From: Archaeoglobaceae archaeon | GTDB taxonomy: Archaea; Halobacteriota; Archaeoglobi; Archaeoglobales; Archaeoglobaceae | Length of the DNA stretch: 64,000 nucleotides | Reading direction: 5' to 3' | NCBI GenBank assembly: GCA_038734275.1 | Contig: JAVYOO010000002.1 | Coordinates: 34,911-98,910, forward strand | In this document: positions 1 through 64,000 of the stretch, one piece after another | Position numbering within the stretch: the stretch's first letter is position 1 | How the letters are laid out: every line of letters starts with the position of its first letter | Notes under the pieces: model-generated | Databases searched by the model: none | Told to the model about the DNA's origin: nothing | Seen by the model: only the letters and a program-made list of their open reading frames with translations | Translations under genes and position numbers: made by a program

Positions 1-601
1 AAGCTGCTTCGTAGCCAGAATCTGGATCAAGTGTATGTGTTGAACCAGAATTCCAGTTATAAGTAGTGGTTGTCGTTATCGGAGACCCATCAACGTAAAT
101 TCTTCCACCATTGGGGTTTACTGTTATCGAAATAGTGGGTGTTTGACTTCTGAACACCGCAACTAAATTGTGAGGAGCATTCATGGTAACAGTATAACTT
201 GGAGATGTTCCGACATTGTTACCATCGAGTTCCCAGTGATCGAATATGTAACCAGAAGATGCAGTTGCAGTCACTGTAACTTGGGTTCCCTGATCATACC
301 AATAACTACCGATTGGTGGATTCGTAGTTCCAGCTCCACTTGGAGAAACTGATATAGTAAGCTTATACTGGTCTTTCCAGTTTGCAGTGTAAGTCGCCGA
401 AGAAGTTACCGTTATTGTTCTCGGATCTGCGGTGCTTCCGTCTGACCATTGCGTAAAGATCTTCTTTACTCCTGAAGCTGCTTCGTAGCCAGAATCTGGA
501 TCAAGTGTATGTGTTGAACCAGAATTCCAGTTATAAGTAGTGGTTGTCGTTATCGGAGACCCATCAACGTAAATTCTTCCACCATTGGGGTTTACTGTTA
601 T
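1..601. repeat. 474-bp direct repeat inside the surface protein gene
   Basis: Bases 1-127 and 475-601 read as the same sequence at an offset of 474 bp (158 codons). The repeat is therefore in frame and copies one whole extracellular module. The near identity at DNA level points to recent duplication or gene conversion. The second copy runs off the window, so the full number of units cannot be seen. Confidence 0.85.
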
Positions 602-2443
602 CTGATATGTCTGAGGAGGAGGAATAACAACAGAACCGTTAGCTCTAACTGAAGATGGCGAATATCGGTAATCCCCTGGAAAAGATGCTGTTACTGACAT
701 CGATGTATTATAGCTTGCAATTGCGGAACATGTCGAAATCGCATAACCATCAGATCCTGTAGTGAAGTAGGGTGGAGAACAAATGCACTCTCCGCCTTCT
801 ATGCTACAACTGAAGTATATTGGCTTGTTAGCAATTGGGTTTGAATTTTCATCCTTCAACTGAGCGATAAAATTTTTCTCTCCCCCTGAATTAATTGTAA
901 AACTCATTGGGGACATGTATATCGTTGTATTGATTTTCTTAACAGTAATTGGTATATCCCTATAAGTGCACCCGGCTAAACTGTCATAACTTGAAGCATA
1001 GGAGTATGCGTAACAGAACCCCACTCTTATATAATGAGTTCCGGGAGTTATGTCTTGTGGAAGTCCAATTGTACAAGTTTTTGTTTGCTCGTTCCCGTAA
1101 TTACCATCTACACCACCATATATTTTACACAACTCCGTTGTTTTCGCCCAACTTCCAAATGCGTTGGCATAAACCATACAACCGCCGCTACATGCATTGT
1201 AGAAAATCCACTTTATCGTCAAATTCGTCGAATCTCCTGGAGCTAAAGTATTTGGACTTGCTGAAGCATAGGTTATTTCAGGATTGCTCGGAACTTCCAC
1301 TTTTACAACTTTTGAGTAGTTTTTCCAGTCAAAATTGTAATCTACGGAACCATTGGAATATTTTACGCCATAAAGACCGAGTTCAAGGTCATAAGTCCCA
1401 AGTCTAGCATCCTTTGGAACATAAAAGTTTCTCGATTTCGTAGACACCCCGTTTGGAACTATTACAGTAGTATCATTTCCAGGGTCATGATAGAAGACGT
1501 TTGCCTCATCACTCTTTTTAATGGTCGCACCCAAAACTATTGGGATATCGTGAATCACGCTACTATTAATTAAATAGCTGATCGTAAAGTTTTTCCCAGG
1601 TTTTACGGATATCGTAGATGGAGAGTAATTTTGTATGTCCATAAAACCTACCGAAAGACTATATTCATTTTTTGTAGAGAGAACATAAGGATAAACTCTA
1701 ATGAGAAATGGATAATTTTGATACCTCACCATAACATATGTTGGATAATTGGTGGAGTAATTGTAAGCTATAAGGCTGCTGCCATCCCCTTTATATATCT
1801 CAATATCAAAGTCTGTTGAAGTTGAACCAATAAGAGAGACGACCCCGGTTTTATCCCAATACAGTTTATTTCCAGGCCAGCTATTTAACTTATACCAATT
1901 ATCATTTTCATTGTAAGTCTTCAGTGTCCCTTCAACTTTTTGCCCATAACTCAAAAAAATCGGTACCTCTTTTTTTCTTCCATCCTCTTTGTCCACCCAT
2001 ACAAGCACACTATAAACATATTTTGTCCATGTTAAATGCATGTTTACGGTTGATTGAGAACTTGTAACCTTTGCAACTATGTTCAACGCTCGGGATGCAC
2101 TTTTCTCTTCGTATTCTACTGAAATGGGAGAAGTTGAACCACATTTAAACGCCAATGTTGTGTCAGTAATATATTCCGAGATATATATACAGACTGTTCC
2201 TCCCGTAAAATTTTTTGCTTCAACTTTAATCTTCTCACCGGTGTTGATGTACTGGTAATAATAAGCAGATTGACCGCTCGCTAAGGATAGAGTAGTTCCA
2301 CCAACCCCCAATACCTGCATAGGGGGGGATGAGCTTGGAGAACTCACTGGAGGAAAGATGTAGGCATCGGATTTACTATGTAAACCCAATAAAACAACCA
2401 AAATTAACACCAAACCAATTAGAGACCTAAATTGTGGGCTCAT
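1..2443 (-). CDS. Secreted surface protein with InlB-type repeats (3' end outside window)
   Basis: The frame is open on the minus strand from ATG 2443 to the window edge, so 814 codons are visible and the C-terminus is missing. The N-terminus is a clear signal peptide (a short polar start, then LIGLVLILVVLLG, then a DAY cleavage-like region). The middle looks like beta-sandwich modules with scattered Cys pairs. From about residue 610 there are repeats of the divergent InlB B-repeat type: NPNGGRIYVDG, then FTQWSDGS, then GYIFDHWELDG and a VAVF end. One repeat starts again at the window edge. The start is backed by a GGGGGTGGC ribosome site just upstream and a TATA-like box near 2497-2505; an in-frame ATG at 2461 is less likely. 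The protein is probably exported and anchored at the cell surface as an adhesin or S-layer-associated protein. The exact role is unknown. Confidence 0.75.
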   Translation of the reverse strand, partial: MSPQFRSLIGLVLILVVLLGLHSKSDAYIFPPVSSPSSSPPMQVLGVGGTTLSLASGQSAYYYQYINTGEKIKVEAKNFTGGTVCIYISEYITDTTLAFKCGSTSPISVEYEEKSASRALNIVAKVTSSQSTVNMHLTWTKYVYSVLVWVDKEDGRKKEVPIFLSYGQKVEGTLKTYNENDNWYKLNSWPGNKLYWDKTGVVSLIGSTSTDFDIEIYKGDGSSLIAYNYSTNYPTYVMVRYQNYPFLIRVYPYVLSTKNEYSLSVGFMDIQNYSPSTISVKPGKNFTISYLINSSVIHDIPIVLGATIKKSDEANVFYHDPGNDTTVIVPNGVSTKSRNFYVPKDARLGTYDLELGLYGVKYSNGSVDYNFDWKNYSKVVKVEVPSNPEITYASASPNTLAPGDSTNLTIKWIFYNACSGGCMVYANAFGSWAKTTELCKIYGGVDGNYGNEQTKTCTIGLPQDITPGTHYIRVGFCYAYSYASSYDSLAGCTYRDIPITVKKINTTIYMSPMSFTINSGGEKNFIAQLKDENSNPIANKPIYFSCSIEGGECICSPPYFTTGSDGYAISTCSAIASYNTSMSVTASFPGDYRYSPSSVRANGSVVIPPPQTYQITVNPNGGRIYVDGSPITTTTTYNWNSGSTHTLDPDSGYEAASGVKKIFTQWSDGSTADPRTITVTSSATYTANWKDQYKLTISVSPSGAGTTNPPIGSYWYDQGTQVTVTATASSGYIFDHWELDGNNVGTSPSYTVTMNAPHNLVAVFRSQTPTISITVNPNGGRIYVDGSPITTTTTYNWNSGSTHTLDPDSGYEAA

Positions 2444-2532
2444 AAAGCCACCCCCTAACATCCTTAACTCCCTAAATTTTTTAGTTTAATACCCCCTATT
2501 TAAATTTTTCGTAGAGTTTGTTTATGATGCTA

Positions 2533-2700
2533 TTATGTTTTATTTCTTTGAGTGAAAAGCAATAATTCTCCTCTCGAGAAGCATACCTTCGATAGATATT
2601 TAGAGGACAATATATTATGAAATGCTCCGAATTCTACACCAACAGCAAGAACTGGAGCGAGGCTAAGAAACAATAGAGCTAAGAGCGCCCCAATTCTCAT
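2533..2700 (-). CDS. Small ORF with signal peptide, possibly a gene remnant
   Basis: A 55-codon frame on the minus strand starts at ATG 2700 after a GGTGAT ribosome site. Its first 20 residues form a textbook signal peptide (MRIGALLALLFLSLAPVLA). The remaining 35 residues (GVEFGAFHN to the end) show no domain that I recognise, with one Cys. It lies between the surface protein and the HEPN gene and is transcribed in the same direction as the surface protein. It could be a true small secreted protein, or the 5' end of a larger secreted protein that has been cut off. The long leftover spacer favours a remnant. Confidence 0.4.
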   Translation of the reverse strand: MRIGALLALLFLSLAPVLAVGVEFGAFHNILSSKYLSKVCFSRGELLLFTQRNKT

Positions 2701-2788
2701 GGAAATCACCAGCTTAAAGGAGTGTTAATAAAATAAAAATTTTTCGTTTTAAATTTTGTCAGAATTTTATCAATCACTGAACAAAAAA

Positions 2789-2797
2789 TCTATAAAC
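2789..2797 (+). promoter_or_regulatory. TATA box of the HEPN/MNT operon
   Basis: The box tctataaac sits in an A-rich context. Its centre is about 25 nt before the GTG at 2817, which suggests a leaderless message starting at that GTG and not at the TTG at 2802. Confidence 0.5.
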
Positions 2798-2816
2798 TTT
2801 TTTGCAAACTCTTTTT

Positions 2817-3170
2817 GTGGAATACGAACTCCACGTTCAAAGGGCTGAAAATGCCTACAAGGCGTTCCTGATCCTTAAAAAAGAGGGATTGATCCAGGAT
2901 GCGATTTCAAGCAGACACTATGCGATAATTCATCTGTGTTATGCTATTCTTTTAAAAAATGGGATCGAGATTCCGAAGACTCACTCAGGTTTAATTGCCC
3001 GCATTTGGAAAATGAGAGAGCAGCTCGGAGTTCATGAGAAGGTTATTGGCCTTATATCAAGGCTGCAGAGCCTGAGAGAGAGCGGTGATTATGGGGTGAT
3101 CTTAAGTGTAGAAGAAAAAGATCTCGAGATCGTTGAAGAAGTTTATAGAGCTTTGAGGGGGCTGGTATGA
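2817..3170 (+). CDS. HEPN-domain protein (toxin side of a HEPN/MNT pair)
   Basis: This is a small all-helical protein of about 117 residues. It has the HEPN pattern SSRHYAIIHLCYAILL followed by KTHSGL, with an R-x5-H in the first motif. HEPN proteins of this size paired with a minimal nucleotidyltransferase act as RNase-type toxins in HepT/MntA systems, where the partner adds AMP to the HEPN protein. The gene overlaps the next one by four bases (ATGA), so the two are co-translated. I chose GTG 2817 because of the TATA spacing; a TTG at 2802 in the same frame would add five residues. Nothing in the sequence suggests inactivation. Confidence 0.75.
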   Translation: MEYELHVQRAENAYKAFLILKKEGLIQDAISSRHYAIIHLCYAILLKNGIEIPKTHSGLIARIWKMREQLGVHEKVIGLISRLQSLRESGDYGVILSVEEKDLEIVEEVYRALRGLV

Positions 3171-3472
3171 TTAAAACCCTGAGTTTAAACGACGTTGCCG
3201 ACATCGTTGAATCTATAAGGAAAAAGCTCCGCGGAAAAGCTCTTGAAGCCTACGTTTTTGGTTCCATCGTCGATGGTTTTGGTGTCACAGATGAATCGGA
3301 TCTGGATCTTCTGATCGTTCCAAAGGAAAAAGTGGACTGGTTTGAATTACTTGAAGATGAAATGATTTCTTTGTTGAATCTGGGAATTGTTTTGCACCTC
3401 CATATTGCTAAAAACGAAAGCTATAGAAGAATTCTGGAAATCGCAAAAGCCAGAGGTGTTAAATTGGTTTAA
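3167..3472 (+). CDS. Minimal nucleotidyltransferase (antitoxin side of HEPN/MNT)
   Basis: This 101-residue protein has the core of the DNA polymerase beta superfamily: GS at residues 32-33, then DESDLDLLIV, with metal-binding Asp45 and Asp47. Proteins like this (MNT, MntA) transfer AMP to their HEPN partner and neutralise it. The ATG overlaps the stop of the HEPN gene, as expected for a two-gene toxin-antitoxin operon. The third catalytic acidic residue is not obvious; the segment LHLHIAKN lies where it would be expected. Confidence 0.8.
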   Translation: MIKTLSLNDVADIVESIRKKLRGKALEAYVFGSIVDGFGVTDESDLDLLIVPKEKVDWFELLEDEMISLLNLGIVLHLHIAKNESYRRILEIAKARGVKLV

Positions 3473-3581
3473 TTAGGCTTTAAAACTGCAATCGACTTTG
3501 CTGTGCGTTTTCTATTCCCAGAACAACTGCGCAAGGTATATGTATTCGGAAATCGAATGCTTTGAAATCAAAAATAGGTGA

Positions 3582-5670
3582 ATGATAAGAGAACTGGTTT
3601 TGTTGGGACTCGTAGTGATTTCTCTTTTCTTAAGCGGTTGTGTCGGAAGTCAAAAGGAAGTCTTGGTTTCAAAGGAAATTTCTGCAGAAGGAGCAACGAT
3701 TTCTTTGCCTGACAGCTCTTTCTCGGTAAGGATTGCAGAAAACACTTTTTCTTCAACGCAGAAAGTTGAGATAGCCAAACCTTCTCAAACTCCAAAACCA
3801 CAGATTGGAAAAGTCTTGGTTTCATATGAGCTCTTATCAAATGCTGAATCTTTCAATAAACCAGTTTTAATAGAGTTCAACGTTACAGAACTGGAAAAAG
3901 GAAGTAAATCGAACAAGACGCTCGAAGAAAAATACGTTGTTGCATACTACGATGAAATTGGTAAAGTATATGTAGAAGTTCCGTTCGAAGTAAACACTGC
4001 AGAGAAGAAAATAGTTGTTAAAACAGATCACTTCTCGCTCTGGGCTCTCATAGGGGTTGAAGACTACGTAGTAGCAACCTCGCCTCATTTTACGATTAGG
4101 TTTTACGATTCCTCGCAAGCTGCGGGTTTGGGTGCGAGAGAGATTTATGGATATGTTGCAAAAGTTAGAGAACTTCTTGAAGATGCCTACAATATTTACG
4201 TCAAAGAGGGTTTCACGCCACCAAAGAACAAGATCTCCGTTTACGTTATCGATGCGGAAGAGTCCCACTACACTCCATTCACTGGAAACATAATAATTAG
4301 CACTAAGAGCTATAGATAACGCAACAAAGCACGAAATTGCACACGAACTTTTCCATCTCTTCCAGAATCAGGAAATGAACATATTTCGAATGAGCATGCA
4401 GAGATGGTGGATTGAAGCCACCGCAGATTACGTAGCTGACAAGCTTGCTTTTAAAACAGGTGAGATGGGAAGTGGAATAAAGCAGAACTACTCTGAATTG
4501 CCTCTATCAACTGTCGACGGAAATCACGAATACGCAACCGCATTCTTTGTAGATTGGCTTGTAAGAGGTGGAGTTCAATTCAGCTCACTTTGGAATGCTG
4601 TAAAGGAACGCTACGCTATAGTTGGCGTCGAAAAAGCCCTTGACGAGTATCTGGCTAAGAACTACAGGTCTTCACTGCTTACGGAGTATTCGAGGTTTAT
4701 TGATTACTTGCTATTCAATAAAAATAGTCCAATAAAAGTTTCTGGCAGCACGTATCCTTCAAGTATGATCTCCACAGCCATGCATTTCTCCGCTGAAGGT
4801 GGTTCTAAGGACGTCAAGGTAAAAATTGATAAGCCTTATTCTTCCAAAGTCGTTGGCATAACTTGCGATGTGCCGAAGGAGCTGAAGTCTCGAGATATAG
4901 CGATCACCGCAACCTCTGGCATCGACAGTCAGGTTTCAGCGAGAGTATATCTGCTTGAAGGAAATGAAAGAGGCAAAGAAAAATTGATTGGAACGATTAA
5001 CGCAGTCAATCGCCCTGTAATGGTCAAGGTTTCAGAGAAAGATGCTGTCTACATCGTTGTTTCAGGCGAAAAAGCAAGTGAAGTTGCTTTTAACGTTACT
5101 GCAAAGGCTATAAAAGCTCAGAGCGTTCCAATTTCCTTCTCGGAAACTTATTCAGTGGGCAAAAACAATCTTAAGGTAAATATTGAAGGTTCAATAGCTG
5201 GACCAATAGAGAAGTCGTCGCTCGGAAAAGCCCATTCTTACTTTGGAAACTCCCTTAATGCGCAAATTTTTGTTAGCAGTGCTTCGATGCCAACTCAAAT
5301 AGAAATCACGCCCAAGCATGAGTTCAGCCTTGGGACAACTTGGCGGGAAGAGACTTCGAATGGCTACGTTTTATACACCATAAGCAACGTAAGATATACC
5401 GTGACTTATTACGATATTGGAGCGGATTGCAAAGTGTTGCCATCAAAGGAAACGAGCTTTACGAAATCATGGACTTACTCGACTGTAACAATTGACACTT
5501 CGAAATGTCAGGGAGGATTTTACCAGATTCTGCTTGCGAAAATAGGCATAGGTTGGGATTACAGTTATGAGGTTGTTGAAATCCGCGGGGGAGTTGAAAA
5601 AGTCGTGGAAAGGAAATCGGACCGAGATGGAAGACTAATTGCGGAAATAAATATCAACAGCCTTTCTTAA
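3582..5670 (+). pseudogene. Secreted zinc metallopeptidase lipoprotein, frameshifted near 4297-4312
   Basis: Two frames together make one protein of about 695 residues. The first (3582-4319) has a lipobox signal peptide (SLFLSGC) and a ZU5-like beta domain ending TDHFSLWALI, then the start of a peptidase domain. It stops at 4317-4319. In the next frame, open from 4297, the protein continues into HEIAHELFHLF at 4330-4362, a classic HExxH zinc site, and then a long C-terminal part up to 5670 with repeated beta-sandwich-like sequence. A single extra base around 4308 explains the break (ISTK then AIDNATKHE). It would be a membrane-anchored extracellular peptidase, of gluzincin or MA-like type. 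The break may be decay, a sequencing error or a +1 programmed frameshift. No other peptidase gene lies next to it. Confidence 0.75.
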
Positions 5671-5692
5671 TTTTTAATTTTTATTTTATATT
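5669..5692 (+). terminator. T-rich archaeal terminator
   Basis: Directly after the peptidase stop are several T runs (ttaatttttaatttttatttt). They fit the T-tract type of archaeal intrinsic termination. No stem-loop is needed or seen. Confidence 0.4.
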
Positions 5693-5757
5693 TTATCCTA
5701 AAAAGAATTTCGAGCTTAATTTGGAAAAATTTATACTCTCATGCTTAACCAAGAGCG

Positions 5758-6390
5758 ATGAATGATCTAATTCCCCTGCTTTCAGTTTACATTTACGTAG
5801 GCTTTCTCGTGCTGATCTCTGAGGGGGCAATAAAAAATGAGCTGATTGGCAGAAAATTTCTGCACATAATGGTCGGCAACATCGCCTTCCTTTTACCATT
5901 CTTCGAGTCCCGCGAGGTGATGACTTTTCTTGCAGCTTTTCCCTTCGTGATCTTAACTTTTTTCATGAGCCCATACTCGCCGATAAGAATTCAAAGCAAA
6001 ACAACGCTCTCTGGACATGCCTTGGGTCTTTTCTACTACTCAATTGCATGGACAATCCTTGCTTTCTTTTTGTTTGAAAGACCCGATGCGATTTCGATGG
6101 GCATCGTCGCAATGTCCTATGGAGACGGCTTTGCCTCGCTGATCGGCACAAAATATGGAAAAAGAAAGTTCAGCATTTTTGGAGCGACAAAAAGTCTTGA
6201 AGGGAGCCTTGCAATGTTTTTGGCAAGCGTTGCGATGTTTGCGGTCATTCAGATTTACTACATTGGAGAAGTTAGCCTTATTATTTTACCTCTCGCAATC
6301 ATTGCAACGATCATAGAAGCCATAACTCCAAAGGGGCTTGACAATCTGAGCGTTTCAATCGCAATAGCCTTGCTTTACGTGATGCTATGA
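5758..6390 (+). CDS. Membrane kinase of the dolichol/phytol kinase family
   Basis: This is a 210-residue protein with about six to seven hydrophobic segments, matching the SEC59/VTE5 family of CTP-dependent polyprenol or phytol kinases and related lipid cytidylyltransferases. Family signatures are RKFLHI near residue 37 and the block MSYGDGFASLIGTKYGK near 120, followed by SLEGSLAMF. The likely role is phosphorylation of an isoprenoid alcohol for salvage or glycan carrier synthesis; the real substrate cannot be told from sequence. A TATA-like box (aatttata, about 5727-5735) lies about 26 nt before the ATG, so the mRNA is probably leaderless. Its stop overlaps the next ATG by four bases, so it is translationally coupled to the kinase that follows. 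Confidence 0.75.
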   Translation: MNDLIPLLSVYIYVGFLVLISEGAIKNELIGRKFLHIMVGNIAFLLPFFESREVMTFLAAFPFVILTFFMSPYSPIRIQSKTTLSGHALGLFYYSIAWTILAFFLFERPDAISMGIVAMSYGDGFASLIGTKYGKRKFSIFGATKSLEGSLAMFLASVAMFAVIQIYYIGEVSLIILPLAIIATIIEAITPKGLDNLSVSIAIALLYVML

Positions 6391-6959
6391 GGTTTATCGT
6401 TGTCGATGGACTTGATGGAGCGGGCAAGGATACGCATGCAAAATTCATAGCTGAGAGGTATAAAGCAATGGGAGAGAGCGTTATCGTTAGAACGCATCCA
6501 AGCGATTCCTATTTCGGTAGAAAGGCAAAAGAGAGCCTTTTAGGCAGAGGAAAGATCAATCACCTGAAGGCATCGATCTTCTATTTCCTCGATGTGATGA
6601 ACTCCTTGCTAAGATACTATAAAAAAGCGGATAACGTTATCTTTGTTCGCTATCTCGGTGGCGTTTTTTATCTGCCCTTTTCGCTTTCAAAAATTCTTTA
6701 TAAGTTCTTCTCAACCATTTTGCCCACTTCAGAATACATGTTCTTCCTCGATGCTGAACCGGAGGTTTTAGCGCAGAGAATTGCAAGTAGGGAAAACAAA
6801 GAAATGTTCGAGAACATCGATGATTTGAGAAAAGTGAGAGAAAAAGCCTTGAAAATTCTCAACGGCTGGCATATTGTTAGAACTGACAGAGAAATCGAAG
6901 AAACAAGGGCTGAAATAGAAAAAATTTTGAATCAACTCGATATGAAGTTTAAAACCTGA
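6387..6959 (+). CDS. Thymidylate-kinase-like nucleotide kinase
   Basis: This 190-residue P-loop kinase has Walker A DGLDGAGKDT at residues 7-16, an RYLGGVFY segment that matches the DRY-type region, and a REN lid. It belongs to the thymidylate kinase family, but the lysine of the usual GxDGxGKsT motif is followed by Asp-Thr, and the usual DR(Y/F) is FVRYLG. The substrate may therefore not be dTMP. Coupling to the polyprenol/phytol-kinase-like gene suggests a role in lipid or isoprenoid phosphate metabolism, but this is inference. The 3' end overlaps the convergent flavoprotein gene by 11 bp. Confidence 0.7.
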   Translation: MRFIVVDGLDGAGKDTHAKFIAERYKAMGESVIVRTHPSDSYFGRKAKESLLGRGKINHLKASIFYFLDVMNSLLRYYKKADNVIFVRYLGGVFYLPFSLSKILYKFFSTILPTSEYMFFLDAEPEVLAQRIASRENKEMFENIDDLRKVREKALKILNGWHIVRTDREIEETRAEIEKILNQLDMKFKT

Positions 6960-8256
6960 GAGCCCTTGCAGAAACTATTATTGGATCCCAGATTGGCGTC
7001 AATGGCGGAGCATAGGCTAAATCGCTGAAAAAGACGTCTTTAGCCTTAAATCCCGCTTGGATCATCACCGCAAATACGTTGATCCTCATTGCAACCTCGC
7101 CACCGATTGCCTGAGCCCCAAGAATTCTCCCGTCGCTGTCCGCAACAACCTTCAGCGTTAAGTCCTTTGCGCCGGGATAATAATGCACTCTCGTTTTAGC
7201 CTTGATCTTAACACTCTTGGCATTGAATCCCTCCGCCCTCGCAGTTTTCTCGGTTAGCCCTGTGGAACCTATTTCGAGATCAAAGAACTTCGTTAGCTGG
7301 GTTCCAAGGACTCCTGGAAATTCCAAGACGCCACCAGCCATATTTACTCCAGCAACGTAGCCCATCTTGTTCGCAGATGGTCCAAGAGGAATCCAGACTC
7401 TTTTTCCAGTAATCAAATGCCTTGTTTCTGCACAATCTCCAGCAGAGAAAACGTTTTCAACGCTTGTTCTCATCTTTTCATCAACCCAAATAGCTCCAGT
7501 TTCTCCAAGCTTACAGCCCAGCATTTTGGCAATTTCAACATTTGGCCTAACGCCTGTAGCGACAATTGCAAGGTCGCACTCATAGCTACCCTTGTCCGTA
7601 ACAACTCTCTCAACCCGATCTTTGCCTTCAAAGGCTTTAACCCCCTCGTTAAGCCTCAATTCAACTCTCTTTTCGAGCTCAGCCTTTACAATTTCCGCCA
7701 TGTCTTTGTCGAGATTTGGCAATGGCTGGTCGAGAAATTCAATAACTGTGGTTTTCTTTCCAAGACTTGCGACCGCTTCAGCCATCTCCAAGCCAATGTA
7801 ACCAGCGCCAACGATCACAATCTTATTAGCCTGATCTACCATTCTTTTAAGCCTTTCAGCATTTGCGGGATGTCTTATCGTTACCACGTTCTCAAGCTCC
7901 ACACCGCTAACCTTTGGAAGCTTTGGCAGAGCTCCAGTAGCGATCAGAAGCTTGTCCCACTCATATTTGCTTTCCTTTCCGTTCTCTCTAACCCGTAAAT
8001 AACCCTCACCAGCCTCAACAACCTTCGCATTTGTCCGAACATCTATCCCCCTCTCCCTCCTGAAGAAATCGGGCGGATAATACACGAGCTTCTCAGCCTT
8101 GCTAATTCCTTCAACAACGTATGGAATACCGCATGGAGCATGGCTTACAAGGCTTGTCTCTTCAAAGACCTTTACGTCCCATTCTGGCTTAATTACCTTT
8201 ATTCTCGACGCAGCACTCATTCCGGCAGCTCCACCGCCTACGATCAAGACTTTCAT
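6949..8256 (-). CDS. CoA-disulfide reductase / NADH oxidase type flavoprotein
   Basis: The protein has 435 residues: an FAD-binding GGGAAG at residues 7-12, a single redox Cys42 in SHAPCGIPY, an NAD(P)H-binding IVGAGYIG near residue 150, the ATG motif IVATGVRPN, and a second FAD contact FSAGDCAE. The lone Cys in this position is typical of CoA-disulfide reductases and peroxide/persulfide reductases (NoxA, CoADR, NSR); disulfide oxidoreductases with a CxxxxC pair lack this pattern. The likely task is thiol redox balance, or reduction of CoA disulfides or persulfides with NAD(P)H in the cytoplasm. A TATA-like box near 8275-8283 fits a leaderless start at ATG 8256. Archaeoglobales carry several paralogues. 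Confidence 0.85.
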   Translation of the reverse strand: MKVLIVGGGAAGMSAASRIKVIKPEWDVKVFEETSLVSHAPCGIPYVVEGISKAEKLVYYPPDFFRRERGIDVRTNAKVVEAGEGYLRVRENGKESKYEWDKLLIATGALPKLPKVSGVELENVVTIRHPANAERLKRMVDQANKIVIVGAGYIGLEMAEAVASLGKKTTVIEFLDQPLPNLDKDMAEIVKAELEKRVELRLNEGVKAFEGKDRVERVVTDKGSYECDLAIVATGVRPNVEIAKMLGCKLGETGAIWVDEKMRTSVENVFSAGDCAETRHLITGKRVWIPLGPSANKMGYVAGVNMAGGVLEFPGVLGTQLTKFFDLEIGSTGLTEKTARAEGFNAKSVKIKAKTRVHYYPGAKDLTLKVVADSDGRILGAQAIGGEVAMRINVFAVMIQAGFKAKDVFFSDLAYAPPLTPIWDPIIVSARALRF

Positions 8257-8296
8257 GCCAAAAATTTGGAAAAGAAGTATTTAACACTTTTCCGGT

Positions 8297-8617
8297 TTAG
8301 CCCAAATAATACTTTGCATGCCTGTCTGGGACTGCAATGGACTCAAAATTCCCCTCATCTCTCTGGTAGAGCCCGCAATAACATCTTCCGTATGTTCTTA
8401 TGTCTTCTTCCGCATAAACACATGGGCAAACGATCATTCTGTCAATTTCCCTTTTACCGGTTGCGAGTCTGCAAGGGCAAATGGCTAAGCCGTATCTTTT
8501 TCTATTTTCGATTAAACCCCTTGCGAATTCTAACAAAATTTCCTTGTCGGGATTCAATTTCCAGCCTTTTCGCTTCGCAACATTTTCGAAGATCTGCAGG
8601 TATTTTTCGACTTCCAT
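8297..8617 (-). CDS. Ferredoxin-thioredoxin reductase catalytic chain
   Basis: This 106-residue protein has the three paired-Cys motifs of the FTR beta chain: CPC at 47-49, CPC at 64-66 and CYC at 79-81. These bind a [4Fe-4S] cluster and form the active disulfide that reduces thioredoxin with electrons from ferredoxin. The third motif is CYC, where plants have CHC, a change that removes the His next to the cluster; stand-alone archaeal FTRs can vary here. There is no variable (alpha) chain beside it. It lies 30 bp after queD in the same direction and may be the last gene of that operon. Confidence 0.85.
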   Translation of the reverse strand: MEVEKYLQIFENVAKRKGWKLNPDKEILLEFARGLIENRKRYGLAICPCRLATGKREIDRMIVCPCVYAEEDIRTYGRCYCGLYQRDEGNFESIAVPDRHAKYYLG

Positions 8618-8647
8618 AATAAAATTAGTTGGGTTTAAAAATAATCT

Positions 8648-8989
8648 TCAAGCTCTTATTTCCGCCCACTTGTCCACGTTCTCCGACACTCTAACTCTTA
8701 CAACGTTCAAACCCCTCGCTTTAAGCTCTTTGAAGACGTGCAAGGCGATGTTCTCAGAGGTGGGGACTTCTATCAATTCGTTTAGCATGCGGTGATCAAA
8801 TTTCTCAAGAACTTCCCTCAAATGCGTCTTTAGCTCAAAGAAGTCGATAACCATTCCGTTCTTGAGTTCACCTTCTACTTCGACGCTAACAACGAAGTTG
8901 TGCCCGTGAACTTTACCGCACTTCTTATGCCCGGGAATCGAATGAGCTGCACTAAAGCTCTCCGAAACTCCAACGACCATCTTCATCAT
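8648..8989 (-). CDS. queD: 6-carboxy-tetrahydropterin synthase family protein
   Basis: This 113-residue enzyme belongs to the 6-pyruvoyl-tetrahydropterin synthase fold. Zinc ligands His16, His28 and His30 are visible. The catalytic Cys24 lies in CxxxHxH (CGKVHGH), the spacing typical of QueD. In archaea this step makes 6-carboxytetrahydropterin from a GTP-derived dihydroneopterin triphosphate for the 7-deazaguanine base of archaeosine. The ATG overlaps the stop of queE, so the two steps of the pathway are coupled. A GGGGTGAG ribosome site precedes the start; a second ATG three bases later is equally possible. Confidence 0.85.
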   Translation of the reverse strand: MMKMVVGVSESFSAAHSIPGHKKCGKVHGHNFVVSVEVEGELKNGMVIDFFELKTHLREVLEKFDHRMLNELIEVPTSENIALHVFKELKARGLNVVRVRVSENVDKWAEIRA

Positions 8990-9663
8990 CTCACCCCGAG
9001 GAACTTGTGAACCTGCGGGATCACTCTCGTGTCACCGAATTCGATCATTTTGCTTTGCAGTTTAAATATATTTTCGAGTCTGGAGCCAAATACGGGCTGA
9101 AGAACGAAGCACTCCACATAGTCTTTGATCTGCATCGCTGAGTTAAGCACTTCTTCAGTGTTGAACTCGGAAGGCAAAACAATTTTGCAAAAAGTCCTTC
9201 TTTTTCGGGTGTTCCGCAGAACCTTAAAGCTTTCAAACGTTCTTTCAAGCAGATCTTCATAATCAGCATTCTTGGACTCTCTAACCTTCAGATCTCCTGC
9301 CACATAGTCAACGAATTTCAGTTTTTTAGCCTTTTCTGGCAAGCTCATGTTAGATTCGAGGTAAAATGGCTTTATCTTTTGCAAAGATCTTATGAATTCC
9401 GCATGAAGCATTGGTTCGCCACCTGTTAGGCTTATAGAGTGCACTCTGGCTGAATCTATGATCTTCTGCACGTATTCCAGCGAAACTGGGTTTTTTGAAG
9501 TCCTTCCATTAACATGATCCACGCAAAATTCTGATTCTTTTAGTGTGTCGCAGTAATAGCAGTTCAGATTACAGCCACAGAATCTTATGAATAGCTGTCT
9601 AACACCAACAAGGATCCCTTCGCCCTGAATGGACTCAAAGATCTCGCTGATTCTTGCGTTCAT
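8986..9663 (-). CDS. queE: 7-carboxy-7-deazaguanine synthase (radical SAM)
   Basis: This 225-residue radical SAM protein begins with SEIFESIQGEG, the QueE signature. It has the cluster motif CNLNCYYC (Cys31, Cys35, Cys38) and the SAM-contact SLTGGEPMLH. It rearranges 6-carboxytetrahydropterin to 7-carboxy-7-deazaguanine, the step after QueD on the way to archaeosine in tRNA. Four-base overlaps with the moeA-type gene upstream and with queD downstream place it inside a long operon. Confidence 0.9.
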   Translation of the reverse strand: MNARISEIFESIQGEGILVGVRQLFIRFCGCNLNCYYCDTLKESEFCVDHVNGRTSKNPVSLEYVQKIIDSARVHSISLTGGEPMLHAEFIRSLQKIKPFYLESNMSLPEKAKKLKFVDYVAGDLKVRESKNADYEDLLERTFESFKVLRNTRKRRTFCKIVLPSEFNTEEVLNSAMQIKDYVECFVLQPVFGSRLENIFKLQSKMIEFGDTRVIPQVHKFLGVR

Positions 9664-11609
9664 ATCTCGATCATCTCCCCGGTCCTTTCGTAAACCCTCA
9701 GCCCCTCGAACTTTTCAAGCTTTTTAGCAAATTCTTCACTCTCCAAAGCCCTCAAGAAAAGCCTTACAGAATCTTTTTTTAGCCTTTCCTTGGGGATCAG
9801 AAAGTCAAACTCCTCCGCTCTGAGCGGGATGAAGTCGAGCCCATATGAGCTTGCTACGCTTTTAATTCCAACTCCCAAATCAGCCTTACCACTGGCAACT
9901 GCTATCGCTACCGCATCATGCGTTTTAGCTTCAACTTCATAGCCTCTTATCCCGCTCTTAAGCTCTTCAAACCCAATTCCAGATTTTTTGGCAATCTCTT
10001 GAAGGTGCATGTCTATAAGAACTCTCGTCCCCGAGCCCTTGTTTCTGTTCACGAATCGCAGATCTTCTCTTAGCAGATCCTCAAAGCCTTTGATCTGCTT
10101 GGGGTTCCCCTTTGCAACGATTAGCCCCTGTTCTCTCAAATAGCCTTTTACAAGAACCGCATTCTCAACTCCAAATTCTCTAATTGCGGTTTCATTGTAT
10201 ACCCCGTCTTCACTTAGCAGGTGAATTCCCGCTATATCCGCCTCACGCCTTTTAACCGCCAAAATTCCCGCTGTAGAGCCGAGATTTATAATCTTTGGCT
10301 CAAATTCTGGCATGAATTCAAGGATCAGATCGATCCCAACGCAATGGCTTCCTATGATCACAGGATCTGCGGGCTTTATTTCGCTGTAAAGTCTGACTTC
10401 GACTTCTTCGTTCTCTTCGAGCATTAAAACCTCTTCTGGAATCTCTATGAAGCCGTCTGTGGCGTAAATTGCTGAAAACATTCCGCTGTATGATCCCGCT
10501 ACAGGATAAACTCTGTAGCCTTCCACTGTTGAAACAACGTTGACAGGCAAAAGCTCCCGTCTTCCAGGCTCAGAGAAGATCTTTACCGCAAGCTTTGCCT
10601 TCAAACTTCTGCTCTCTTTCCTAAGTCCAGAAAGTTCTCTTAAAATTGGAGCAACTAAGACTTCGAAGATCGTCATTGCGGATGTCGGATACCCGGGCAG
10701 TGCAAAGATCGGTTTGCCATTGTGGAGAGCGATGATCGTGGGCTTTCCGGGCTTAACTGCAATTCCATGAATAAGCACTCCTGGCTTAAATTCTGAAAGG
10801 ATCTTGAACATCATGTCTCCAAAGCCCGCTGAAGTGCTTCCGCTTGTTAACACAAGCTCTGAAAGCTCTAAAGCCCTTAAAATTGCACTTCTGATTTCAT
10901 TTTCGTCATCTCTAACTATTCCGAGCCTTATTGGAATTCCTCCACATTCCTCTATTGCTGAGCAAAGCATGTAGGAGTTGACATCGTAGATCTTTGCCCT
11001 TTCAAGCTTTTCCCCGGGTTCGACAAGCTCATTGCCCGTAGAGACCACAGCTACCCTTGGTTTTCTGTAAACCTTCACGCTTCTTATTCCACATGCGGAG
11101 AGAATTGCAACTTCTCTATGGGTGATCTTTCTTCCTTTTCTGAGCACAACCTCGCCAGCCATCACATCGCTTCCAGCGAAGAGCACGTTTTCTCCGGGAG
11201 CTACTGATTTAAAGATCTCTACGAATTCACCCTTTTCCTTTGTAAATTCCACCATCACTACCGCATTCGCCCCCTTTGGCATTGCTGAGCCTGTTGCAAC
11301 CTCAACCGCATTACCTCTGCTCACTTCAACTTCACTCCACTCTCCCGCTTCAATTCTGTCGACCACTTTGAGAATTGTCGGGTTAGTCTCCTCAGCATTG
11401 AACGTGTCTTCAGCTATTACCGCATAACCATCCATAACCGCCCTGTCAAAAGGCGGTAGGCTTATGCACGAGCGAACGTCTTCAGCAAGCACTCTACCCG
11501 TGGATTCAAGAATACCAACTTCTTCAACACTCCGTTCTGGTTTATAAAACTGAAACAAGACCTCTTTCGCTTTTTCAAGGCTTACCACTTCCCTAAAGAC
11601 CCTTCTCAT
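9660..11609 (-). CDS. moeA: MoeA-like molybdopterin molybdotransferase with C-terminal substrate-binding-like domain
   Basis: This 649-residue fusion has two parts. Residues 1-410 are a full MoeA: FDRAVMDGYAV near 55, the ATGSAMPKGANAVVMVE block, the MoaB/Mog-like core with STGNELV and TSGSTSAG, and GKPIFALPGYP. Residues 415-649 resemble periplasmic-binding or LysR-effector domains (IIGSHCVGIDLI, KGNPKQIKGFEDL, NRNKGSGTRVL), the type that binds molybdate or tungstate or senses it. MoeA inserts the metal into adenylated molybdopterin, and the extra domain may select or sense the oxyanion. It overlaps moeA upstream and queE downstream by four bases each. Confidence 0.85.
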   Translation of the reverse strand: MRRVFREVVSLEKAKEVLFQFYKPERSVEEVGILESTGRVLAEDVRSCISLPPFDRAVMDGYAVIAEDTFNAEETNPTILKVVDRIEAGEWSEVEVSRGNAVEVATGSAMPKGANAVVMVEFTKEKGEFVEIFKSVAPGENVLFAGSDVMAGEVVLRKGRKITHREVAILSACGIRSVKVYRKPRVAVVSTGNELVEPGEKLERAKIYDVNSYMLCSAIEECGGIPIRLGIVRDDENEIRSAILRALELSELVLTSGSTSAGFGDMMFKILSEFKPGVLIHGIAVKPGKPTIIALHNGKPIFALPGYPTSAMTIFEVLVAPILRELSGLRKESRSLKAKLAVKIFSEPGRRELLPVNVVSTVEGYRVYPVAGSYSGMFSAIYATDGFIEIPEEVLMLEENEEVEVRLYSEIKPADPVIIGSHCVGIDLILEFMPEFEPKIINLGSTAGILAVKRREADIAGIHLLSEDGVYNETAIREFGVENAVLVKGYLREQGLIVAKGNPKQIKGFEDLLREDLRFVNRNKGSGTRVLIDMHLQEIAKKSGIGFEELKSGIRGYEVEAKTHDAVAIAVASGKADLGVGIKSVASSYGLDFIPLRAEEFDFLIPKERLKKDSVRLFLRALESEEFAKKLEKFEGLRVYERTGEMIEI

Positions 11610-12853
11610 TCAAAAACCTCCGTTAGATCCCTTATTAGCCTAACTTCAACCTCTTCTCCCGCTTCATAGCCTTCCAAGTTTTCTGGCACCAAGAGGAGAG
11701 CGTTTGCCTTTACAAGCGAGCTCAATATGCTTGAACCTGAAATTCGGACAGGGTAAACCTTTCCGTTATCCCAGCGAACCCTAACGTAGCTCCTTACGCC
11801 AATCTCTGAGGGAACACGGGACTGGAGAATTCCTTTCTTAGTTGCTCCTTTTCTTTCCAAAAAACGCACGTTCATCATTCTGTAAAGTGCGGGAACAACA
11901 AAGGTTTCGAATGCAAGCAAGCAGGCTGAAGGTGAGCCGGGTAGCATGAAAATAGGCTTTCCACTTACAATTCCAAATGCGGTTGGCATTCCAGGCTTCA
12001 TGGCTACACCGTGAAACAAAATCTCGCCGTGTTTAGCGACAACTTCAGGGACAAGATCGTGAGCTCCGACTGAAGTCCCACCTGTAAAGATCGCCATGTC
12101 AAATTTTAAAGCTTCAAAGAGCTTATTTTCGATCTGCTTTGCCTCGTCTCGGGCAATTCCGAGGCTTACCGCTTCAAATCCGAGTTCCTTAATTGCGTTG
12201 CAGATCATTGGATTGTTCGAGTTGTAGATCTTTGCCCCCTCAAGCTTTTCTCCAAGCTCAACAAGTTCGTTGCCTGTTGAGATCACAGCTACCCTTGGCT
12301 TTTTATAGACTTTAACTCTCTTAAATCCCAAGGAAGCTAAAATTCCCGCATCCTGAGGCTGTAAGAGCTCTCCCTTCTTGAGCACAAGTTCACCTTTTTT
12401 AACATCTTCTCCTGCCCTTGAAACGTTTTTGAATGGTGGAACACTTCTGAAGACTTCTACATAGTCGCCGGAGAGCTTTGTGAATTCGAGCATTACAACC
12501 GCATTCGCCCCCTTTGGTATCGCTGAGCCAGTGAATACTCTCACCGCAGAACCGCTTTTTACTTCTAATGTTGGCGCTTCTCCAACCCTGACTTCTCCGA
12601 TCAGCTTTAGCAAAATCGGATTAGCTTCACTTGCTCCGAAGGTATCTTCAGCAAGAACTGCGTAGCCATCCATTGCGGAACGGTCAAATTGTGGTAGATC
12701 AAAGCTTGCAAAAACGTCTTCAGCCAAAACTCTGCCAGCACAATTATAAATATCTACTTCTTCAATTCCGATAACTCTGAGATTCTTGAAAATTTTTTCA
12801 AGAGCGAGCTCAACCCTTTGCTGGGATTTGAAGCCGATGTTTCTGACCATCAT
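11606..12853 (-). CDS. moeA: Molybdopterin molybdotransferase MoeA
   Basis: The 415-residue protein covers the four MoeA domains: FDRSAMDGYAV, FTGSAIPKGANAVVM, a MogA-like core with STGNELVELGEK and FTGGTSVGAHD, GKPIFMLPGSPSA, and a C-terminal beta domain ending EEVEVRLI. It is the paralogue of the next gene but lacks the extra C-terminal domain. Archaea often keep two MoeA copies, thought to differ in use of molybdate and tungstate. It opens the moeA-moeA/PBP-queE-queD-FTR operon, and its start faces hdrA across about 80 bp. Confidence 0.9.
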   Translation of the reverse strand: MMVRNIGFKSQQRVELALEKIFKNLRVIGIEEVDIYNCAGRVLAEDVFASFDLPQFDRSAMDGYAVLAEDTFGASEANPILLKLIGEVRVGEAPTLEVKSGSAVRVFTGSAIPKGANAVVMLEFTKLSGDYVEVFRSVPPFKNVSRAGEDVKKGELVLKKGELLQPQDAGILASLGFKRVKVYKKPRVAVISTGNELVELGEKLEGAKIYNSNNPMICNAIKELGFEAVSLGIARDEAKQIENKLFEALKFDMAIFTGGTSVGAHDLVPEVVAKHGEILFHGVAMKPGMPTAFGIVSGKPIFMLPGSPSACLLAFETFVVPALYRMMNVRFLERKGATKKGILQSRVPSEIGVRSYVRVRWDNGKVYPVRISGSSILSSLVKANALLLVPENLEGYEAGEEVEVRLIRDLTEVFE

Positions 12854-12931
12854 CTTGAGTGCTTTTCAATTTTAAAAAATTTGTCTGCATTCAGAAAGCT
12901 TAAAATAAGGGGAAACTCAAGGGTTTTTGAG
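12854..12931. promoter_or_regulatory. Divergent promoter region between moeA and hdrA
   Basis: This 78-bp AT-rich gap has a TATA-like box at about 12899-12907 (cttaaaata). It is about 28 nt before the hdrA ATG at 12932, which fits a leaderless hdrA mRNA. It must also serve moeA on the other strand. Confidence 0.4.
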
Positions 12932-15241
12932 ATGAGGATAGGCGTCTTCATTTGCCACTGTGGTCTGAACATTGCACGTGTTTTAAATGTTGGAGAACTT
13001 GTATACTATGCGGGTCAGCTTCCAGATGTTGTTCATGCTGAAGATCTTGATTATGCTTGCTCAGATTACTGTCAAGAAAGAATAATGATTGCCATCAAAG
13101 AGCAAATGCTCGACGGCATAGTTGTTGCTGCGTGCAGTCCTAAACTGCATGAGCAAACCTTTCGCAGAACCGCTCAAAAAGCTGGGATCAACCCATACAT
13201 GGTTGAGATTGCAAACATACGTGAGCAATGTTCATGGGTTCACCAGCAGAAGCCAAGAAGTGCAACTTTGAAGGCTAAAGATCTTATAAGAATGCATGTT
13301 GCAAAGCTCAGAAAGAATAAGCCATTGGAGAAAAAGAGAGTCGAGGCGAAAAAAAGCGTTGCGGTGATCGGTGGAGGAATTGCTGGTATCGAGTCCGCTT
13401 TAAACCTTGCGGAGATGGGAATAAAGGTTTATCTCATAGAAAAGGCTCCAAGCATTGGCGGGCACATGGCTCTGCTTAACGAAGTTTTTCCCACCAACGA
13501 TTGCTCGATCTGCATTTTAGCACCAAAGATGAGCGAAGCTTGGAACAATGAAAACATAGAAGTAATAACGAACGCTGAAGTTGAAGAAGTAGAGGGCGGA
13601 GCGGGGAATTTCAAGCTGAAGATCATTCAGCATCCAAGGTTCGTGGATGTGGAGAAATGCAAGGGTTGTATAGACGACTGCAGTTCCGTTTGCCCAGTAG
13701 AGGTTGCGAGCGAGTTCGATTTTGGTGTTGGCGTCAGAAAAGCGATCTATATTCCATTTCCGCAGTCAACACCACTCTACGCAGTCGTAGACTGGGATCA
13801 CTGCATAGGCTGTAGGCTTTGCGAAAAAGCCTGTAAGCCAAAGGCTATCGATTTCAATCAGGAACCCAATAGGCTCGAAATTGAAGTCGGAGCAATCATC
13901 GTTGCCACGGGCTACGAGCTCTTTGATCCGAGAAAAAAGCCAGAATATGGCTATGGAAAGTTTAAGAATGTGATAACACTAATGGAACTCGAGAGACTTC
14001 TTTCTGCGAGCGGTCCAACGAGAGGAAAGCTTTTGCGCCCTTCAGACTCAACTTTGCCAAAGAAGGTTGCCTTTATTCTTTGCGTTGGAAGCAGAGACGA
14101 GAATGCGAACAAATACTGCAGTAGAGTCTGCTGTATGGCAAGCTTAAAGAATGCCTATGCAATCAAGGAGAGATATCCTGAAATTGAGGTAGCAATTTTC
14201 TACATCGATATAAGAGCTTTTGGGCGAATGTTTGAGGAGTTTTTTAGAAAAGTTCAGGCTTCTGGCGTTAGATTTGTTCGTGGAAAGGTCGGAGAGATTA
14301 TGGAGACTGAAAGCAAAAATTTAATCCTGAGCTATGAAAACACCCTCGTTGGGGAAATCGAAGAAGAAGAATTCGATCTCGTTGTTTTGGCTACCGCAAT
14401 GGAGGCTAAGAACGATCTTGCAACAATGCTCGGCATTGGAACTGGCGAAGACGGATTTTTTGAAATAGCACATCCAAAGCTTCGCCCAGTTGAGACCAAC
14501 GTCCGCGGAATTTTTGTCGCGGGTTGTGCAAGCGGTCCAAGAGACATTCAGGACACAATAGCTTCCGCTGGTCTTGCCTCTGCAAAAGCGGGAAAGCTTG
14601 TTCTCGGCGAAAAGATCGAGATCGACCCGTTCTTTGCCTTCGTTAATCCAGAGAAGTGCATTGGCTGTAGGATCTGCGAAAGTGTATGCAAGTTTAAAGC
14701 GGTTAGCGTTGACAAAAAGGCATCCATAGATCCATACTCCTGCGTTATGTGCGGAATTTGTGTCTCAGCATGTCCAGTTTCAGCCATAGACATGGGATTC
14801 TTCAGCAATGAGGGAATTGAAGCGATGATCGAAGCTCTTGCTGAGGAAAGAAACGCTGATCCGCTAATTTTGGCATTTGCATGCTGGTATTGTGCCTATG
14901 GCGCATTAGATCTTGCTGGAACTCTGAAAATGCAGTATGAGCCAAATGTTAGAACAATAAGAGTTCTTTGCAGTGGTAGAGTTGACCCGATCTGGATCCT
15001 AAAGGCTTTGAAACTCGGAATTGATGGAGTGCTCGTAGCGGGATGCAGGCTTGGAGAGTGCCATTTCAAATATGGCAACTACAAGGCAAAAGAAAGGGTT
15101 GATCTGCTTAAAAATGCTTTAAAGACTTTGGGCATCGATCCTGAGAGAGTTGAATATGTTTGGCATTCTGCAGGCGAGGGAGAGGCAATTGCTAAAGATA
15201 TTGACAGATTTGTGGAGAGAATAAAGGCTTTGAAATCATAA
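12932..15241 (+). CDS. hdrA: HdrA-like heterodisulfide reductase subunit fused to MvhD
   Basis: This 769-residue flavin and iron-sulfur protein starts MRIGVFICHCG, the usual HdrA N-terminus; longer in-frame starts (from 12818) run into the moeA promoter and look wrong. It has an FAD-binding GGGIAGIE near residue 147, ferredoxin motifs CxGCxxxC near 242 and 290, and two more (CIGCRICESVC and CVMCGICVSAC) near 575 and 603. Residues from about 640 match the MvhD/FlpD [2Fe-2S] domain (FACWYCAYGALDLAG, VLCSGRVDP, GCRLGECH). HdrA-MvhD fusions accept electrons from a partner and bifurcate them by flavin toward ferredoxin and a disulfide. No hdrB or hdrC lies nearby, so the partner is encoded elsewhere. 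Confidence 0.9.
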   Translation: MRIGVFICHCGLNIARVLNVGELVYYAGQLPDVVHAEDLDYACSDYCQERIMIAIKEQMLDGIVVAACSPKLHEQTFRRTAQKAGINPYMVEIANIREQCSWVHQQKPRSATLKAKDLIRMHVAKLRKNKPLEKKRVEAKKSVAVIGGGIAGIESALNLAEMGIKVYLIEKAPSIGGHMALLNEVFPTNDCSICILAPKMSEAWNNENIEVITNAEVEEVEGGAGNFKLKIIQHPRFVDVEKCKGCIDDCSSVCPVEVASEFDFGVGVRKAIYIPFPQSTPLYAVVDWDHCIGCRLCEKACKPKAIDFNQEPNRLEIEVGAIIVATGYELFDPRKKPEYGYGKFKNVITLMELERLLSASGPTRGKLLRPSDSTLPKKVAFILCVGSRDENANKYCSRVCCMASLKNAYAIKERYPEIEVAIFYIDIRAFGRMFEEFFRKVQASGVRFVRGKVGEIMETESKNLILSYENTLVGEIEEEEFDLVVLATAMEAKNDLATMLGIGTGEDGFFEIAHPKLRPVETNVRGIFVAGCASGPRDIQDTIASAGLASAKAGKLVLGEKIEIDPFFAFVNPEKCIGCRICESVCKFKAVSVDKKASIDPYSCVMCGICVSACPVSAIDMGFFSNEGIEAMIEALAEERNADPLILAFACWYCAYGALDLAGTLKMQYEPNVRTIRVLCSGRVDPIWILKALKLGIDGVLVAGCRLGECHFKYGNYKAKERVDLLKNALKTLGIDPERVEYVWHSAGEGEAIAKDIDRFVERIKALKS

Positions 15242-16201
15242 TTTGAATGGCTGCGGGATGAAACAAAGCAGGAAGATCAGGTAGCCAAAGATTCCCAAAG
15301 CAAACCTCTTTTTGTCAATCCTGTGGTCTTCGAGTGGCTTCGGATGTTTTTGCATGGCAAAAAGCATGAGAATTAGACCCCAAAAAAGCCAGATCTCGCC
15401 AAAGAATATGCTTAGCAGAATTAAAACGAATGGTGTTACTCTTGAAACTATTTCACTCTTTTCTCCGATCATTGCTCTAACTACATGCCCTCCATCGAGC
15501 TGACCGACTGGAAGCAAATTGAAAAAGGTAACAAAAAGCCCAACCCAGCCAGCAAAGGCTATTGGATGTATAAATTCTCCACTGAACCCAGCCAGCTGAA
15601 CCAGAAGGTCGAACAAAAGTGGAGTTCCTATTAAAATTCTTTCGCCATTTCTTGCTTCGTAGGGAAACTGAAGACCTATGAAAATCACAATTACGGAGGC
15701 AAGGCAACCCGCAAGCGGACCGCTAATGCCAACATCGAATAAAGCCCTTCTGTTCGGAATTGCACCCTTGTATTTTATCACCGCTCCAAGAGTGCCTATA
15801 ATGGTTGGAAAGGGAATAAAATAAGGAAGCGAAGTCCTCATTCCCCATTTTCTTGCGGTAAGATAATGAGCAAGCTCATGGCTTCCGAGGACAAAGAAAA
15901 TGGCTCCAGAGAATGCAAGCCCACCGAGAATGTTGAAGCCTTCGTAGAACATTGAACCGAACAGCGTTGTGGTTGCTAATGTTGCAATGAACAAAATAAT
16001 ATTAGGAACATAATTCTGCTTCGATTTTCTAATCTCAAGCAAAAGTTCTCCATAGCTTTTTCGCAAAGAGACGTCGTATTCACTGGAGAGTTGCATTAAA
16101 AAAGCTTCGATATCAGCATGGCTTCTTTTGGGGATCACATAGTATCTGACTCCGTCCTTAAGCTTTTCGGAGGCGTAGACATAGAAGTAGTCTTCGATCA
16201 T
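15236..16201 (-). CDS. M50 family intramembrane (site-2) protease
   Basis: This 321-residue membrane protein has HELAH at 108-112 for zinc and NLLPVGQLDGG near residue 230 for the third ligand, the two hallmarks of site-2 proteases, set in several hydrophobic helices. The first 60 residues form a soluble domain with charged repeats. It cuts transmembrane substrates, often anti-regulators; the substrate here is unknown. Its ATG overlaps the DUF126 stop by four bases, which ties it to the eL43-rpoP operon. The 3' end overlaps hdrA by six bases. Confidence 0.9.
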   Translation of the reverse strand: MIEDYFYVYASEKLKDGVRYYVIPKRSHADIEAFLMQLSSEYDVSLRKSYGELLLEIRKSKQNYVPNIILFIATLATTTLFGSMFYEGFNILGGLAFSGAIFFVLGSHELAHYLTARKWGMRTSLPYFIPFPTIIGTLGAVIKYKGAIPNRRALFDVGISGPLAGCLASVIVIFIGLQFPYEARNGERILIGTPLLFDLLVQLAGFSGEFIHPIAFAGWVGLFVTFFNLLPVGQLDGGHVVRAMIGEKSEIVSRVTPFVLILLSIFFGEIWLFWGLILMLFAMQKHPKPLEDHRIDKKRFALGIFGYLIFLLCFIPQPFKL

Positions 16202-16590
16202 TTTATCTCAACGTATCCTTCGTTTGCGTTCACGATTACCCAATCACCAGTTTTTACTTTCAAAAAGAACTCCTCTTCTACTTTGTCAACGAGAGGAATG
16301 CCCGCTATTACCGCTCCCACTGCAATTATTGCCTCGGTTTCCTTGTTGATTATTGCCAGTGGTGCCAAATTTCTTTTCTTCAGCCTTAAAAGCGTGTAGC
16401 TACCAACTGTAGAGCCTTTGCCAAACGGAAATACCAAAATCCTGTTAGCAACGCATTCTCCTTTTAGCTCTCCGACTGTAAATACTCCGTTCTCGTTTAT
16501 GTCGCCAAGTAATGAGATGGGTTTTGAAGAAACTAAAGCTGATCCTTCAGCGTATCCTGAATTTATTACTCTGCATTTAAACACAAACAA
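16198..16590 (-). CDS. DUF126 protein, small subunit of mevalonate-5-phosphate dehydratase
   Basis: This 130-residue protein matches the aconitase X swivel (DUF126) family: the GYAEGSALVSSKPISLLGD start region, then FPFGKGSTVGSYTLLRL and ADPS-like Ser positions. In archaea the DUF126 and AcnX proteins together dehydrate mevalonate 5-phosphate in the archaeal mevalonate pathway that makes membrane isoprenoids. The large AcnX subunit is not in this window. The gene lies 13 bp after rpoP and overlaps the M50 protease gene, so it is part of that operon. Confidence 0.8.
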   Translation of the reverse strand: MFVFKCRVINSGYAEGSALVSSKPISLLGDINENGVFTVGELKGECVANRILVFPFGKGSTVGSYTLLRLKKRNLAPLAIINKETEAIIAVGAVIAGIPLVDKVEEEFFLKVKTGDWVIVNANEGYVEIK

Positions 16591-16603
16591 AATAGTGCAA
16601 AGG

Positions 16604-16744
16604 TTATATTGCCTTTACTCTCTTCTTCTTAGCGGGTGGTCTCGGTTTCTTTAGGATCCTATTTCCGCAGATCGTGCACTGCACTCTCTTCTTATCAGGA
16701 TCTATGTCTACTTCTGCACCACAAATTGCGCAGATGTAGCTCAT
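16604..16744 (-). CDS. rpoP: DNA-directed RNA polymerase subunit P (Rpb12 homologue)
   Basis: This 46-residue protein begins MSYICAICGAEVDID and ends with a Lys/Arg-rich tail. It has a CxxC pair (Cys5, Cys8) and a second (Cys23, Cys26), the zinc ribbon of archaeal RpoP. It stabilises the RNA polymerase and helps promoter opening. The ATG overlaps the eL43 stop by four bases, the order seen in many archaea. It is too short for normal gene-length cutoffs and easily missed. Confidence 0.93.
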   Translation of the reverse strand: MSYICAICGAEVDIDPDKKRVQCTICGNRILKKPRPPAKKKRVKAI

Positions 16745-17007
16745 TGCTCCACCGCTTCAGTCTTCTCCTTTTCAAGGATCTTTGTTGCTGTTGTTGACGG
16801 CAAATAGCATCCGCCCGCAAACTTGTAGCCACAGCTCTTACACTCCCAGATACCTGAGCCTATTCTCTTCACAGCCCTCTTACCGCATTTCTTGCAAACA
16901 TACTTCTGCCTTTGGGGAATGTCGATTTCAAGCCATTTTCTGCGAACGCTTAAGCCAGCACTCGCCCTGAACTTCGCTGCGGACTTCACTTTCTTTGTCC
17001 TTGCCAT
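16741..17007 (-). CDS. rpl37ae: Large subunit ribosomal protein eL43 (L37Ae)
   Basis: This 88-residue protein starts MARTKKVKSAAKFRASAGLSVR and has a zinc ribbon with CKKC and CKSC, the pattern of L37Ae. The frame is open 45 codons further upstream, but that extension has no ribosomal similarity, and the ATG at 17007 gives the family's normal length. First gene of the eL43-rpoP-DUF126-M50 operon. Confidence 0.95.
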   Translation of the reverse strand: MARTKKVKSAAKFRASAGLSVRRKWLEIDIPQRQKYVCKKCGKRAVKRIGSGIWECKSCGYKFAGGCYLPSTTATKILEKEKTEAVEQ

Positions 17008-17133
17008 ACGCAAAATGCTTTTTGAAAGACATTTAATACTTTCGATACCATTAAAGTTGAGTGCAAAAGGAATGAATAGGCATAAATAACAGTGCAGATA
17101 TAAGTTGTTTAAGGACCTTGAACAATCCGCAGT

Positions 17134-18543
17134 ATGAAACAACGTCTAAATCACTTCAGTAAAAAAGAAAAAGTCCTCGGACAGTTTCTGACACCTTATC
17201 CAGTAGCCGATTTTATGATAAAATTTTCTAAGTTATTTTTGGAGGAAAAAGAGACCGCCATCGACCCATCATGTGGGGACGGAGTCTTTCTTTTGGGCTT
17301 ATTAGAAAATGGATTTAAGGAACTATGGGGCGTCGATATAGATCCCAAGGTTCTGAATTTAATTCCTGAAAAGGTCAAAATGACTGCAAGAATAGAAACG
17401 ATGGATGCATTAATCAGACAAAGCCTCTTTCAACCCACCATTCCAGAAAACTATTTCGATCTTGCTGTAGGTAATCCTCCTTTCAGTGCAAAGTATGGCA
17501 GGGTCAAAGATAACCGACTTTTATTTTATGAGCTTGGGAAAAACAAAAGTTCTCAGGCAATTGAGATCCTTTTCATTGAGAGGTTTATCCAACTTGTTAG
17601 AGAAGGGGGAATGGTTGCAATAATAGTTCCCGAGAGCATTCTCGCAAACAAGAACGAAGAGTATGTTAGGAAATTCATTTTGCGTTACAACCTCATAGCA
17701 ATAGTTTCACTTCCACGCGGTATTTTTAGATCAACGCTCGGCACAACTTCGAAGACTTCGATTCTTTTTATCAAAAAAGAGCCCAATAGAGGGAAAGTTT
17801 TGATATTGGAATTAAAGGATCTCAAACAACTTGAAGAGCTCGTCAAAAATCCTGAAAAAGCCTATGAGTATGGCAAAATGGTAGAGCCGAATGTTGAAAA
17901 TTTATCTCCAAGCTTTTACAGAGAAGAACCTGAAATTAAGACGAATTTGCCAGTAAGAACTCTTGAGGAACTAATAGATAAGATCAGAACTGGTGGGACA
18001 GAATACGGAATGAAAAGAAAGTTTGTCGATAAAGGGCTTAGATTCATTTCCGCAAAGGTTGTAACCCCATATGGGCTCGATTTTAGCAGAGATGAAAGAT
18101 TCATAGAACCAGAAAGCGTTATGGATAAAAAATTTGCCCACGTAAGAGTAGGAGATCTTCTTTTTGTCCGTGTGGGGGTTGGTTGTAGCGGTAGAACATG
18201 TGTTGTGGTCGATGAAAATGATCTGGGCGTTGCAGATGACTGGATCTACATCGTAAGACTGAAGGATAAAGAACTGATGCCATACTACTTGGCGATCTTC
18301 ATGCAAAGCAAGTTTGGAAAAGAACAGATAGAAAGAATGAAAAGAGGTGTAGGCACCGTTACAATTCCTCAATCAGAGCTTAAAAAGCTTAAAGTCCCAA
18401 TTCCAGCTCGGGATTTTCTGATTAAAGTAAGGAACAGATACATACAAATGGTTAAAAATCTAAGGGATAACAAAATCGATTTGGCGAAAAAAGAATTTGA
18501 AGACCTTGTAAAAAGTGTTGACGAGTATATTTCGGCTAAGTAA
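17134..18543 (+). CDS. N6-adenine DNA methyltransferase with built-in specificity domain
   Basis: This 469-residue protein has a gamma-type adenine methylase order: GQFLTP at 16-21, AdoMet motif I DPSCGDG at 44-50, and catalytic NPPF at 114-117. Residues 280-440 resemble a target recognition domain of HsdS/type II fusion enzymes (KFVDKGLRFISAKVV, GDLLFVRVGVG, IPQSELKKLKVPIP). It therefore likely recognises and methylates its site alone, as in type IIG or M-S fusions, but no nuclease domain is fused. The facing, frameshifted gene is the obvious partner candidate. It could be a solitary protective methylase now that the partner looks broken. Confidence 0.85.
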   Translation: MKQRLNHFSKKEKVLGQFLTPYPVADFMIKFSKLFLEEKETAIDPSCGDGVFLLGLLENGFKELWGVDIDPKVLNLIPEKVKMTARIETMDALIRQSLFQPTIPENYFDLAVGNPPFSAKYGRVKDNRLLFYELGKNKSSQAIEILFIERFIQLVREGGMVAIIVPESILANKNEEYVRKFILRYNLIAIVSLPRGIFRSTLGTTSKTSILFIKKEPNRGKVLILELKDLKQLEELVKNPEKAYEYGKMVEPNVENLSPSFYREEPEIKTNLPVRTLEELIDKIRTGGTEYGMKRKFVDKGLRFISAKVVTPYGLDFSRDERFIEPESVMDKKFAHVRVGDLLFVRVGVGCSGRTCVVVDENDLGVADDWIYIVRLKDKELMPYYLAIFMQSKFGKEQIERMKRGVGTVTIPQSELKKLKVPIPARDFLIKVRNRYIQMVKNLRDNKIDLAKKEFEDLVKSVDEYISAK

Positions 18544-19244
18544 CTTTTTTAAGCAACTCTTTGCAAATCCCAAGTTTATCTGAAATTATTCTCTTCAGAT
18601 CTTGTCTATGTGTCTCGGAAGCTATTAAAAAAGCCTTTAGGAGAGCTAAAACATGTTCTTTTTTGGGTTCCCACTCCACGATCTCTTTTGTTTTGGCTAT
18701 TCTGCCTAAAAGGGGTTCTTCAGCGAATACACTCGCTATCTACCGGTATGTAGATATATACCATTGCTTGATAGCCAACCGCTCGCTGTTTGTGCTTTAG
18801 TGCGATATCTATGAAGGTCTTATCTTCGAGTTCCAGTCTTAGAATGGGAGTTTTTTCATATAAAATCTTAAAATCGCCCGGGAATGAGTCTGCTTTTACT
18901 CTTTCGATTCTGAATGAATCTTCAAAAGTTGGAATTTCAATCGTTTGCTCTAAAATTGTGCAGATTTCTTTTTCTGAAATCTTACCACTATCCAAAAAAG
19001 CTTTAAGAAGATAGCCGAATTCCACAAGATTTTCTCCATCTAAATAAGATATTTGCCATTCTATATAATAATTTTGTTCAATTTTAGTCTGTTTAGCTGC
19101 AATTGGTGAGATCTCTTCTTTTTCTTCAGTTTTAAAGACTCTTTTGACTCGGACTTTAGATGTAGGCAGAGTAATTGGAAGCTTACAGACAATAGAAGAT
19201 CCTTTATTAAGACAATCGCAGAACATTTTGCGATTGTTAACCAT
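18536..19244 (-). pseudogene. Unknown protein convergent to the methylase, frameshifted
   Basis: One frame runs from ATG 19244 to a stop at 18720 (174 codons). A second frame, open from just after a TAG near 18750, continues to 18536 with protein-like sequence (AEEPLLGRIAKTKEIVEWE, ALLKAFLIASETHRQDLKR). A one-base change at about 18724-18750 joins them into about 236 residues. A TATA-like box at about 19267-19275 lies about 26 nt before the ATG, so the start is well supported and leaderless. The 3' end overlaps the methylase gene by eight bases. I do not recognise the family. Position and decay fit a restriction-side partner, but no nuclease motif is clear. Confidence 0.55.
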
Positions 19245-19266
19245 GAAATGATCAAACCTTGGTGGC

Positions 19267-19275
19267 TTATATATT
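19267..19275 (-). promoter_or_regulatory. TATA box of the methylase-convergent gene
   Basis: The box reads aaatatata on the minus strand and is centred about 27 nt before ATG 19244, the spacing expected for a leaderless transcript. Confidence 0.5.
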
Positions 19276-19363
19276 TAGTCATCCAGAGCATTCAGCAAAA
19301 ATACTAAGATCTTATCGCTATTGCTGAACAAAAACTTTTAAAAATCAAAGCTTTACAAAGAGC

Positions 19364-19627
19364 ATGGATCTGATTTGCAGGTTTGTTTTCAAAGACGGCA
19401 AGGAATTTGGTGAAAGCATTGATGTTTTTGACAACCACCTGATCGTAAAAGTCTACGACAAATTCATTGCGATCCCGATGAAGTGTGTGAGCTTTGATGG
19501 GGAGAAGATCACAGTCACGGACTTCGATGAGCAAAAGGCTTTGGAGCTTGGCAATAAGTGGGTAGAAAAGTCGAAAGCTGTTAGTGAGGAAGAGCTCAGA
19601 AAATTCGGTTTTGGAGATGGAGTTTAA
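19364..19627 (+). CDS. Small conserved archaeal protein (possibly DUF5749)
   Basis: This 87-residue protein has a mostly beta pattern (ICRFVFKDGKEFGES, VYDKFIAIPMKCVSF, KITVTDF) and then a short helix, like a small beta-barrel. I think it belongs to a DUF family found in Archaeoglobi but cannot be certain. It overlaps pth2 by 11 bases and probably shares its message. A TATA-like stretch (aacttttaaaaatc) lies about 25-30 nt ahead of the ATG. Function unknown. Confidence 0.6.
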   Translation: MDLICRFVFKDGKEFGESIDVFDNHLIVKVYDKFIAIPMKCVSFDGEKITVTDFDEQKALELGNKWVEKSKAVSEEELRKFGFGDGV

Positions 19628-19964
19628 GCAAGTTATAGTTGTTAGAGACGATCTGGAGCTTTCAAGAGGAAAGCTTGCAGTTCAGGTTGCACATGCAAGT
19701 ATATTGGGTTTTCTGAAGAGTGATAAAGAAAAAAGAGAGCGTTGGCTTCGTGAAGGGCAGAAAAAAATTGTTCTTAGGGTTAGAAACCTTGAGGAACTTT
19801 TGGCAGTAAGAGATAAAGCAGAGATGGAAAGAATTCCGACTGCAATTGTAGAAGACGCGGGCCTTACTGAAATACCTCCAGGAACAATTACTGCTGTCGT
19901 TTTAGGACCAGATGAGGCTAAGAAGATCGACAAGATCACTGGGAGTTTGCCTTTACTCCGTTAA
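19617..19964 (+). CDS. pth2: Peptidyl-tRNA hydrolase, archaeal type
   Basis: This 115-residue enzyme has the Pth2 pattern: QVIVVRDDLELSRGKLAVQVAHA, then KIVLRV, then TAIVEDAGLTEIPPGT and AVVLGP at the end. The catalytic-region residues Lys, His and Asp of the family are present. It frees tRNA from peptides dropped by the ribosome. I start it at ATG 19617 because the 11-codon extension to 19584 has no homology. It overlaps the small gene before it, and its stop overlaps radB on the other strand. Confidence 0.93.
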   Translation: MEFKQVIVVRDDLELSRGKLAVQVAHASILGFLKSDKEKRERWLREGQKKIVLRVRNLEELLAVRDKAEMERIPTAIVEDAGLTEIPPGTITAVVLGPDEAKKIDKITGSLPLLR

Positions 19965-20617
19965 GGTTCTACTCCCTTGTCTGTGAGCTGGAACTCGCAA
20001 CTCTCTCCTTCTTTCTTATATCTGTGTTTAACAAGCGTTGCCCTCCGTAAATTTCCAACTCTTTCGAGCGAAAGTATCGTCTTTGAAAGATGGTCAATAC
20101 TTGTTCCGCCTAAGGGTTTATCAATCCCTGTCTTGACGTCTGTAAACATCTGGTTTGTTATTAGAACCGCAAGATCCAATTTTCTTGCCAGTCCAAGCAA
20201 ATAGGTTAACTGTGCAGTAAGTTCTCTTTTTACCTTGATCTGCCTGCTCTCGTCTTCAAGCTCGCTTCTGTATAATGATGTAAAGCAATCTACGATTACG
20301 AGCTTGATTTTTTCAGTCTTTGTAAGCTTTTCTACTTCTTTCAAAGCAGAAGCCTGCTGTCTGAAAGTGAATACTTCTTGAACAAAAACATTCGAGAAAA
20401 GAGAAACATCTTGAAATACCTGCTTCACTCTTTCGCCGGAAAGTCCTTCTGTGTCAATATAAGCTACCTTATAGCTCTTTGCACAGTTTTTCGCAAACAT
20501 GAGGCAAAGAGTCGTCTTTCCTGTTCCGCTTGGTCCGTAGAGCTGAGTGATCGTTCCAGTTTCAATTCCACCGCCTAACAACGAATCTATGCATTTACTT
20601 CCACTTGGAATCAGCAT
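19961..20617 (-). CDS. radB: RecA-family recombination mediator RadB
   Basis: This 218-residue protein is a RadA paralogue without the N-terminal helix-hairpin-helix domain. Walker A is YGPSGTGKTTL, Walker B is KLVIVDCFTSLYR, and ITNQMFTDV and KPLGG motifs follow. It binds ATP and helps RadA-driven repair and recombination. The start MLIPSGSKCID at 20617 gives the normal family length; nine more codons upstream are unlikely. Its 5' end overlaps larC by 23 bp, so larC and radB form one transcript. Confidence 0.9.
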   Translation of the reverse strand: MLIPSGSKCIDSLLGGGIETGTITQLYGPSGTGKTTLCLMFAKNCAKSYKVAYIDTEGLSGERVKQVFQDVSLFSNVFVQEVFTFRQQASALKEVEKLTKTEKIKLVIVDCFTSLYRSELEDESRQIKVKRELTAQLTYLLGLARKLDLAVLITNQMFTDVKTGIDKPLGGTSIDHLSKTILSLERVGNLRRATLVKHRYKKEGESCEFQLTDKGVEP

Positions 20618-21758
20618 GAGTTCCCTCCAGAAGCTTGTAAACACTGTAAATTGGCAGATTTAACTCTTTGGCTATTTTTGCCACATCTTCAAATTCTGGC
20701 TTTGCGGTTCCCAATGCCTTCGAAATCTTAAATCTGACTTTGAATTTTTTACCTTCAATTTCAACGTCTTTTTCTTCTAAAGTTCTCTCGGCAATCATCC
20801 TGTGATATACTGGTATAATTCTTGCACCCAAGCTTCCTGTCTCTCTCATAACACTCATCGCAACTTCTTCTGCATTTTCAAGCCTTGCTAAAACCTCGAT
20901 CTTCACAGCAGGTCTGGACTTCTTGGCTATCACAGGAATTGCGATCACATCGAGATTCTCTGCCCTGAGCTTTTCAAGAGCATAGCCGATCTCCTCTCCG
21001 CTCAGATCATCAACGAGGGTCTCTATGACTGCAATGCTATCACTAACTTCAGAGAAACCCAAAATAAGTCTTAAAACGTTTGGAGCTTCAGTTTCATAGC
21101 TTCCCGCGCCGTAGGAGATTTTTTCAATTCTCAATGGATAATTAAACGTTCCTTCACAATAATGAGCCAAGATTGCACTGGCTGTTGGCGTCAAGAGCTC
21201 TTTTTCTCCGCAAAAAATGACTTCGAGTTTTGAGTCTTTGAGAATCTCTAAAACTGCCGGAGCTGGCACGGGGTATTTGCCGTGTGAAGTTTCAACAAAA
21301 CCGCCACCAAGCCTTATTGGACTTGCAAAAAACCTGTAACCTTCACTCATGAGCCTTCTTATACCCTTTGCTGAGCACACGACGTCGAAAATTGCATCAT
21401 CACTGCCTACTTCGTGAAAAACTGCTTTTCTGTAATCTCTACCGTGAACTCTTCCTTCTGCAATGGCAATTCTCTCAAAGATCTTCTTTGAATCTTCTTT
21501 AATGGTGTGCTCAAGTTTTGAGTTCTCTATTAGCTTTATAACTTCAGAAAAGCTTCTTTCAGTCTTTAGTTCTTCAACAAAAATTCTTTTTGCGGAAATT
21601 CCTCTTTTTTTGACTTCTTTGACTTTAAAGCGCAGGTCAAGTTTAAGAGTTTCAACAACTTCTTTTAGATCTGTCTCGGAGAGCGAAATACCCAACAGTG
21701 ATGAGATTATCATATCCCCGCTTGCTCCGTTGAAAGCGTCGAAGATGGCAACTTTCAT
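20595..21758 (-). CDS. larC: LarC-like nickel insertion protein (TIGR00299)
   Basis: This 387-residue protein starts with DAFNGASGDMI and has HEVGSDDAIFDVV and GGGFVETSHGKYPVPAPA, the signatures of the LarC/TIGR00299 family. LarC inserts nickel into pyridinium bisthiocarboxylic mononucleotide, the cofactor of lactate racemase and relatives. Archaea often carry larC without an obvious larA neighbour, and there is none here. The gene runs with radB and starts 55 bp from the cdc48 start on the other strand, so the two share a divergent promoter region. Confidence 0.85.
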   Translation of the reverse strand: MKVAIFDAFNGASGDMIISSLLGISLSETDLKEVVETLKLDLRFKVKEVKKRGISAKRIFVEELKTERSFSEVIKLIENSKLEHTIKEDSKKIFERIAIAEGRVHGRDYRKAVFHEVGSDDAIFDVVCSAKGIRRLMSEGYRFFASPIRLGGGFVETSHGKYPVPAPAVLEILKDSKLEVIFCGEKELLTPTASAILAHYCEGTFNYPLRIEKISYGAGSYETEAPNVLRLILGFSEVSDSIAVIETLVDDLSGEEIGYALEKLRAENLDVIAIPVIAKKSRPAVKIEVLARLENAEEVAMSVMRETGSLGARIIPVYHRMIAERTLEEKDVEIEGKKFKVRFKISKALGTAKPEFEDVAKIAKELNLPIYSVYKLLEGTHADSKWK

Positions 21759-21788
21759 CCAATCACCACAAGCCTTTTTATCCTTTAA

Positions 21789-25213
<3,425 letters not shown>

Positions 25214-25911
25214 ATCCAACCTCCACAACCGTGTCGATAAATGAAATGTGTTTTCTTATCAGTTCAAAATACTCTTCGTTGGTAACTTTTTCGCCGTTGA
25301 GCTCACGGAAAGCCAACTGGTAAAGCCTATCGACGGGTCTATTAAAATCGTATAACTTTATTCTTTCAACCTGAAATCCCTCCTCCTTTAGATACTTCTC
25401 AGCTTCAGGAGTCAAGTTTAGACAGGCGGCCAATCCTCTCGCGTTTTCACGTATCTTCATAGCGCTATATTCGCTTGAGACAAGTCTTAAATTTATGTCG
25501 TCAAAAAGCAATTTTTTCCATTCAAGTATGTCTATTTTCCCACTGATTTTAAATTTCAGCACAAGTTTTGCAAGTTCAACATTGATGTTGGCACGCCCTT
25601 CAGAGATTTTGTCGTCTAAATAGCAATATATTTTTATATTTTTGTCCCAACAAAAATGAATTATAGGTTCGCAAGCTCTTAAGTCTTGTATAGAGCTAAC
25701 GTCTGCAGGAGGAAGAAGCCTTTGGGCAAGATAAGGTTCAAATGAGGATGGAAGGTCGAGAAAAACAGTATCGACTTCGTATCTCTCCATGAATTCCACA
25801 ACTTTTCTCCTGTTCCAGGCTGTGTTAACCGTGAGGAAGTTGAGGATCACGAATGACTTGTATCCTTCGGGACACATAAGTTTTCTTCAAAAATTCTTCA
25901 TAGGCTGGACT

Positions 25912-26853
25912 TTATTTAGCAAGCTGAACTTCCACAACGAGATCGCCGGAAATCTGGCTAATTTCGAGTTTGAAAGCCTTCCAGTCTTTTTTATATTCTT
26001 TGATAGCCCTAAGCACCTCTTTAGAGATTTTTTCTGCAAATTTTTCCGCAAAAACAGGCGTGTAGAAGTCTGCGTAATTTTGAAATGTAATTTTTAGACT
26101 CAGATATTCCCAGTAGCCTTGAGGAATTCCGGAATCTTCCCTGAAATACTCTCTTAAGGAAATTCTGAGGCGATCTTTCAGAAATCTTAGATCCGAGCTG
26201 GAGAAGTTGTAGTCTAAATTTCTCATTTCATTTGCAGAAATTTCTCCGATAAGAAGTCCGTAATCGTATATATAGGTTCTGTTTATCCTTTTACCTTGGT
26301 GAAGCCATTTTTTGTAATAACTCCCGAGATCCATAGGAGGTAACTTTTGGTCAAGGACGTAGTATTGGTCTAACAAAAGACCGACTGCAAGGTGTCCAGT
26401 TTCCTCCTCAGTAAACTCAAATCTTAGCACGTAGGGTTTACAATTTAAATTAATCATGAATGCGGCTATTAGAATAGCATAATCACCGCATATCCCCCTT
26501 CTAATTTTGACCGTTTCAATTGGCGTCTGATAAATTCTATCTGGGTTCTGCACCATTATCTCTTTACCTTTTGTTATTATAATTGGGCTTGATAGCTGTG
26601 CTTTGAAGTTATCGTATTCTATGTTCTCTTCAACCCACTCAAGAACGTTCCATGAGCTTTCAACGCAATCATTTCCCCTTAAACTTTCGGCCAGCTCCCC
26701 TATCTTTTTTACTTCTTCATCAGTTAAAGTTAGATTTAGGGCACATTCCAGATCCCAGCGCCAAGCTTTGCTGCAGTATTCTTCTCTGCTAAGCTCGAAG
26801 GACAGGCATCCCGCTAAGATAAGAGGAACCAATATTAAAAATAGGCGCTTCAT
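25912..26853 (-). CDS. Lipoprotein with transglutaminase-like domain
   Basis: This 313-residue protein has a lipobox signal peptide (LILAGC). The transglutaminase-like core shows the catalytic triad pattern: Cys in RRGICGDYAILIAAF, His in GHLAVGLLLD and Asp in YVLDQKLP. Such exported proteins usually act as cysteine peptidases or amidases on the cell surface, not as cross-linking enzymes. The last third is helical with no known motif. Its start overlaps the DUF5611-like gene by four bases. Confidence 0.75.
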   Translation of the reverse strand: MKRLFLILVPLILAGCLSFELSREEYCSKAWRWDLECALNLTLTDEEVKKIGELAESLRGNDCVESSWNVLEWVEENIEYDNFKAQLSSPIIITKGKEIMVQNPDRIYQTPIETVKIRRGICGDYAILIAAFMINLNCKPYVLRFEFTEEETGHLAVGLLLDQYYVLDQKLPPMDLGSYYKKWLHQGKRINRTYIYDYGLLIGEISANEMRNLDYNFSSSDLRFLKDRLRISLREYFREDSGIPQGYWEYLSLKITFQNYADFYTPVFAEKFAEKISKEVLRAIKEYKKDWKAFKLEISQISGDLVVEVQLAK

Positions 26854-27155
26854 GATTCAACTTCTTTTCTGAGCATTTTTTGTCTCTCTTTTGCGGTGTA
26901 ACCTGTGAATTCCTCAAGAAAGCTATTATAGGTTTTTAGCGTTTTAACTGCGGTCTCGTTGTCGATAACTTTCGTCTTTGTCTCTATGAGCAACGATTTT
27001 CTCTCGAGCTTTGCTTTTAGTTCTTCAATGCTTCCGAAGTTCCTCACAACATAGTAGCCATCCTCAAAGCTGAAACCGCCAAAATATTTTTTCAGAAGTT
27101 CCTCAAGTCTGCTATTGCTGGCTTCATAGCCTTTTTTTATCTTGTATTCACGCAT
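26850..27155 (-). CDS. Small conserved archaeal protein (DUF5611-like)
   Basis: This 101-residue protein starts MREYKIKKGYEASNSRLEE; the frame is open 64 codons further, but that extension crosses the rtcA start on the other strand and has no similarity. It is a compact alpha-beta protein (YVVRNFGSIEELKAKLERK). I believe it matches DUF5611, a family known from Archaeoglobi and methanogens, but this is from memory of the pattern. First gene of the operon down to the amidohydrolase. Confidence 0.6.
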   Translation of the reverse strand: MREYKIKKGYEASNSRLEELLKKYFGGFSFEDGYYVVRNFGSIEELKAKLERKSLLIETKTKVIDNETAVKTLKTYNSFLEEFTGYTAKERQKMLRKEVES

Positions 27156-27203
27156 GCGTTTAGTCTGTTTAGGATTTTTAAATCCATTGAAAAACAGATT
27201 TTG

Positions 27204-28205
27204 ATGCTCAGGATCGATGGTAGCTTTGGGGAAGGTGGTGGTCAGATTCTCAGAACTGCGGTTGCACTTTCCTGTATAACTGGTAAAGCTGTTGAGGTAT
27301 TCAATATCAGAGCGAATCGACCAAATCCTGGGCTTGCTCCACAACATCTTAAGGGTATAGAGGTTGCAAAGCTTATAAGTGAAGCTGAAGTCGAAGGTCT
27401 ACGGCTTGGATCAACGAAGATCGTTTTCAAGCCTAAGAGGATAAAGGGAGGAGATTACAAGATTGATATAGGAACCGCAGGAAGCATAACTCTGATTCTC
27501 CAGACAATCCTTCCACCGCTGTTGGTTGCTGATAGACCTTCGAAGCTTGAAATAATCGGTGGAACTGACGTTGCTTGGTCGCCAACAATTGACTATCTCG
27601 CTAACGTAACTCTAAGGACTTTGAAAGAAATGAATGCCGTAGTGAACCTGAAAGTATTGGCAAGGGGATATTATCCGAAGGGGGGTGGCAGGGTGCTTGT
27701 AGAGATCGAAGCTTCGAAGCTTGAAGGAAAGGAATTCAATGAAAAAATATGTAGAATTGAAGGAGTAAGCCACTGTCAGAATCTGCCTGAGCATGTCGCA
27801 ATAAGGCAAAAAGAGTCTGCAATCAAATTTTTGCGAGAAAAGGGATTGAGTGCAGAAATCAGAGTCGAAGTTCTCAAAGGAGTTTCGACTGGAAGTGGAA
27901 TAACTATCTGGTGCGGTTATAAGGGCGGAAGTGCTCTTGGAGAGAGGGGCAAAAGGGCTGAAGAAGTCGGCTTTGAAGCTGTAAAGAACTTCTATGATGA
28001 ATTTTCGGCTAAGGGGGTTTTTGATTCTCATCTCGCGGATCAGTTAATGATCTTTGGCGCACTGGCGAAAGGAAGGACTAAATACAGCACCACCAAGATC
28101 ACGGATCATCAGAAAAGCAACATATATGTGATAAATAGTTTTTTAGGCGAGATTTTAAGACTGGACGAAGCGCAGAGGGTCGTGGAGATAAAAGGAATCG
28201 GATAA
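27204..28205 (+). CDS. rtcA: RNA 3'-terminal phosphate cyclase
   Basis: This 333-residue enzyme has the RtcA hallmarks: GSFGEGGGQILRTA at the N-terminus, RPNPGLAPQH, GTAGSITL and the active-site His region HLADQLMIF. It turns RNA 3'-phosphates into 2',3'-cyclic ends through an adenylated His intermediate. The start is ATG 27204; a TTG just before it would add one residue. It diverges from the DUF5611-like gene, with about 48 bp between the starts. The tRNA gene follows at 38 bp. Confidence 0.93.
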   Translation: MLRIDGSFGEGGGQILRTAVALSCITGKAVEVFNIRANRPNPGLAPQHLKGIEVAKLISEAEVEGLRLGSTKIVFKPKRIKGGDYKIDIGTAGSITLILQTILPPLLVADRPSKLEIIGGTDVAWSPTIDYLANVTLRTLKEMNAVVNLKVLARGYYPKGGGRVLVEIEASKLEGKEFNEKICRIEGVSHCQNLPEHVAIRQKESAIKFLREKGLSAEIRVEVLKGVSTGSGITIWCGYKGGSALGERGKRAEEVGFEAVKNFYDEFSAKGVFDSHLADQLMIFGALAKGRTKYSTTKITDHQKSNIYVINSFLGEILRLDEAQRVVEIKGIG

Positions 28206-28243
28206 CGAAACCCTTAAATACAATTTTTCCAACAGCTTAAAAA

Positions 28244-28318
28244 GGGTCCGTAGCTTAGACTGGTCAGAGCGCCCGGCTCATAACCGGGCGGTCGAGGGTT
28301 CAAATCCCTCCGGACCCA
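28244..28318 (+). tRNA. tRNA-Met (CAU), elongator type
   Basis: This is a 75-nt cloverleaf. The acceptor stem is GGGTCCG paired with CGGACCC, the D arm is GCTTAGACTGGTCAGAGC, the anticodon stem-loop CCCGG-CTCATAA-CCGGG gives CAU, and the T arm is GAGGG-TTCAAAT-CCCTC. The CCA end is not encoded; the discriminator is A. The G-C first pair and stem suggest elongator tRNA-Met, though CAU also occurs in tRNA-Ile2. A TATA-like cttaaata at 28213-28220 lies about 28 nt upstream. It marks the left border of the accessory region. Confidence 0.93.
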
Positions 28319-28617
28319 GATTTTATGAGAATGAAATGAATTTGAAAGGCTATTGTTAAATTTTGGATTATCAAATCGACTCGATTCCCGTTTTGAAGGA
28401 TGTGGAATTTTATTCTCGTTGGATATCTCATATGAGAAATTTTTTCGCATATGAGATTTGCCTTTCTCGGAATCAAACTCTTTTATCAATTCGAGTATTT
28501 TCCGCTCGATTAAATCCGAAATGGAGACGCTTTGAACTTTGGCAATCTCTCGCAACTCTGAGAGAAGATCTTTATCCACACGGAACAATTAACTCTACCG
28601 CTTGGCTTTCTTCCCAT
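28319..28617 (-). pseudogene. Ribbon-helix-helix regulator remnant, frameshifted
   Basis: From ATG 28617 the frame reads MGRKPSGRVNCSVW, a normal ribbon-helix-helix beginning. It then needs a shift near 28575-28580 to continue VDKDLLSELREIAK, VSISDLIERKILELIKEF. Together they make a typical RHH DNA-binding domain of about 50 residues plus a polar tail. The tail frame runs on into the antisense strand of the tRNA, so its true end has been lost. Upstream (28618-28741) about 43 protein-like codons (VEALSFSDFLSQ, LEKVRLD) have no start codon. This looks like a broken antitoxin or element regulator beside the tRNA. Confidence 0.5.
28425..28457. repeat. Inverted repeat beside tRNA-Met
   Basis: The arms atctcatatg and catatgagat are perfect 10-mers. 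An inner GAAA/TTTC pair extends the stem to 14 bp with one mismatch and a three-base loop. It lies within the decayed RHH gene tail and may be an operator, a terminator hairpin or a mobile-element end. Confidence 0.6.
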
Positions 28618-28756
28618 GTGTGGAGTTCAAAACCAAGACGAGATTTTTCTCAAAAATTTGACAATCGAGTCTCACTTTCTCGAGTTCAATATCCTGACTT
28701 AGAAAGTCTGAAAAAGATAAAGCTTCGACTATTTAAGAATTAATTTAGCTTTGACG

Positions 28757-29401
28757 CTACAAGATATACCCTCCCCCGCCACTCGCAACGATCTTCTCTT
28801 TGGTTCTGAAAACATCGTAAACGTCTTCGTGCCTGTAGACTGCTTTTTCAATGAATTCGCTCACAGTATAAAACTCCACGATGATCTTAGTTCCCATTAT
28901 AACCTTTGGAGATAGATCTCTGACTTCTTCGAACCATTCGAAGCCCTTCGGCTTCCTGCCTATGATCCTATGCAAACTCCAGCTTGCTCCATGCCATAAA
29001 GCTCCAAATTCATAAAGCTCTCTAATTAGAATTGACTTCTGGAGATAAGACTCAGGAGACCCGTCGACTTCGATTACAAACTCAGGATTAACCGCTAATC
29101 TGGGTTTAGGAGTTTTTAGAACGTCATCGAGTTTTTCACATTCACTTAATTCTGCAGAAATGCCCTCTGGAACCGCCCAGACAACACCATTCCCATTGCC
29201 CCCTCTTCTGAAAATGTATCCCACGAGTTCGTAGCCCTCTAAAATTCTCAGCTTATCAAAAAGCCCAAGAATCTTCATTGGACTTAGACTTGATTTCTGC
29301 CAGCCTTCAACTGCTTTTATCTCAGATTGCATATCGCCAATTCTTTTCCTCATTCTTTCCAGCTTACTCGCAGAGAATCTGTAAATTTTACTCGATCCCA
29401 A
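28757..29401 (-). CDS. Unknown protein, last gene of the McrBC-CARF-PIN operon
   Basis: This 214-residue protein is not one I recognise. The N-terminal 50 residues are helical and basic (ASKLERMRKRIGDMQ). Then comes an alpha-beta part with YIFRRGGNGNGVVWAVPEG and LAVNPEFVIEVDG, and a C-terminal part with SLHRIIGRKPKG and ASGGGGYIL at the very end. The start is TTG 29401, since no ATG fits, and it overlaps the PIN gene by 14 bp. This overlap makes it part of the operon. The glycine-rich end and conserved-looking Trp-His-Gly (ALWHGASW) are worth noting. Role inferred only from context: accessory or effector protein of the defence operon. Confidence 0.6.
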   Translation of the reverse strand: MGSSKIYRFSASKLERMRKRIGDMQSEIKAVEGWQKSSLSPMKILGLFDKLRILEGYELVGYIFRRGGNGNGVVWAVPEGISAELSECEKLDDVLKTPKPRLAVNPEFVIEVDGSPESYLQKSILIRELYEFGALWHGASWSLHRIIGRKPKGFEWFEEVRDLSPKVIMGTKIIVEFYTVSEFIEKAVYRHEDVYDVFRTKEKIVASGGGGYIL

Positions 29402-30380
29402 GCGACATCAACCTCCTGCATATTCTTAAATTCTTATCAAAGCTTTTCCAGAGCTCATCATCCAGAAATCTCAGCTTGAACTCGTCTATACTGTTCTTTC
29501 CCTTGAATTCGCCAAATATGACAACGCTGTTGAGTCTGATAACACCGAAAATCATTGCGAGGTTGTAGATCAGTCTTTGCATTGAATGATGACTGCAGAA
29601 GTTAGCTTCGATGGCATGAGGGAAGTTGAATAAAAAGTGTTCCAGACCCTCAGCATTGCAAAGATCTGCCATCTGTCTGTCCGCAGTTAACAGCGAGGGC
29701 ATTAAGTTCCTTTCTTTCTCGAATCTTCGGAGAGTTTTTACAATTATTATGTCATTTCGCTCCTTATCACTCGTAGAGTGTTCTATTCCTTCTATCTCAA
29801 CAGCGAACTTTCTTAGCTCTCTATACTCTTCAACAGCAATGCAAGCAATTCTCGACTTTTTCATTCTCCTGTTAACAAACTCGTCCAGTAAAAAGTTCTG
29901 ATATTTTGCCTCCTTTTTAAGTTCAGCTATTTGCTGTGGCGAATACTTGAAGTTGAGCATAGATTCTATTTCTTCTCGCACAGTGTCCACAAGCAAAACC
30001 TTTCTCGGATCAGTTCCAGAATTACTCAAAAAACGATGGTAAAGGACATTGGTGTCTGGAGAGAAAAGAATGGTCTTTGTAAGGTTCATATAAGCCTTTA
30101 ATTTCTCTTTGAATGCATCGTAATTTTTGTAGTTGATTATGCCCGCAGAAATTAAACATTGCATGAAGTCCTCATACGATGGCATCTCAGCTGAAGAGAA
30201 GTGAGACTGCTGTTCTTCGAAATCCGCAATTCCTTGCAAAATCTTGAGCCTGTAGCCATTTACCTCCTGCTTAGCGGTGAATAGGTCGAAATGCTTGTAG
30301 AGTGGATACATGACGCTGATCTCGTCAACTTGGTTGAGCAGTATTTGAAGCTCTTTGGCTGAAATAACCGCTTCATTCAT
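29388..30380 (-). CDS. PIN-domain predicted RNase
   Basis: This 330-residue protein has a helical N-terminal part (about 105 residues) and a PIN domain. Acidic residues fit the PIN site: SPDTNVLYHRF (first Asp), VREEIESML (Glu), KERNDIIIVKTL (Asp) and LLTADRQMADLC (Asp). PIN proteins are metal-dependent RNases. It overlaps the CARF gene before it by four bases. A stand-alone PIN protein of this size directly downstream of a CARF protein suggests a sensor-effector pair, with the two domains split over two genes. The C-terminal 80 residues are helical and unrecognised. Confidence 0.75.
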   Translation of the reverse strand: MNEAVISAKELQILLNQVDEISVMYPLYKHFDLFTAKQEVNGYRLKILQGIADFEEQQSHFSSAEMPSYEDFMQCLISAGIINYKNYDAFKEKLKAYMNLTKTILFSPDTNVLYHRFLSNSGTDPRKVLLVDTVREEIESMLNFKYSPQQIAELKKEAKYQNFLLDEFVNRRMKKSRIACIAVEEYRELRKFAVEIEGIEHSTSDKERNDIIIVKTLRRFEKERNLMPSLLTADRQMADLCNAEGLEHFLFNFPHAIEANFCSHHSMQRLIYNLAMIFGVIRLNSVVIFGEFKGKNSIDEFKLRFLDDELWKSFDKNLRICRRLMSLGIE

Positions 30381-30862
30381 TTTTTCACCTTCATAGCTTC
30401 TTCCATAAAGTCTCTGAGCTGTTGCTGAGCCAGTGGGATCATCATGTATGGCATTGGCAACAGTTCTTTGACCGCAAGGTAGAAAACATGATCAAGTCTA
30501 AGCTTCATAGCAGGAATGAGTGCAGCAGAAACAAGAGGTTTCCTTCCAGGGGTTATATCAATTGCAATTCTGAATTCCTGTTCCTTAAGCCTTTTTATTA
30601 GCTCTATCATCTTTTCTGCAGCTGTAACAAAGTCGTTGTCCCCTAAGATTGTGTATTCTATTCTTGGATTAAAGCCAAACTCCTCGCTCAGGACTTTTAG
30701 CCCTTCTGCTACGTTATCAATCCCCTTGGAATAAGATTCCTCCGCGAAGATCTGGATTAAGTCAGGATAATAGGATTTCAAACTCAGAACTGCGTAGTAA
30801 GTGTTTACAACCGCCCAACCGGATCTGCCAAGGAGTGTTATGTATGCTTTCTTCTCACTCAT
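30377..30862 (-). CDS. Stand-alone CARF-domain protein
   Basis: This protein of about 161 residues has a Rossmann-like CARF fold: the strand AYITLLGRSGWAVVNTYYAVL at the start, a helix-rich middle, and the late motif IAIDITPGRKPLVSAALIPA, close to the (D)xTxGxKxM/P loop that binds cyclic oligoadenylate in CARF proteins. Length covers one CARF domain only, so it must dimerise and act through a partner. I start it at ATG 30862 because the near-identical fragment at 36017 starts exactly there (MGEKRAYITLLG); the frame extends six codons upstream. It sits 20 bp after mcrC and overlaps the PIN gene by four bases. Confidence 0.75.
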   Translation of the reverse strand: MSEKKAYITLLGRSGWAVVNTYYAVLSLKSYYPDLIQIFAEESYSKGIDNVAEGLKVLSEEFGFNPRIEYTILGDNDFVTAAEKMIELIKRLKEQEFRIAIDITPGRKPLVSAALIPAMKLRLDHVFYLAVKELLPMPYMMIPLAQQQLRDFMEEAMKVKK

Positions 30863-30882
30863 CATTTTGCCTATGTTCATCG

Positions 30883-32190
30883 TTATAAATTAAATTTTTT
30901 GTTATTAAGCAGGCATTTGAGCATTTCTTCCAATTTAGAAACAAAATCCTCCCATTTTTCGATCAAATCATCTTGCAGTGGTAGAGTCTTGACGAAGAGC
31001 TTTATGTTTCCATCTTTGCCCACGAGAAAAGGCTTTTCCAGAATTTCTTCGCTTATCGGATTCAAACCTTCAGGATAGATCAGGAGAGCCTTATTTGCTC
31101 CAAGCTCCCTGCAATAGGCGTAGATCTGGTATAGATCCTGCTGGTCTATACCAAGCTTTCGAGCTTCGGGATCGAGGAGTTTGTATTTCGTGTCGATGAT
31201 TATTTTCTCAGTCCCGATCTCGATAACGATGTCGGGCTTCATTTGTGCAATTATATGTCCATTTTTCTGCAGAAAAGCTCCCTTCGACTTTTGAATCTCG
31301 AGTTTTGCATTTTCACCAAAAACTTCGTAGAGCCTCTCCTTTCTGATCACTCCAGCCACGAACTGTTCAAAAAGCCGTTCCATTGGAATTAATATGGAGA
31401 AGGATTCCACCTTCGAAGCTTGAAGTGTAAGGCTTGAATGCTCGAGAAACACTCTACAGAATTCGATGAATGGTTTGAATTCGATGTTTAGCCTGTTAAA
31501 TGTAATGCTTTCGATTTGTTGAACCGATACTGGGGCTAAAGCCACAGGCTCCAATATATCGGTAATCCGTCTCAGCTTTCTGTAGGTTTCTCGAGTTTCA
31601 ACGACCTTTGACATCAAAAAGCACGTGTATTTCAGCGTTCTGTTTATTAAATTGTCAAGATGTCTCTCGTAAAATTCACAGGGAACCAAATGAAGCCTTG
31701 CAGGGTTGCAGTGCTTTTTAAAATCGATCTTTCCTCTAACGTATCTCATTTCATCATATCTGCGGACGTATTGGAAGTTCTGCTTTGTCTTCAGCAAATT
31801 CAACAGATTTCTGGCAAAGATCTCGATGAGAATTTCAAAAAAGTCATTTATCTCGGAAAGTTCCGCATAATCCACTTCTCTGAAATCGAGTAAAGTAAAC
31901 TCAAGCATCTTCAACAGATTTCCTGCGATCATCTCTTTTCTGTCTTCTGAAGCGAATTTTGGGAATATTTCGAGCGTTATTTTTCCTGCTTTGACAACTC
32001 CAACGTAATTTAGCGGTTTAATCCTCTTCCTACCTATTTCAAGAAATTTATTCTTTTCGTTAATCTTTTCGAGCTGTTCTATTGTCTTTTCAGTCAGCAT
32101 CAATCTGTCCCCTTCAATATCATCTCTTCCGCCGATCTCGTATTCAACGGGCTTATACTCGAAGAGCGTCACTTTAGCCAACGCTCTCAC
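30883..32190 (-). CDS. mcrC: McrC-like restriction nuclease subunit
   Basis: This 435-residue protein has the McrC layout: an N-terminal beta-rich half with NYVGVVKAGKITLEIFPK, a helical middle, and a PD-(D/E)xK core with Asp320 in KPDIVIEI, then Asp333 and Lys335 in IIDTKYK. This is the DNA-cleaving subunit of McrBC type IV restriction, activated by McrB. The start is GTG 32190, inside the mcrB 3' end (17-bp overlap); GTG 32172 is an alternative. The catalytic residues are intact. Confidence 0.9.
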   Translation of the reverse strand: MRALAKVTLFEYKPVEYEIGGRDDIEGDRLMLTEKTIEQLEKINEKNKFLEIGRKRIKPLNYVGVVKAGKITLEIFPKFASEDRKEMIAGNLLKMLEFTLLDFREVDYAELSEINDFFEILIEIFARNLLNLLKTKQNFQYVRRYDEMRYVRGKIDFKKHCNPARLHLVPCEFYERHLDNLINRTLKYTCFLMSKVVETRETYRKLRRITDILEPVALAPVSVQQIESITFNRLNIEFKPFIEFCRVFLEHSSLTLQASKVESFSILIPMERLFEQFVAGVIRKERLYEVFGENAKLEIQKSKGAFLQKNGHIIAQMKPDIVIEIGTEKIIIDTKYKLLDPEARKLGIDQQDLYQIYAYCRELGANKALLIYPEGLNPISEEILEKPFLVGKDGNIKLFVKTLPLQDDLIEKWEDFVSKLEEMLKCLLNNKKFNL

Positions 32191-34278
32191 CAGCTAAATT
32201 TTCCAATTCTTTAAGGAAATCCTCGTCAGAGAAGTTCTTCTTTATTTCATAGGAATTGCCGTCTTTTTCCAAGATTACGAAGTTTCCAGCGACTTCTTTC
32301 AGCTTTTCTGGGCTGTCGTAGAAATACTCTTGTAGCAGAGGAATAATCTCATAATACCAGATCTCCTTTAGAATCCTAATAGCTTCTTCCTTCGAATTGC
32401 ATTTCTCAAGCCTGAGGAAGTAGCTATGCCCTATCTGGTGGTCTCTGTCGTAAAGCTGTTTGATTTTTTCGTTCATAGATTTGAGAACCTCGATTGTGAG
32501 CTTTTTAACTTCTTTTGCGGAATCTTCACCAGATAAGAGTCTCTTTTCAAGAAGCTCATAGTCTGGCATGAGCTCAATGAAGCCAAATCTTCTTCGCAGT
32601 GCAACGTCTATTAAGGCAATGCTCCTGTCTGCGGTGTTCATAGTTGCTATGATGTAGAGATTTGGTGGAACTCCAAACTTCTCTTTGGAGTATGGCAAAG
32701 TAACAATGCTCTCGTTCTCTGCAGAAAGTCTTTTGTCCGCTTCGAGCAAAGTTATAAGTTCGCCAAAGATCTTGGAGATGTCTCCTCTGTTTATCTCGTC
32801 AATGAGTAGATAGAATTCTGGAGCTTCTGAAAAAAGTTTTATCACATCTTCCTTGTTCATTTTCTCAATTTTCCCCCAAAGCGATTTTTTCAACTCAGAG
32901 TATCTTTCCCTGCTCAACGAATCACCATTAGCGAGATATTCCATTATTTCAGATGCGAGAGCTTTCAGGTCTTCGAATTTCGAATTTAGAATAGCCATGC
33001 AGATTGCCTTTAAGGCACTCTTTTTGAAAATACCATCCTCAACGAAGTATCTCACTTGCTCATTTTCCGAAATGACTCTGATACCTTCGACAAACTCTTC
33101 ATAGGAATAGCTCGGATGGAATGTGACCATGTCAAATCTCGAAATCTCCAATTCTTCTGTGCTGTCACTTTTGATCTGGAGGTTTTCTGATATATAATCC
33201 TCGCTTAATCCAGACTCTTTGGCTAACCTATAAGCTTCTTCAACACTGAGATCTATAAGCCTTACACCCGCTTTTTGTCTTCCATGGATTATTTCATTCA
33301 TTCTATCACGATCAACGCCCTCAAAGACCTTCTTGATCTTTACATATCCTTTATCTTCTTCTTTTCGTATTCCCCTATCGCAAAAACTCTTCCATAGGGA
33401 TGTCCGATATAAATGAAAACAACATCCCCATTTTCTATTTTTTCATAGGCTGTTCTGTATTTCCCCTCAAGAATTTCGTAACTTTCATTTTCTCTGAGTT
33501 CTTTGGGGTTCAAATTGGATGGTTTTACAGCATAAATGAAGTAACCGATTTCCGACTTTTTAATTGGTATTTCGAGCTTTTTTTCTTTACCTGCGATGTA
33601 TCTGTGTGCGAGCCATGTTTTGCCTGTGCCCGGCGGACCATACAGAATGACCTGCTTTTTGTTATTCAAAATATTTTCGAGCTGTTCTTTTATTGTAGAA
33701 TCGATTAAAGTTTTCTCTTCTGATTTAATTTCGGGGTTCAGAACTTGGTTAATTATTTTTTTAAGCCCTGGGCTTTTTTCAACTTCTTCCCACTCCAATT
33801 CACCTATCGTAGCAATCAGTCTCTTTGGAGACTCTAAACTTAAGTCTGTCCGAATCCACTCCACAGCTCTAAAGGTGGGATAATCAGGATCCGTTCCAAA
33901 ATCGAATTGAGGGTCAGATCTGACAATTCCAATTCCTATAATTTTATTCGAACCCTTCATAGCCAGCAAGATGTCCCCTTTGGATATTTCCCTTAGAAAT
34001 TTCCATAATCTGCTTGGATCTCGGAAACTATCTTTGCCTTGACCAGCTCTCCTGAACTCTTCGTTAAATTTATCTCTGTCATATTTTAATATAGCTTCTT
34101 CTCCGAGAGCTTTCACGACTCTTGCCCAGCCTACTCGAATACGCCCCTCTCTTACGCAATCTTCCCAGAGTTCTGCCCCCTCCCCGGGTTTAATTAACCA
34201 TATCTTTGGTCTTTTGTTCTCTGTTACCTCTGTTTTGGGCTCAGAATTTCCTTCTTTAGTCTCAACTTCAAATCCCAT
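32174..34278 (-). pseudogene. mcrB: McrB-like AAA+ GTPase with EVE-like domains, frameshift at 33353-33366
   Basis: Two frames form one protein of about 700 residues. The first (34278-33340) has an EVE/PUA-like domain at about residues 25-150 (WLIKPGEGAELWED, then GDILLAMKGSNKIIGIGIV), Walker [14 protein letters not shown] at about 212-224, and then a second EVE-like stretch (YEKIENGDVVFIYIG, RVFAIGEYEKK). It stops at 33340. One base missing in the A-rich run at 33353-33366 restores EEDKGYVKIKKVFEGV and leads into the second frame (to 32174): FHPSYSYEEFVEGI, Walker B LLIDEINRGDISKIFGEL, ATMNTADRS and ALRRRFGF. It would recognise modified DNA and drive McrC. ATG 34278 follows GGTGGGAGGT. The break may be slippage, decay or sequence error. 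Confidence 0.8.
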
Positions 34279-34385
34279 ACCTCCCACCTACATTTATCAT
34301 AGATAAAATTTTTGAAACTTCGAAATGCATGCCAAGCAAGAACTTCACTTTTTATTTTAAAAAGCTAAACTCTGATTCGAAATAG

Positions 34386-34405
34386 AACTTAACCGCTGGA
34401 TAAAT
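34386..34405. repeat. 20-bp copy of part of the glutamine amidotransferase gene
   Basis: Bases 34386-34405 are identical to 37471-37490 inside the class II amidotransferase gene, and the similarity fades over the next 15-20 bases. It lies in the otherwise empty 287-bp gap (34279-34565) between mcrB and the next gene. It looks like the scar of a duplicated or rearranged segment. Confidence 0.5.
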
Positions 34406-34489
34406 CCCTTAAATCTCCCCAATTTGTATCTATTTTAATAGAATAAACAAATAAAATTTTTTCCTATCCCCATTCATACTCAAAGAAAA

Positions 34490-34560
34490 ATTTATATATC
34501 TTGTTGTAATCTATAACAAAAAAGTAAAAATCAATGTTGTGAGGATGAGAAAATGGTGAT
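34490..34560 (+). promoter_or_regulatory. Promoter and ribosome site of the zinc-ribbon membrane protein
   Basis: A TATA box (tttatatat, about 34491-34499) is followed by a leader of about 45 nt and a GGTGAT ribosome site five bases before the ATG at 34566. Unlike many genes here this mRNA is not leaderless. Confidence 0.5.
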
Positions 34561-34565
34561 TTAAA

Positions 34566-34997
34566 ATGCCTTTCTGTAAACAATGTGGTAAAGAAATTCC
34601 ACAGGATGCCTATTTCTGCCCCTATTGTGGTGCGGATCAAACTTCAACTGCTCCAACTCGAGGGGTGTATGTTTACGAGATAAAAAATACGGGTTTGACA
34701 GCTATTTTAGCTCTAATACCTGGAGTCTTCGGATTTTGGGGTATAGGACACATCTATGTTGGAAAAATATGGAAGGGGCTCATCCTTCTTGGGATAGGTA
34801 TACCCGGGGTAATAACTATCTTTGTTTTCCCTTTAGCAATTTTAATAGCCACAAAAGATCTTGCATCAGTGATTTCTGCATTCTTTATTCTTTTTTTGGT
34901 TTATTTCCTAATCTTCATCTGGCAGGTGTACGATGCGTATAAATTGGCCAAATACTACAACCAGTATGTTCATCAGAACGGAAAACCGCCTTGGTGA
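34566..34997 (+). CDS. Zinc-ribbon membrane protein
   Basis: This 143-residue protein starts with a zinc ribbon (CKQCGKEIPQDAYFCPYCG, Cys4, Cys7, Cys18, Cys21), then a short linker and three hydrophobic helices. The second part resembles TM2-type proteins: GLTAILALIPGVFGFWGIGHIYVGK, with the GxGxxY-like turn, and YDAYKLAKYYN at the end. The role is unknown; similar zinc-ribbon/TM2 proteins occur near stress and membrane functions. It stands alone with its own promoter at the edge of the defence island. Confidence 0.65.
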   Translation: MPFCKQCGKEIPQDAYFCPYCGADQTSTAPTRGVYVYEIKNTGLTAILALIPGVFGFWGIGHIYVGKIWKGLILLGIGIPGVITIFVFPLAILIATKDLASVISAFFILFLVYFLIFIWQVYDAYKLAKYYNQYVHQNGKPPW

Positions 34998-35210
34998 TGT
35001 TATACAAACTTATATTTCAATCCAATAAAAATAAAATTGCCCAAAGGTCTCACGATGTCATCATTTAAAACTTCCAGTTATAGGTTATATCGGAATACTG
35101 GGTCAATAATATAGCCACACCCAAAATATTCTTCCCTGTCGATTAATGGGCAATTTTTTAGACAGCAAGAGGTAGTAATAAATATATACTCCAAAATTAG
35201 TAGTCAAACC

Positions 35211-35432
35211 ATGAACTACATCACAGTGTCTGCGAAAGTCAGGAAGGAGCTCGTGGAGAGAGCGAAAAAATTGGGTATCAATGTGAGCGAAGTCATAAGA
35301 GGAGCTCTTGAAGAAGAAGTTAAAAAGAGAGAAATGGAGTGGGCAAAGACAAAGATTGAAGAAATCGCTTCAAAAGCCAAGCTTGAAAAGCCTTCAGAGC
35401 AAGTTATTAGGGAGTTTAGGGATAAAAGATGA
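35211..35432 (+). CDS. vapB: VapB-type antitoxin
   Basis: This 73-residue protein has a ribbon-helix-helix N-terminus (ITVSAKVRKELVERAKKLGINVSEVIRGAL) and a charged C-terminal tail that would bind the toxin. A TATA box (aaatatata, about 35180-35188) lies about 27 nt before the ATG, so the mRNA is likely leaderless. The last codons overlap the toxin ATG by four bases, typical for vapBC. Confidence 0.85.
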   Translation: MNYITVSAKVRKELVERAKKLGINVSEVIRGALEEEVKKREMEWAKTKIEEIASKAKLEKPSEQVIREFRDKR

Positions 35433-35827
35433 TTGTCCTTGACGCAAGCGCCGCTGTAAAGTGGTTTTTGAGAGAGAAAGAAAGCGAGGAGATGAAACTA
35501 TTGCTGGAGAAGATAATTTCCAAAGAATTCGAAGTGCACGTTCCAGAGCTTTTGTTTTTGGAAGTTGCAAACGTCTTAAGATATGCCAAGCTGAGCGAAG
35601 AAGATGTCATTGAAGGCATAAAAGCTTTGATGATACTTGATTTCTCAGTTCATGGCTTTAAAGAGCTTTTTGAAGACGCTGTTGAGATTGCCTTTGAGAA
35701 AGGGCTAACGATTTACGATTCTGTCTATTTAGCATTATCCATGAAGCTTGGAGCAGTGCTTGTAACTTATGATAGCATTCTTCTAAAATTTGGAGGAAAG
35801 AAAGCGTCGGATTTGATTCGACTGTGA
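35429..35827 (+). CDS. vapC: VapC-type PIN toxin
   Basis: This 132-residue PIN protein has the full acidic set: MIVLDASAAVKWFL (Asp5), ELLFLEVANVL (Glu), TIYDSVYLALS (Asp) and LVTYDSILL (Asp). It is a metal-dependent RNase toxin controlled by VapB and usually cuts tRNA or rRNA. The gene seems intact. Its 3' end lies 18 bp from a fragment of the CARF gene. Confidence 0.88.
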   Translation: MIVLDASAAVKWFLREKESEEMKLLLEKIISKEFEVHVPELLFLEVANVLRYAKLSEEDVIEGIKALMILDFSVHGFKELFEDAVEIAFEKGLTIYDSVYLALSMKLGAVLVTYDSILLKFGGKKASDLIRL

Positions 35828-35845
35828 TTTTCTCTCTAAGAAATT

Positions 35846-36017
35846 GGACTTTTAGCTCTTCCGCTACGTTATCAGTCCCCTTGGAATAAGATTCCTCCGC
35901 GAAGATCTGGATTAAGTCAGGATAATAGGATTTCAAACTCAGAACTGCGTAGTAAGTGTTTACAACCGCCCAACCAGATCTGCCAAGGAGTGTTATGTAT
36001 GCTCTTTTTTCTCCCAT
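35846..36017 (-). pseudogene. Truncated copy of the operon CARF gene
   Basis: Bases 35846-36003 align without gaps to 30691-30848 at a constant offset of 5155, with only about four differences in 158 bp. The fragment holds the first 50-plus codons of the CARF protein from ATG 36017 (MGEKRAYITLLGRSGWAVVN) and is cut off at the vapC 3' end. It lacks the ligand-loop half, so it cannot make a working CARF domain. The high identity means recent duplication or ongoing gene conversion. Confidence 0.85.
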
Positions 36018-36035
36018 AACACTATAAGCTCAATT

Positions 36036-36120
36036 TTAAAACTTAAATTTTTGTTCAGGTGTTCTGGTTATACAGCTTAGCGTTTCTTTCAGTTCAGAAA
36101 CAAAAGCACCGCAATCTTTG
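36036..36120 (-). pseudogene. Possible remnant of a second mcrC 3' end
   Basis: The minus-strand frame ending at 36036 reads AFVSELKETLSC then KFKF and stop. The real McrC ends DFVSKLEEMLKC then KFNL and stop. Both lie just before the CARF start, so order and distance match the mcrC-CARF junction. The match is short, and I give it modest weight. Confidence 0.35.
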
Positions 36121-36375
36121 CTCGAGAAACACTCAAAGGTTTTGAGTGTTATTGCAAAAGCGTTTACAGAAGTTGGAATGTTTGAGGAAGCCTTAAAGTT
36201 AGCAAAAAGGCTTATATGATAAATCAAATTGTTCATTGGCTTTATTTGAGGTTTCAATAGCGCTTGGTAAAGCTGAAAATATTCTTGATGAAGCCTTAGA
36301 AATCGCAAGAAGTATAACTGAGGAATACTGGCGTTCATGGGCTCTAATAAAGCTTGCTGAAACTTATAGAAGCTG
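36121..36375 (+). pseudogene. Fragment of a TPR-like repeat protein
   Basis: The plus strand reads VLSVIAKAFTEVGMFEEALKLAKRLI followed by two stops, and then in another frame ALFEVSIALGKAENILDEALEIARSITEEYWRSWALIKLAETYRS and a stop. The two halves are two units of a helical repeat (EEALKLA and DEALEIA). There is no start codon with a ribosome site. It is a decayed fragment between the CARF copy and the two small genes. (The runs given here are shortened by position: key residues are FEEALKLAKR and LDEALEIARS.). Confidence 0.55.
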
Positions 36376-36418
36376 AAAGAAAAAAAGTTTTAAAGCTTGT
36401 GCCTTGGCGAATACGAAA

Positions 36419-36697
36419 CTATTTTCGGGTCTTCTTTCTCTTCTTTTTCTTCGGTCCCTCTAAAAATTCCAACACCTTTTCCATATACTCCGCCACAACA
36501 TTGCCTTTTCTGTCATACACCAAAATAAAACAACCTGATGGAACTTTCGGTTTCAATTTATTCAACACCGACTCGACATCCTCCATTTTCACTTCAAACA
36601 ATTTCACGCCTGCATCATCCAAAGGTTCCCATGTATCAACCATAACAACACTGCAATCCAATTCTTTCGGTAATAGATGCTCAAATTTCTTAATCAT
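36419..36697 (-). CDS. Small unknown protein with lysine-rich tail
   Basis: This 92-residue protein is alpha-beta in look: ELDCSVVMVDTWEPLDDAGV, a helix with EDVESVLNKLKP, a strand CFILVYDRKGNVVAEY, and a tail rich in Lys and Arg (GPKKKKRKK). The basic end suggests nucleic acid binding. It follows the next gene upstream by 13 bp and has a GGAGTGTGAG site before the ATG. Base use is like its partner. I do not recognise it. Confidence 0.55.
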   Translation of the reverse strand: MIKKFEHLLPKELDCSVVMVDTWEPLDDAGVKLFEVKMEDVESVLNKLKPKVPSGCFILVYDRKGNVVAEYMEKVLEFLEGPKKKKRKKTRK

Positions 36698-36710
36698 TTT
36701 CTCACACTCC

Positions 36711-37046
36711 TCACAACCATACTTTTCCTCGCATCTTACTCTTAAATTTATCCACTTTCTTTAAATCCTCTTTGTATAGCTCAGGATAATCTCTATTCAA
36801 TTTAACCGCTCTCTCTACTAATTCCTTAATCTCATCATATTTTTTCAATTTTTTCAAATCATTCAACAACATAAAAAATCCGTTTTCATCCCTGTATACC
36901 TTCGCACCTAAAAACAAACCAACACTTGCCAATGTATCCGACATCGAAACATATACTTTCTCCTCATCTGTTTTCAACTCCTCTGCTTCTGCAAATCTTT
37001 CCATTACCCTCAACCATTCCATCATATACTTCGCATAATTAACCAT
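36711..37046 (-). CDS. Small unknown helical protein
   Basis: This 111-residue protein is largely helical with a TPR-like look (YMMEWLRVMERFAEAEELK, then LKKLKKYDEIKELVERAVKL). A strong GGTGG ribosome site stands before ATG 37046, and the shared 26-nt promoter element lies 57 bp upstream. It heads a two-gene unit with the lysine-rich protein. Because the promoter element also serves the CARF-winged-helix operon, the pair may belong to the same regulon. Function unknown. Confidence 0.6.
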   Translation of the reverse strand: MVNYAKYMMEWLRVMERFAEAEELKTDEEKVYVSMSDTLASVGLFLGAKVYRDENGFFMLLNDLKKLKKYDEIKELVERAVKLNRDYPELYKEDLKKVDKFKSKMRGKVWL

Positions 37047-37102
37047 ATTTTACCACCTCACACCCCATACTCTCCACCCCACAATAGAATGTTGTATAAC
37101 TT

Positions 37103-37128
37103 ATACTTAAATTTTTCTATCAATTGAA
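37103..37128 (-). promoter_or_regulatory. Shared 26-nt promoter element, copy 1
   Basis: The 26 bases here are identical to 41192-41217. On the minus strand they contain a CAATTG palindrome, then an A-rich stretch and a TATA-like TTTAAGTA. They drive the small gene pair that starts at 37046, with a leader of about 35 nt. Confidence 0.6.
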
Positions 37129-37214
37129 CTAAAAATTAAAATGTGATGTCTCCACTCAAAGCCGAAGAGCTTTTCATTAACATTTCATCTTCAAAAATTT
37201 AGCTTCACAATCCC

Positions 37215-37919
37215 TTATTCCCTTAAGCAAATCTCTTTGCTCACAACAAATAACTCTCCGTTGATCAAGCAAATAATTCTGTTCTTAGGAATCGGAACCC
37301 ATCTTTCGTCGGTGAGTTTCTGAGTTGAAATCAAAATCGCTCCACCGTAGTCTTTTTCCCTTCTTAGCATGAACATGTTTCGGTGGTTGCAGAAGGCAAA
37401 CAGAGCATTACCATCGGTTAGTAAATAGTTTAGGGTTCCATTGTAGCTTTCAAGTAATGTCTTGGTTGCCAACTTAACCGCTGGATAAATTCCCCTGAAT
37501 CTACTTCTTCTCAGATATTCAACAATTTTGTCGATCATGAAAGAGAAAGCCATAGCGGAGTCAGTATTACTTTCAACTTTGCTCGGGTAGTTTATCGGTA
37601 GATCGCCGTTGTGGGCGAATAGCCAGTCTCTGTTGAGAAATCCAAAACGAAACGGGTGGCAGTTTTTCTCACAGACTTCACCTCTTGTTGCAAGTCTCAA
37701 GTGCGCCAATATCACATTGCTTCTCGCATTTTCTACTGCTTTTCTGAAAATCTCGCTTGAGTTCGGATCTTTTGTAGATTTTTTGACCACCGCTTTGCCA
37801 TCTTCGTAGTATCCGATTCCCCATCCATGCCAGTAACGGGTATGATACCTTGCAAACAACGGAAGGCTAAAAGTCCCCCTATCTTTACTGTTACAGCTTA
37901 AAGCGAAAAGCTCACACAT
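37215..37919 (-). CDS. Class II glutamine amidotransferase
   Basis: This 234-residue protein starts with Met-Cys2-Glu, where the Cys becomes the N-terminal nucleophile. It shows HGWGIGYYEDG, ILAHLRLATRG, CHPF and WLFAHNGDL, all features of YafJ-type class II amidotransferases. No synthase domain is fused, so the acceptor of the ammonia is unknown. It lies 30 bp after the RNase J-like gene in the same direction and is probably the last gene of the CARF-winged-helix operon. Confidence 0.85.
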   Translation of the reverse strand: MCELFALSCNSKDRGTFSLPLFARYHTRYWHGWGIGYYEDGKAVVKKSTKDPNSSEIFRKAVENARSNVILAHLRLATRGEVCEKNCHPFRFGFLNRDWLFAHNGDLPINYPSKVESNTDSAMAFSFMIDKIVEYLRRSRFRGIYPAVKLATKTLLESYNGTLNYLLTDGNALFAFCNHRNMFMLRREKDYGGAILISTQKLTDERWVPIPKNRIICLINGELFVVSKEICLRE

Positions 37920-37949
37920 AACCTAAACCCCCAGACAACAAAAATTAGC

Positions 37950-39485
37950 TCATCCACATTTGAAGCTTTCTCCATTACCCATAACCTTCACGTTTTCAAA
38001 ATTCTCAACAAACCATTCTGCATTCTCAGTGTGCACAGGAATCAGCACTTCAGGATCGATCCTCTCAATGATCCATCTCAGATCCTCTTTCGACGCATGT
38101 CCAGAAGCGTGATAGCCCTTAACGAACTCTGGCTTCAGTTTACCACCCTCGTTGATGATTTCAAAGCCAAAAATCTCGAAATTGAAGGTTTTGAGCCAGT
38201 TTTGAAGCCTTAGAAAATCAAATTCTTGTTCTTCACTGTGGGCTTCGCTGGAAGAGTAAATGTAAATGCCCCCACTGGGCTTTATGTCGAGGAGATGCTT
38301 CATATCGTAGAAGGAGAAGCAGAGAATGTAGCTTTCGGGATCTCTGTTTATCTCCACAGGATCGACATAAGCGTTCTCCCAACTCTTCATCACAACTTCA
38401 GTTTCCCATTTGTCTCTCTTTTCTTTTAGCTCTTTATAGATCCCAACTCCTTCCATTCTGCAAATGCGATCCGTTAATTCCAGGGCTTGCAGCATGTAAG
38501 CGTCTTTGGCTGTGACCACGAGTTGTCTTCCTGTTTTATCCGCTATTTCTTTGAACATCTCAAGTCTTTCGATGTTCCTCGGGGAGAAGTCGGCTATAAC
38601 CAAACCCTTAGCATGCTCAACCGCTTTAAGACAGTTCTCGAAAACCTCCTTTTCCGTAACGTTGTAATCTCCCCTTCCCGCTCTCGTGCCCTCTACGATG
38701 AGAACACTTGCATTCTTCGCCTCGCTCACAAACCTCTTTGTTTCACTCTCTTTTCTACCATGGAGCCTTATGTCGCCTGTGTATGCGATCGCAATGTTGC
38801 CATAGAGAATGTAGCCCAGAGAACCGTAGACAGAATGATCGACCTCGAAAGCTTTGATCTCGAAGGAGAGATCTTTTTCTTCAAGACAGCAAATATTTCC
38901 CGCTTCAATTCCTTTCCCAGATTCCTGACCTGGGCGGTAGCATAGAAATTCTTCGAGGTCTTTATTTATTTCTCCTGTGCAAACAAGGTTTCTGCCCAAG
39001 TAAGGCTGTTTTTTGCTCTGGATAGCCATTAGAACCCTTTTGTCTTCGCAACGCTCTCTAAGTGAGTAGTAAGGGATTTCGCTACCCCCTGTTTGCTTTC
39101 CAGAATCTCTCATAGCTTTTAGAACTGCAAGTGATGCTGGAGAAGCAACGATTGGAATGCTTTCTTGAAGATAAGCGACGTTGCCAAAGTGATCAAGATG
39201 TGCATGGCTTATAAGCACTGCTTCAACATTTAACTTCGGATAGGATGAAAGATCGACGTCTGAAGGGATCAGATCGCTCCTATAAACGTTAAGCCTTGGA
39301 ATCAGCCCTAAATGAAGGGGATCATGGATCCCCCTCACGTTTCTTTCCCTTAGAAACTCCTCAAAGTATTTGCTGTGCCTTGCAAAGTTCATTCCAAAGT
39401 CGAGAAAAACACCTCTGCCATTTTCTTCAACGTAGATCTTGTTTCCTCCAATCGTGTCAGCACCGTCGAAGATCGTTATTTTCAT
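37950..39485 (-). CDS. RNase J-like metallo-beta-lactamase nuclease
   Basis: This 511-residue protein has an MBL core with HAHLDH at 94-99, later metal-binding IAYTGDIRLHG, and a beta-CASP-like insertion. Near the end come YHASGHAS and LIPVHTENAEWF, which match the RNase J motifs at the same place. Family members degrade RNA from the 5' end or cut inside it. It overlaps rmuC by four bases. The N-terminal loop has an unusual long stretch (residues 35-80) before the first metal motif. RNA as substrate is inferred from the family. Confidence 0.8.
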   Translation of the reverse strand: MKITIFDGADTIGGNKIYVEENGRGVFLDFGMNFARHSKYFEEFLRERNVRGIHDPLHLGLIPRLNVYRSDLIPSDVDLSSYPKLNVEAVLISHAHLDHFGNVAYLQESIPIVASPASLAVLKAMRDSGKQTGGSEIPYYSLRERCEDKRVLMAIQSKKQPYLGRNLVCTGEINKDLEEFLCYRPGQESGKGIEAGNICCLEEKDLSFEIKAFEVDHSVYGSLGYILYGNIAIAYTGDIRLHGRKESETKRFVSEAKNASVLIVEGTRAGRGDYNVTEKEVFENCLKAVEHAKGLVIADFSPRNIERLEMFKEIADKTGRQLVVTAKDAYMLQALELTDRICRMEGVGIYKELKEKRDKWETEVVMKSWENAYVDPVEINRDPESYILCFSFYDMKHLLDIKPSGGIYIYSSSEAHSEEQEFDFLRLQNWLKTFNFEIFGFEIINEGGKLKPEFVKGYHASGHASKEDLRWIIERIDPEVLIPVHTENAEWFVENFENVKVMGNGESFKCG

Positions 39486-40486
39486 TTTCTCTCCTCCAAG
39501 TCCCGTAGACTGCTCAAATTAGAGTAAAAGGCTCTTAAATTGTTAAATGATTTCTGAACCTTTGGAACATTGTTGCTTGCGTTGGTCACGTGCCTGAGCA
39601 GAGTTTCTAGATTTCCTTCGAAGTCTTCTAAGTGCCTTCCGAGTTCATCTATGCTCCGCTGAATTCTCTCCGCACTTTTCGAGATATCCTCAGCCCTTAT
39701 TTTAGCAGAAATTAAATTCAGATAAGCGGGCAGAATGGAAGGAGACGTGAGAATAACTCCCGCTTTTGAAGCTTCAACTGCAATTTCGGGAGATTCCGAG
39801 ATTATTCTGTAATAAATCGCATTTGACGGAATGAACATGAATGCAAAGTCCATCGTATTTTCCTTTCCGACGTATTTCGATCTTATGCTCTCCACGTGTC
39901 TTTCCAAATCATTAAGAAACATCTTCCAAAGCTTATCCTTATCTTCAGCCTTTTCAGCTTCGCAAAATTTCCTGAAGTTCTCAAGCGGAAACTTTGAGTC
40001 GATGCAGAGAAATCTGTTTTCTTCGACAAGAACGCACGCATCCGGAATGCCGGGGCCTATATTCTCCTGAAACTTTAGTCTTTGCACTGGAAACAGATCT
40101 CTGAGCAGATTTTCAAGCTGTAGCTCACCAAACTTCGCTCTCGAGCTTTTGATCTCGAACATCGACTTCAAATCGGATGTTATGTTTTTCAGGTCGTTTG
40201 AAGCTTCTCTCAGCTTTCCCATATCTTCTTGAATTCCAAGCTCTTTAAGTGAAGTCGCAAAGGCTCCTTTGATTGCTTCGGTGTTCTTTGCAAGGGCTGA
40301 AGCAAAAAGACTCTCGAAAATGCTCGCTGAATTCTGTATCGTTCTTACTACTGAGTTTTCAACCATCTGTTGCACGCTTTTTTCGAGATTTGTCAGCCTT
40401 TTATTCAGCTCTTCCGTTTTGTCCTTGTAGCTGTAAAGCAGAAAAAGCAGTAGAAGTGTGAATGCAAAGATCAGATATTCTATCAC
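39482..40486 (-). CDS. rmuC: RmuC family nuclease-like protein
   Basis: This 334-residue protein has an N-terminal transmembrane helix (YLIFAFTLLLLFLLYS), a long coiled coil to about residue 110 and an RmuC domain with PDACVLV and FLCIDSKFPLENF, the PD-(D/E)xK-like core. RmuC proteins limit rearrangements at inverted repeats and are predicted DNA nucleases at the membrane. Four-base overlaps tie it to the CARF-winged-helix gene on one side and the MBL gene on the other. Confidence 0.88.
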   Translation of the reverse strand: MIEYLIFAFTLLLLFLLYSYKDKTEELNKRLTNLEKSVQQMVENSVVRTIQNSASIFESLFASALAKNTEAIKGAFATSLKELGIQEDMGKLREASNDLKNITSDLKSMFEIKSSRAKFGELQLENLLRDLFPVQRLKFQENIGPGIPDACVLVEENRFLCIDSKFPLENFRKFCEAEKAEDKDKLWKMFLNDLERHVESIRSKYVGKENTMDFAFMFIPSNAIYYRIISESPEIAVEASKAGVILTSPSILPAYLNLISAKIRAEDISKSAERIQRSIDELGRHLEDFEGNLETLLRHVTNASNNVPKVQKSFNNLRAFYSNLSSLRDLEERK

Positions 40487-41172
40487 GATCTCACCTCAAC
40501 GAGAATTTTTCCAAGATCTGTTAGGACGATTCTAACATTTCTCCCGACTTTCTCTCTTTTGAGTAATCCTTGAGTTTCGAGTTTTGAAATCAAATGGCTT
40601 AGCCTCGATCTTTCGCTGAAGAAAATCCTTGAATTCCTGTCTATGCTCGGATTTAGCTTCAGGATCAGCTCATCGAGTGAATTGACGCCACTCTCAATCG
40701 TTGATAAAACTCTGAATTGCTCTTCGCTGGGAAAATCGATCGGAAGTGTTGGAATCTCGATGATCTGCTCAACTCCTATCTCCTCGAAGTTCTCATCGTA
40801 TTTTGGAATTGAAGTAAATATTTTGCAATTTGCAACACAACCAGCTATGTAGCCCGCTATGGCAAGGGTGCGAAGCGAGCCCGAGGCGTTAATAACTACT
40901 TCTCTTCCCGAAGCCTTTTCAGCCCTTATGATCCTGAGAAGTTGCATCACCGCCCTTATAACGTCTCTCTTGTTTATCTCTTGTATTTCAACTTCAAAAT
41001 TTATTTTAAGTTCATTTCTCAGCTCTTCTGCAACTCTCCTTACTCTCTCCTCGCCAGAAATGTCCTCTTCGCCGACAAAAAGGATGATCTTGTTTACTGT
41101 TAAATTCAATGCGTTTATTGATTCCAGAAGTCTTTCTTTGTGGTGTCCGACGAAGACAAGTTGGGTTTTCAT
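40483..41172 (-). CDS. CARF-winged-helix protein, Csa3-like regulator
   Basis: This 229-residue protein has a CARF domain in the first 130 residues (TQLVFVGHHKERLLESI, VVINASGSLRTLAIAGYIAGC) and a winged-helix domain at about 165-228 (LSHLISKLETQGLLKREKVGRNVRIVLTDLGK). This is the layout of Csa3, the cyclic oligoadenylate-responsive regulator of archaeal CRISPR genes, but no cas gene or CRISPR array is in the window. ATG 41172 lies about 24 nt from the TATA-like TTTAAGTA, so the mRNA is likely leaderless; five codons of upstream frame are not needed. It probably controls its own operon and perhaps the 37046 gene pair. Confidence 0.8.
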   Translation of the reverse strand: MKTQLVFVGHHKERLLESINALNLTVNKIILFVGEEDISGEERVRRVAEELRNELKINFEVEIQEINKRDVIRAVMQLLRIIRAEKASGREVVINASGSLRTLAIAGYIAGCVANCKIFTSIPKYDENFEEIGVEQIIEIPTLPIDFPSEEQFRVLSTIESGVNSLDELILKLNPSIDRNSRIFFSERSRLSHLISKLETQGLLKREKVGRNVRIVLTDLGKILVEVRS

Positions 41173-41191
41173 AATACCAGATCGCAAGCTA

Positions 41192-41217
41192 ATACTTAAA
41201 TTTTTCTATCAATTGAA
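41192..41217 (-). promoter_or_regulatory. Shared 26-nt promoter element, copy 2
   Basis: This copy is identical to 37103-37128. It includes the TATA box of the CARF-winged-helix operon and, just upstream of it, a CAATTG palindrome within TTCAATTGATAG that could be an operator for the regulator encoded next to it. Confidence 0.6.
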
Positions 41218-41229
41218 ATAAAGTGTTAT

Positions 41230-42990
41230 CTAACTTCTAATTTTGATCTCGTATTCCTTTATCAACTCTTCTTTCACAACTTTTCCCGTAGGCGTTAGCG
41301 GTAGACTCTCTTTTATTATTATCTCTCTTGGAACGCTATGGGGGGACATGTTATTCTTGCACCAATCTAAAAGCTCTTTTTCGGTGATTTTTCCTTTGAA
41401 TTCTTCTTTCAGCTTAACAAAGGCTATTGGGACTTCTCCCTTTTGTGGATCCTTTGCTCCGATAACGCCTACGGATTCAACAGCGGGATGCTTTAGGATC
41501 AGATATTCAACGAATGAAGGCGAAACAAGCACACCAGAGACCTTAAGCATGTATTTTTTTCTTGTAATAAAGTATAGAAAACCGTCTTCATCGAACATTC
41601 CTATGTCGCCAGTCAGTAACCACCCATCTCTGAAGGACTTTGCATTTGCCTCAGGATTCCCCAAGTAACCTTCAATCACAGAAGGAGATTTTATCGCAAT
41701 CTCTCCGGGCTGACCAAGAGGCATAATTTTGCCATCTTCGTCGATTATCTTGATAAACGTTTGAGGCAAAGGAATTCCACAGAAAATACCGCCGTATTTT
41801 TCCATTCTTTTTATATCCAGATCATCTGTTTGAAATCCAGCGGTTATTGTGTCGAATGTATGCGACTCAGTTAAGCCGTAGGAAGCTTCACGCAGGGTAG
41901 TTCCAGTCAATTCTTTCCATTTGTCTCTGAGTTCTTTCGTAAGTCCTTTGATGAAACTCGAGCCTGTGCATGTTCTCAATGATCTCAGGCGATATTTAGT
42001 CACTTCTGGATAGTTTAGAATGCTCCAATACATATCAAAAACCATGTAAGTGGAAGTAACTCTGTAGCGATCTATTGCCTGAAGAACCGCAACTGGATCC
42101 CATCTCGAAAGCAATACGACCGTTGAGCCTGAAATTGTTGGAGCTAAAACCCCCATATCATGACCCGCTACCCAGAATATTGGCATTACCGCAAGAGATA
42201 CCTCATCTTCCGCAATCCTTCTCGCCAGTTCTTCGAAATTCACAGTCTTTTCCGCATAGTTTTCAACAAGAAGGTGAGCTGAGCTGTATGTGTATAGGCA
42301 TGCCGCCTTGTAGAGTGCATTTTTATGCTTATGCACCGCAGGCTTTGGAAGCCCAGTAGTGCCACTTGTGAAGAAAATTACTGCGTGGTCTTCAAGGCTT
42401 ACATTTACGTTTGGTTTGTCTTTTGGCTGATCTCTTATTAGTTCTGTCATCGTATTCTCGATTCCAGTTGGAGTTTGCATTAAAGGATGGACGTCAATTT
42501 CTGGTTTTTCTGGCAAAAACTCTCGAAAACTTGCAGGAACGATAACGCTATCAATCGACAGATGGCTTACAACTTCTTCAACAGTCGGAGCCAATAAATC
42601 CAGCGTAACTATAACCTTCGGTTTCACCTCCCTGAAGAAGAATTCCATTTCCGCTTCTTTGAGTATCGGACTCAATGATACAGCACACCCACCTGCTTTA
42701 TGGGTTCCAAAAAACGCTATGTGGTATTGTGGGCAATTAGGCAATAGCATCGCTAAATTATCGCCTTTTCTAAAACCATGCGAAATCAAGAAGTTCGCAA
42801 ATTTGTTTGTAAGTTCTTCCATTTCTCTATAGCTTATCCTGCGTCCGTAATAAATTATGTAATCCTTCTGTGGATTTCTTTCAGCATAAATGCGCAGATA
42901 TTCAAAAAGGGGTCTTTTACCAAAGGGATAAATCGGTTCCCTTGGTAGACTTGGATGTGACCAACAATTAGCCCATTTCTCGCTTAGCAT
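41230..42990 (-). CDS. AMP-forming acyl-CoA ligase
   Basis: This 586-residue adenylate-forming enzyme has the P-loop FFTSGTTGLPK near residue 210, YGLTESHTF, LTGDIGMFDEDGFLYF and the final catalytic Lys in PLTPTGKVVKEEL. It activates a carboxylic acid with ATP and CoA; the chain length cannot be told. Archaeoglobales use many such ligases for fatty and aromatic acid breakdown. A TATA box (tatatata, about 43041-43050) gives a leader of roughly 30 nt. It stands alone, just outside the defence island. Confidence 0.88.
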   Translation of the reverse strand: MLSEKWANCWSHPSLPREPIYPFGKRPLFEYLRIYAERNPQKDYIIYYGRRISYREMEELTNKFANFLISHGFRKGDNLAMLLPNCPQYHIAFFGTHKAGGCAVSLSPILKEAEMEFFFREVKPKVIVTLDLLAPTVEEVVSHLSIDSVIVPASFREFLPEKPEIDVHPLMQTPTGIENTMTELIRDQPKDKPNVNVSLEDHAVIFFTSGTTGLPKPAVHKHKNALYKAACLYTYSSAHLLVENYAEKTVNFEELARRIAEDEVSLAVMPIFWVAGHDMGVLAPTISGSTVVLLSRWDPVAVLQAIDRYRVTSTYMVFDMYWSILNYPEVTKYRLRSLRTCTGSSFIKGLTKELRDKWKELTGTTLREASYGLTESHTFDTITAGFQTDDLDIKRMEKYGGIFCGIPLPQTFIKIIDEDGKIMPLGQPGEIAIKSPSVIEGYLGNPEANAKSFRDGWLLTGDIGMFDEDGFLYFITRKKYMLKVSGVLVSPSFVEYLILKHPAVESVGVIGAKDPQKGEVPIAFVKLKEEFKGKITEKELLDWCKNNMSPHSVPREIIIKESLPLTPTGKVVKEELIKEYEIKIRS

Positions 42991-43088
42991 TTCAAAATAG
43001 GTCTATCATCTAACACCATGTTTTTACCTGTGTATTTAGCATTTAGTATATATAAATATTCAGTTTGGCTGAGCTCTAAACAACAGAC

Positions 43089-43784
43089 TCAAGGGTATCG
43101 AGTACTGCGTTCTCCGTGCTGACTTTCTTGTAGAATTTGAAGAATTTTTAAGATATCTTCTGGCTTATCAGCTACAAAATCCGCATCACCAGCATAGGAG
43201 ATAAAAGTTGCACCATAAGAAGCGAAAATTGTGATCATTCCGATTCTTTTACCAGCAGTAATATCTCTCCGAATGCTATCGCCAACGAGAACAGCTTCTT
43301 CAACTTTGACGCCAAGTTTTTCAAGGGCTAAGAGAATTGAATCTGGCTCAGGCTTCCGCTTTCCGCTCATGTCCGCAGAAACAATGGCATCGAAATAATT
43401 TTCCAGATTGAACTTTTTCAGCCTTGAAATTGCCTTGCCGTTCTCTGCATCGGTAACAACAGCAAGCTTAAAACCGAGCTCTTTAAGTCTTTTTAGAACT
43501 TCCTCAATTCCCGGGTAAACTCGAATTCTTTCAAGCTTGGTCTTCTCGTAAACTTCACAGCATTGCAAGAATAGCTCCTGGCTAAAGACACCATGATCTC
43601 GAAGAAAGTCTGCAATGTTTTCGTAGTGTTCGAAGCCATGTTTTCCTCTAAGAAAGTAGTTCAAAAGTTCTTCTGCAGAACCTCGCTGAGCTAATTTGAC
43701 CACTTCCTCGCATGCCTTAAGCTTTGCAGGAATAAAATCCACAAGCGTGTCATCGAGATCGAAGATCACTGCTTTTATTTTCAT
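43089..43784 (-). CDS. HAD-family phosphatase
   Basis: This 231-residue HAD hydrolase has motif I DLDDTLVD at 9-16, motif II VVTDAEN, Lys in KRKPEPDSI and motif IV VGDSIRRDITAGKRIGM. The cap is of the small helical type. The closest fit is a group of archaeal phosphatases near phosphoglycolate or glyceraldehyde-3-phosphate phosphatases, with the substrate unknown. The last 14 residues (SQHGERSTRYP) look like a tail added by chance. Confidence 0.85.
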   Translation of the reverse strand: MKIKAVIFDLDDTLVDFIPAKLKACEEVVKLAQRGSAEELLNYFLRGKHGFEHYENIADFLRDHGVFSQELFLQCCEVYEKTKLERIRVYPGIEEVLKRLKELGFKLAVVTDAENGKAISRLKKFNLENYFDAIVSADMSGKRKPEPDSILLALEKLGVKVEEAVLVGDSIRRDITAGKRIGMITIFASYGATFISYAGDADFVADKPEDILKILQILQESQHGERSTRYP

Positions 43785-44124
43785 TTCATCTCACAAAAGC
43801 TTTTTGAAGTTATAAGCTTTTTTGCCCCATTTGCTAATTTAGAAAATGGGTATCTTAGTGATCATACCTGAATTGGCGCGTCTTTAAAAACACTTAGTGT
43901 CATTAAAAAATGCATTTCCAGATTTTGGAAACTGCATGGTGTTTAAAATGCTATTAGACTTTACAGCTATGCTTGATATCCGCAATCTAAAGCAATTAAA
44001 TTCTTTGCTCAATCTTAAGTTCTTAATGACTTTTCTCTGCCATTCCAAATGGTTTATTTCTGACAAGTATTACCTCCCAATTTTAGATTTCCAAAAAAGA
44101 AATTTATTACTTTTCTCTTTCAAA
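43785..44124. other. Intergenic region without a supported gene
   Basis: This 340-bp region has open frames on both strands (one plus frame of 90 codons from 43897, one minus frame of 60), but none has a ribosome site or a protein-like pattern that I trust. The AT content is higher than in the flanks. It could hold a decayed element. I see no clear RNA gene. Confidence 0.4.
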
Positions 44125-44700
44125 TTACTCTTTCTTAACTTTTTCCAATTTTTTATCTATTATATTTAATTTCTTCTCAAAATTTCGCTTAAGTTCTTCA
44201 TATGTTTTTTGGCTAATTTTACCGGCTTCTAGGCTCTCTTTCAAATTATTTAGGAGTTTTGAAATTTCATCTTTTTCTGCTAAAAGTTTTTGTATGATTG
44301 CGGAATCTTTTTCTGATAACTCTTTGGAGGGTTTTTGGATAGATGAATCAATGTTACTCAGAGTGCCTCCTATCAATCCGCCAGTTAACCCAAATATAGG
44401 CGTTTCGAGTAGTATTACAAAAATAGTTATACATATCAAGCTTTGTGGGAATTTACTTATGGACTCCAAGGGTGTAATTTCTATAAATGAGCTAATAAAG
44501 GATTTAAGCCAGAAAGCCATACCGATAAGTATTAAAATTCCAATCAGTCCGCTCAGAAAACCAGCCACAACTCCCTTTCTCATTCCACTTCTTGTAACAA
44601 TTCCAGCAGTTATACCAGCAAGAACTGGACCTATAATCGGTATCCAACCCACTACAACCATCAACAGAGATCCGACAGCGATTCCAAATCTTAAACCCAT
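44125..44700 (-). CDS. Membrane protein with C-terminal coiled coil
   Basis: This protein of about 191 residues has four hydrophobic, glycine-rich helices in the first 120 residues (GWIPIIGPVLAGITAGI, GLIGILILIGMAF, IFGLTGGLIGG), like DUF5518-type small membrane proteins. After it come about 65 residues of coiled coil with a SHOCT-like EAGKISQKTYEELKR. I start it at ATG 44700, behind GGGAGGTG. The function is unknown; it may anchor a complex at the membrane. Confidence 0.65.
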   Translation of the reverse strand: MGLRFGIAVGSLLMVVVGWIPIIGPVLAGITAGIVTRSGMRKGVVAGFLSGLIGILILIGMAFWLKSFISSFIEITPLESISKFPQSLICITIFVILLETPIFGLTGGLIGGTLSNIDSSIQKPSKELSEKDSAIIQKLLAEKDEISKLLNNLKESLEAGKISQKTYEELKRNFEKKLNIIDKKLEKVKKE

Positions 44701-44804
44701 TTCTACACCTCCCACGAGTTTTTGCTATTTTTATTAATTTGAATGTGTCCCTCAATAATATATATCTTGTTATTTCCTAAAATTTTATAAAATAAAAAAT
44801 AATT

Positions 44805-45008
44805 TTATTCAACCTTTAGTTTCTCTCTCTTTGGCTCCTTTTCTTCTTCGACCATTTTTTCCAAGTTATTTACCAGAATGCCTGTGAAAGAGTGTATAGC
44901 TTTCAGGACTTCTATGTTTGCTTTCATCAGATGCTTGACTGGTTCTTCGTATTCCTTTAGAACAGTTTCAGCTCCAACCTTCAGCATCTGGAGTAGCGTT
45001 CCAACCAT
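44805..45008 (-). CDS. Small unknown helical protein
   Basis: This protein of about 67 residues is amphipathic throughout (MLKVGAETVLKEYEEPVKHLM, ANIEVLKAIHSFTGIL) and ends in a charged tail (EEEKEPKREKLKVE). ATG 45008 has GGTGATG upstream; 45017 is the longest possible start. It lies 105 bp upstream of the membrane protein gene, same strand. I do not recognise it. Confidence 0.45.
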   Translation of the reverse strand: MVGTLLQMLKVGAETVLKEYEEPVKHLMKANIEVLKAIHSFTGILVNNLEKMVEEEKEPKREKLKVE

Positions 45009-45110
45009 ACCCATCACCGAATAAATTGAGGTTTGATTATTATATAATCTTTGCGAACATCTGCAATTTTAGTCTGAGAAAATTTATATTGATCATCATT
45101 TACACAAAAT

Positions 45111-45896
45111 ATGTTTCGCATAAAGCCTTTGAAACAGGCGGAAATTAGTGTCCCTCTTGGCGCGGTTGCAATGCTCGGCGATATGCGTCTGCTCGCTTCT
45201 GGACCAGTTTACGTTTGGCTGATAGAGAGTGAAGACCAAAAGATTGTTGTCGACGCTGGAGTTTCTGAACCTAAGAACGGCTTGGTGCACGGATTCCCTT
45301 GCAAAGACGGTGGTGAAAAGGGATTACGAAACGCTCTTTCAACTGTGGGACTCAGCCCTGAAGATGTCGAAACTCTGATAATCACCCATTTGCATTTTGA
45401 TCACGTTGCAAATGCAAAGCTTTTCCAAAATGCAAGGATATTTGTCCAGAAAAGAGAATGGGAGTCTGCAATGAACCCGCCAATGCACTATCGGGAGATA
45501 TACGAAAAGGAGCTGTTCTCTCCACTTGAAGAAATGGATCTCTGTCTCGTGAATGGTGATTTTGAGCTCATGGAGGGCATCAGACTTGTTTTACTGCCAG
45601 GGCACACAAAGGGATTGCAGGGAGTTCTTGTTGAAGCCCAGAGTGGCAGATATCTGATCTCGGGTGATCACTTCTACTCATATCTAAACGTCCATCCACC
45701 AAAAACGCCGATTGAGTTCGAAGATGAGACTGGGCAAAAAGTCTCTGTTGGCTCCAATCTCCCGTTTCATCCGCCAGGGCTTCATGTGGATCTTAGCGAG
45801 TGGTTTGAAAGCTGTTTTAAAGCACTCAGCCTTGTAAGACGGAGCAGAATTCTGCCGGGGCATGAGCCGAGCATCGAGGGTCAGGAGTTTACCTGA
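45111..45896 (+). CDS. Metallo-beta-lactamase-fold hydrolase (lactonase-like)
   Basis: This 261-residue MBL protein has HLHFDH near residue 104, LPGHTKGLQG, an Asp in SGDHF and a final His in LPGHEPS, the four zinc-binding blocks. The layout is closest to N-acyl homoserine lactonase-like hydrolases, but nothing shows quorum signalling here; it could act on other lactones or thioesters. A TATA-like box (tttatattg) lies about 25 nt before the ATG. Stands alone, 35 bp upstream of bioY. Confidence 0.82.
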   Translation: MFRIKPLKQAEISVPLGAVAMLGDMRLLASGPVYVWLIESEDQKIVVDAGVSEPKNGLVHGFPCKDGGEKGLRNALSTVGLSPEDVETLIITHLHFDHVANAKLFQNARIFVQKREWESAMNPPMHYREIYEKELFSPLEEMDLCLVNGDFELMEGIRLVLLPGHTKGLQGVLVEAQSGRYLISGDHFYSYLNVHPPKTPIEFEDETGQKVSVGSNLPFHPPGLHVDLSEWFESCFKALSLVRRSRILPGHEPSIEGQEFT

Positions 45897-45931
45897 GGGT
45901 AATATTTATTTTCAATCCACCAATTTTTTGC

Positions 45932-46552
45932 ATGGAGTTTGTAAGGTATAGATTCTTCAGATGGAGATATGAGGCAGAATTCGAGCATAAGTTGCTTTTA
46001 GCTTTAGCTTTCGCAGTGCTCACAGGCTTATGTGCTCAAATTCGCCTTTACTTGCCGTGGACTCCAGTTCCGATAACAATGCAAACCTTTGCAGTCTTTT
46101 TAAGTGCAATAATGCTTGGAAAGCACTGGGGCGGAATCAGTCAGACTTTATACGTTTCTCTGGGCTTCGCAGGAATTCCTTGGTTTGCAGGATTTAAAGG
46201 CGGGCTTGTGGTGCTTTCTGGAGCAACAGCTGGCTATTTATTTGGCTTCATCATTTCTGCGTTCTTCATTGGCTACTTTGTGGACAGATATATCATGGCA
46301 AGATTCTTCTTCACACTACTTCCGATCCTTCTATTTGCAAACTTTGTGATCATATATGGCTTCGGACTATTGTGGCTAAGTCTGATCTTTCCGAACGCAG
46401 GACTTTTCGAATTGCTCATGATGGGAGCCATACCCTTCATCCCGGGAGATTTAACCAAGATTCTGCTTGTCTCGGCGATAGGAAAAGCGATAATGCCAAA
46501 AGTAGCATTCAACGGAGAAGTTGATGCAGGAGAAAAATATAAGCTATTCTAA
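45932..46552 (+). CDS. bioY: BioY-type biotin transporter substrate-binding protein
   Basis: This 206-residue membrane protein has BioY marks: LPWTPVPITMQTFAVFLSA, a glycine-rich LGKHWGGISQTLYVSLG, and FIPGDLTKILL near the end. BioY is the S component of the ECF biotin transporter. No ECF ATPase or EcfT gene lies nearby, so it probably uses a shared module or works alone. No biotin operator was seen. Confidence 0.9.
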   Translation: MEFVRYRFFRWRYEAEFEHKLLLALAFAVLTGLCAQIRLYLPWTPVPITMQTFAVFLSAIMLGKHWGGISQTLYVSLGFAGIPWFAGFKGGLVVLSGATAGYLFGFIISAFFIGYFVDRYIMARFFFTLLPILLFANFVIIYGFGLLWLSLIFPNAGLFELLMMGAIPFIPGDLTKILLVSAIGKAIMPKVAFNGEVDAGEKYKLF

Positions 46553-46557
46553 AATTT

Positions 46558-47520
46558 TTAAATAATCTCTTTTGCGATCTCCTTTGCATGATAGGTTATT
46601 ATTAGATCTGCTCCCGCCCTTTTTATGGCAGTCAATATCTCATGGATAATGTCCTTGCTTAGCCATCCCATTTTTATTCCCGCCTTAACCATAGAATACT
46701 CTCCGCTGACGTTGTATGCAGCAAGCGGGACGTTAAAAGTCTCCTTTGCTCTTCGAATTATGTCTAAATAAGCTAAGGCGGGTTTAACCATTACGATGTC
46801 CGCCCCCTCGAGAATGTCGAGCTCGATTTCACGCATGGCTTCATCGCTATTGTGAAAATCCATCTGATAGCTTTTTCTGTCCCCAAACTTGTATCCACTC
46901 TCTGCAGCTTCTCTGAAGGGCGAGTAAAAATTCGAGGCAAATTTTGCGGAGTAGCTCATAATCAGAGTATTGCTAAATCCCTCGCTGTCTAAAGCAGATC
47001 GAATTGCACTTACCATCCCATCCATCATTCCCGAAGGTGCTACAATATCCGCTCCCGCTTTTGCGTGGCTCACAGCTACTTTTCCAAGGATTTCGAGAGT
47101 TTCATCGTTCAAAATTTCCCCATTCCTGACCAATCCGCAATGCCCATGGGCGGTGTATTCGCAAAGACAGACGTCGGTGATCACTACAGCCTTTGGAAAA
47201 CTCTCCTTTATGAGCCTAACCGCTCTCTGAACAATACCATTTTCATTATAGGCTTCGCTTCCGATTTCGTCCTTTTTTTTCGGAATTCCGAAAAGAATAA
47301 AAGCTCTGAGCCCAAGATCCATGCACTCTTCAACTTCTTTAGCAACAAGCTCCAAAGGAAGGCGATAGTAGTCGGGCATCGAGCTGATTTCCTTCTTCTC
47401 TTTTGCAGTCTCGTCTACAAAAATCGGAACTATGAGATTTTCAACTCTCAGCCTTGCTTCCCAGAACAATTCCCTTAGATTTTCCTTCCGCAGTCTTCTC
47501 ATCCGAACATTCGGAAACAT
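46558..47520 (-). CDS. hemB: Delta-aminolevulinic acid dehydratase
   Basis: This 320-residue enzyme has the two Schiff-base lysines (MSYSAKFAS and VMVKPALAY) and a Cys-rich zinc site ([13 protein letters not shown]). It joins two aminolevulinate molecules to porphobilinogen for heme, siroheme and F430-like tetrapyrroles. ATG 47520 ([12 protein letters not shown]) matches the family start; the frame opens 10 codons earlier. It overlaps the hemA 3' end by about 80 bp, an unusually long overlap. Confidence 0.95.
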
Positions 47521-48736
47521 TACCATCACCAAAAACCTTGAGAATCGCATTTATAAGCTCAAGATCTCCATTCCTTGCTGCGAGCTTTAACTTAAGCGTC
47601 GGCTCGCTCAAAAACTTTTTGATGAGTGAAATTGCAAATGCTCTAAGCATTGGCTTAACATCTTCATTTAGCCCGAGCTTCGAAAGTTTTTGGTATAGCT
47701 CCTCAACTTCCTCGTCAACGAACTTCCCTGCAAGGCTATACATCGCATCAATCGCCTTCTTGGCTTCAAGGTCTTTGAGGTAAACCCTGAACTGCTCGAT
47801 CTCCTCTTCTATTATCTCTTCAGCTCTTTTAACTTCCAATTCTCTCTTCTTCATATTCTCCTCACTTATAGCTCTTAGATCGTCAATTGTAAAAAGCTCA
47901 ACATTTTTTAATTCTCTAACGGATTCATCAACATCTCTCGGCAGGGCTATGTCTATTATTACGAGTTTCTTTTCTCTATCACGAATCGCATTTTCAACTG
48001 CCTGCCTCGAGATCACGATGTGCGGTGCGGAAGTTGCTGAAATAACAACATCGCATAATTTTAGGCACTCCTCCAGTTTGTCAAATCTAACCGCAATCCC
48101 TCCAATTTTTTTTGCAAGAGCTTCAGCTTTTGAAAAAGTCCTATTTGCAATTAGAATTTTTTCAACATCTTTATGAATAGCCTTTGCAACCAGCTGTCCC
48201 ATCTCTCCTGCGCCTACAATTAAAACCTTTTTACCGCTTAGAGAACCAAGAACCCTTTCAGCAAGCACAACCGCTGCGGAACCGATTGAAAGAGCACCTT
48301 TCGAGATTGCGGTCTCTCTTCTGATCTTGCTTCCTACTTGTGTAGCCTTAGTAAAAACTCTTTCAAGGTTCTCGCCAACAAAATTCTTTTTTGCACATTT
48401 CAGGAAAGAATTCTTAACCTGCCCAAGAATCTCGTTCTCGCCAACGATCATCGACTCCACGCCAGCGCACACACGCATCAGGTGGCGAATACAATCTTCC
48501 CCAACGTATATCTCGGATATTTTGTCCACTCCAAGCTCCTTAGATAGCTTTGAAAGGTTTTCATAAATTGCGAAGCCGACAGCGTAGACCTCAAACCTGT
48601 TACAGGTCAAAATGTATGCAAATTCATGAAAAGGATAGGATGAAAGAATTGGCAGAAAATAATCTTCCTTAGAGACTTTTTCGATGTCCTCAACTCTTGC
48701 ACGTTTGTGCGACACTGACAAACATCCGAGTTCCAC
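47441..48736 (-). CDS. hemA: Glutamyl-tRNA reductase
   Basis: This 431-residue enzyme has the active Cys45 in [19 protein letters not shown], an NADPH-binding [13 protein letters not shown] and a C-terminal dimer domain with coiled coil. It makes glutamate-1-semialdehyde from glutamyl-tRNA, the first step of the C5 route to tetrapyrroles. It comes directly before hemB in one transcript. The last 60 residues extend past the usual family end ([12 protein letters not shown]), which creates the overlap with hemB. Confidence 0.95.
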
Positions 48737-48792
48737 GGCGACATTACCCCCTTCAGACTTTTGAACTTTTTGAAATTGGTGGAGGCTTCCGG

Positions 48793-49986
48793 CTAAACGA
48801 ACATGACCCCCTTGAGATCCGGTATTGGCGCTGTTTTTCTCAGGACTTTCTCTATCGCTCTCGTAAAGTCAAGCATTGTCACTCGTATCCTCTCTTCTCG
48901 TATTGCAAACATTCCTGCTTCTGTGCAAATTGCTTTTATGTCCGCTCCGCTTGCCCCCTCAGTTATTCTTGACAACTCCTTAAAGTCTACGTCTTCTGCA
49001 AGTTTCATGTTTTTCGAGTGTATCTTGAAAATCTGAATTCTGCCCTCAAAATTTGGCAATGGGACTTCTATTATCCTGTCAAATCTGCCCGGACGGAGTA
49101 TTGCGGGATCAAGAATATCAATTCGATTCGTTGCCCCAATTACCTTAACGTCCCCCCTTGGATCAAAACCATCAAGCTCAGCGAGCAATTGCATCATAGT
49201 TCTTTGAACTTCTCTGTCACCACTTGTGTCACTGCTTGTTCTCTTCGCTGCGATTGCATCAAGCTCATCTATGAAGATTATCGAAGGTGCTTTTTCTTTT
49301 GCCAGCTGGAATACTTCTCTCACAAGCCTTGCCCCTTCGCCGATGAACTTCTGCACGAATTCGCTACCCACGACTCTTATGAAAGTAGCTTTTGTTTGAT
49401 TCGCTACCGCCTTAGCAAGCAAAGTCTTTCCAGTTCCTGGAGGGCCATAAAGTAGAACACCTTTAGGTGGTTCGATTCCAACTTCTTTGAAGAGCTCGGG
49501 CTTTAGCATCGGCAGTTCAACTGCTTCTCTGATCTCCTCAATTTGCTGATTCAGCCCCCCGATATCTGAATACGTTACTTCTGGCCTCTCTTCAACTTCA
49601 AATCCATAAACCATGGGATCCTTTGAGGAAGGAAGAATATTCACAACCGCGAGGGTTTGTTGGTTTAGTGCAACCCTCGTCCCGGGCTTAAGCTCATCAG
49701 GAGAGATGTATTGTGAAGCATAAACGACGAATTTTGGCCCGGTTGAACTTCTAACAACAACTCTTCCGTCTTCAAGAACGTCTGAGACCACTCCAACAAG
49801 TAAAGGAGGTGATCTTAAGCGTTCCAACTCGCTTCTGAGTCTTCTAACTTCTCTTTCATATCTTAATCTTTCGCTTTCAATAAATCTTTTTTCATCTTCG
49901 AGCCTTCGACATAATTCTCTAAGCTTGTAGTATTCCTCTTCAAGTTTCTTGAGCTTATCTATCAGATAGTTCAGATCTTCTGACAT
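48793..49986 (-). CDS. pan: Proteasome-activating nucleotidase PAN
   Basis: This 397-residue AAA+ protein has an N-terminal coiled coil (residues 1-60), an OB domain ([15 protein letters not shown]) and a single AAA+ core with GPPGTGKT and FIDELDAIA. The C-terminal tripeptide MFV fits the HbYX rule (hydrophobic, aromatic, any) that opens the 20S proteasome gate. PAN unfolds substrates for the proteasome. Its start faces mbf1 across a short divergent promoter region. Confidence 0.95.
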
Positions 49987-50063
49987 TCTACCAACCTCTT
50001 ACCGGAAGCCTCCAAATAAATATATATCTCTTCAACTATATGAACTTATTGATCGGTGATCGT
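49987..50063. promoter_or_regulatory. Divergent pan/mbf1 promoter region
   Basis: This 77-bp gap contains the TATA-like aaatatatat (about 50018-50027). It is close to the ideal distance to either start and could serve both pan and mbf1. Confidence 0.4.
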
Positions 50064-50531
50064 ATGAATTGTGAGATTTGTGGAAGGGATTTAAAAGGGT
50101 CCGGGTTCAAAATAATTGTTGAAGGAACAGAATTGACTGTTTGTGCATCCTGCAAAAAGTATGGTAGTGAGAAAGTCTCAACCGCTACGCAAGCTGGAGC
50201 CAAAAGGGTTATTATAAAGAAAAAGAAAGTTAGCACAGATATCGAATTTAAGGATGAACTTGTCGATAACTACAGCCAGATTATAAGACAGGAAAGAGAG
50301 AAAAGAGGCTGGAGCCAAGAGCAACTTGCAAAGAAGATCCAAGAAAAAGAATCTTTGATAAAGAAAATCGAGAACGCCGAAATCACACCAGACCCAGAAG
50401 TAATTGCAAAGCTGGAAAAGTTATTTGGGATAAAATTGAGGGAGAGTATTCCTGTGGTGAAGTTGGAAAAGAAATACATGACAACTCCGACTCTTGGGGA
50501 CATAGTGGTCTTGAAGAAAAAAGAGAGGTGA
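50064..50531 (+). CDS. mbf1: Multiprotein bridging factor 1 homologue
   Basis: This 155-residue protein starts MNCEICGRD and has a zinc ribbon (CEIC and CASC) and a Cro-type helix-turn-helix (YSQIIRQEREKRGWSQEQLAKKI). It may contact TBP and regulators, and archaeal MBF1 also touches the ribosome. The frame opens eight codons earlier, but that would lie inside the promoter. It stands two bases from cutA. Confidence 0.92.
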   Translation: MNCEICGRDLKGSGFKIIVEGTELTVCASCKKYGSEKVSTATQAGAKRVIIKKKKVSTDIEFKDELVDNYSQIIRQEREKRGWSQEQLAKKIQEKESLIKKIENAEITPDPEVIAKLEKLFGIKLRESIPVVKLEKKYMTTPTLGDIVVLKKKER

Positions 50532-50532
50532 A

Positions 50533-50850
50533 ATGATGGCGATGTTCAGTTTTATTTATGTAACCGCAAGCTCAAAAGAAGAGGCTGAGAGAATCGCGAA
50601 GCACTTGCTAGAAAAGAAGCTAGTTGCGTGTGTTAACATTTTCCCCGTGAAGTCTTACTTCTGGTGGGAAGGGAAAATTGAGACCGCTGAGGAATATGGA
50701 ATGATTTTAAAGACAAAAAATGAGAAGTTCTCTGAGATAAGAGAAGAGATAAAGAAACTACATAGCTACACAACGCCATGTATTTGCTCTTTCCCTGTCG
50801 ATAAGGGACTGAGAGAGTTTCTTGATTGGATCGACAAAACGGTCGAATGA
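50533..50850 (+). CDS. cutA: CutA1 divalent-ion tolerance protein
   Basis: This 105-residue trimeric protein has the CutA pattern: FIYVTASSKEEAERIAKHLLEKKLVACVNI, SYFWWEGKIE and YTTPCICSFPV. Long runs here are named by position: the first motif is at residues 6-35. The family binds copper in vitro, but the role is unclear. Two ATGs stand at the start (50533 and 50539). Its stop overlaps the next ATG by four bases. Confidence 0.93.
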   Translation: MMAMFSFIYVTASSKEEAERIAKHLLEKKLVACVNIFPVKSYFWWEGKIETAEEYGMILKTKNEKFSEIREEIKKLHSYTTPCICSFPVDKGLREFLDWIDKTVE

Positions 50851-51524
50851 TTGGAAAAGAAGTAATTTACAGTGAAGAGAACTTTCAGATATTAAAAGAG
50901 AAAAGAAAAAAGGCAAAAGAGTTGTTGGAAATTCTGGAGGGGTTTAATCTTCATGGAATAGTTTACGGAAGCATAGCAAGGGGTGACGTGAACTCGAAAA
51001 GCGACATCGATATCTTCATACCAGAGAGGATCCCATCTTTTAAACTCGAGTTGGCTTTGCAAGGAATTGATTTTGTTGAAAAAAGGATAGTTCAGGCCAC
51101 TCCAAACTACGCTATAAAGGGTGAGTTTGTTATCGATGAGCAGACCACTGTAAGTTTTCCACTTGTAAAGATGAGGGAGAGAGAGCTCGATTTTTACAGA
51201 TTTGGTGGTTGTATAAATTACGAAGAACTAGTAAGAGGAATTAGAGTTCCAGGAGTGGATAAAAGGCTTTTTTTAATAATCCCTAATGAAAATGGCCATA
51301 GAGAAATTCATATAAGCGAACTTCATCCGAGTATCGTGGCCAAGACTCTCGGGGTTTCCATCGACATAGTTCTTGAGAGAATTAGGGTTTTGAGTAGAAG
51401 AAGGGAAATCGGAAGAACGGGAATTTATCTTTGTGAGAAAATTCCGCTTAATGAAAGTTTTGAGTCTGCACTGCGAGATATAATATCAAAAAATCCTGCA
51501 ATTAGGAAAAGGATGGAGGATTAA
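50847..51524 (+). CDS. Nucleotidyltransferase-domain protein
   Basis: This 225-residue protein has a polymerase beta-type core near residues 33-55 (GIVYGSIARGDVNSKSDIDIF, with GS and DxD) and a C-terminal half with a helix-turn-helix look (HPSIVAKTLGVSIDIVLERIRVLS). The start MIGKEVIYS overlaps cutA by four bases; the frame opens seven codons earlier. It could transfer a nucleotide to protein or RNA, perhaps under control of its own DNA-binding part. Not a HEPN partner as far as can be seen. Confidence 0.7.
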   Translation: MIGKEVIYSEENFQILKEKRKKAKELLEILEGFNLHGIVYGSIARGDVNSKSDIDIFIPERIPSFKLELALQGIDFVEKRIVQATPNYAIKGEFVIDEQTTVSFPLVKMRERELDFYRFGGCINYEELVRGIRVPGVDKRLFLIIPNENGHREIHISELHPSIVAKTLGVSIDIVLERIRVLSRRREIGRTGIYLCEKIPLNESFESALRDIISKNPAIRKRMED

Positions 51525-52666
51525 AAAAGAGAAGACTGAACAGTCGCATCAATTCCCAATATCTCTACTGCAGACTTTCTAACCCTTTCAACGTATTCTT
51601 TTTTGGTATACACTCCAAATCGCCAGTTATCAATCCACGAATCTTTCAAAGCTTTTACAACTTTTGAAACGTCTTCAAGTTTTTCGATTTTTCCATCTAT
51701 TTCTACTCTCACGCGGAACTCTCTTACATCCTCGATAGGCGGAATGTCCACAATGACGTATTTTCTATCAACTCCAGCATTTTCTGCTATTCTTTCTTCA
51801 ATTCTTTTTTCCTTTAACTTTAAGATCTCCTTCAGATCGACGCTATCTCTTCCGACATATACAGCCCTTTTGAATAGTTTTCTGTTACGAAGAAACTCGT
51901 AAAATTCTGGATCATGGAGTCTTATCAACTCCATTGCTTCACAGTCATCAATCTCAAATAGTCTTTTTGGATCGAGTCCCGCTTCTATTACTCTTTCCAT
52001 AGCTCTTTCAAACATCTTGGTTGCAATTCTACAGACGTGGTGGTAATAAACTGCAGGATACATCATGAAGCGTGAAATCAGCAAAGATTCAGCAGCCTTT
52101 ATTCCTCCCTCCTCAACGATAATCCCATTTTGAAACTTAATCTTCTCTATTAGCCTCGAAATGTCAAAAATTCCGTATGCGACGCCAGTATAGTGCGAGT
52201 CTCTCACAAGATAGTCCATTCGATCCACATCGATATCTCCGCTGACGATTGAGTCAGTTTTACCGCTTACAATATCGGCAATTCTTTTTATGTTAAAACC
52301 AAGCTCTTTTATGAGATCTCGAAGCTCACCCCTTATCGAAAATTCTATGGCTTCATGTCCACAGCCGTAGGCCTTTAAAATCCCCTCGCAGCTGTGTGAA
52401 AATGGTGGGTGAGAAATATCGTGCAACAGGGCAGAAACTACAATTTCATCACTCATTTCAAGTTTTTTTGCCAAAATACGTGCCAAATGCATTGCCCCAA
52501 GGCAGTGTTCGAATCTGGTATGATTTGCCCCAGGATAAACAAGATTTGCAAATCCGAGCTGTTTTATTCGCCTTAGTCTTTGAAACTGAGGCGTGTCGAT
52601 GATGGAAACCTGCCATTTTTCAAGTTTTATCAATCCGTGCACGGGATCTTGAATATATTTTTCCAC
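51521..52666 (-). CDS. HD-domain phosphohydrolase
   Basis: This 381-residue protein starts YIQDPVHGLIKLEKW and has RLRRIKQLGFANLVYPGANHTRFEH and HDISHPPFSH, the HD metal site, then GDIDVDRMDYLVRD. It is like the archaeal dNTPase/SpoT-type HD proteins that hydrolyse dNTPs to nucleosides and triphosphate. The C-terminal third has no known motif. Its 3' end overlaps the nucleotidyltransferase gene by four bases; the first of the motifs covers residues 30-54. Confidence 0.85.
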   Translation of the reverse strand: MEKYIQDPVHGLIKLEKWQVSIIDTPQFQRLRRIKQLGFANLVYPGANHTRFEHCLGAMHLARILAKKLEMSDEIVVSALLHDISHPPFSHSCEGILKAYGCGHEAIEFSIRGELRDLIKELGFNIKRIADIVSGKTDSIVSGDIDVDRMDYLVRDSHYTGVAYGIFDISRLIEKIKFQNGIIVEEGGIKAAESLLISRFMMYPAVYYHHVCRIATKMFERAMERVIEAGLDPKRLFEIDDCEAMELIRLHDPEFYEFLRNRKLFKRAVYVGRDSVDLKEILKLKEKRIEERIAENAGVDRKYVIVDIPPIEDVREFRVRVEIDGKIEKLEDVSKVVKALKDSWIDNWRFGVYTKKEYVERVRKSAVEILGIDATVQSSLF

Positions 52667-52713
52667 GCTGAAAATTGGACAAAGGTTTAAAAAAAGCTTC
52701 CGAAAATTAGGCT

Positions 52714-53937
52714 GTGGATATCGGGATTAAAGGCTACATAACAAAAACTCCCCCTATGGGTGGAGAAATAAAAAAAGAGGCAGAAGACTTTTACGTAGAG
52801 GAGATTCTCGAATTGGATTTCGCTGAAGATGGGAATTTTGCAATCATAAAGGTTGAAAAGAGAAACTGGGAAACCTTGAAGTTTGTTAGATCGCTTTCAA
52901 AGAGCCTTGGAATTAGCCAGAAAAGGATATCTTTTGCCGGCACAAAGGACAAAAGAGCTTTAACTGTGCAATTTTTCTCCATTAGTGGTTTAAAAAAAGA
53001 AGAAATTGCCAAAATTACCATAAAAGATACAAAAATCGAGTTTTTGGGATATTCGAGAAGAGAAATAAAGCTTGGAGACCTTCTTGGTAATCTTTTTAAA
53101 ATAAGAGTGGTTGGGACCAAAAATGGTGAAATTTTTGAAGAAACAAAAAATGAACTGGCTGAAAAAGGTATTCCGAATTTCTTTGGAGAGCAAAGATTCG
53201 GGACGCGTGGAATAACGCATGAGGTTGGAAAGCTAATCCTTCAGAAAAATTACTCCGAAGCTTTCTGGACTTTTGTGGGAAAACCCTCGGAGAGAGAAGG
53301 AGAAGAGCTTAGAAAAATTAGATCAGAACTCTGGGTTAGCAGGGATCCACTCTATGGACTGAAAGAACTTCCGAGACATTTAATTTATGAGCGAACTTTG
53401 CTTCAAAAGCTAAGAGAGGGTAAAACCGAAGAGAAGGCCTTGCTTTCGCTTCCAAAAACACTTAAAATGATGTTTGTTCATGCTTACCAGTCTTATATCT
53501 TTAACAGACTGCTTTCACAGAGAATCGAAGATTTTGGAGAACTTAAAACCGTAATGGAAAATGATTGGGCCTGCTATATAACTTATAAGACAAAAAAACC
53601 TTCATTTGTGGACTATACGAAGATTGGAGCAAATAAGAGCAGGGTTGAGTTTTTAATCAGAGAGGGATTTGCTACTCTCGCTTTGCCCCTCGTGGGTTAT
53701 GATACTGAACTTGGGGGCTGGAGTAGAATTGCTCTCGAGTTTCTTGCTGAGGACAATCTTGATATCTCTAGCTTTAAGACAGATCATAAGGAATTCTCTT
53801 CGAGCGGTTCTTACAGAAGCGCGGGCTTGCCCTTATCTATTACGGAGCTAAAATTCAGCGGCGACGTCTTTGAATTTTACCTTCCAGCAGGTTGCTACGG
53901 GACGGTGTTGCTAAGAGAATTTATAAAGTCAAAATGA
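52714..53937 (+). CDS. truD: tRNA pseudouridine-13 synthase TruD
   Basis: This 407-residue enzyme has catalytic Asp79 in FAGTKDKRAL, followed by YSRREIKLGDLLGN and NFFGEQRFG, the TruD core with its large insertion. It makes pseudouridine at position 13 of tRNA. The start is GTG 52714; a TATA-like run (ggtttaaaaaaagc) at about 52684-52694 is about 25 nt before it. Faces the HD gene across 47 bp. Confidence 0.93.
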   Translation: MDIGIKGYITKTPPMGGEIKKEAEDFYVEEILELDFAEDGNFAIIKVEKRNWETLKFVRSLSKSLGISQKRISFAGTKDKRALTVQFFSISGLKKEEIAKITIKDTKIEFLGYSRREIKLGDLLGNLFKIRVVGTKNGEIFEETKNELAEKGIPNFFGEQRFGTRGITHEVGKLILQKNYSEAFWTFVGKPSEREGEELRKIRSELWVSRDPLYGLKELPRHLIYERTLLQKLREGKTEEKALLSLPKTLKMMFVHAYQSYIFNRLLSQRIEDFGELKTVMENDWACYITYKTKKPSFVDYTKIGANKSRVEFLIREGFATLALPLVGYDTELGGWSRIALEFLAEDNLDISSFKTDHKEFSSSGSYRSAGLPLSITELKFSGDVFEFYLPAGCYGTVLLREFIKSK

Positions 53938-53949
53938 TCTCTTGAAAAT

Positions 53950-54939
53950 TTACCATATTCCATAAATTTCTCTACCACAATCAGGGCACTTTCCCTGCCT
54001 AATCCTCTTCTCCAAAACCTTATAAGAAAACCTCCTTATGAGAATCTTTCCGCAATTCGGGCAAAAAGTATTCTCGTATCTGTGTCCGGGGACGTTTCCA
54101 ATATAAACAAAGCTTAATCCTTCTTTTCTAGCTATATTTACAGCCATCTCCAGTTTCTCTAACTCTGTTGGCTTTTCCCTAAAGAGATAAGCCGGAAAAT
54201 ACCTCGTGAAGTGTATCGGGACTTCGCTGTTCGCAAATTTTAAATGGTTTCCAACAACTTCCCTAATGCTCTCTTCTGAATCGCTAACATTTGTAACAAG
54301 CAAATTGACAATCTCAACATGAATTCCGAGCTTCAAGGCCTCTCTAACGATTCGCCAGACGTTTTTAACGCTTACAGAAAGAAACTTTTTGTAAACACCT
54401 TCATTGCCCTTAACGTCAACTTTAATAGCATCCAATCCTGCTTTTTTCAACTCTCTCAAAGCCAGAGTGCTCATGTAGCCATTTGAGACAAGTGATGTGA
54501 GTAAACCGTTTTCTTTGGACAATCTGAAAACATCGAGTAGAAATTCGAAAAGTAAAGTCGGCTCGTTTAAGCTCCCGCAGACGCTCAAGTCTCCACTCTC
54601 CAAGGCTTTTTTTACGACATATTCTGCAGTGAGTTCGAAACCAGAAGGTAGTGTTCTAGAAATCCTCCAGTTCTGGCACCAGGGGCAGTCGAGGTTGCAG
54701 GAAAAAGTTGAAAAGGTCATGCTCGTGCTTCCAGGCTTGAAGTGGAAAAATGGCTTTATCTCAATCGGTCTGCTTTCGAGGGCACTCAATTTGCCATAAG
54801 TTAGAGTAAATAGTCTCCCTTTAGTGTTTATCCTTACTTTGCAAAAACCTGATTCACCCTCTTTGATCTTGCAAAATCTATGGCAGAGCTGACAAATCAC
54901 AAAATCCTTGCAAGCTCTAAATAACCTTGCCTCCCTCAT
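53950..54939 (-). CDS. Radical SAM protein of the AmmeMemoRadiSam type
   Basis: This 329-residue protein has N-terminal Cys pairs (ICQLCHRFCKI and GFCKVR), the radical SAM motif CNLDCPWC (Cys81, Cys85, Cys88), and a C-terminal zinc ribbon (CPNCGK, CPDCG). This is the layout of the AmmeMemoRadiSam radical SAM enzyme, formerly called a pyruvate formate-lyase activator. The reaction is not established. The AMMECR1 and Memo partner genes are not next to it here. Its 5' end lies 36 bp from a divergent gene. Confidence 0.85.
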   Translation of the reverse strand: MREARLFRACKDFVICQLCHRFCKIKEGESGFCKVRINTKGRLFTLTYGKLSALESRPIEIKPFFHFKPGSTSMTFSTFSCNLDCPWCQNWRISRTLPSGFELTAEYVVKKALESGDLSVCGSLNEPTLLFEFLLDVFRLSKENGLLTSLVSNGYMSTLALRELKKAGLDAIKVDVKGNEGVYKKFLSVSVKNVWRIVREALKLGIHVEIVNLLVTNVSDSEESIREVVGNHLKFANSEVPIHFTRYFPAYLFREKPTELEKLEMAVNIARKEGLSFVYIGNVPGHRYENTFCPNCGKILIRRFSYKVLEKRIRQGKCPDCGREIYGIW

Positions 54940-54975
54940 CGATAAAAATATAATCCCTTATGGAAAAATATTTCT

Positions 54976-55374
54976 GTGAAAGTCAAGGATGCGCCAAAAA
55001 CAGCTACTTCGGTTATCGTTAGATCGACTGCAACCGCAAGAGTGTCGCAATCTAAGAACCCCATGCTTGAGCTCATGCGTAGGATTTTCAGAAAGGAAGA
55101 AGTTGCAATGAAAGCCATTAAATTTTTGAACCTTGTAGAAGAACGGCAGAAAGCTGGAAAACCTTTGAGAGTTGAAGAATGGGATAAAATTCTTGAAGAA
55201 CTCAAAATGGCTCGCTCATCATTTTATTCTATGAGAAACAAGCTTCTCGGAGCAGGTATGCTTTCAATCCGAGATGGAGAATATTCTCTTTCTGGGGCTT
55301 TCAGTAAGGATCTCGTGGATATGGCAAGGTGGTGGTGGGTTGCTGTGCTAGGCTATGATCCTGAAAGTCTTTAG
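54976..55374 (+). CDS. Unknown protein with winged-helix look
   Basis: This 132-residue protein has a GTG start and a polar N-terminus ([21 protein letters not shown]), then helices with a turn pattern ([39 protein letters not shown]) that fits a winged helix, and a Trp-rich end ([13 protein letters not shown]). It may be a DNA-binding regulator conserved in Archaeoglobales. The region between residues 72 and 110 is the likely DNA-binding part. It overlaps the convergent TPR gene by four bases. Confidence 0.6.
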
Positions 55375-56243
55375 CCTTGGTTTTGTTCTTTCATTTTCTT
55401 TATTCTTCGCTCGATTTCTTCAAGAAGTACAATGTCACCGGAAGCAAGCGTTTTAGCTTCTTCAAGCTTATTAATATCTTTTGCTTCCTCTCCCCATTCC
55501 ATTAAAAGCCTTACAAGTCTCCTTTCTATTTCTGGCTGCCCTTTGAGTGCCGAATAGATCTCATAAGCTTTTGAGTAGTTTCCTATACTTTCGTATATTT
55601 CTGCCATTGCTATCCTTGCAGACGGGATATCCTTGATTTTCAAAGCCTCTTCTATCTTTTTCAAACCTGTTTCCGGATCGCTTGCAGAGATCGATTTTCC
55701 CCAATCAAGTAAAATGTATGCCTTTACTGTAAGCACTTCTTCGGAAGCTGGGAGTATATTCACTATTCTGATGGCTCTTGCAAAATCCTTTGACTCCGAG
55801 ACTTCTAGTGCGTGAAAAAGAAGCTTTTTGATATAGTTGTTAAATCCAAACTCCTTAAAAGATGTTACAAGCTTTGCAGCCGTCTCGAATTTACCAAGAG
55901 AGAGCCTACTTTCAATCGCTTCTTTCAAAAGCGAAAAAACACTCTGAATAGCCCGTCTTTCCTTCATTTTGGCGAGATAGTCAATTCCTGTAAGAAAAAT
56001 GTTTAAACCTTTTTCTTCGTCTTCTTTTTCAAGATATCTCGAAATTTTTTCTGCAAGCTTTGTCGTGAACAAAAGTGCAAAATAGTTATCTTTAATTAGA
56101 ACAAGATATTTCTCAGCCTTTTCAGGTTCTTCAAAAACCTTTTTTAAAACTTGCACAACATTGGGATCCTTTGAGATCGTTCTCAAAATTTTTTGGTCAT
56201 CTTCGTCCAAAAATTTGCTCAAACTTTGAGTTAGCTCATCCAT
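55371..56243 (-). CDS. TPR-like helical repeat protein
   Basis: This 290-residue protein is all helix. The second half has TPR-like units ([36 protein letters not shown], about residues 203-238). Its first half ([27 protein letters not shown]) is less regular. It would serve as a scaffold for protein contacts; the partner is unknown. It has its own start 37 bp after the ferredoxin-type gene and may be in one transcript with it. Confidence 0.7.
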
Positions 56244-56279
56244 GCTGCTTTGATAAATCTTAAAAATAAAAAGCTTTTG

Positions 56280-57320
56280 TTAGGGTGGTATAAATTCCGG
56301 AGGTCGAACCGCTTTTAGTTTAATCGCATTCTGTTTGCATCCAACAACGCAAACCCCGCAACCAAAGCATTTTTCTGATATCACCTTTGCCTTGAATTTC
56401 TTGCTCCCTTCTGGTTTGTATAACTCTATGGCATCGAAATGGCATCTTTCGATACAAGTCTGGCAACCAGTGCATTTTTCGACATCTACAAAAGCTTCAT
56501 ACCTGCTCTTCTCAATTATATCGAGCATTCCCCTCTCAGCGAATTTTGCAGAGAGGAAGAACTCACAGCAATCGCCACAGCAGTTGCAGTTAACTGTCAC
56601 TCTGCTATCTACCATTTTTGATGTGTTTGCCCAAGTATGAACAAGTCCATCTCTCTCGATCTCATCTACCAATTTGAAAGCTTCCTCAATCGAAATCTGC
56701 TTTCCAGAACCCCTTTCGATCACGTATTCAGCCCCCCTACCAACCTGAATGCAATGCCAAGTGCTTTCATCGGTATACTTGCAACCCTCTCCAATGAGCA
56801 TCGTGACGTTTCTGCATGAACATGGCACCACTGCAATTTTGTTCTGAGCCTTCAAAAGCTCCTTTATGTTCTCGTGCGGAAGAACATCTGGGAGATCTTT
56901 TATTGCATGGTAAGCTGGCACTACACGCCAAACTTTAACTCCTAAAAACGATAAAACCTGTCCAAGGGTTTTATAACCCTCTTCGTTCATGAAATCGCTC
57001 CAAAGCTCTGCAAATTTTACGTCTTTAACTTTTTGACTTGCAAGCGTTGCATCGTGGAGTTGAATCAGATCTCTTGCAAATTTGAAGTATTCTCTGTTTT
57101 TGAAATCTCTTGGGAAAACAACTCCTTTTACGAAGAGATCTTCAAGTATTTCCTTTACTCTCTTCTTATCCATTCCAAGCTTCTTTGCAACTTCATCTAT
57201 GCTCCCGGGCAAAGCCGAAGCTACTTTTGCACTTTCTTCATCCATTAAATACTCAAGTATTTTCTTAAGCCTCTCGGAGTTTGGAAAACCGAGATTTTGC
57301 ATTAATGTTTCGTAGCTCAT
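56280..57320 (-). CDS. Iron-sulfur protein with N-terminal winged helix
   Basis: This 346-residue protein has a winged-helix-like start (DEVAKKLGMDKKRVKEILEDLFVKGVVF, residues 43-70), a Cys-rich middle (VPCSCRN, CKYTDESTWHC, CNCCGDCCEFF) and two C-terminal ferredoxin motifs (CTGCQTCIERC and CFGCGVCVVGC). Proteins like this are common in Archaeoglobales and other anaerobes and probably pass electrons between enzymes. The middle Cys group may bind another metal site. Divergent from the ADP-forming synthetase gene, with 135 bp between. Confidence 0.8.
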   Translation of the reverse strand: MSYETLMQNLGFPNSERLKKILEYLMDEESAKVASALPGSIDEVAKKLGMDKKRVKEILEDLFVKGVVFPRDFKNREYFKFARDLIQLHDATLASQKVKDVKFAELWSDFMNEEGYKTLGQVLSFLGVKVWRVVPAYHAIKDLPDVLPHENIKELLKAQNKIAVVPCSCRNVTMLIGEGCKYTDESTWHCIQVGRGAEYVIERGSGKQISIEEAFKLVDEIERDGLVHTWANTSKMVDSRVTVNCNCCGDCCEFFLSAKFAERGMLDIIEKSRYEAFVDVEKCTGCQTCIERCHFDAIELYKPEGSKKFKAKVISEKCFGCGVCVVGCKQNAIKLKAVRPPEFIPP

Positions 57321-57455
57321 GAGATACGGGGAATGGGAAAATATTTAAGAGTTTGTGTCTTTTCCCGACTATTTTTATTATGCTTCCAGATTTAATTTCC
57401 GAAGACAGAAAAAGATTTTGGATATCTTTATAAATTGAAACTCTCAAGAAAAGAC

Positions 57456-59480
57456 ATGTTGCTTGAACACGAAGCCAAAGAAATCCTCGAAAAGTATGGA
57501 ATAAGAACCGCAAGATGTATTTTTGTTGATAGCGAAGAAGGTGCTGTTAGAGCTGCGAAAAGTATTGGATTCCCAGTTGCCATGAAGGTAGCTTCGAGAA
57601 AGATCGTGCATAAGAGTGACGTTAATGGTGTCAGACTGAATGTGTCTTCTGAAGAAGAAGTGAGGAGAATTTTTAACGAACTCATTAAAATTGAGGGGGC
57701 AGAAGGTGTTAATGTTCAACCAATGCTCCCTCCCGGAATAGAAGTAATAGTTGGTGTTGCGGAAAATGAACAATTTGGAAGCATAGCGATGTTTGGCATT
57801 GGCGGGGTTTTCGTTGAAGCTCTCAGAGATGTCTCATTCAGAATTTTGCCCATAACAAGAAGGGATGCGGAAGAGATGGTTAGAGAAATAAAGGGTTATA
57901 AAGTTCTGCAGGGGTATAGGGGTAAAAAAGTGGACGTTTCCGCCATCGTTGAAGTGCTTTTGAAGCTCAACGAGATAGTTGAGAAAGAGAACGTAGTAGA
58001 GATGGATCTAAATCCGATTTTTGTTTACGAAAAGGGCTATGCAGTAGCAGATGCGAGAATGGTTGTTGGCAAAAGAAAAAGACTTGACTATCAAGCGGGA
58101 GATTTGAGCTTATTCTTCAATCCAAAAAGCGTGGCGGTCGTTGGCGCTTCCGCAACCATAGGAAAATTTGGATACAACATCGTCTGGAATCTCAAACAGC
58201 ACGGATTTAAAGGAAAGATATATCCAGTGAATCCAAAGTATGACTACGTCCTTGAATATAAATGCTATCCAAGCGTTGCTGATGTTCCTGATCAGATAGA
58301 TCTTGCCATTATAGCGGTTCCTGCTAAATTCGTGCCCGAAATTCTAAGTCAATGTGCAAAAAAGGGCGTTAAGGGAGTAGTAATAGTTAGTTCCGGTTTC
58401 AGTGAAGAAGGAGAAGAAGGGGCAAAGATAGAGAAGGAAGTTCTTAAGATTGCAAAGCAAAACGGAATAAGGATCTTCGGACCAAACACGACTGGCATTC
58501 TGAATACCGAAAACGGTTTAATAACTTCCTTTGCTCTATTGCCTTATATAAGAAGGGGCAATATTGGCATTATTGCCCAAACGGGATTATTTTTGGGATT
58601 GTTGATGGAAATAGTAACCACAAATCATCCAAGCCTCGGTTTCAGCAAGATCGTTGGCTTGGGGAATAAAATCGACGTCGAGGACTATGAAGTTCTAAAC
58701 TTTTTGATCAGGGATCCAGATACTAAGGTTATAGGCATCTATGTAGAAGGTTTCAGAAATGGAAGAGCCTTCTACGACGCTGTAAAGAATTCTGAAAAAC
58801 CCGTAGTAGTTTTTAAGACTGGCAGAAGCGAATACGGTAAAAAAGCTGCTTTAAGCCACACTGCAGCGCTTGCAGTGGATGATCAGGTTTTCGATGCATT
58901 TTGCAAGCAGGCAAACGTTGTCAGGGTTTTCAGCTTCGAAGAGATGTTTCAGGTATCAAAAGCCTTCTCGCTTCAACCCCTTCCAAAAGGAGACAGAGTT
59001 GCCATAGTCCATTACACTGGCTCTGGCTGTGTTCAGGGTGCTGATGCTACTTACTTTGCAGGATTGAAGCTTGCTGAGTTCGAAAATGAAACGATAAGAA
59101 AGATAGAGTCAGTAAACCCGAGCTGGCATAGAGTAAACAATCCTGTAGACATATGGCCTGCTGTTGGCGAAGTTGGAACTCAGAAGGCTTACGAATGTGC
59201 AGTCGACGCCTTGATGAGCGATAAAAACGTTGACTCTGTCGTCGTTGCTTTTTGGAGCAGTCAATCGCTTGGTGAAGTGTATCAGCCAGACTACAGAAAG
59301 TTAAAGAGCTTTGGAAAGCCGATATACTTCGTGGTTGAAGGCTCAAAAGAGGGCGTCTTTGAGATCAAAAACAAACTTGAACTGAACGGATTCCCAGTTT
59401 ATCCAGATGTGATAACTGCAATAAATGTTTTAGGAAAAGTAACAGAGTATTCCAGAAGGAAAGGTTCAAGAGATCGTTGA
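57456..59480 (+). CDS. acd: ADP-forming acyl-CoA synthetase, beta-alpha fusion
   Basis: This 674-residue protein has an ATP-grasp (beta) domain first, about residues 1-215 (MLLEHEAKEILEKYGI, VAMKVASRKIVHKSDVNGV), then a CoA-binding Rossmann (SVAVVGASATIGKFG), a second Rossmann (IRIFGPNTTGILN, IGIIAQTG), and a ligase domain with His in ALSHTAALA. It makes ATP from acyl-CoA, ADP and phosphate, the main energy-saving step of fermentation in these archaea. ATG 57456 is about 26 nt behind a TATA box (ctttataaa, 57426-57434); a TTG at 57435 is less likely. Substrate range is unknown. Confidence 0.88.
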   Translation: MLLEHEAKEILEKYGIRTARCIFVDSEEGAVRAAKSIGFPVAMKVASRKIVHKSDVNGVRLNVSSEEEVRRIFNELIKIEGAEGVNVQPMLPPGIEVIVGVAENEQFGSIAMFGIGGVFVEALRDVSFRILPITRRDAEEMVREIKGYKVLQGYRGKKVDVSAIVEVLLKLNEIVEKENVVEMDLNPIFVYEKGYAVADARMVVGKRKRLDYQAGDLSLFFNPKSVAVVGASATIGKFGYNIVWNLKQHGFKGKIYPVNPKYDYVLEYKCYPSVADVPDQIDLAIIAVPAKFVPEILSQCAKKGVKGVVIVSSGFSEEGEEGAKIEKEVLKIAKQNGIRIFGPNTTGILNTENGLITSFALLPYIRRGNIGIIAQTGLFLGLLMEIVTTNHPSLGFSKIVGLGNKIDVEDYEVLNFLIRDPDTKVIGIYVEGFRNGRAFYDAVKNSEKPVVVFKTGRSEYGKKAALSHTAALAVDDQVFDAFCKQANVVRVFSFEEMFQVSKAFSLQPLPKGDRVAIVHYTGSGCVQGADATYFAGLKLAEFENETIRKIESVNPSWHRVNNPVDIWPAVGEVGTQKAYECAVDALMSDKNVDSVVVAFWSSQSLGEVYQPDYRKLKSFGKPIYFVVEGSKEGVFEIKNKLELNGFPVYPDVITAINVLGKVTEYSRRKGSRDR

Positions 59481-59703
59481 AGCCTAAAAAGCTTATCAAG
59501 ATTTTTTAAACTTCGAGCAAAATTTTGCGAAAACGATTCAATTATGCAAAGAGTTTAGTCATAAAGTAGCTTGAAGATTCCAGAAGAAAGTCATGAGCGA
59601 TTTGATTAGCCTAATCCATTAATGGAGTTAGAAAAAGCACGATAGAGATAGTTTGTATTTGGAAGAAAGTAAGCCGCCGGCGGGATTGAATCGAAAGGTT
59701 TAA
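59481..59703. other. Intergenic region with tRNA-end-like attachment remnant
   Basis: No gene is seen here. At 59673-59693 the minus strand reads CGATTCAATCCCGCCGGCGGC, which resembles the last 20 bases of a tRNA gene (T-loop, CCCGC stem, acceptor CGGCGGC), but the other half of the T stem does not fit. CCGCCGGCGG (59674-59683) is also a perfect palindrome. Right next to it is an inverted repeat, GGTTTAAA (59697-59704) and TTTAAACC (59716-59723). Position in front of the integrase fits an old attachment site. Confidence 0.35.
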
Positions 59704-60954
59704 AGCCGTAAGACTTTTAAACCCCTTCACAAGTTCAATGTAGAGTATCAGCGAGAGCTTGATAGAATAAGTAATAGTAGTTTCAGTAGCGAAGAGAAGG
59801 ATCTCATATTACGTTTTGCAACTGATCTCAGAATCGAGGGCATTAAGATTCCGAGAATAATTCGCTATCTAAGCACTCTCAGAAGAATTCGAAGCTGGAA
59901 GGACAAGCCATTCAAGGAATGGAACAAAGAAGATCTTAAAGAAATTGTTTTGAAAATTGAGAGCATGAATTACAGCGTTCAGACGATAAACGAGTTCGGA
60001 AAGGGAATAAGGAAGTTCTTCAAGTGGCTGAATGGCAAGAACTGGGAAGGGCTTGAGATTGTAAAAGGAGACAGAAAAGACGAAAGAAAGCCAAACGTTC
60101 TGACTGAGGAGATCTTCAGGATGATTGAAGCTGCAGCAAATAAAAGGGACAGAGCTATAATAGCGGTTGGCTATGAAGCTGGGCTTAGAATCGGAGAGCT
60201 TTCTTCGCTCAGCTGGAAGAACGTAGTCTTCACGGACTGGGGAGTTAAGCTTAAAGTGAGCGGTAAGACTGGCGAGAGATTTATTCCAGTGGTGATGTCA
60301 GCTGGCTATCTGCGAGAATGGCTGCTTGAGCATCCGAGCTACAATCCAAAAACTGGAGAAATCGATCCAGAGAGCCTTGTATTCGTCAGGATCAACGGGA
60401 AAGATGCAGGAAAGCCTATGACTTATCAGATGTTTGCAAAGATAATAAAGAAAGCGGCAAAGAAAGCTGAAATAAACAAAAGAGTTTATCCGCACATTCT
60501 TAGGCATTCGATGGCAACTGTTTTGGCAAATCATCTCACTGAGCAGCAGCTCAGCCATTACTTTGGCTGGGTTCAGGGAAGCAGTATGCCTGCAGTTTAT
60601 GTGCATCTCTCAGGCAGAGACATAGAGGATGCAATAAAGAAGATCTAAGGCATTGAAGTTGAGAAAGGCAAAGATGATAGGTTTAAGCCAGTTAAATGTC
60701 CACGCTGCGGAGAAATAAATGTCCCGAATGCGAGATTCTGCTTCAAATGCGGGCTGATACTCGATGAAAAGGAAAGGCTGAAGGCTCAGCTCGAAGAGAG
60801 CAAGGCAATGCCAGAGCTGATGACAAAGATTCTTGAAAATCTCACACTGCGGGAGAGATTTAAGGTTGCAATGGAGCTTGTTGAAGCTCTCGATGGGAAT
60901 CCGAAGGCAATGGAGAGGCTTTCGAAGATAATTGAAGAGCTGATGAGCGTCTGA
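59704..60954 (+). pseudogene. Tyrosine integrase with zinc ribbon, no start and an in-frame stop
   Basis: The frame is open from 59704 with protein-like N-terminal core-binding sequence (KFNVEYQRELDRISN, LILRFATDLRIEGIKIPR) but has no ATG, GTG or TTG before 59950. The catalytic part has Arg in GLRIGELSSL, His-x-x-Arg in PHILRHSM and Tyr in PAVYVHLSG. At 60646-60648 an in-frame TAA ends it, yet the same frame continues at once with a zinc ribbon (CPRCGEINVPNARFCFKCG) and a helical tail to TGA at 60952-60954. Both the missing start and the nonsense codon point to a dead gene of an integrated virus or plasmid. Site split by integration, as in SSV-type integrases, could explain the lost start. 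Confidence 0.8.
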
Positions 60955-60999
60955 TTCTGATTCTTTTCGCTTTTAATTTGCCGAAAAACAGTGAAAGCT

Positions 61000-61027
61000 T
61001 TATATACTTTTAGTGTGTAAGTATATA
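61000..61027. promoter_or_regulatory. Inverted repeat with TATA-like arms before the element genes
   Basis: TATATACTT (61001-61009) and AAGTATATA (61019-61027) are perfect inverted 9-mers with a nine-base spacer. The second arm holds a TATA box about 37-40 nt before ATG 61064. It looks like a promoter overlapped by an operator, perhaps for the winged-helix protein encoded at 61224. Confidence 0.5.
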
Positions 61028-61063
61028 TAAAAGTATAAATAAAATAACCTAATATATTATTTC

Positions 61064-61252
61064 ATGGTATCGAGAATTGAGAGGGTGAGATCTGAAAGGC
61101 TTGAGATAGAGTTGCTGAAGAGAATGATCCTTTTTGGCTCGCCCGCAGCTAAGGCTGCGGCATTAACGATCTTCGATGAAAAGACTGGTCATAGGCTGAT
61201 CAGAAGGCTGAAGGAGGTTCTAAATGAAGAGAACGGGGCTATTCATCCGTAG
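61064..61252 (+). CDS. Small unknown element protein
   Basis: This 62-residue protein is helical and basic (IERVRSERLEIELLKRMIL, TGHRLIRRLKEVLNEENG). It overlaps the next gene by 29 bp. Its size and place behind a palindromic promoter next to a dead integrase fit a small gene of a virus or plasmid. I do not recognise the family. Confidence 0.5.
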   Translation: MVSRIERVRSERLEIELLKRMILFGSPAAKAAALTIFDEKTGHRLIRRLKEVLNEENGAIHP

Positions 61253-61544
61253 ATTTCTGCTTAAATACGGCGAGGCATACGTGCACGAGATGTGGAAAGC
61301 TTACTGTCGCCACTGCAAGGATTATGGCTACAGCTCGCCAAGCAGACAGAGCTTTGGCAACTACGTATGGATGCTGAAAAAGCTCGGGCTTATCCGATTT
61401 CTTAGATCTGAAGTAGGGCAGAAGGGTGCAATGAGACACTATTACGCTTTGAATCGCAAAAGGATTTATGATGCAGCTTGGAGAGATCCAGTCAAGGCTT
61501 TGGGGTTCAGGAGCAGAGCGGGAAAGAAGGCAAGAAAACGGTAA
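61224..61544 (+). CDS. Predicted winged-helix protein of an integrated element
   Basis: This 106-residue, very basic protein has a helix-turn-helix pattern in the middle (SPSRQSFGNYVWMLKKLGLIRFLRSEVG, residues 38-64, with a wing following) and ends RAGKKARKR. It is likely DNA-binding and could control the palindromic promoter before 61064. Start ATG 61224 follows a GGAGG site. Homologues in this setting are typical of archaeal plasmid or provirus cargo, but I cannot name the family. Confidence 0.6.
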   Translation: MKRTGLFIRRFLLKYGEAYVHEMWKAYCRHCKDYGYSSPSRQSFGNYVWMLKKLGLIRFLRSEVGQKGAMRHYYALNRKRIYDAAWRDPVKALGFRSRAGKKARKR

Positions 61545-61699
61545 GAAATTTTTATGATTGTTTTAATAGAGCCGATAAGGAGGCAAAAGTGAGCTGAAAA
61601 GAAGCCTTTAGATCATATTTAGTCATTTTTTGTAATGCATAGGGAGAACTGTTTTATAACTATAATAAATTTTATAAAGTTCGAGTATTTATTAATTTC
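61545..61699. other. Short gap with a dead start
   Basis: A strong AAGGAGG ribosome site at about 61577-61583 is followed by GTG AGC TGA (61589-61597), so a start codon is stopped after two codons. Further on come TATA-like boxes (ttttataac, aaattttataaag) for the methyltransferase at 61700. The gap looks like the scar of a lost gene. Confidence 0.4.
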
Positions 61700-62308
61700 A
61701 TGCATAAACTCATAGATAAGAAAAGACCTTGGTGGTCAGAAACTTGCAGCGAGGACTGTGGAGAGGATATCTGTATGTCTGCAAATGCTGCTATAAACAG
61801 AGAAAAGCGTTTAGAACTTCATCCTTCAAGACCTCTGAAGATTGCCCTGAACAAGGGACTGATTAATGGTAAAGTTTTGGACTTTGGTTGTGGATATGGA
61901 GTAGATGTTGAGTATCTCAGAGAAATTGGCTATGAAGCTTTTGGTTATGATCGCTGCAGACTAAGATTCGGTAAATACGCAGACAGAAGCGTTCTGAAAG
62001 ATGATTTTTACGATACAGTTACAAACTTCTACGTCCTTAACACAGTTTATCCAGAAACCAGAATCGAAGTGCTTAATGAAATTAGGAGAGTTCTGAAGAA
62101 AAATGGAACAGTTCTTGTTGCTGTCAGAGACGTGAGTGAGGATAAAATCATAAAGGGTATACCCTATCTTGATGGCGTTGTAACCAAGAAAAAGACTTTT
62201 CAGAAGACTTTTGATAGAGAAGAGCTCGAGAAACTGCTCGAACTCTTCTTCTCAGACGTGGAGTTAATAAGCATCTTTCCTCTTATGATGTCTGCCAAAA
62301 AGCCATGA
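61700..62308 (+). CDS. SAM methyltransferase of the DNA-phosphorothioation-associated type
   Basis: This 202-residue protein has AINREKRLELHPSRPLKIAL in front of the AdoMet motif VLDFGCGYGVDVEYL near residue 54, then DDFYDTVTNFYVLN. The pair of AxxR...SRP and DFGCGxGxDVxxL fits the DNA phosphorothioation-associated methyltransferase family (TIGR04096), named by me from memory of the pattern. A Cys-rich start (CSEDCGEDIC, residues 17-26) is an extra. It may modify DNA to mark self. It sits 407 bp before the DUF499 ATPase, and both face right. Confidence 0.7.
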   Translation: MHKLIDKKRPWWSETCSEDCGEDICMSANAAINREKRLELHPSRPLKIALNKGLINGKVLDFGCGYGVDVEYLREIGYEAFGYDRCRLRFGKYADRSVLKDDFYDTVTNFYVLNTVYPETRIEVLNEIRRVLKKNGTVLVAVRDVSEDKIIKGIPYLDGVVTKKKTFQKTFDREELEKLLELFFSDVELISIFPLMMSAKKP

Positions 62309-62715
62309 AGGTATATTTGCGCATTAGATTTTTAGATATAGTTCATTTTTCTTTCTTCTTTATTTGGTTTGTTTTTCTGACAACATGTCCTTAAAGCAAG
62401 TTACGATTGGAGAACCCTAATCGACGTTTCAGACTATGTATAACCAAAAACCTCTTTTATGCATCACTCGACGGATTAGGCGTCCAGAATAGGCGAAATA
62501 TGATTGAAGAGAAAGATATATAAAATAAGTTGATAAATTAAAAATGTGGGGTGACAGGTAAAGATGCGAATGGGGAAGTTTATCAAGACGGCGATAGGAG
62601 TCTTCAACTCTTACTGGTGATCTTCAAGTTTGCACTACTTGTTATGACAGACATAATATTTCGGTAAAACAACGAAAATCAAAAAACATAAATTTAAGAC
62701 TGTATAAAAAAATTT
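62309..62715. other. Intergenic region with a promoter and a micro-ORF
   Basis: A TATA box (gatatataaaat, about 62514-62525) is followed by an 18-codon frame (62564-62620, MRMGKFIKTAIGVFNSYW). No longer gene is open there. A further A/T-rich promoter (ctgtataaaaaaa, about 62699-62711) lies just before the DUF499 ATG. The micro-ORF may be a leader peptide, a small RNA start or a gene scar. Confidence 0.35.
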
Positions 62716-64000
62716 ATGGGGTTACAATATACTTCTCTTAAAGGGGCGATCCAACAAAGAAAGATAGTCTTCGATGATGAGCTGGTTGCAATTGCCTCAG
62801 ATCCTTTTGCAGATATTAATGAGGCTATATTCGAGGTGGAATTCTCCAATTTCTTGAATGGCACTGCACATCGAATCTATTTGGATCCCCGTGAGTATTT
62901 CAGGAGAACACACTTTACGGAAGATATGAAAAATATTATTAAAAAAGTTCTATCAAGAGTTGCTTCCATATCTGACGAATCCTATGCAATAATTCTTGAT
63001 ACCACTTTTGGTGGAGGTAAAACCCACACACTGCTTGCGATTTACCATCTGTTCAAGAATAAGGACGTGGCAATAAACTATCAGGAGGTAAAGGGGATTT
63101 TAAAGGATTTACAACTTTCTGTAATACCAGAAGCGGAAATAGTTGCGATTGATGGTCACAACATCGATCCGAAAGAAAATATTTGGAATGTTATCGGAAA
63201 TAAGCTTGGTGATGCAAATTTATCCTCCCGAACTACTCCGCCTACCGCAATAGAGGTAGAAAATGCGATTAGAAGAGTTGGAAAGCCTGTTATCTTCCTG
63301 ATAGATGAGCTTGTGGTGTATATATCTAAGATAGCTGGAGATGAGGCACGAATAAGCCAGAACAAAGCATTTATCCACTCATTGTTTGTTGCACTTGATG
63401 CAACGAGAACCTCAATAGTGGTTTTAACAATTCCAGAGAGCGAAGCTTACAAGAAAAATACGGAAATAATCAAAAGTGTGGTAGAAATAGCTGAACGAGG
63501 AGCAACTAAAATCGCTCCAATTGCAAAAGAGGACGTCATTAGAGTTCTGAAAAAGAGATTCATAAAAGAGATCGACGAAAACTTTGCAAAGGAAGCCACA
63601 AAAGAACTAAGAAGTTTTTACATCACGAAATTGGGATTAACTGAAACCTTCAGTGAAAAAAGGCTGACTGAATGTTATCCATTCAATCCTGAATTAATAG
63701 AAGAAATCTTTTTTGGGAGGATAGGGCTATACGAGGGTTTTCAGCGAACAAGAGGAATTTTGAAGATAATGGCGAGAGTAATAGTAAATCTCCTCAGGCA
63801 TGTTGATGAGCTTCCAGAAAGCACTTATTTCATCTCTGTGGGAGAAGTAGATCTTTCCGATCCACAAATAATGAGAAAGCTAACTGATAAAATATTTGGA
63901 GACAAACTTGATCAGGTTGTTCAGACAGACATAGCCACTGCAGAAGGAACTGCCCATACACAGATAAAAGATGGAAAAAAGAGATTCGGAAACTATACAA
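62716..64000 (+). CDS. DUF499-family ATPase (3' end outside window)
   Basis: The frame is open from ATG 62716 to the window edge, 428 codons. It has Walker A TTFGGGKTHTLL (Gly99-Thr103) and Walker B VIFLIDEL near residue 193, then VVLTIPESEAY, and the DUF499 pattern of FNPELIEEIFF and FQRTRGILKIMARV. DUF499 ATPases go with DUF1156 methylases, DUF3780 and a helicase in a predicted phage defence locus. The rest of that locus would lie to the right of the window. The start is leaderless or nearly so. Confidence 0.82.
   Translation, partial: MGLQYTSLKGAIQQRKIVFDDELVAIASDPFADINEAIFEVEFSNFLNGTAHRIYLDPREYFRRTHFTEDMKNIIKKVLSRVASISDESYAIILDTTFGGGKTHTLLAIYHLFKNKDVAINYQEVKGILKDLQLSVIPEAEIVAIDGHNIDPKENIWNVIGNKLGDANLSSRTTPPTAIEVENAIRRVGKPVIFLIDELVVYISKIAGDEARISQNKAFIHSLFVALDATRTSIVVLTIPESEAYKKNTEIIKSVVEIAERGATKIAPIAKEDVIRVLKKRFIKEIDENFAKEATKELRSFYITKLGLTETFSEKRLTECYPFNPELIEEIFFGRIGLYEGFQRTRGILKIMARVIVNLLRHVDELPESTYFISVGEVDLSDPQIMRKLTDKIFGDKLDQVVQTDIATAEGTAHTQIKDGKKRFGNYT

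What the first reader, a model, noticed from the sequence alone, without database searches (positions are those of the whole stretch)
37215..41172. CARF-winged-helix operon with RmuC, an RNase J-like enzyme and an amidotransferase
Seen: four genes with four-base overlaps at the first two joints and a 30-bp gap at the last. Known: Csa3-type proteins sense cyclic oligoadenylate and regulate genes; RmuC and RNase J families act on DNA and RNA. Inferred: a signal-controlled nuclease module outside any CRISPR locus, close to the McrBC-CARF operon, which might share its signal.
Basis: partly seen in the sequence, partly recalled or inferred. Interest (0 to 1): 0.62.

Follow-up and report, generated by a model that had tools for sequence, protein, structure and literature searches.

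The report
CARF-controlled nuclease regulon in Archaeoglobales
The four genes start with a sensor-regulator that, in many related heat-loving archaea, shares one specific DNA switch with a scattered set of DNA- and RNA-cutting genes; this points to a coordinated, probably anti-viral, nuclease response that does not depend on the usual CRISPR alarm signal.

Summary
The first domain is CARF: the AlphaFold model's best PDB match is Csa3. Gene order is conserved: 16 of 21 informative MBL loci have the CARF gene upstream on the same strand, with RmuC, a GIY-YIG nuclease or NurA-HerA-Mre11-Rad50 between; six continue into McrBC. This led to a specific operator-promoter, TAGTTGA-[AAAAATTTAAGTAT]-N10-ATCAACTA, an inverted repeat flanking the TATA box. 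It occurs 55 times in 22 of 55 family genomes (control 1; one-base-wrong spacing 0) and tracks the CARF gene (20 of 22 genomes, p=7e-10). Twenty sites precede the CARF gene itself; 28 of the other 35 precede nuclease or CARF-PIN genes. In the own genome the variant box lies only before this operon and a TPR gene 4 kb away. Cas10 is undetected in 13 of 23 carrier genomes, two of them single-contig, so cyclic oligoadenylate from type III CRISPR is not the general signal. Best reading: a ligand-relieved CARF repressor of a nuclease regulon. Ligand, repression and antiviral role are inferred.

The parts
40483..41172 (-). CARF-winged-helix regulator (Csa3-like, PADLOC CARF3 clade), 229 aa
   Evidence: invariant SGSLR loop and ERSRLSH winged-helix segment
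39482..40486 (-). RmuC-family protein, 334 aa: N-terminal hydrophobic helix, coiled coil, PD-(D/E)XK core (PD149...D163-S-K165 invariant)
37950..39485 (-). RNase-J-like beta-CASP metallo-beta-lactamase, 511 aa; HAHLDH, H217, D238, H459, H463 and H485 conserved
37215..37919 (-). stand-alone class-II glutamine amidotransferase domain (YafJ/EgtC-like), Cys2 nucleophile; accessory member
41189..41222 (-). operator-promoter of the operon (TTCAATTGATAGAAAAATTTAAGTAT; left arm and TATA box kept, right arm eroded)
37100..37133 (-). second copy of the same box, before the TPR gene (partial right arm ACAAC)
36711..37046 (-). small TPR-like protein (111 aa), inferred regulon member
36419..36697 (-). 92-aa protein of unknown family downstream of the TPR gene
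36041..36057 (-). eroded operator (TGAACAAAAATTTAAGT) before the relic CARF gene
35847..36020 (-). relic copy (58 aa, 91% identical) of the CARF gene of the CARF-PIN pair
32174..33301 (-). McrB-like GTPase part
33340..34287 (-). N-terminal EVE/P-loop part of McrB, separate ORF here (fused to McrB in L052)
30883..32190 (-). McrC-like nuclease subunit
30377..30880 (-). stand-alone CARF protein; first half of a split CARF-PIN effector (CARF_m1)
29388..30380 (-). PIN-domain nuclease; second half of the split CARF-PIN effector
43089..43784 (-). HAD phosphatase; its relatives close the MBL-CARF-PIN-HAD operon in methanogens

Best explanation
The first gene encodes a Csa3-like CARF-winged-helix transcription factor that controls a regulon of nuclease genes, this operon being its core. 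Its winged helices bind an inverted repeat (TAGTTGA ... TCAACTA) whose arms flank the BRE/TATA box, covering the promoter from about 40 nt upstream to the start codon. In the resting cell it represses itself and the nuclease operons. When a nucleotide ligand accumulates during infection or DNA damage, the CARF domain releases the sites, and RmuC, the RNase-J-like enzyme, and in relatives Mrr-like, GIY-YIG, NurA-HerA-Mre11-Rad50, McrBC and CARF-PIN nucleases are made together to degrade invading DNA and RNA. Shown by sequence: the gene families, the conserved order, the shared operator, and its restriction to genomes and loci with this CARF clade. Inferred: that this protein binds the operator, that it represses rather than activates, that a ligand relieves it, and that the purpose is defence. 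The ligand is unknown and need not come from Cas10.
For: CARF fold with Csa3 as best PDB match. Ligand loop N-x-SGSLR and the winged-helix segment ERSRLSH nearly invariant in 22 homologues, 45-93% identical. CARF and MBL co-occur (19 both, 4 CARF only, 4 MBL only, 30 neither; p=8e-8), and CARF lies upstream of MBL on the same strand in 16 of 21 loci. Operator: 55 sites in 22/55 genomes, control 1, one-base-wrong spacing 0; co-occurs with the CARF clade (20/3/2/30, p=7e-10). Of 35 sites not before the CARF gene, 28 precede nuclease or CARF-PIN genes or their relics. In single-contig genomes G014, G025 and G026 all operator sites fall within 11-13 kb. Left arm plus box: only inside the locus in four carriers, absent from four non-carriers. 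Own genome: two sites only, both here. Precedents: Csa3b overexpression raises nurA-rad50-mre11-herA in Sulfolobus (PMC7480081); an RmuC domain is the effector of the Shield antiphage system (PMC10270631).
Against: No expression, binding or infection data. The right operator arm is eroded in the own genome and its nearest relative, so control may be weaker or altered there. The window's McrBC-CARF-PIN operon has no clear operator. Sites before the CARF gene in relatives were used to derive the motif; only the other sites and the genome-level tests are independent. Activation is not excluded. The nearest relative has lost most of rmuC while keeping CARF and MBL, so rmuC is dispensable. Many genomes are metagenome bins.
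Confidence: 0.66

Rival explanations
1. Ordinary Csa3-type branch of type III CRISPR signalling: Cas10 makes cyclic oligoadenylate, which binds the CARF-winged-helix protein and switches on the nucleases.
For: Best structural match is Csa3, solved with cA4. The own genome has two Cas10-like proteins with intact GGDD. CARF-PIN effectors sit in the same island.
Against: Cas10 found in only 10 of 23 carrier genomes against 11 of 34 non-carriers (p=0.42); the single-contig genomes G014 and G026 carry the system without Cas10. NCBI's Csa3 model is below cut-off (47.8 against 60.2 bits).
Confidence: 0.15
2. A DNA-damage repair regulon rather than defence: the CARF protein senses a damage-derived nucleotide and induces end-processing and junction-resolving enzymes.
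For: RmuC and NurA-HerA-Mre11-Rad50 are repair-type proteins; Csa3b affects the repair operon in Sulfolobus.
Against: Patchy distribution (23 of 57 genomes), frequent decay, and association with McrBC, CARF-PIN, Mrr-like, GIY-YIG and one PIWI gene fit defence islands better. Both purposes could coexist.
Confidence: 0.22
3. The shared box is just a strong promoter carried along with gene cassettes; the CARF protein is a local autoregulator or acts elsewhere.
For: The core contains a TATA box, and sites cluster near each other.
Against: Both arms and the N10 spacing are conserved although not needed by TBP/TFB; positions outside the search pattern are conserved too. Left arm plus box is absent from four genomes without the CARF gene. 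Genes as different as RmuC, Mrr-like and GIY-YIG carry it.
Confidence: 0.15

Closest known systems
Csa3a/Csa3b CARF-winged-helix regulators of Sulfolobales
   Same: CARF plus winged helix, closest fold (2wte, 6wxq); Csa3b overexpression raises nurA-rad50-mre11-herA (PMC7480081)
   Different: Different clade, below the Csa3 model cut-off, no cas genes in the neighbourhoods examined; controls its own nuclease island through a defined operator; not tied to Cas10
CARF-headed superoperons around CoCoNuTs (type IV restriction)
   Same: CARF regulator at the head of stacked nuclease/restriction genes, proposed to turn on a layered defence (PMC11090510)
   Different: Those CARFs are RtcR-like (CARF-ATPase-HTH); here CARF-winged helix without an ATPase, archaeal, with RmuC and RNase-J-like core
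Shield (ShdA, RmuC domain)
   Same: RmuC domain as a membrane-anchored defence nuclease (PMC10270631)
   Different: No CARF regulator; here the RmuC is one dispensable member of an operon
CARF-PIN effectors (PADLOC CARF_m1)
   Same: Same two domains
   Different: Split here into two adjacent genes behind McrBC, or behind the RNase-J-like gene in methanogens

Membership tests
CARF superfamily | Rossmann-like CARF fold | tested here: met
   pLDDT 90, Csa3 E=2e-9; PADLOC CARF3 E=3e-97
Csa3 | score above NCBIfam TIGR01884 cut-off | tested here: not met
   47.8 against 60.2 bits
Csa3 | located in a CRISPR-cas locus | tested here: not met
   no Cas gene among the neighbouring proteins scanned in the window and none recognised in relatives' loci; a full cas scan of every locus was not made
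Csa3 | binds cyclic oligoadenylate | not testable with these tools
   pocket loop SGSLR invariant, but Cas10 not detected in 13 of 23 carriers
RmuC | PF02646 match with PD-(D/E)XK residues | tested here: met
   E=4e-50; D149, D163, K165 invariant in 11 sequences
RNase J | score above RNase J family cut-off | tested here: not met
   80.2 against 400 bits TIGR00649; 61 against 820 for RnjA
RNase J | beta-CASP MBL fold with catalytic motifs | tested here: met
   motifs conserved; Foldseek best 2az4, then RNase J structures; model only moderate, pLDDT 73
CARF-PIN effector | CARF and PIN domains together | tested here: met
   two adjacent genes match the two halves of PDLC01973
CoCoNuT | McrB with coiled coil and CnuC nuclease, RtcR-like CARF | tested here: not met
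   CARF lacks an ATPase domain; coiled coils of McrB not examined

The most novel reading that the evidence does not exclude
An archaeal CRISPR-independent immune regulon: one CARF-winged-helix switch, sensing a nucleotide signal made neither by Cas10 nor by a known CBASS-type synthase, coordinately releases several DNA and RNA nucleases through one operator, with an interchangeable set of target genes.
Probability: 0.4. Interest if true: 0.85.

Novelty: new variant of a known kind. Interest (0 to 1): 0.72.

Why it matters
Many CARF-winged-helix proteins are catalogued without targets or ligand. Here the operator and about a dozen target gene types can be read from sequence, so the DNA target, direction of control and ligand become directly testable. 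If the signal is not Cas10-made, it points to an unknown archaeal alarm nucleotide, and to inducible stacked nucleases as a general layer of archaeal immunity.

Tried and rejected
Cyclic oligoadenylate as the general signal: rejected by Cas10 distribution. CBASS-type synthase: SMODS (PF18144) not above cut-off in ten carriers; other synthases not searched. First operator search used a spacing one base too long and found nothing; kept as a control. Recent duplication as cause of the 34-nt repeat at 37100 and 41189: disfavoured, because the TPR copy is also in G051 and the flanks differ. The same operator was not seen upstream of the CARF gene in methanogens. Rfam: only a tRNA in the window; no Rfam match for the hairpin found after some operators. 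Makarova 2020 CARF classification was not held. PDB sequence searches with the CARF protein or profile found no significant hit; the fold search did.

Full report
Observation. Searches place four minus-strand genes at 41172-40483, 40486-39482, 39485-37950 and 37919-37215. Families: HFX_2341_N/DUF6293_C and PADLOC CARF3 (E=3e-97), RmuC (E=4e-50), MBL with RMMBL domain, GATase_4. The AlphaFold model of the first protein (pLDDT 90) matches Csa3 best in the PDB (2wte; 6wxq with cA4).

The genome. The window lies in an archaeal genome of 1.73 Mb; the named relatives of the CARF protein are almost all Archaeoglobales.

Gene order. The MBL is found in 23 of 57 genomes of the order. Among 21 informative loci, 16 have the CARF gene upstream on the same strand; one has it divergent. 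RmuC directly precedes the MBL in 12. Elsewhere CARF touches the MBL directly (L049, L052, L053, L070, L016), or the gap holds NurA-HerA-Mre11-Rad50 (L054), or a GIY-YIG ORF precedes RmuC (L055, L063, L069). In L054 the whole run is CARF-NurA-HerA-Mre11-Rad50-MBL-TPR-GAT-McrB-McrC. McrBC follows the MBL in L052-L055, L058 and L065. In L016 a NurA-HerA operon is divergent from CARF. In methanogens (L102, L109, L110, L113, L116) the order is MBL-CARF-PIN, usually followed by HAD, with a 42-49% identical CARF-winged-helix gene next door in four of them. The same CARF-PIN pair sits behind McrBC in the window and is a split form of PADLOC CARF_m1-PIN; the window's HAD at 43089 belongs to the same set. 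The window region 29-44 kb is thus one dispersed version of a recurrent island.

Active sites. The MBL keeps the HAHLDH motif, H217, D238, H459, H463 and H485; RmuC keeps PD149 and D163-S-K165; the CARF loop SGSLR and the winged-helix ERSRLSH are invariant or nearly so. Catalysis and ligand binding are therefore likely kept, not proven.

The operator. A 34-nt repeat at 41189 and 37100 led to the promoters of relatives. Seventeen CARF promoters give the consensus A-TTGAACAAAAAATTTAAGTATTAT-AAATC-ATCAA-TATT: inverted arms TAGTTGA/TCAACTA around the BRE/TATA box, with the start codon typically 3-12 nt after the right arm. The pattern TTGANNNAAAAATTTAAGTAT-N10-ATCAACT with up to 3 mismatches gives 55 sites in 22 of 55 genomes, 1 site for the reversed control, and none with N11. 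Genomes with this CARF clade (score above 366 bits) and genomes with sites coincide: 20 both, 3 CARF only, 2 site only, 30 neither, p=7e-10. The exceptions are informative: the own genome has an eroded right arm; G006's contig ends at the CARF start; G019's site has 4 mismatches; G023's site precedes a decayed CARF gene of the CARF-PIN type.

Targets. By my count, 20 sites precede the CARF gene. The other 35 precede RmuC (6), CARF of CARF-PIN (5), PIN (1), decayed CARF (2), Mrr-like PD-(D/E)XK proteins or their remnants (8), GIY-YIG (4), NurA (1), PIWI protein (1), FtsZ-like proteins (2), an unknown 346-aa family (2), a helicase operon (1), unresolved (2). In single-contig genomes G014, G025 and G026 all sites fall within 11-13 kb (naive chance 8e-5, 1e-6, 1e-6). 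Left arm plus box with at most one mismatch occurs only inside the locus in G000, G014, G025 and G026, and not at all in four genomes lacking the CARF clade. It is therefore not a generic promoter.

The window itself. The own-lineage variant TTCAATTGATAGAAAAATTTAAGTAT occurs twice in the genome: before this operon and before the TPR gene at 37046. The right arm is lost before the CARF gene and partly kept (ACAAC) before the TPR gene. A relic CARF gene at 36017 carries an eroded box, which suggests that the CARF-PIN pair was once under the same control here. The present McrBC-CARF-PIN operon shows none.

Signal. The own genome has two Cas10-like proteins with GGDD. Across the order Cas10 is in 10 of 23 carriers and 11 of 34 non-carriers, so the system does not depend on type III CRISPR. 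SMODS is not above cut-off in ten carriers. The ligand is open.

Mechanism. Arms on both sides of the TATA box, reaching the start codon, suggest occlusion of TBP/TFB and polymerase, hence repression relieved by ligand; I put about 0.6 on repression given that the protein binds there. Precedents: Csa3b affects nurA-rad50-mre11-herA, RmuC can be a defence nuclease, and CARF-headed stacks occur with type IV restriction.

Limits. No experiments; gene calls are mechanical; many genomes are bins; the motif was derived from CARF promoters, so only the non-CARF sites and genome-level tests count as independent; the MBL model is moderate (pLDDT 73).

Noticed in passing
window 32174-34287: McrB is in two ORFs: an EVE/P-loop ORF with a second EVE-like stretch after Walker A, then the rest of McrB; in L052 it is one 746-aa protein. 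Frameshift, insertion or true split not decided.
   Followed up: partly
window 30691-30862 and 35846-36017: 172-nt 95% duplicate: a truncated copy of the CARF gene of the CARF-PIN pair, next to a PIN-domain gene (35429-35827).
   Followed up: yes
window 34386-34416 and 37471-37502: 32-nt, 91% match between the EVE-McrBC upstream region and the amidotransferase coding sequence; possibly a relic of an ancestral GAT-McrBC junction as in L054.
   Followed up: partly
L003/L048, between CARF and MBL: In the 93% identical relative (G052) most of rmuC is deleted; only about the last 100 nt remain, CARF and MBL intact.
   Followed up: yes
L051 near 14305, L125, L167: A conserved GC-rich hairpin (CAGGCAGGTTTGCCTGGCCCCGACAACCTGCCTG) follows the operator or lies near it in three genomes; no Rfam match in L167. 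Possible RNA element.
   Followed up: partly
L048:3548-4426, L171, L057:10851-11408, L059:8252-9298: Divergent FtsZ/tubulin-like proteins, one fused to a DSP-type phosphatase, recur in the island; two carry the operator.
   Followed up: partly
L170:2870-4582: A 570-aa protein with weak PIWI match (E=4e-4) behind a 3-mismatch operator, in a genome with two CARF gene copies.
   Followed up: partly
L102, L109, L113: ARPP-1 type protein between CARF-winged-helix and MBL in methanogens (Pfam match in L102 and L113), a family proposed to act on ADP-ribose (PMC9503650); may hint at the ligand.
   Followed up: partly
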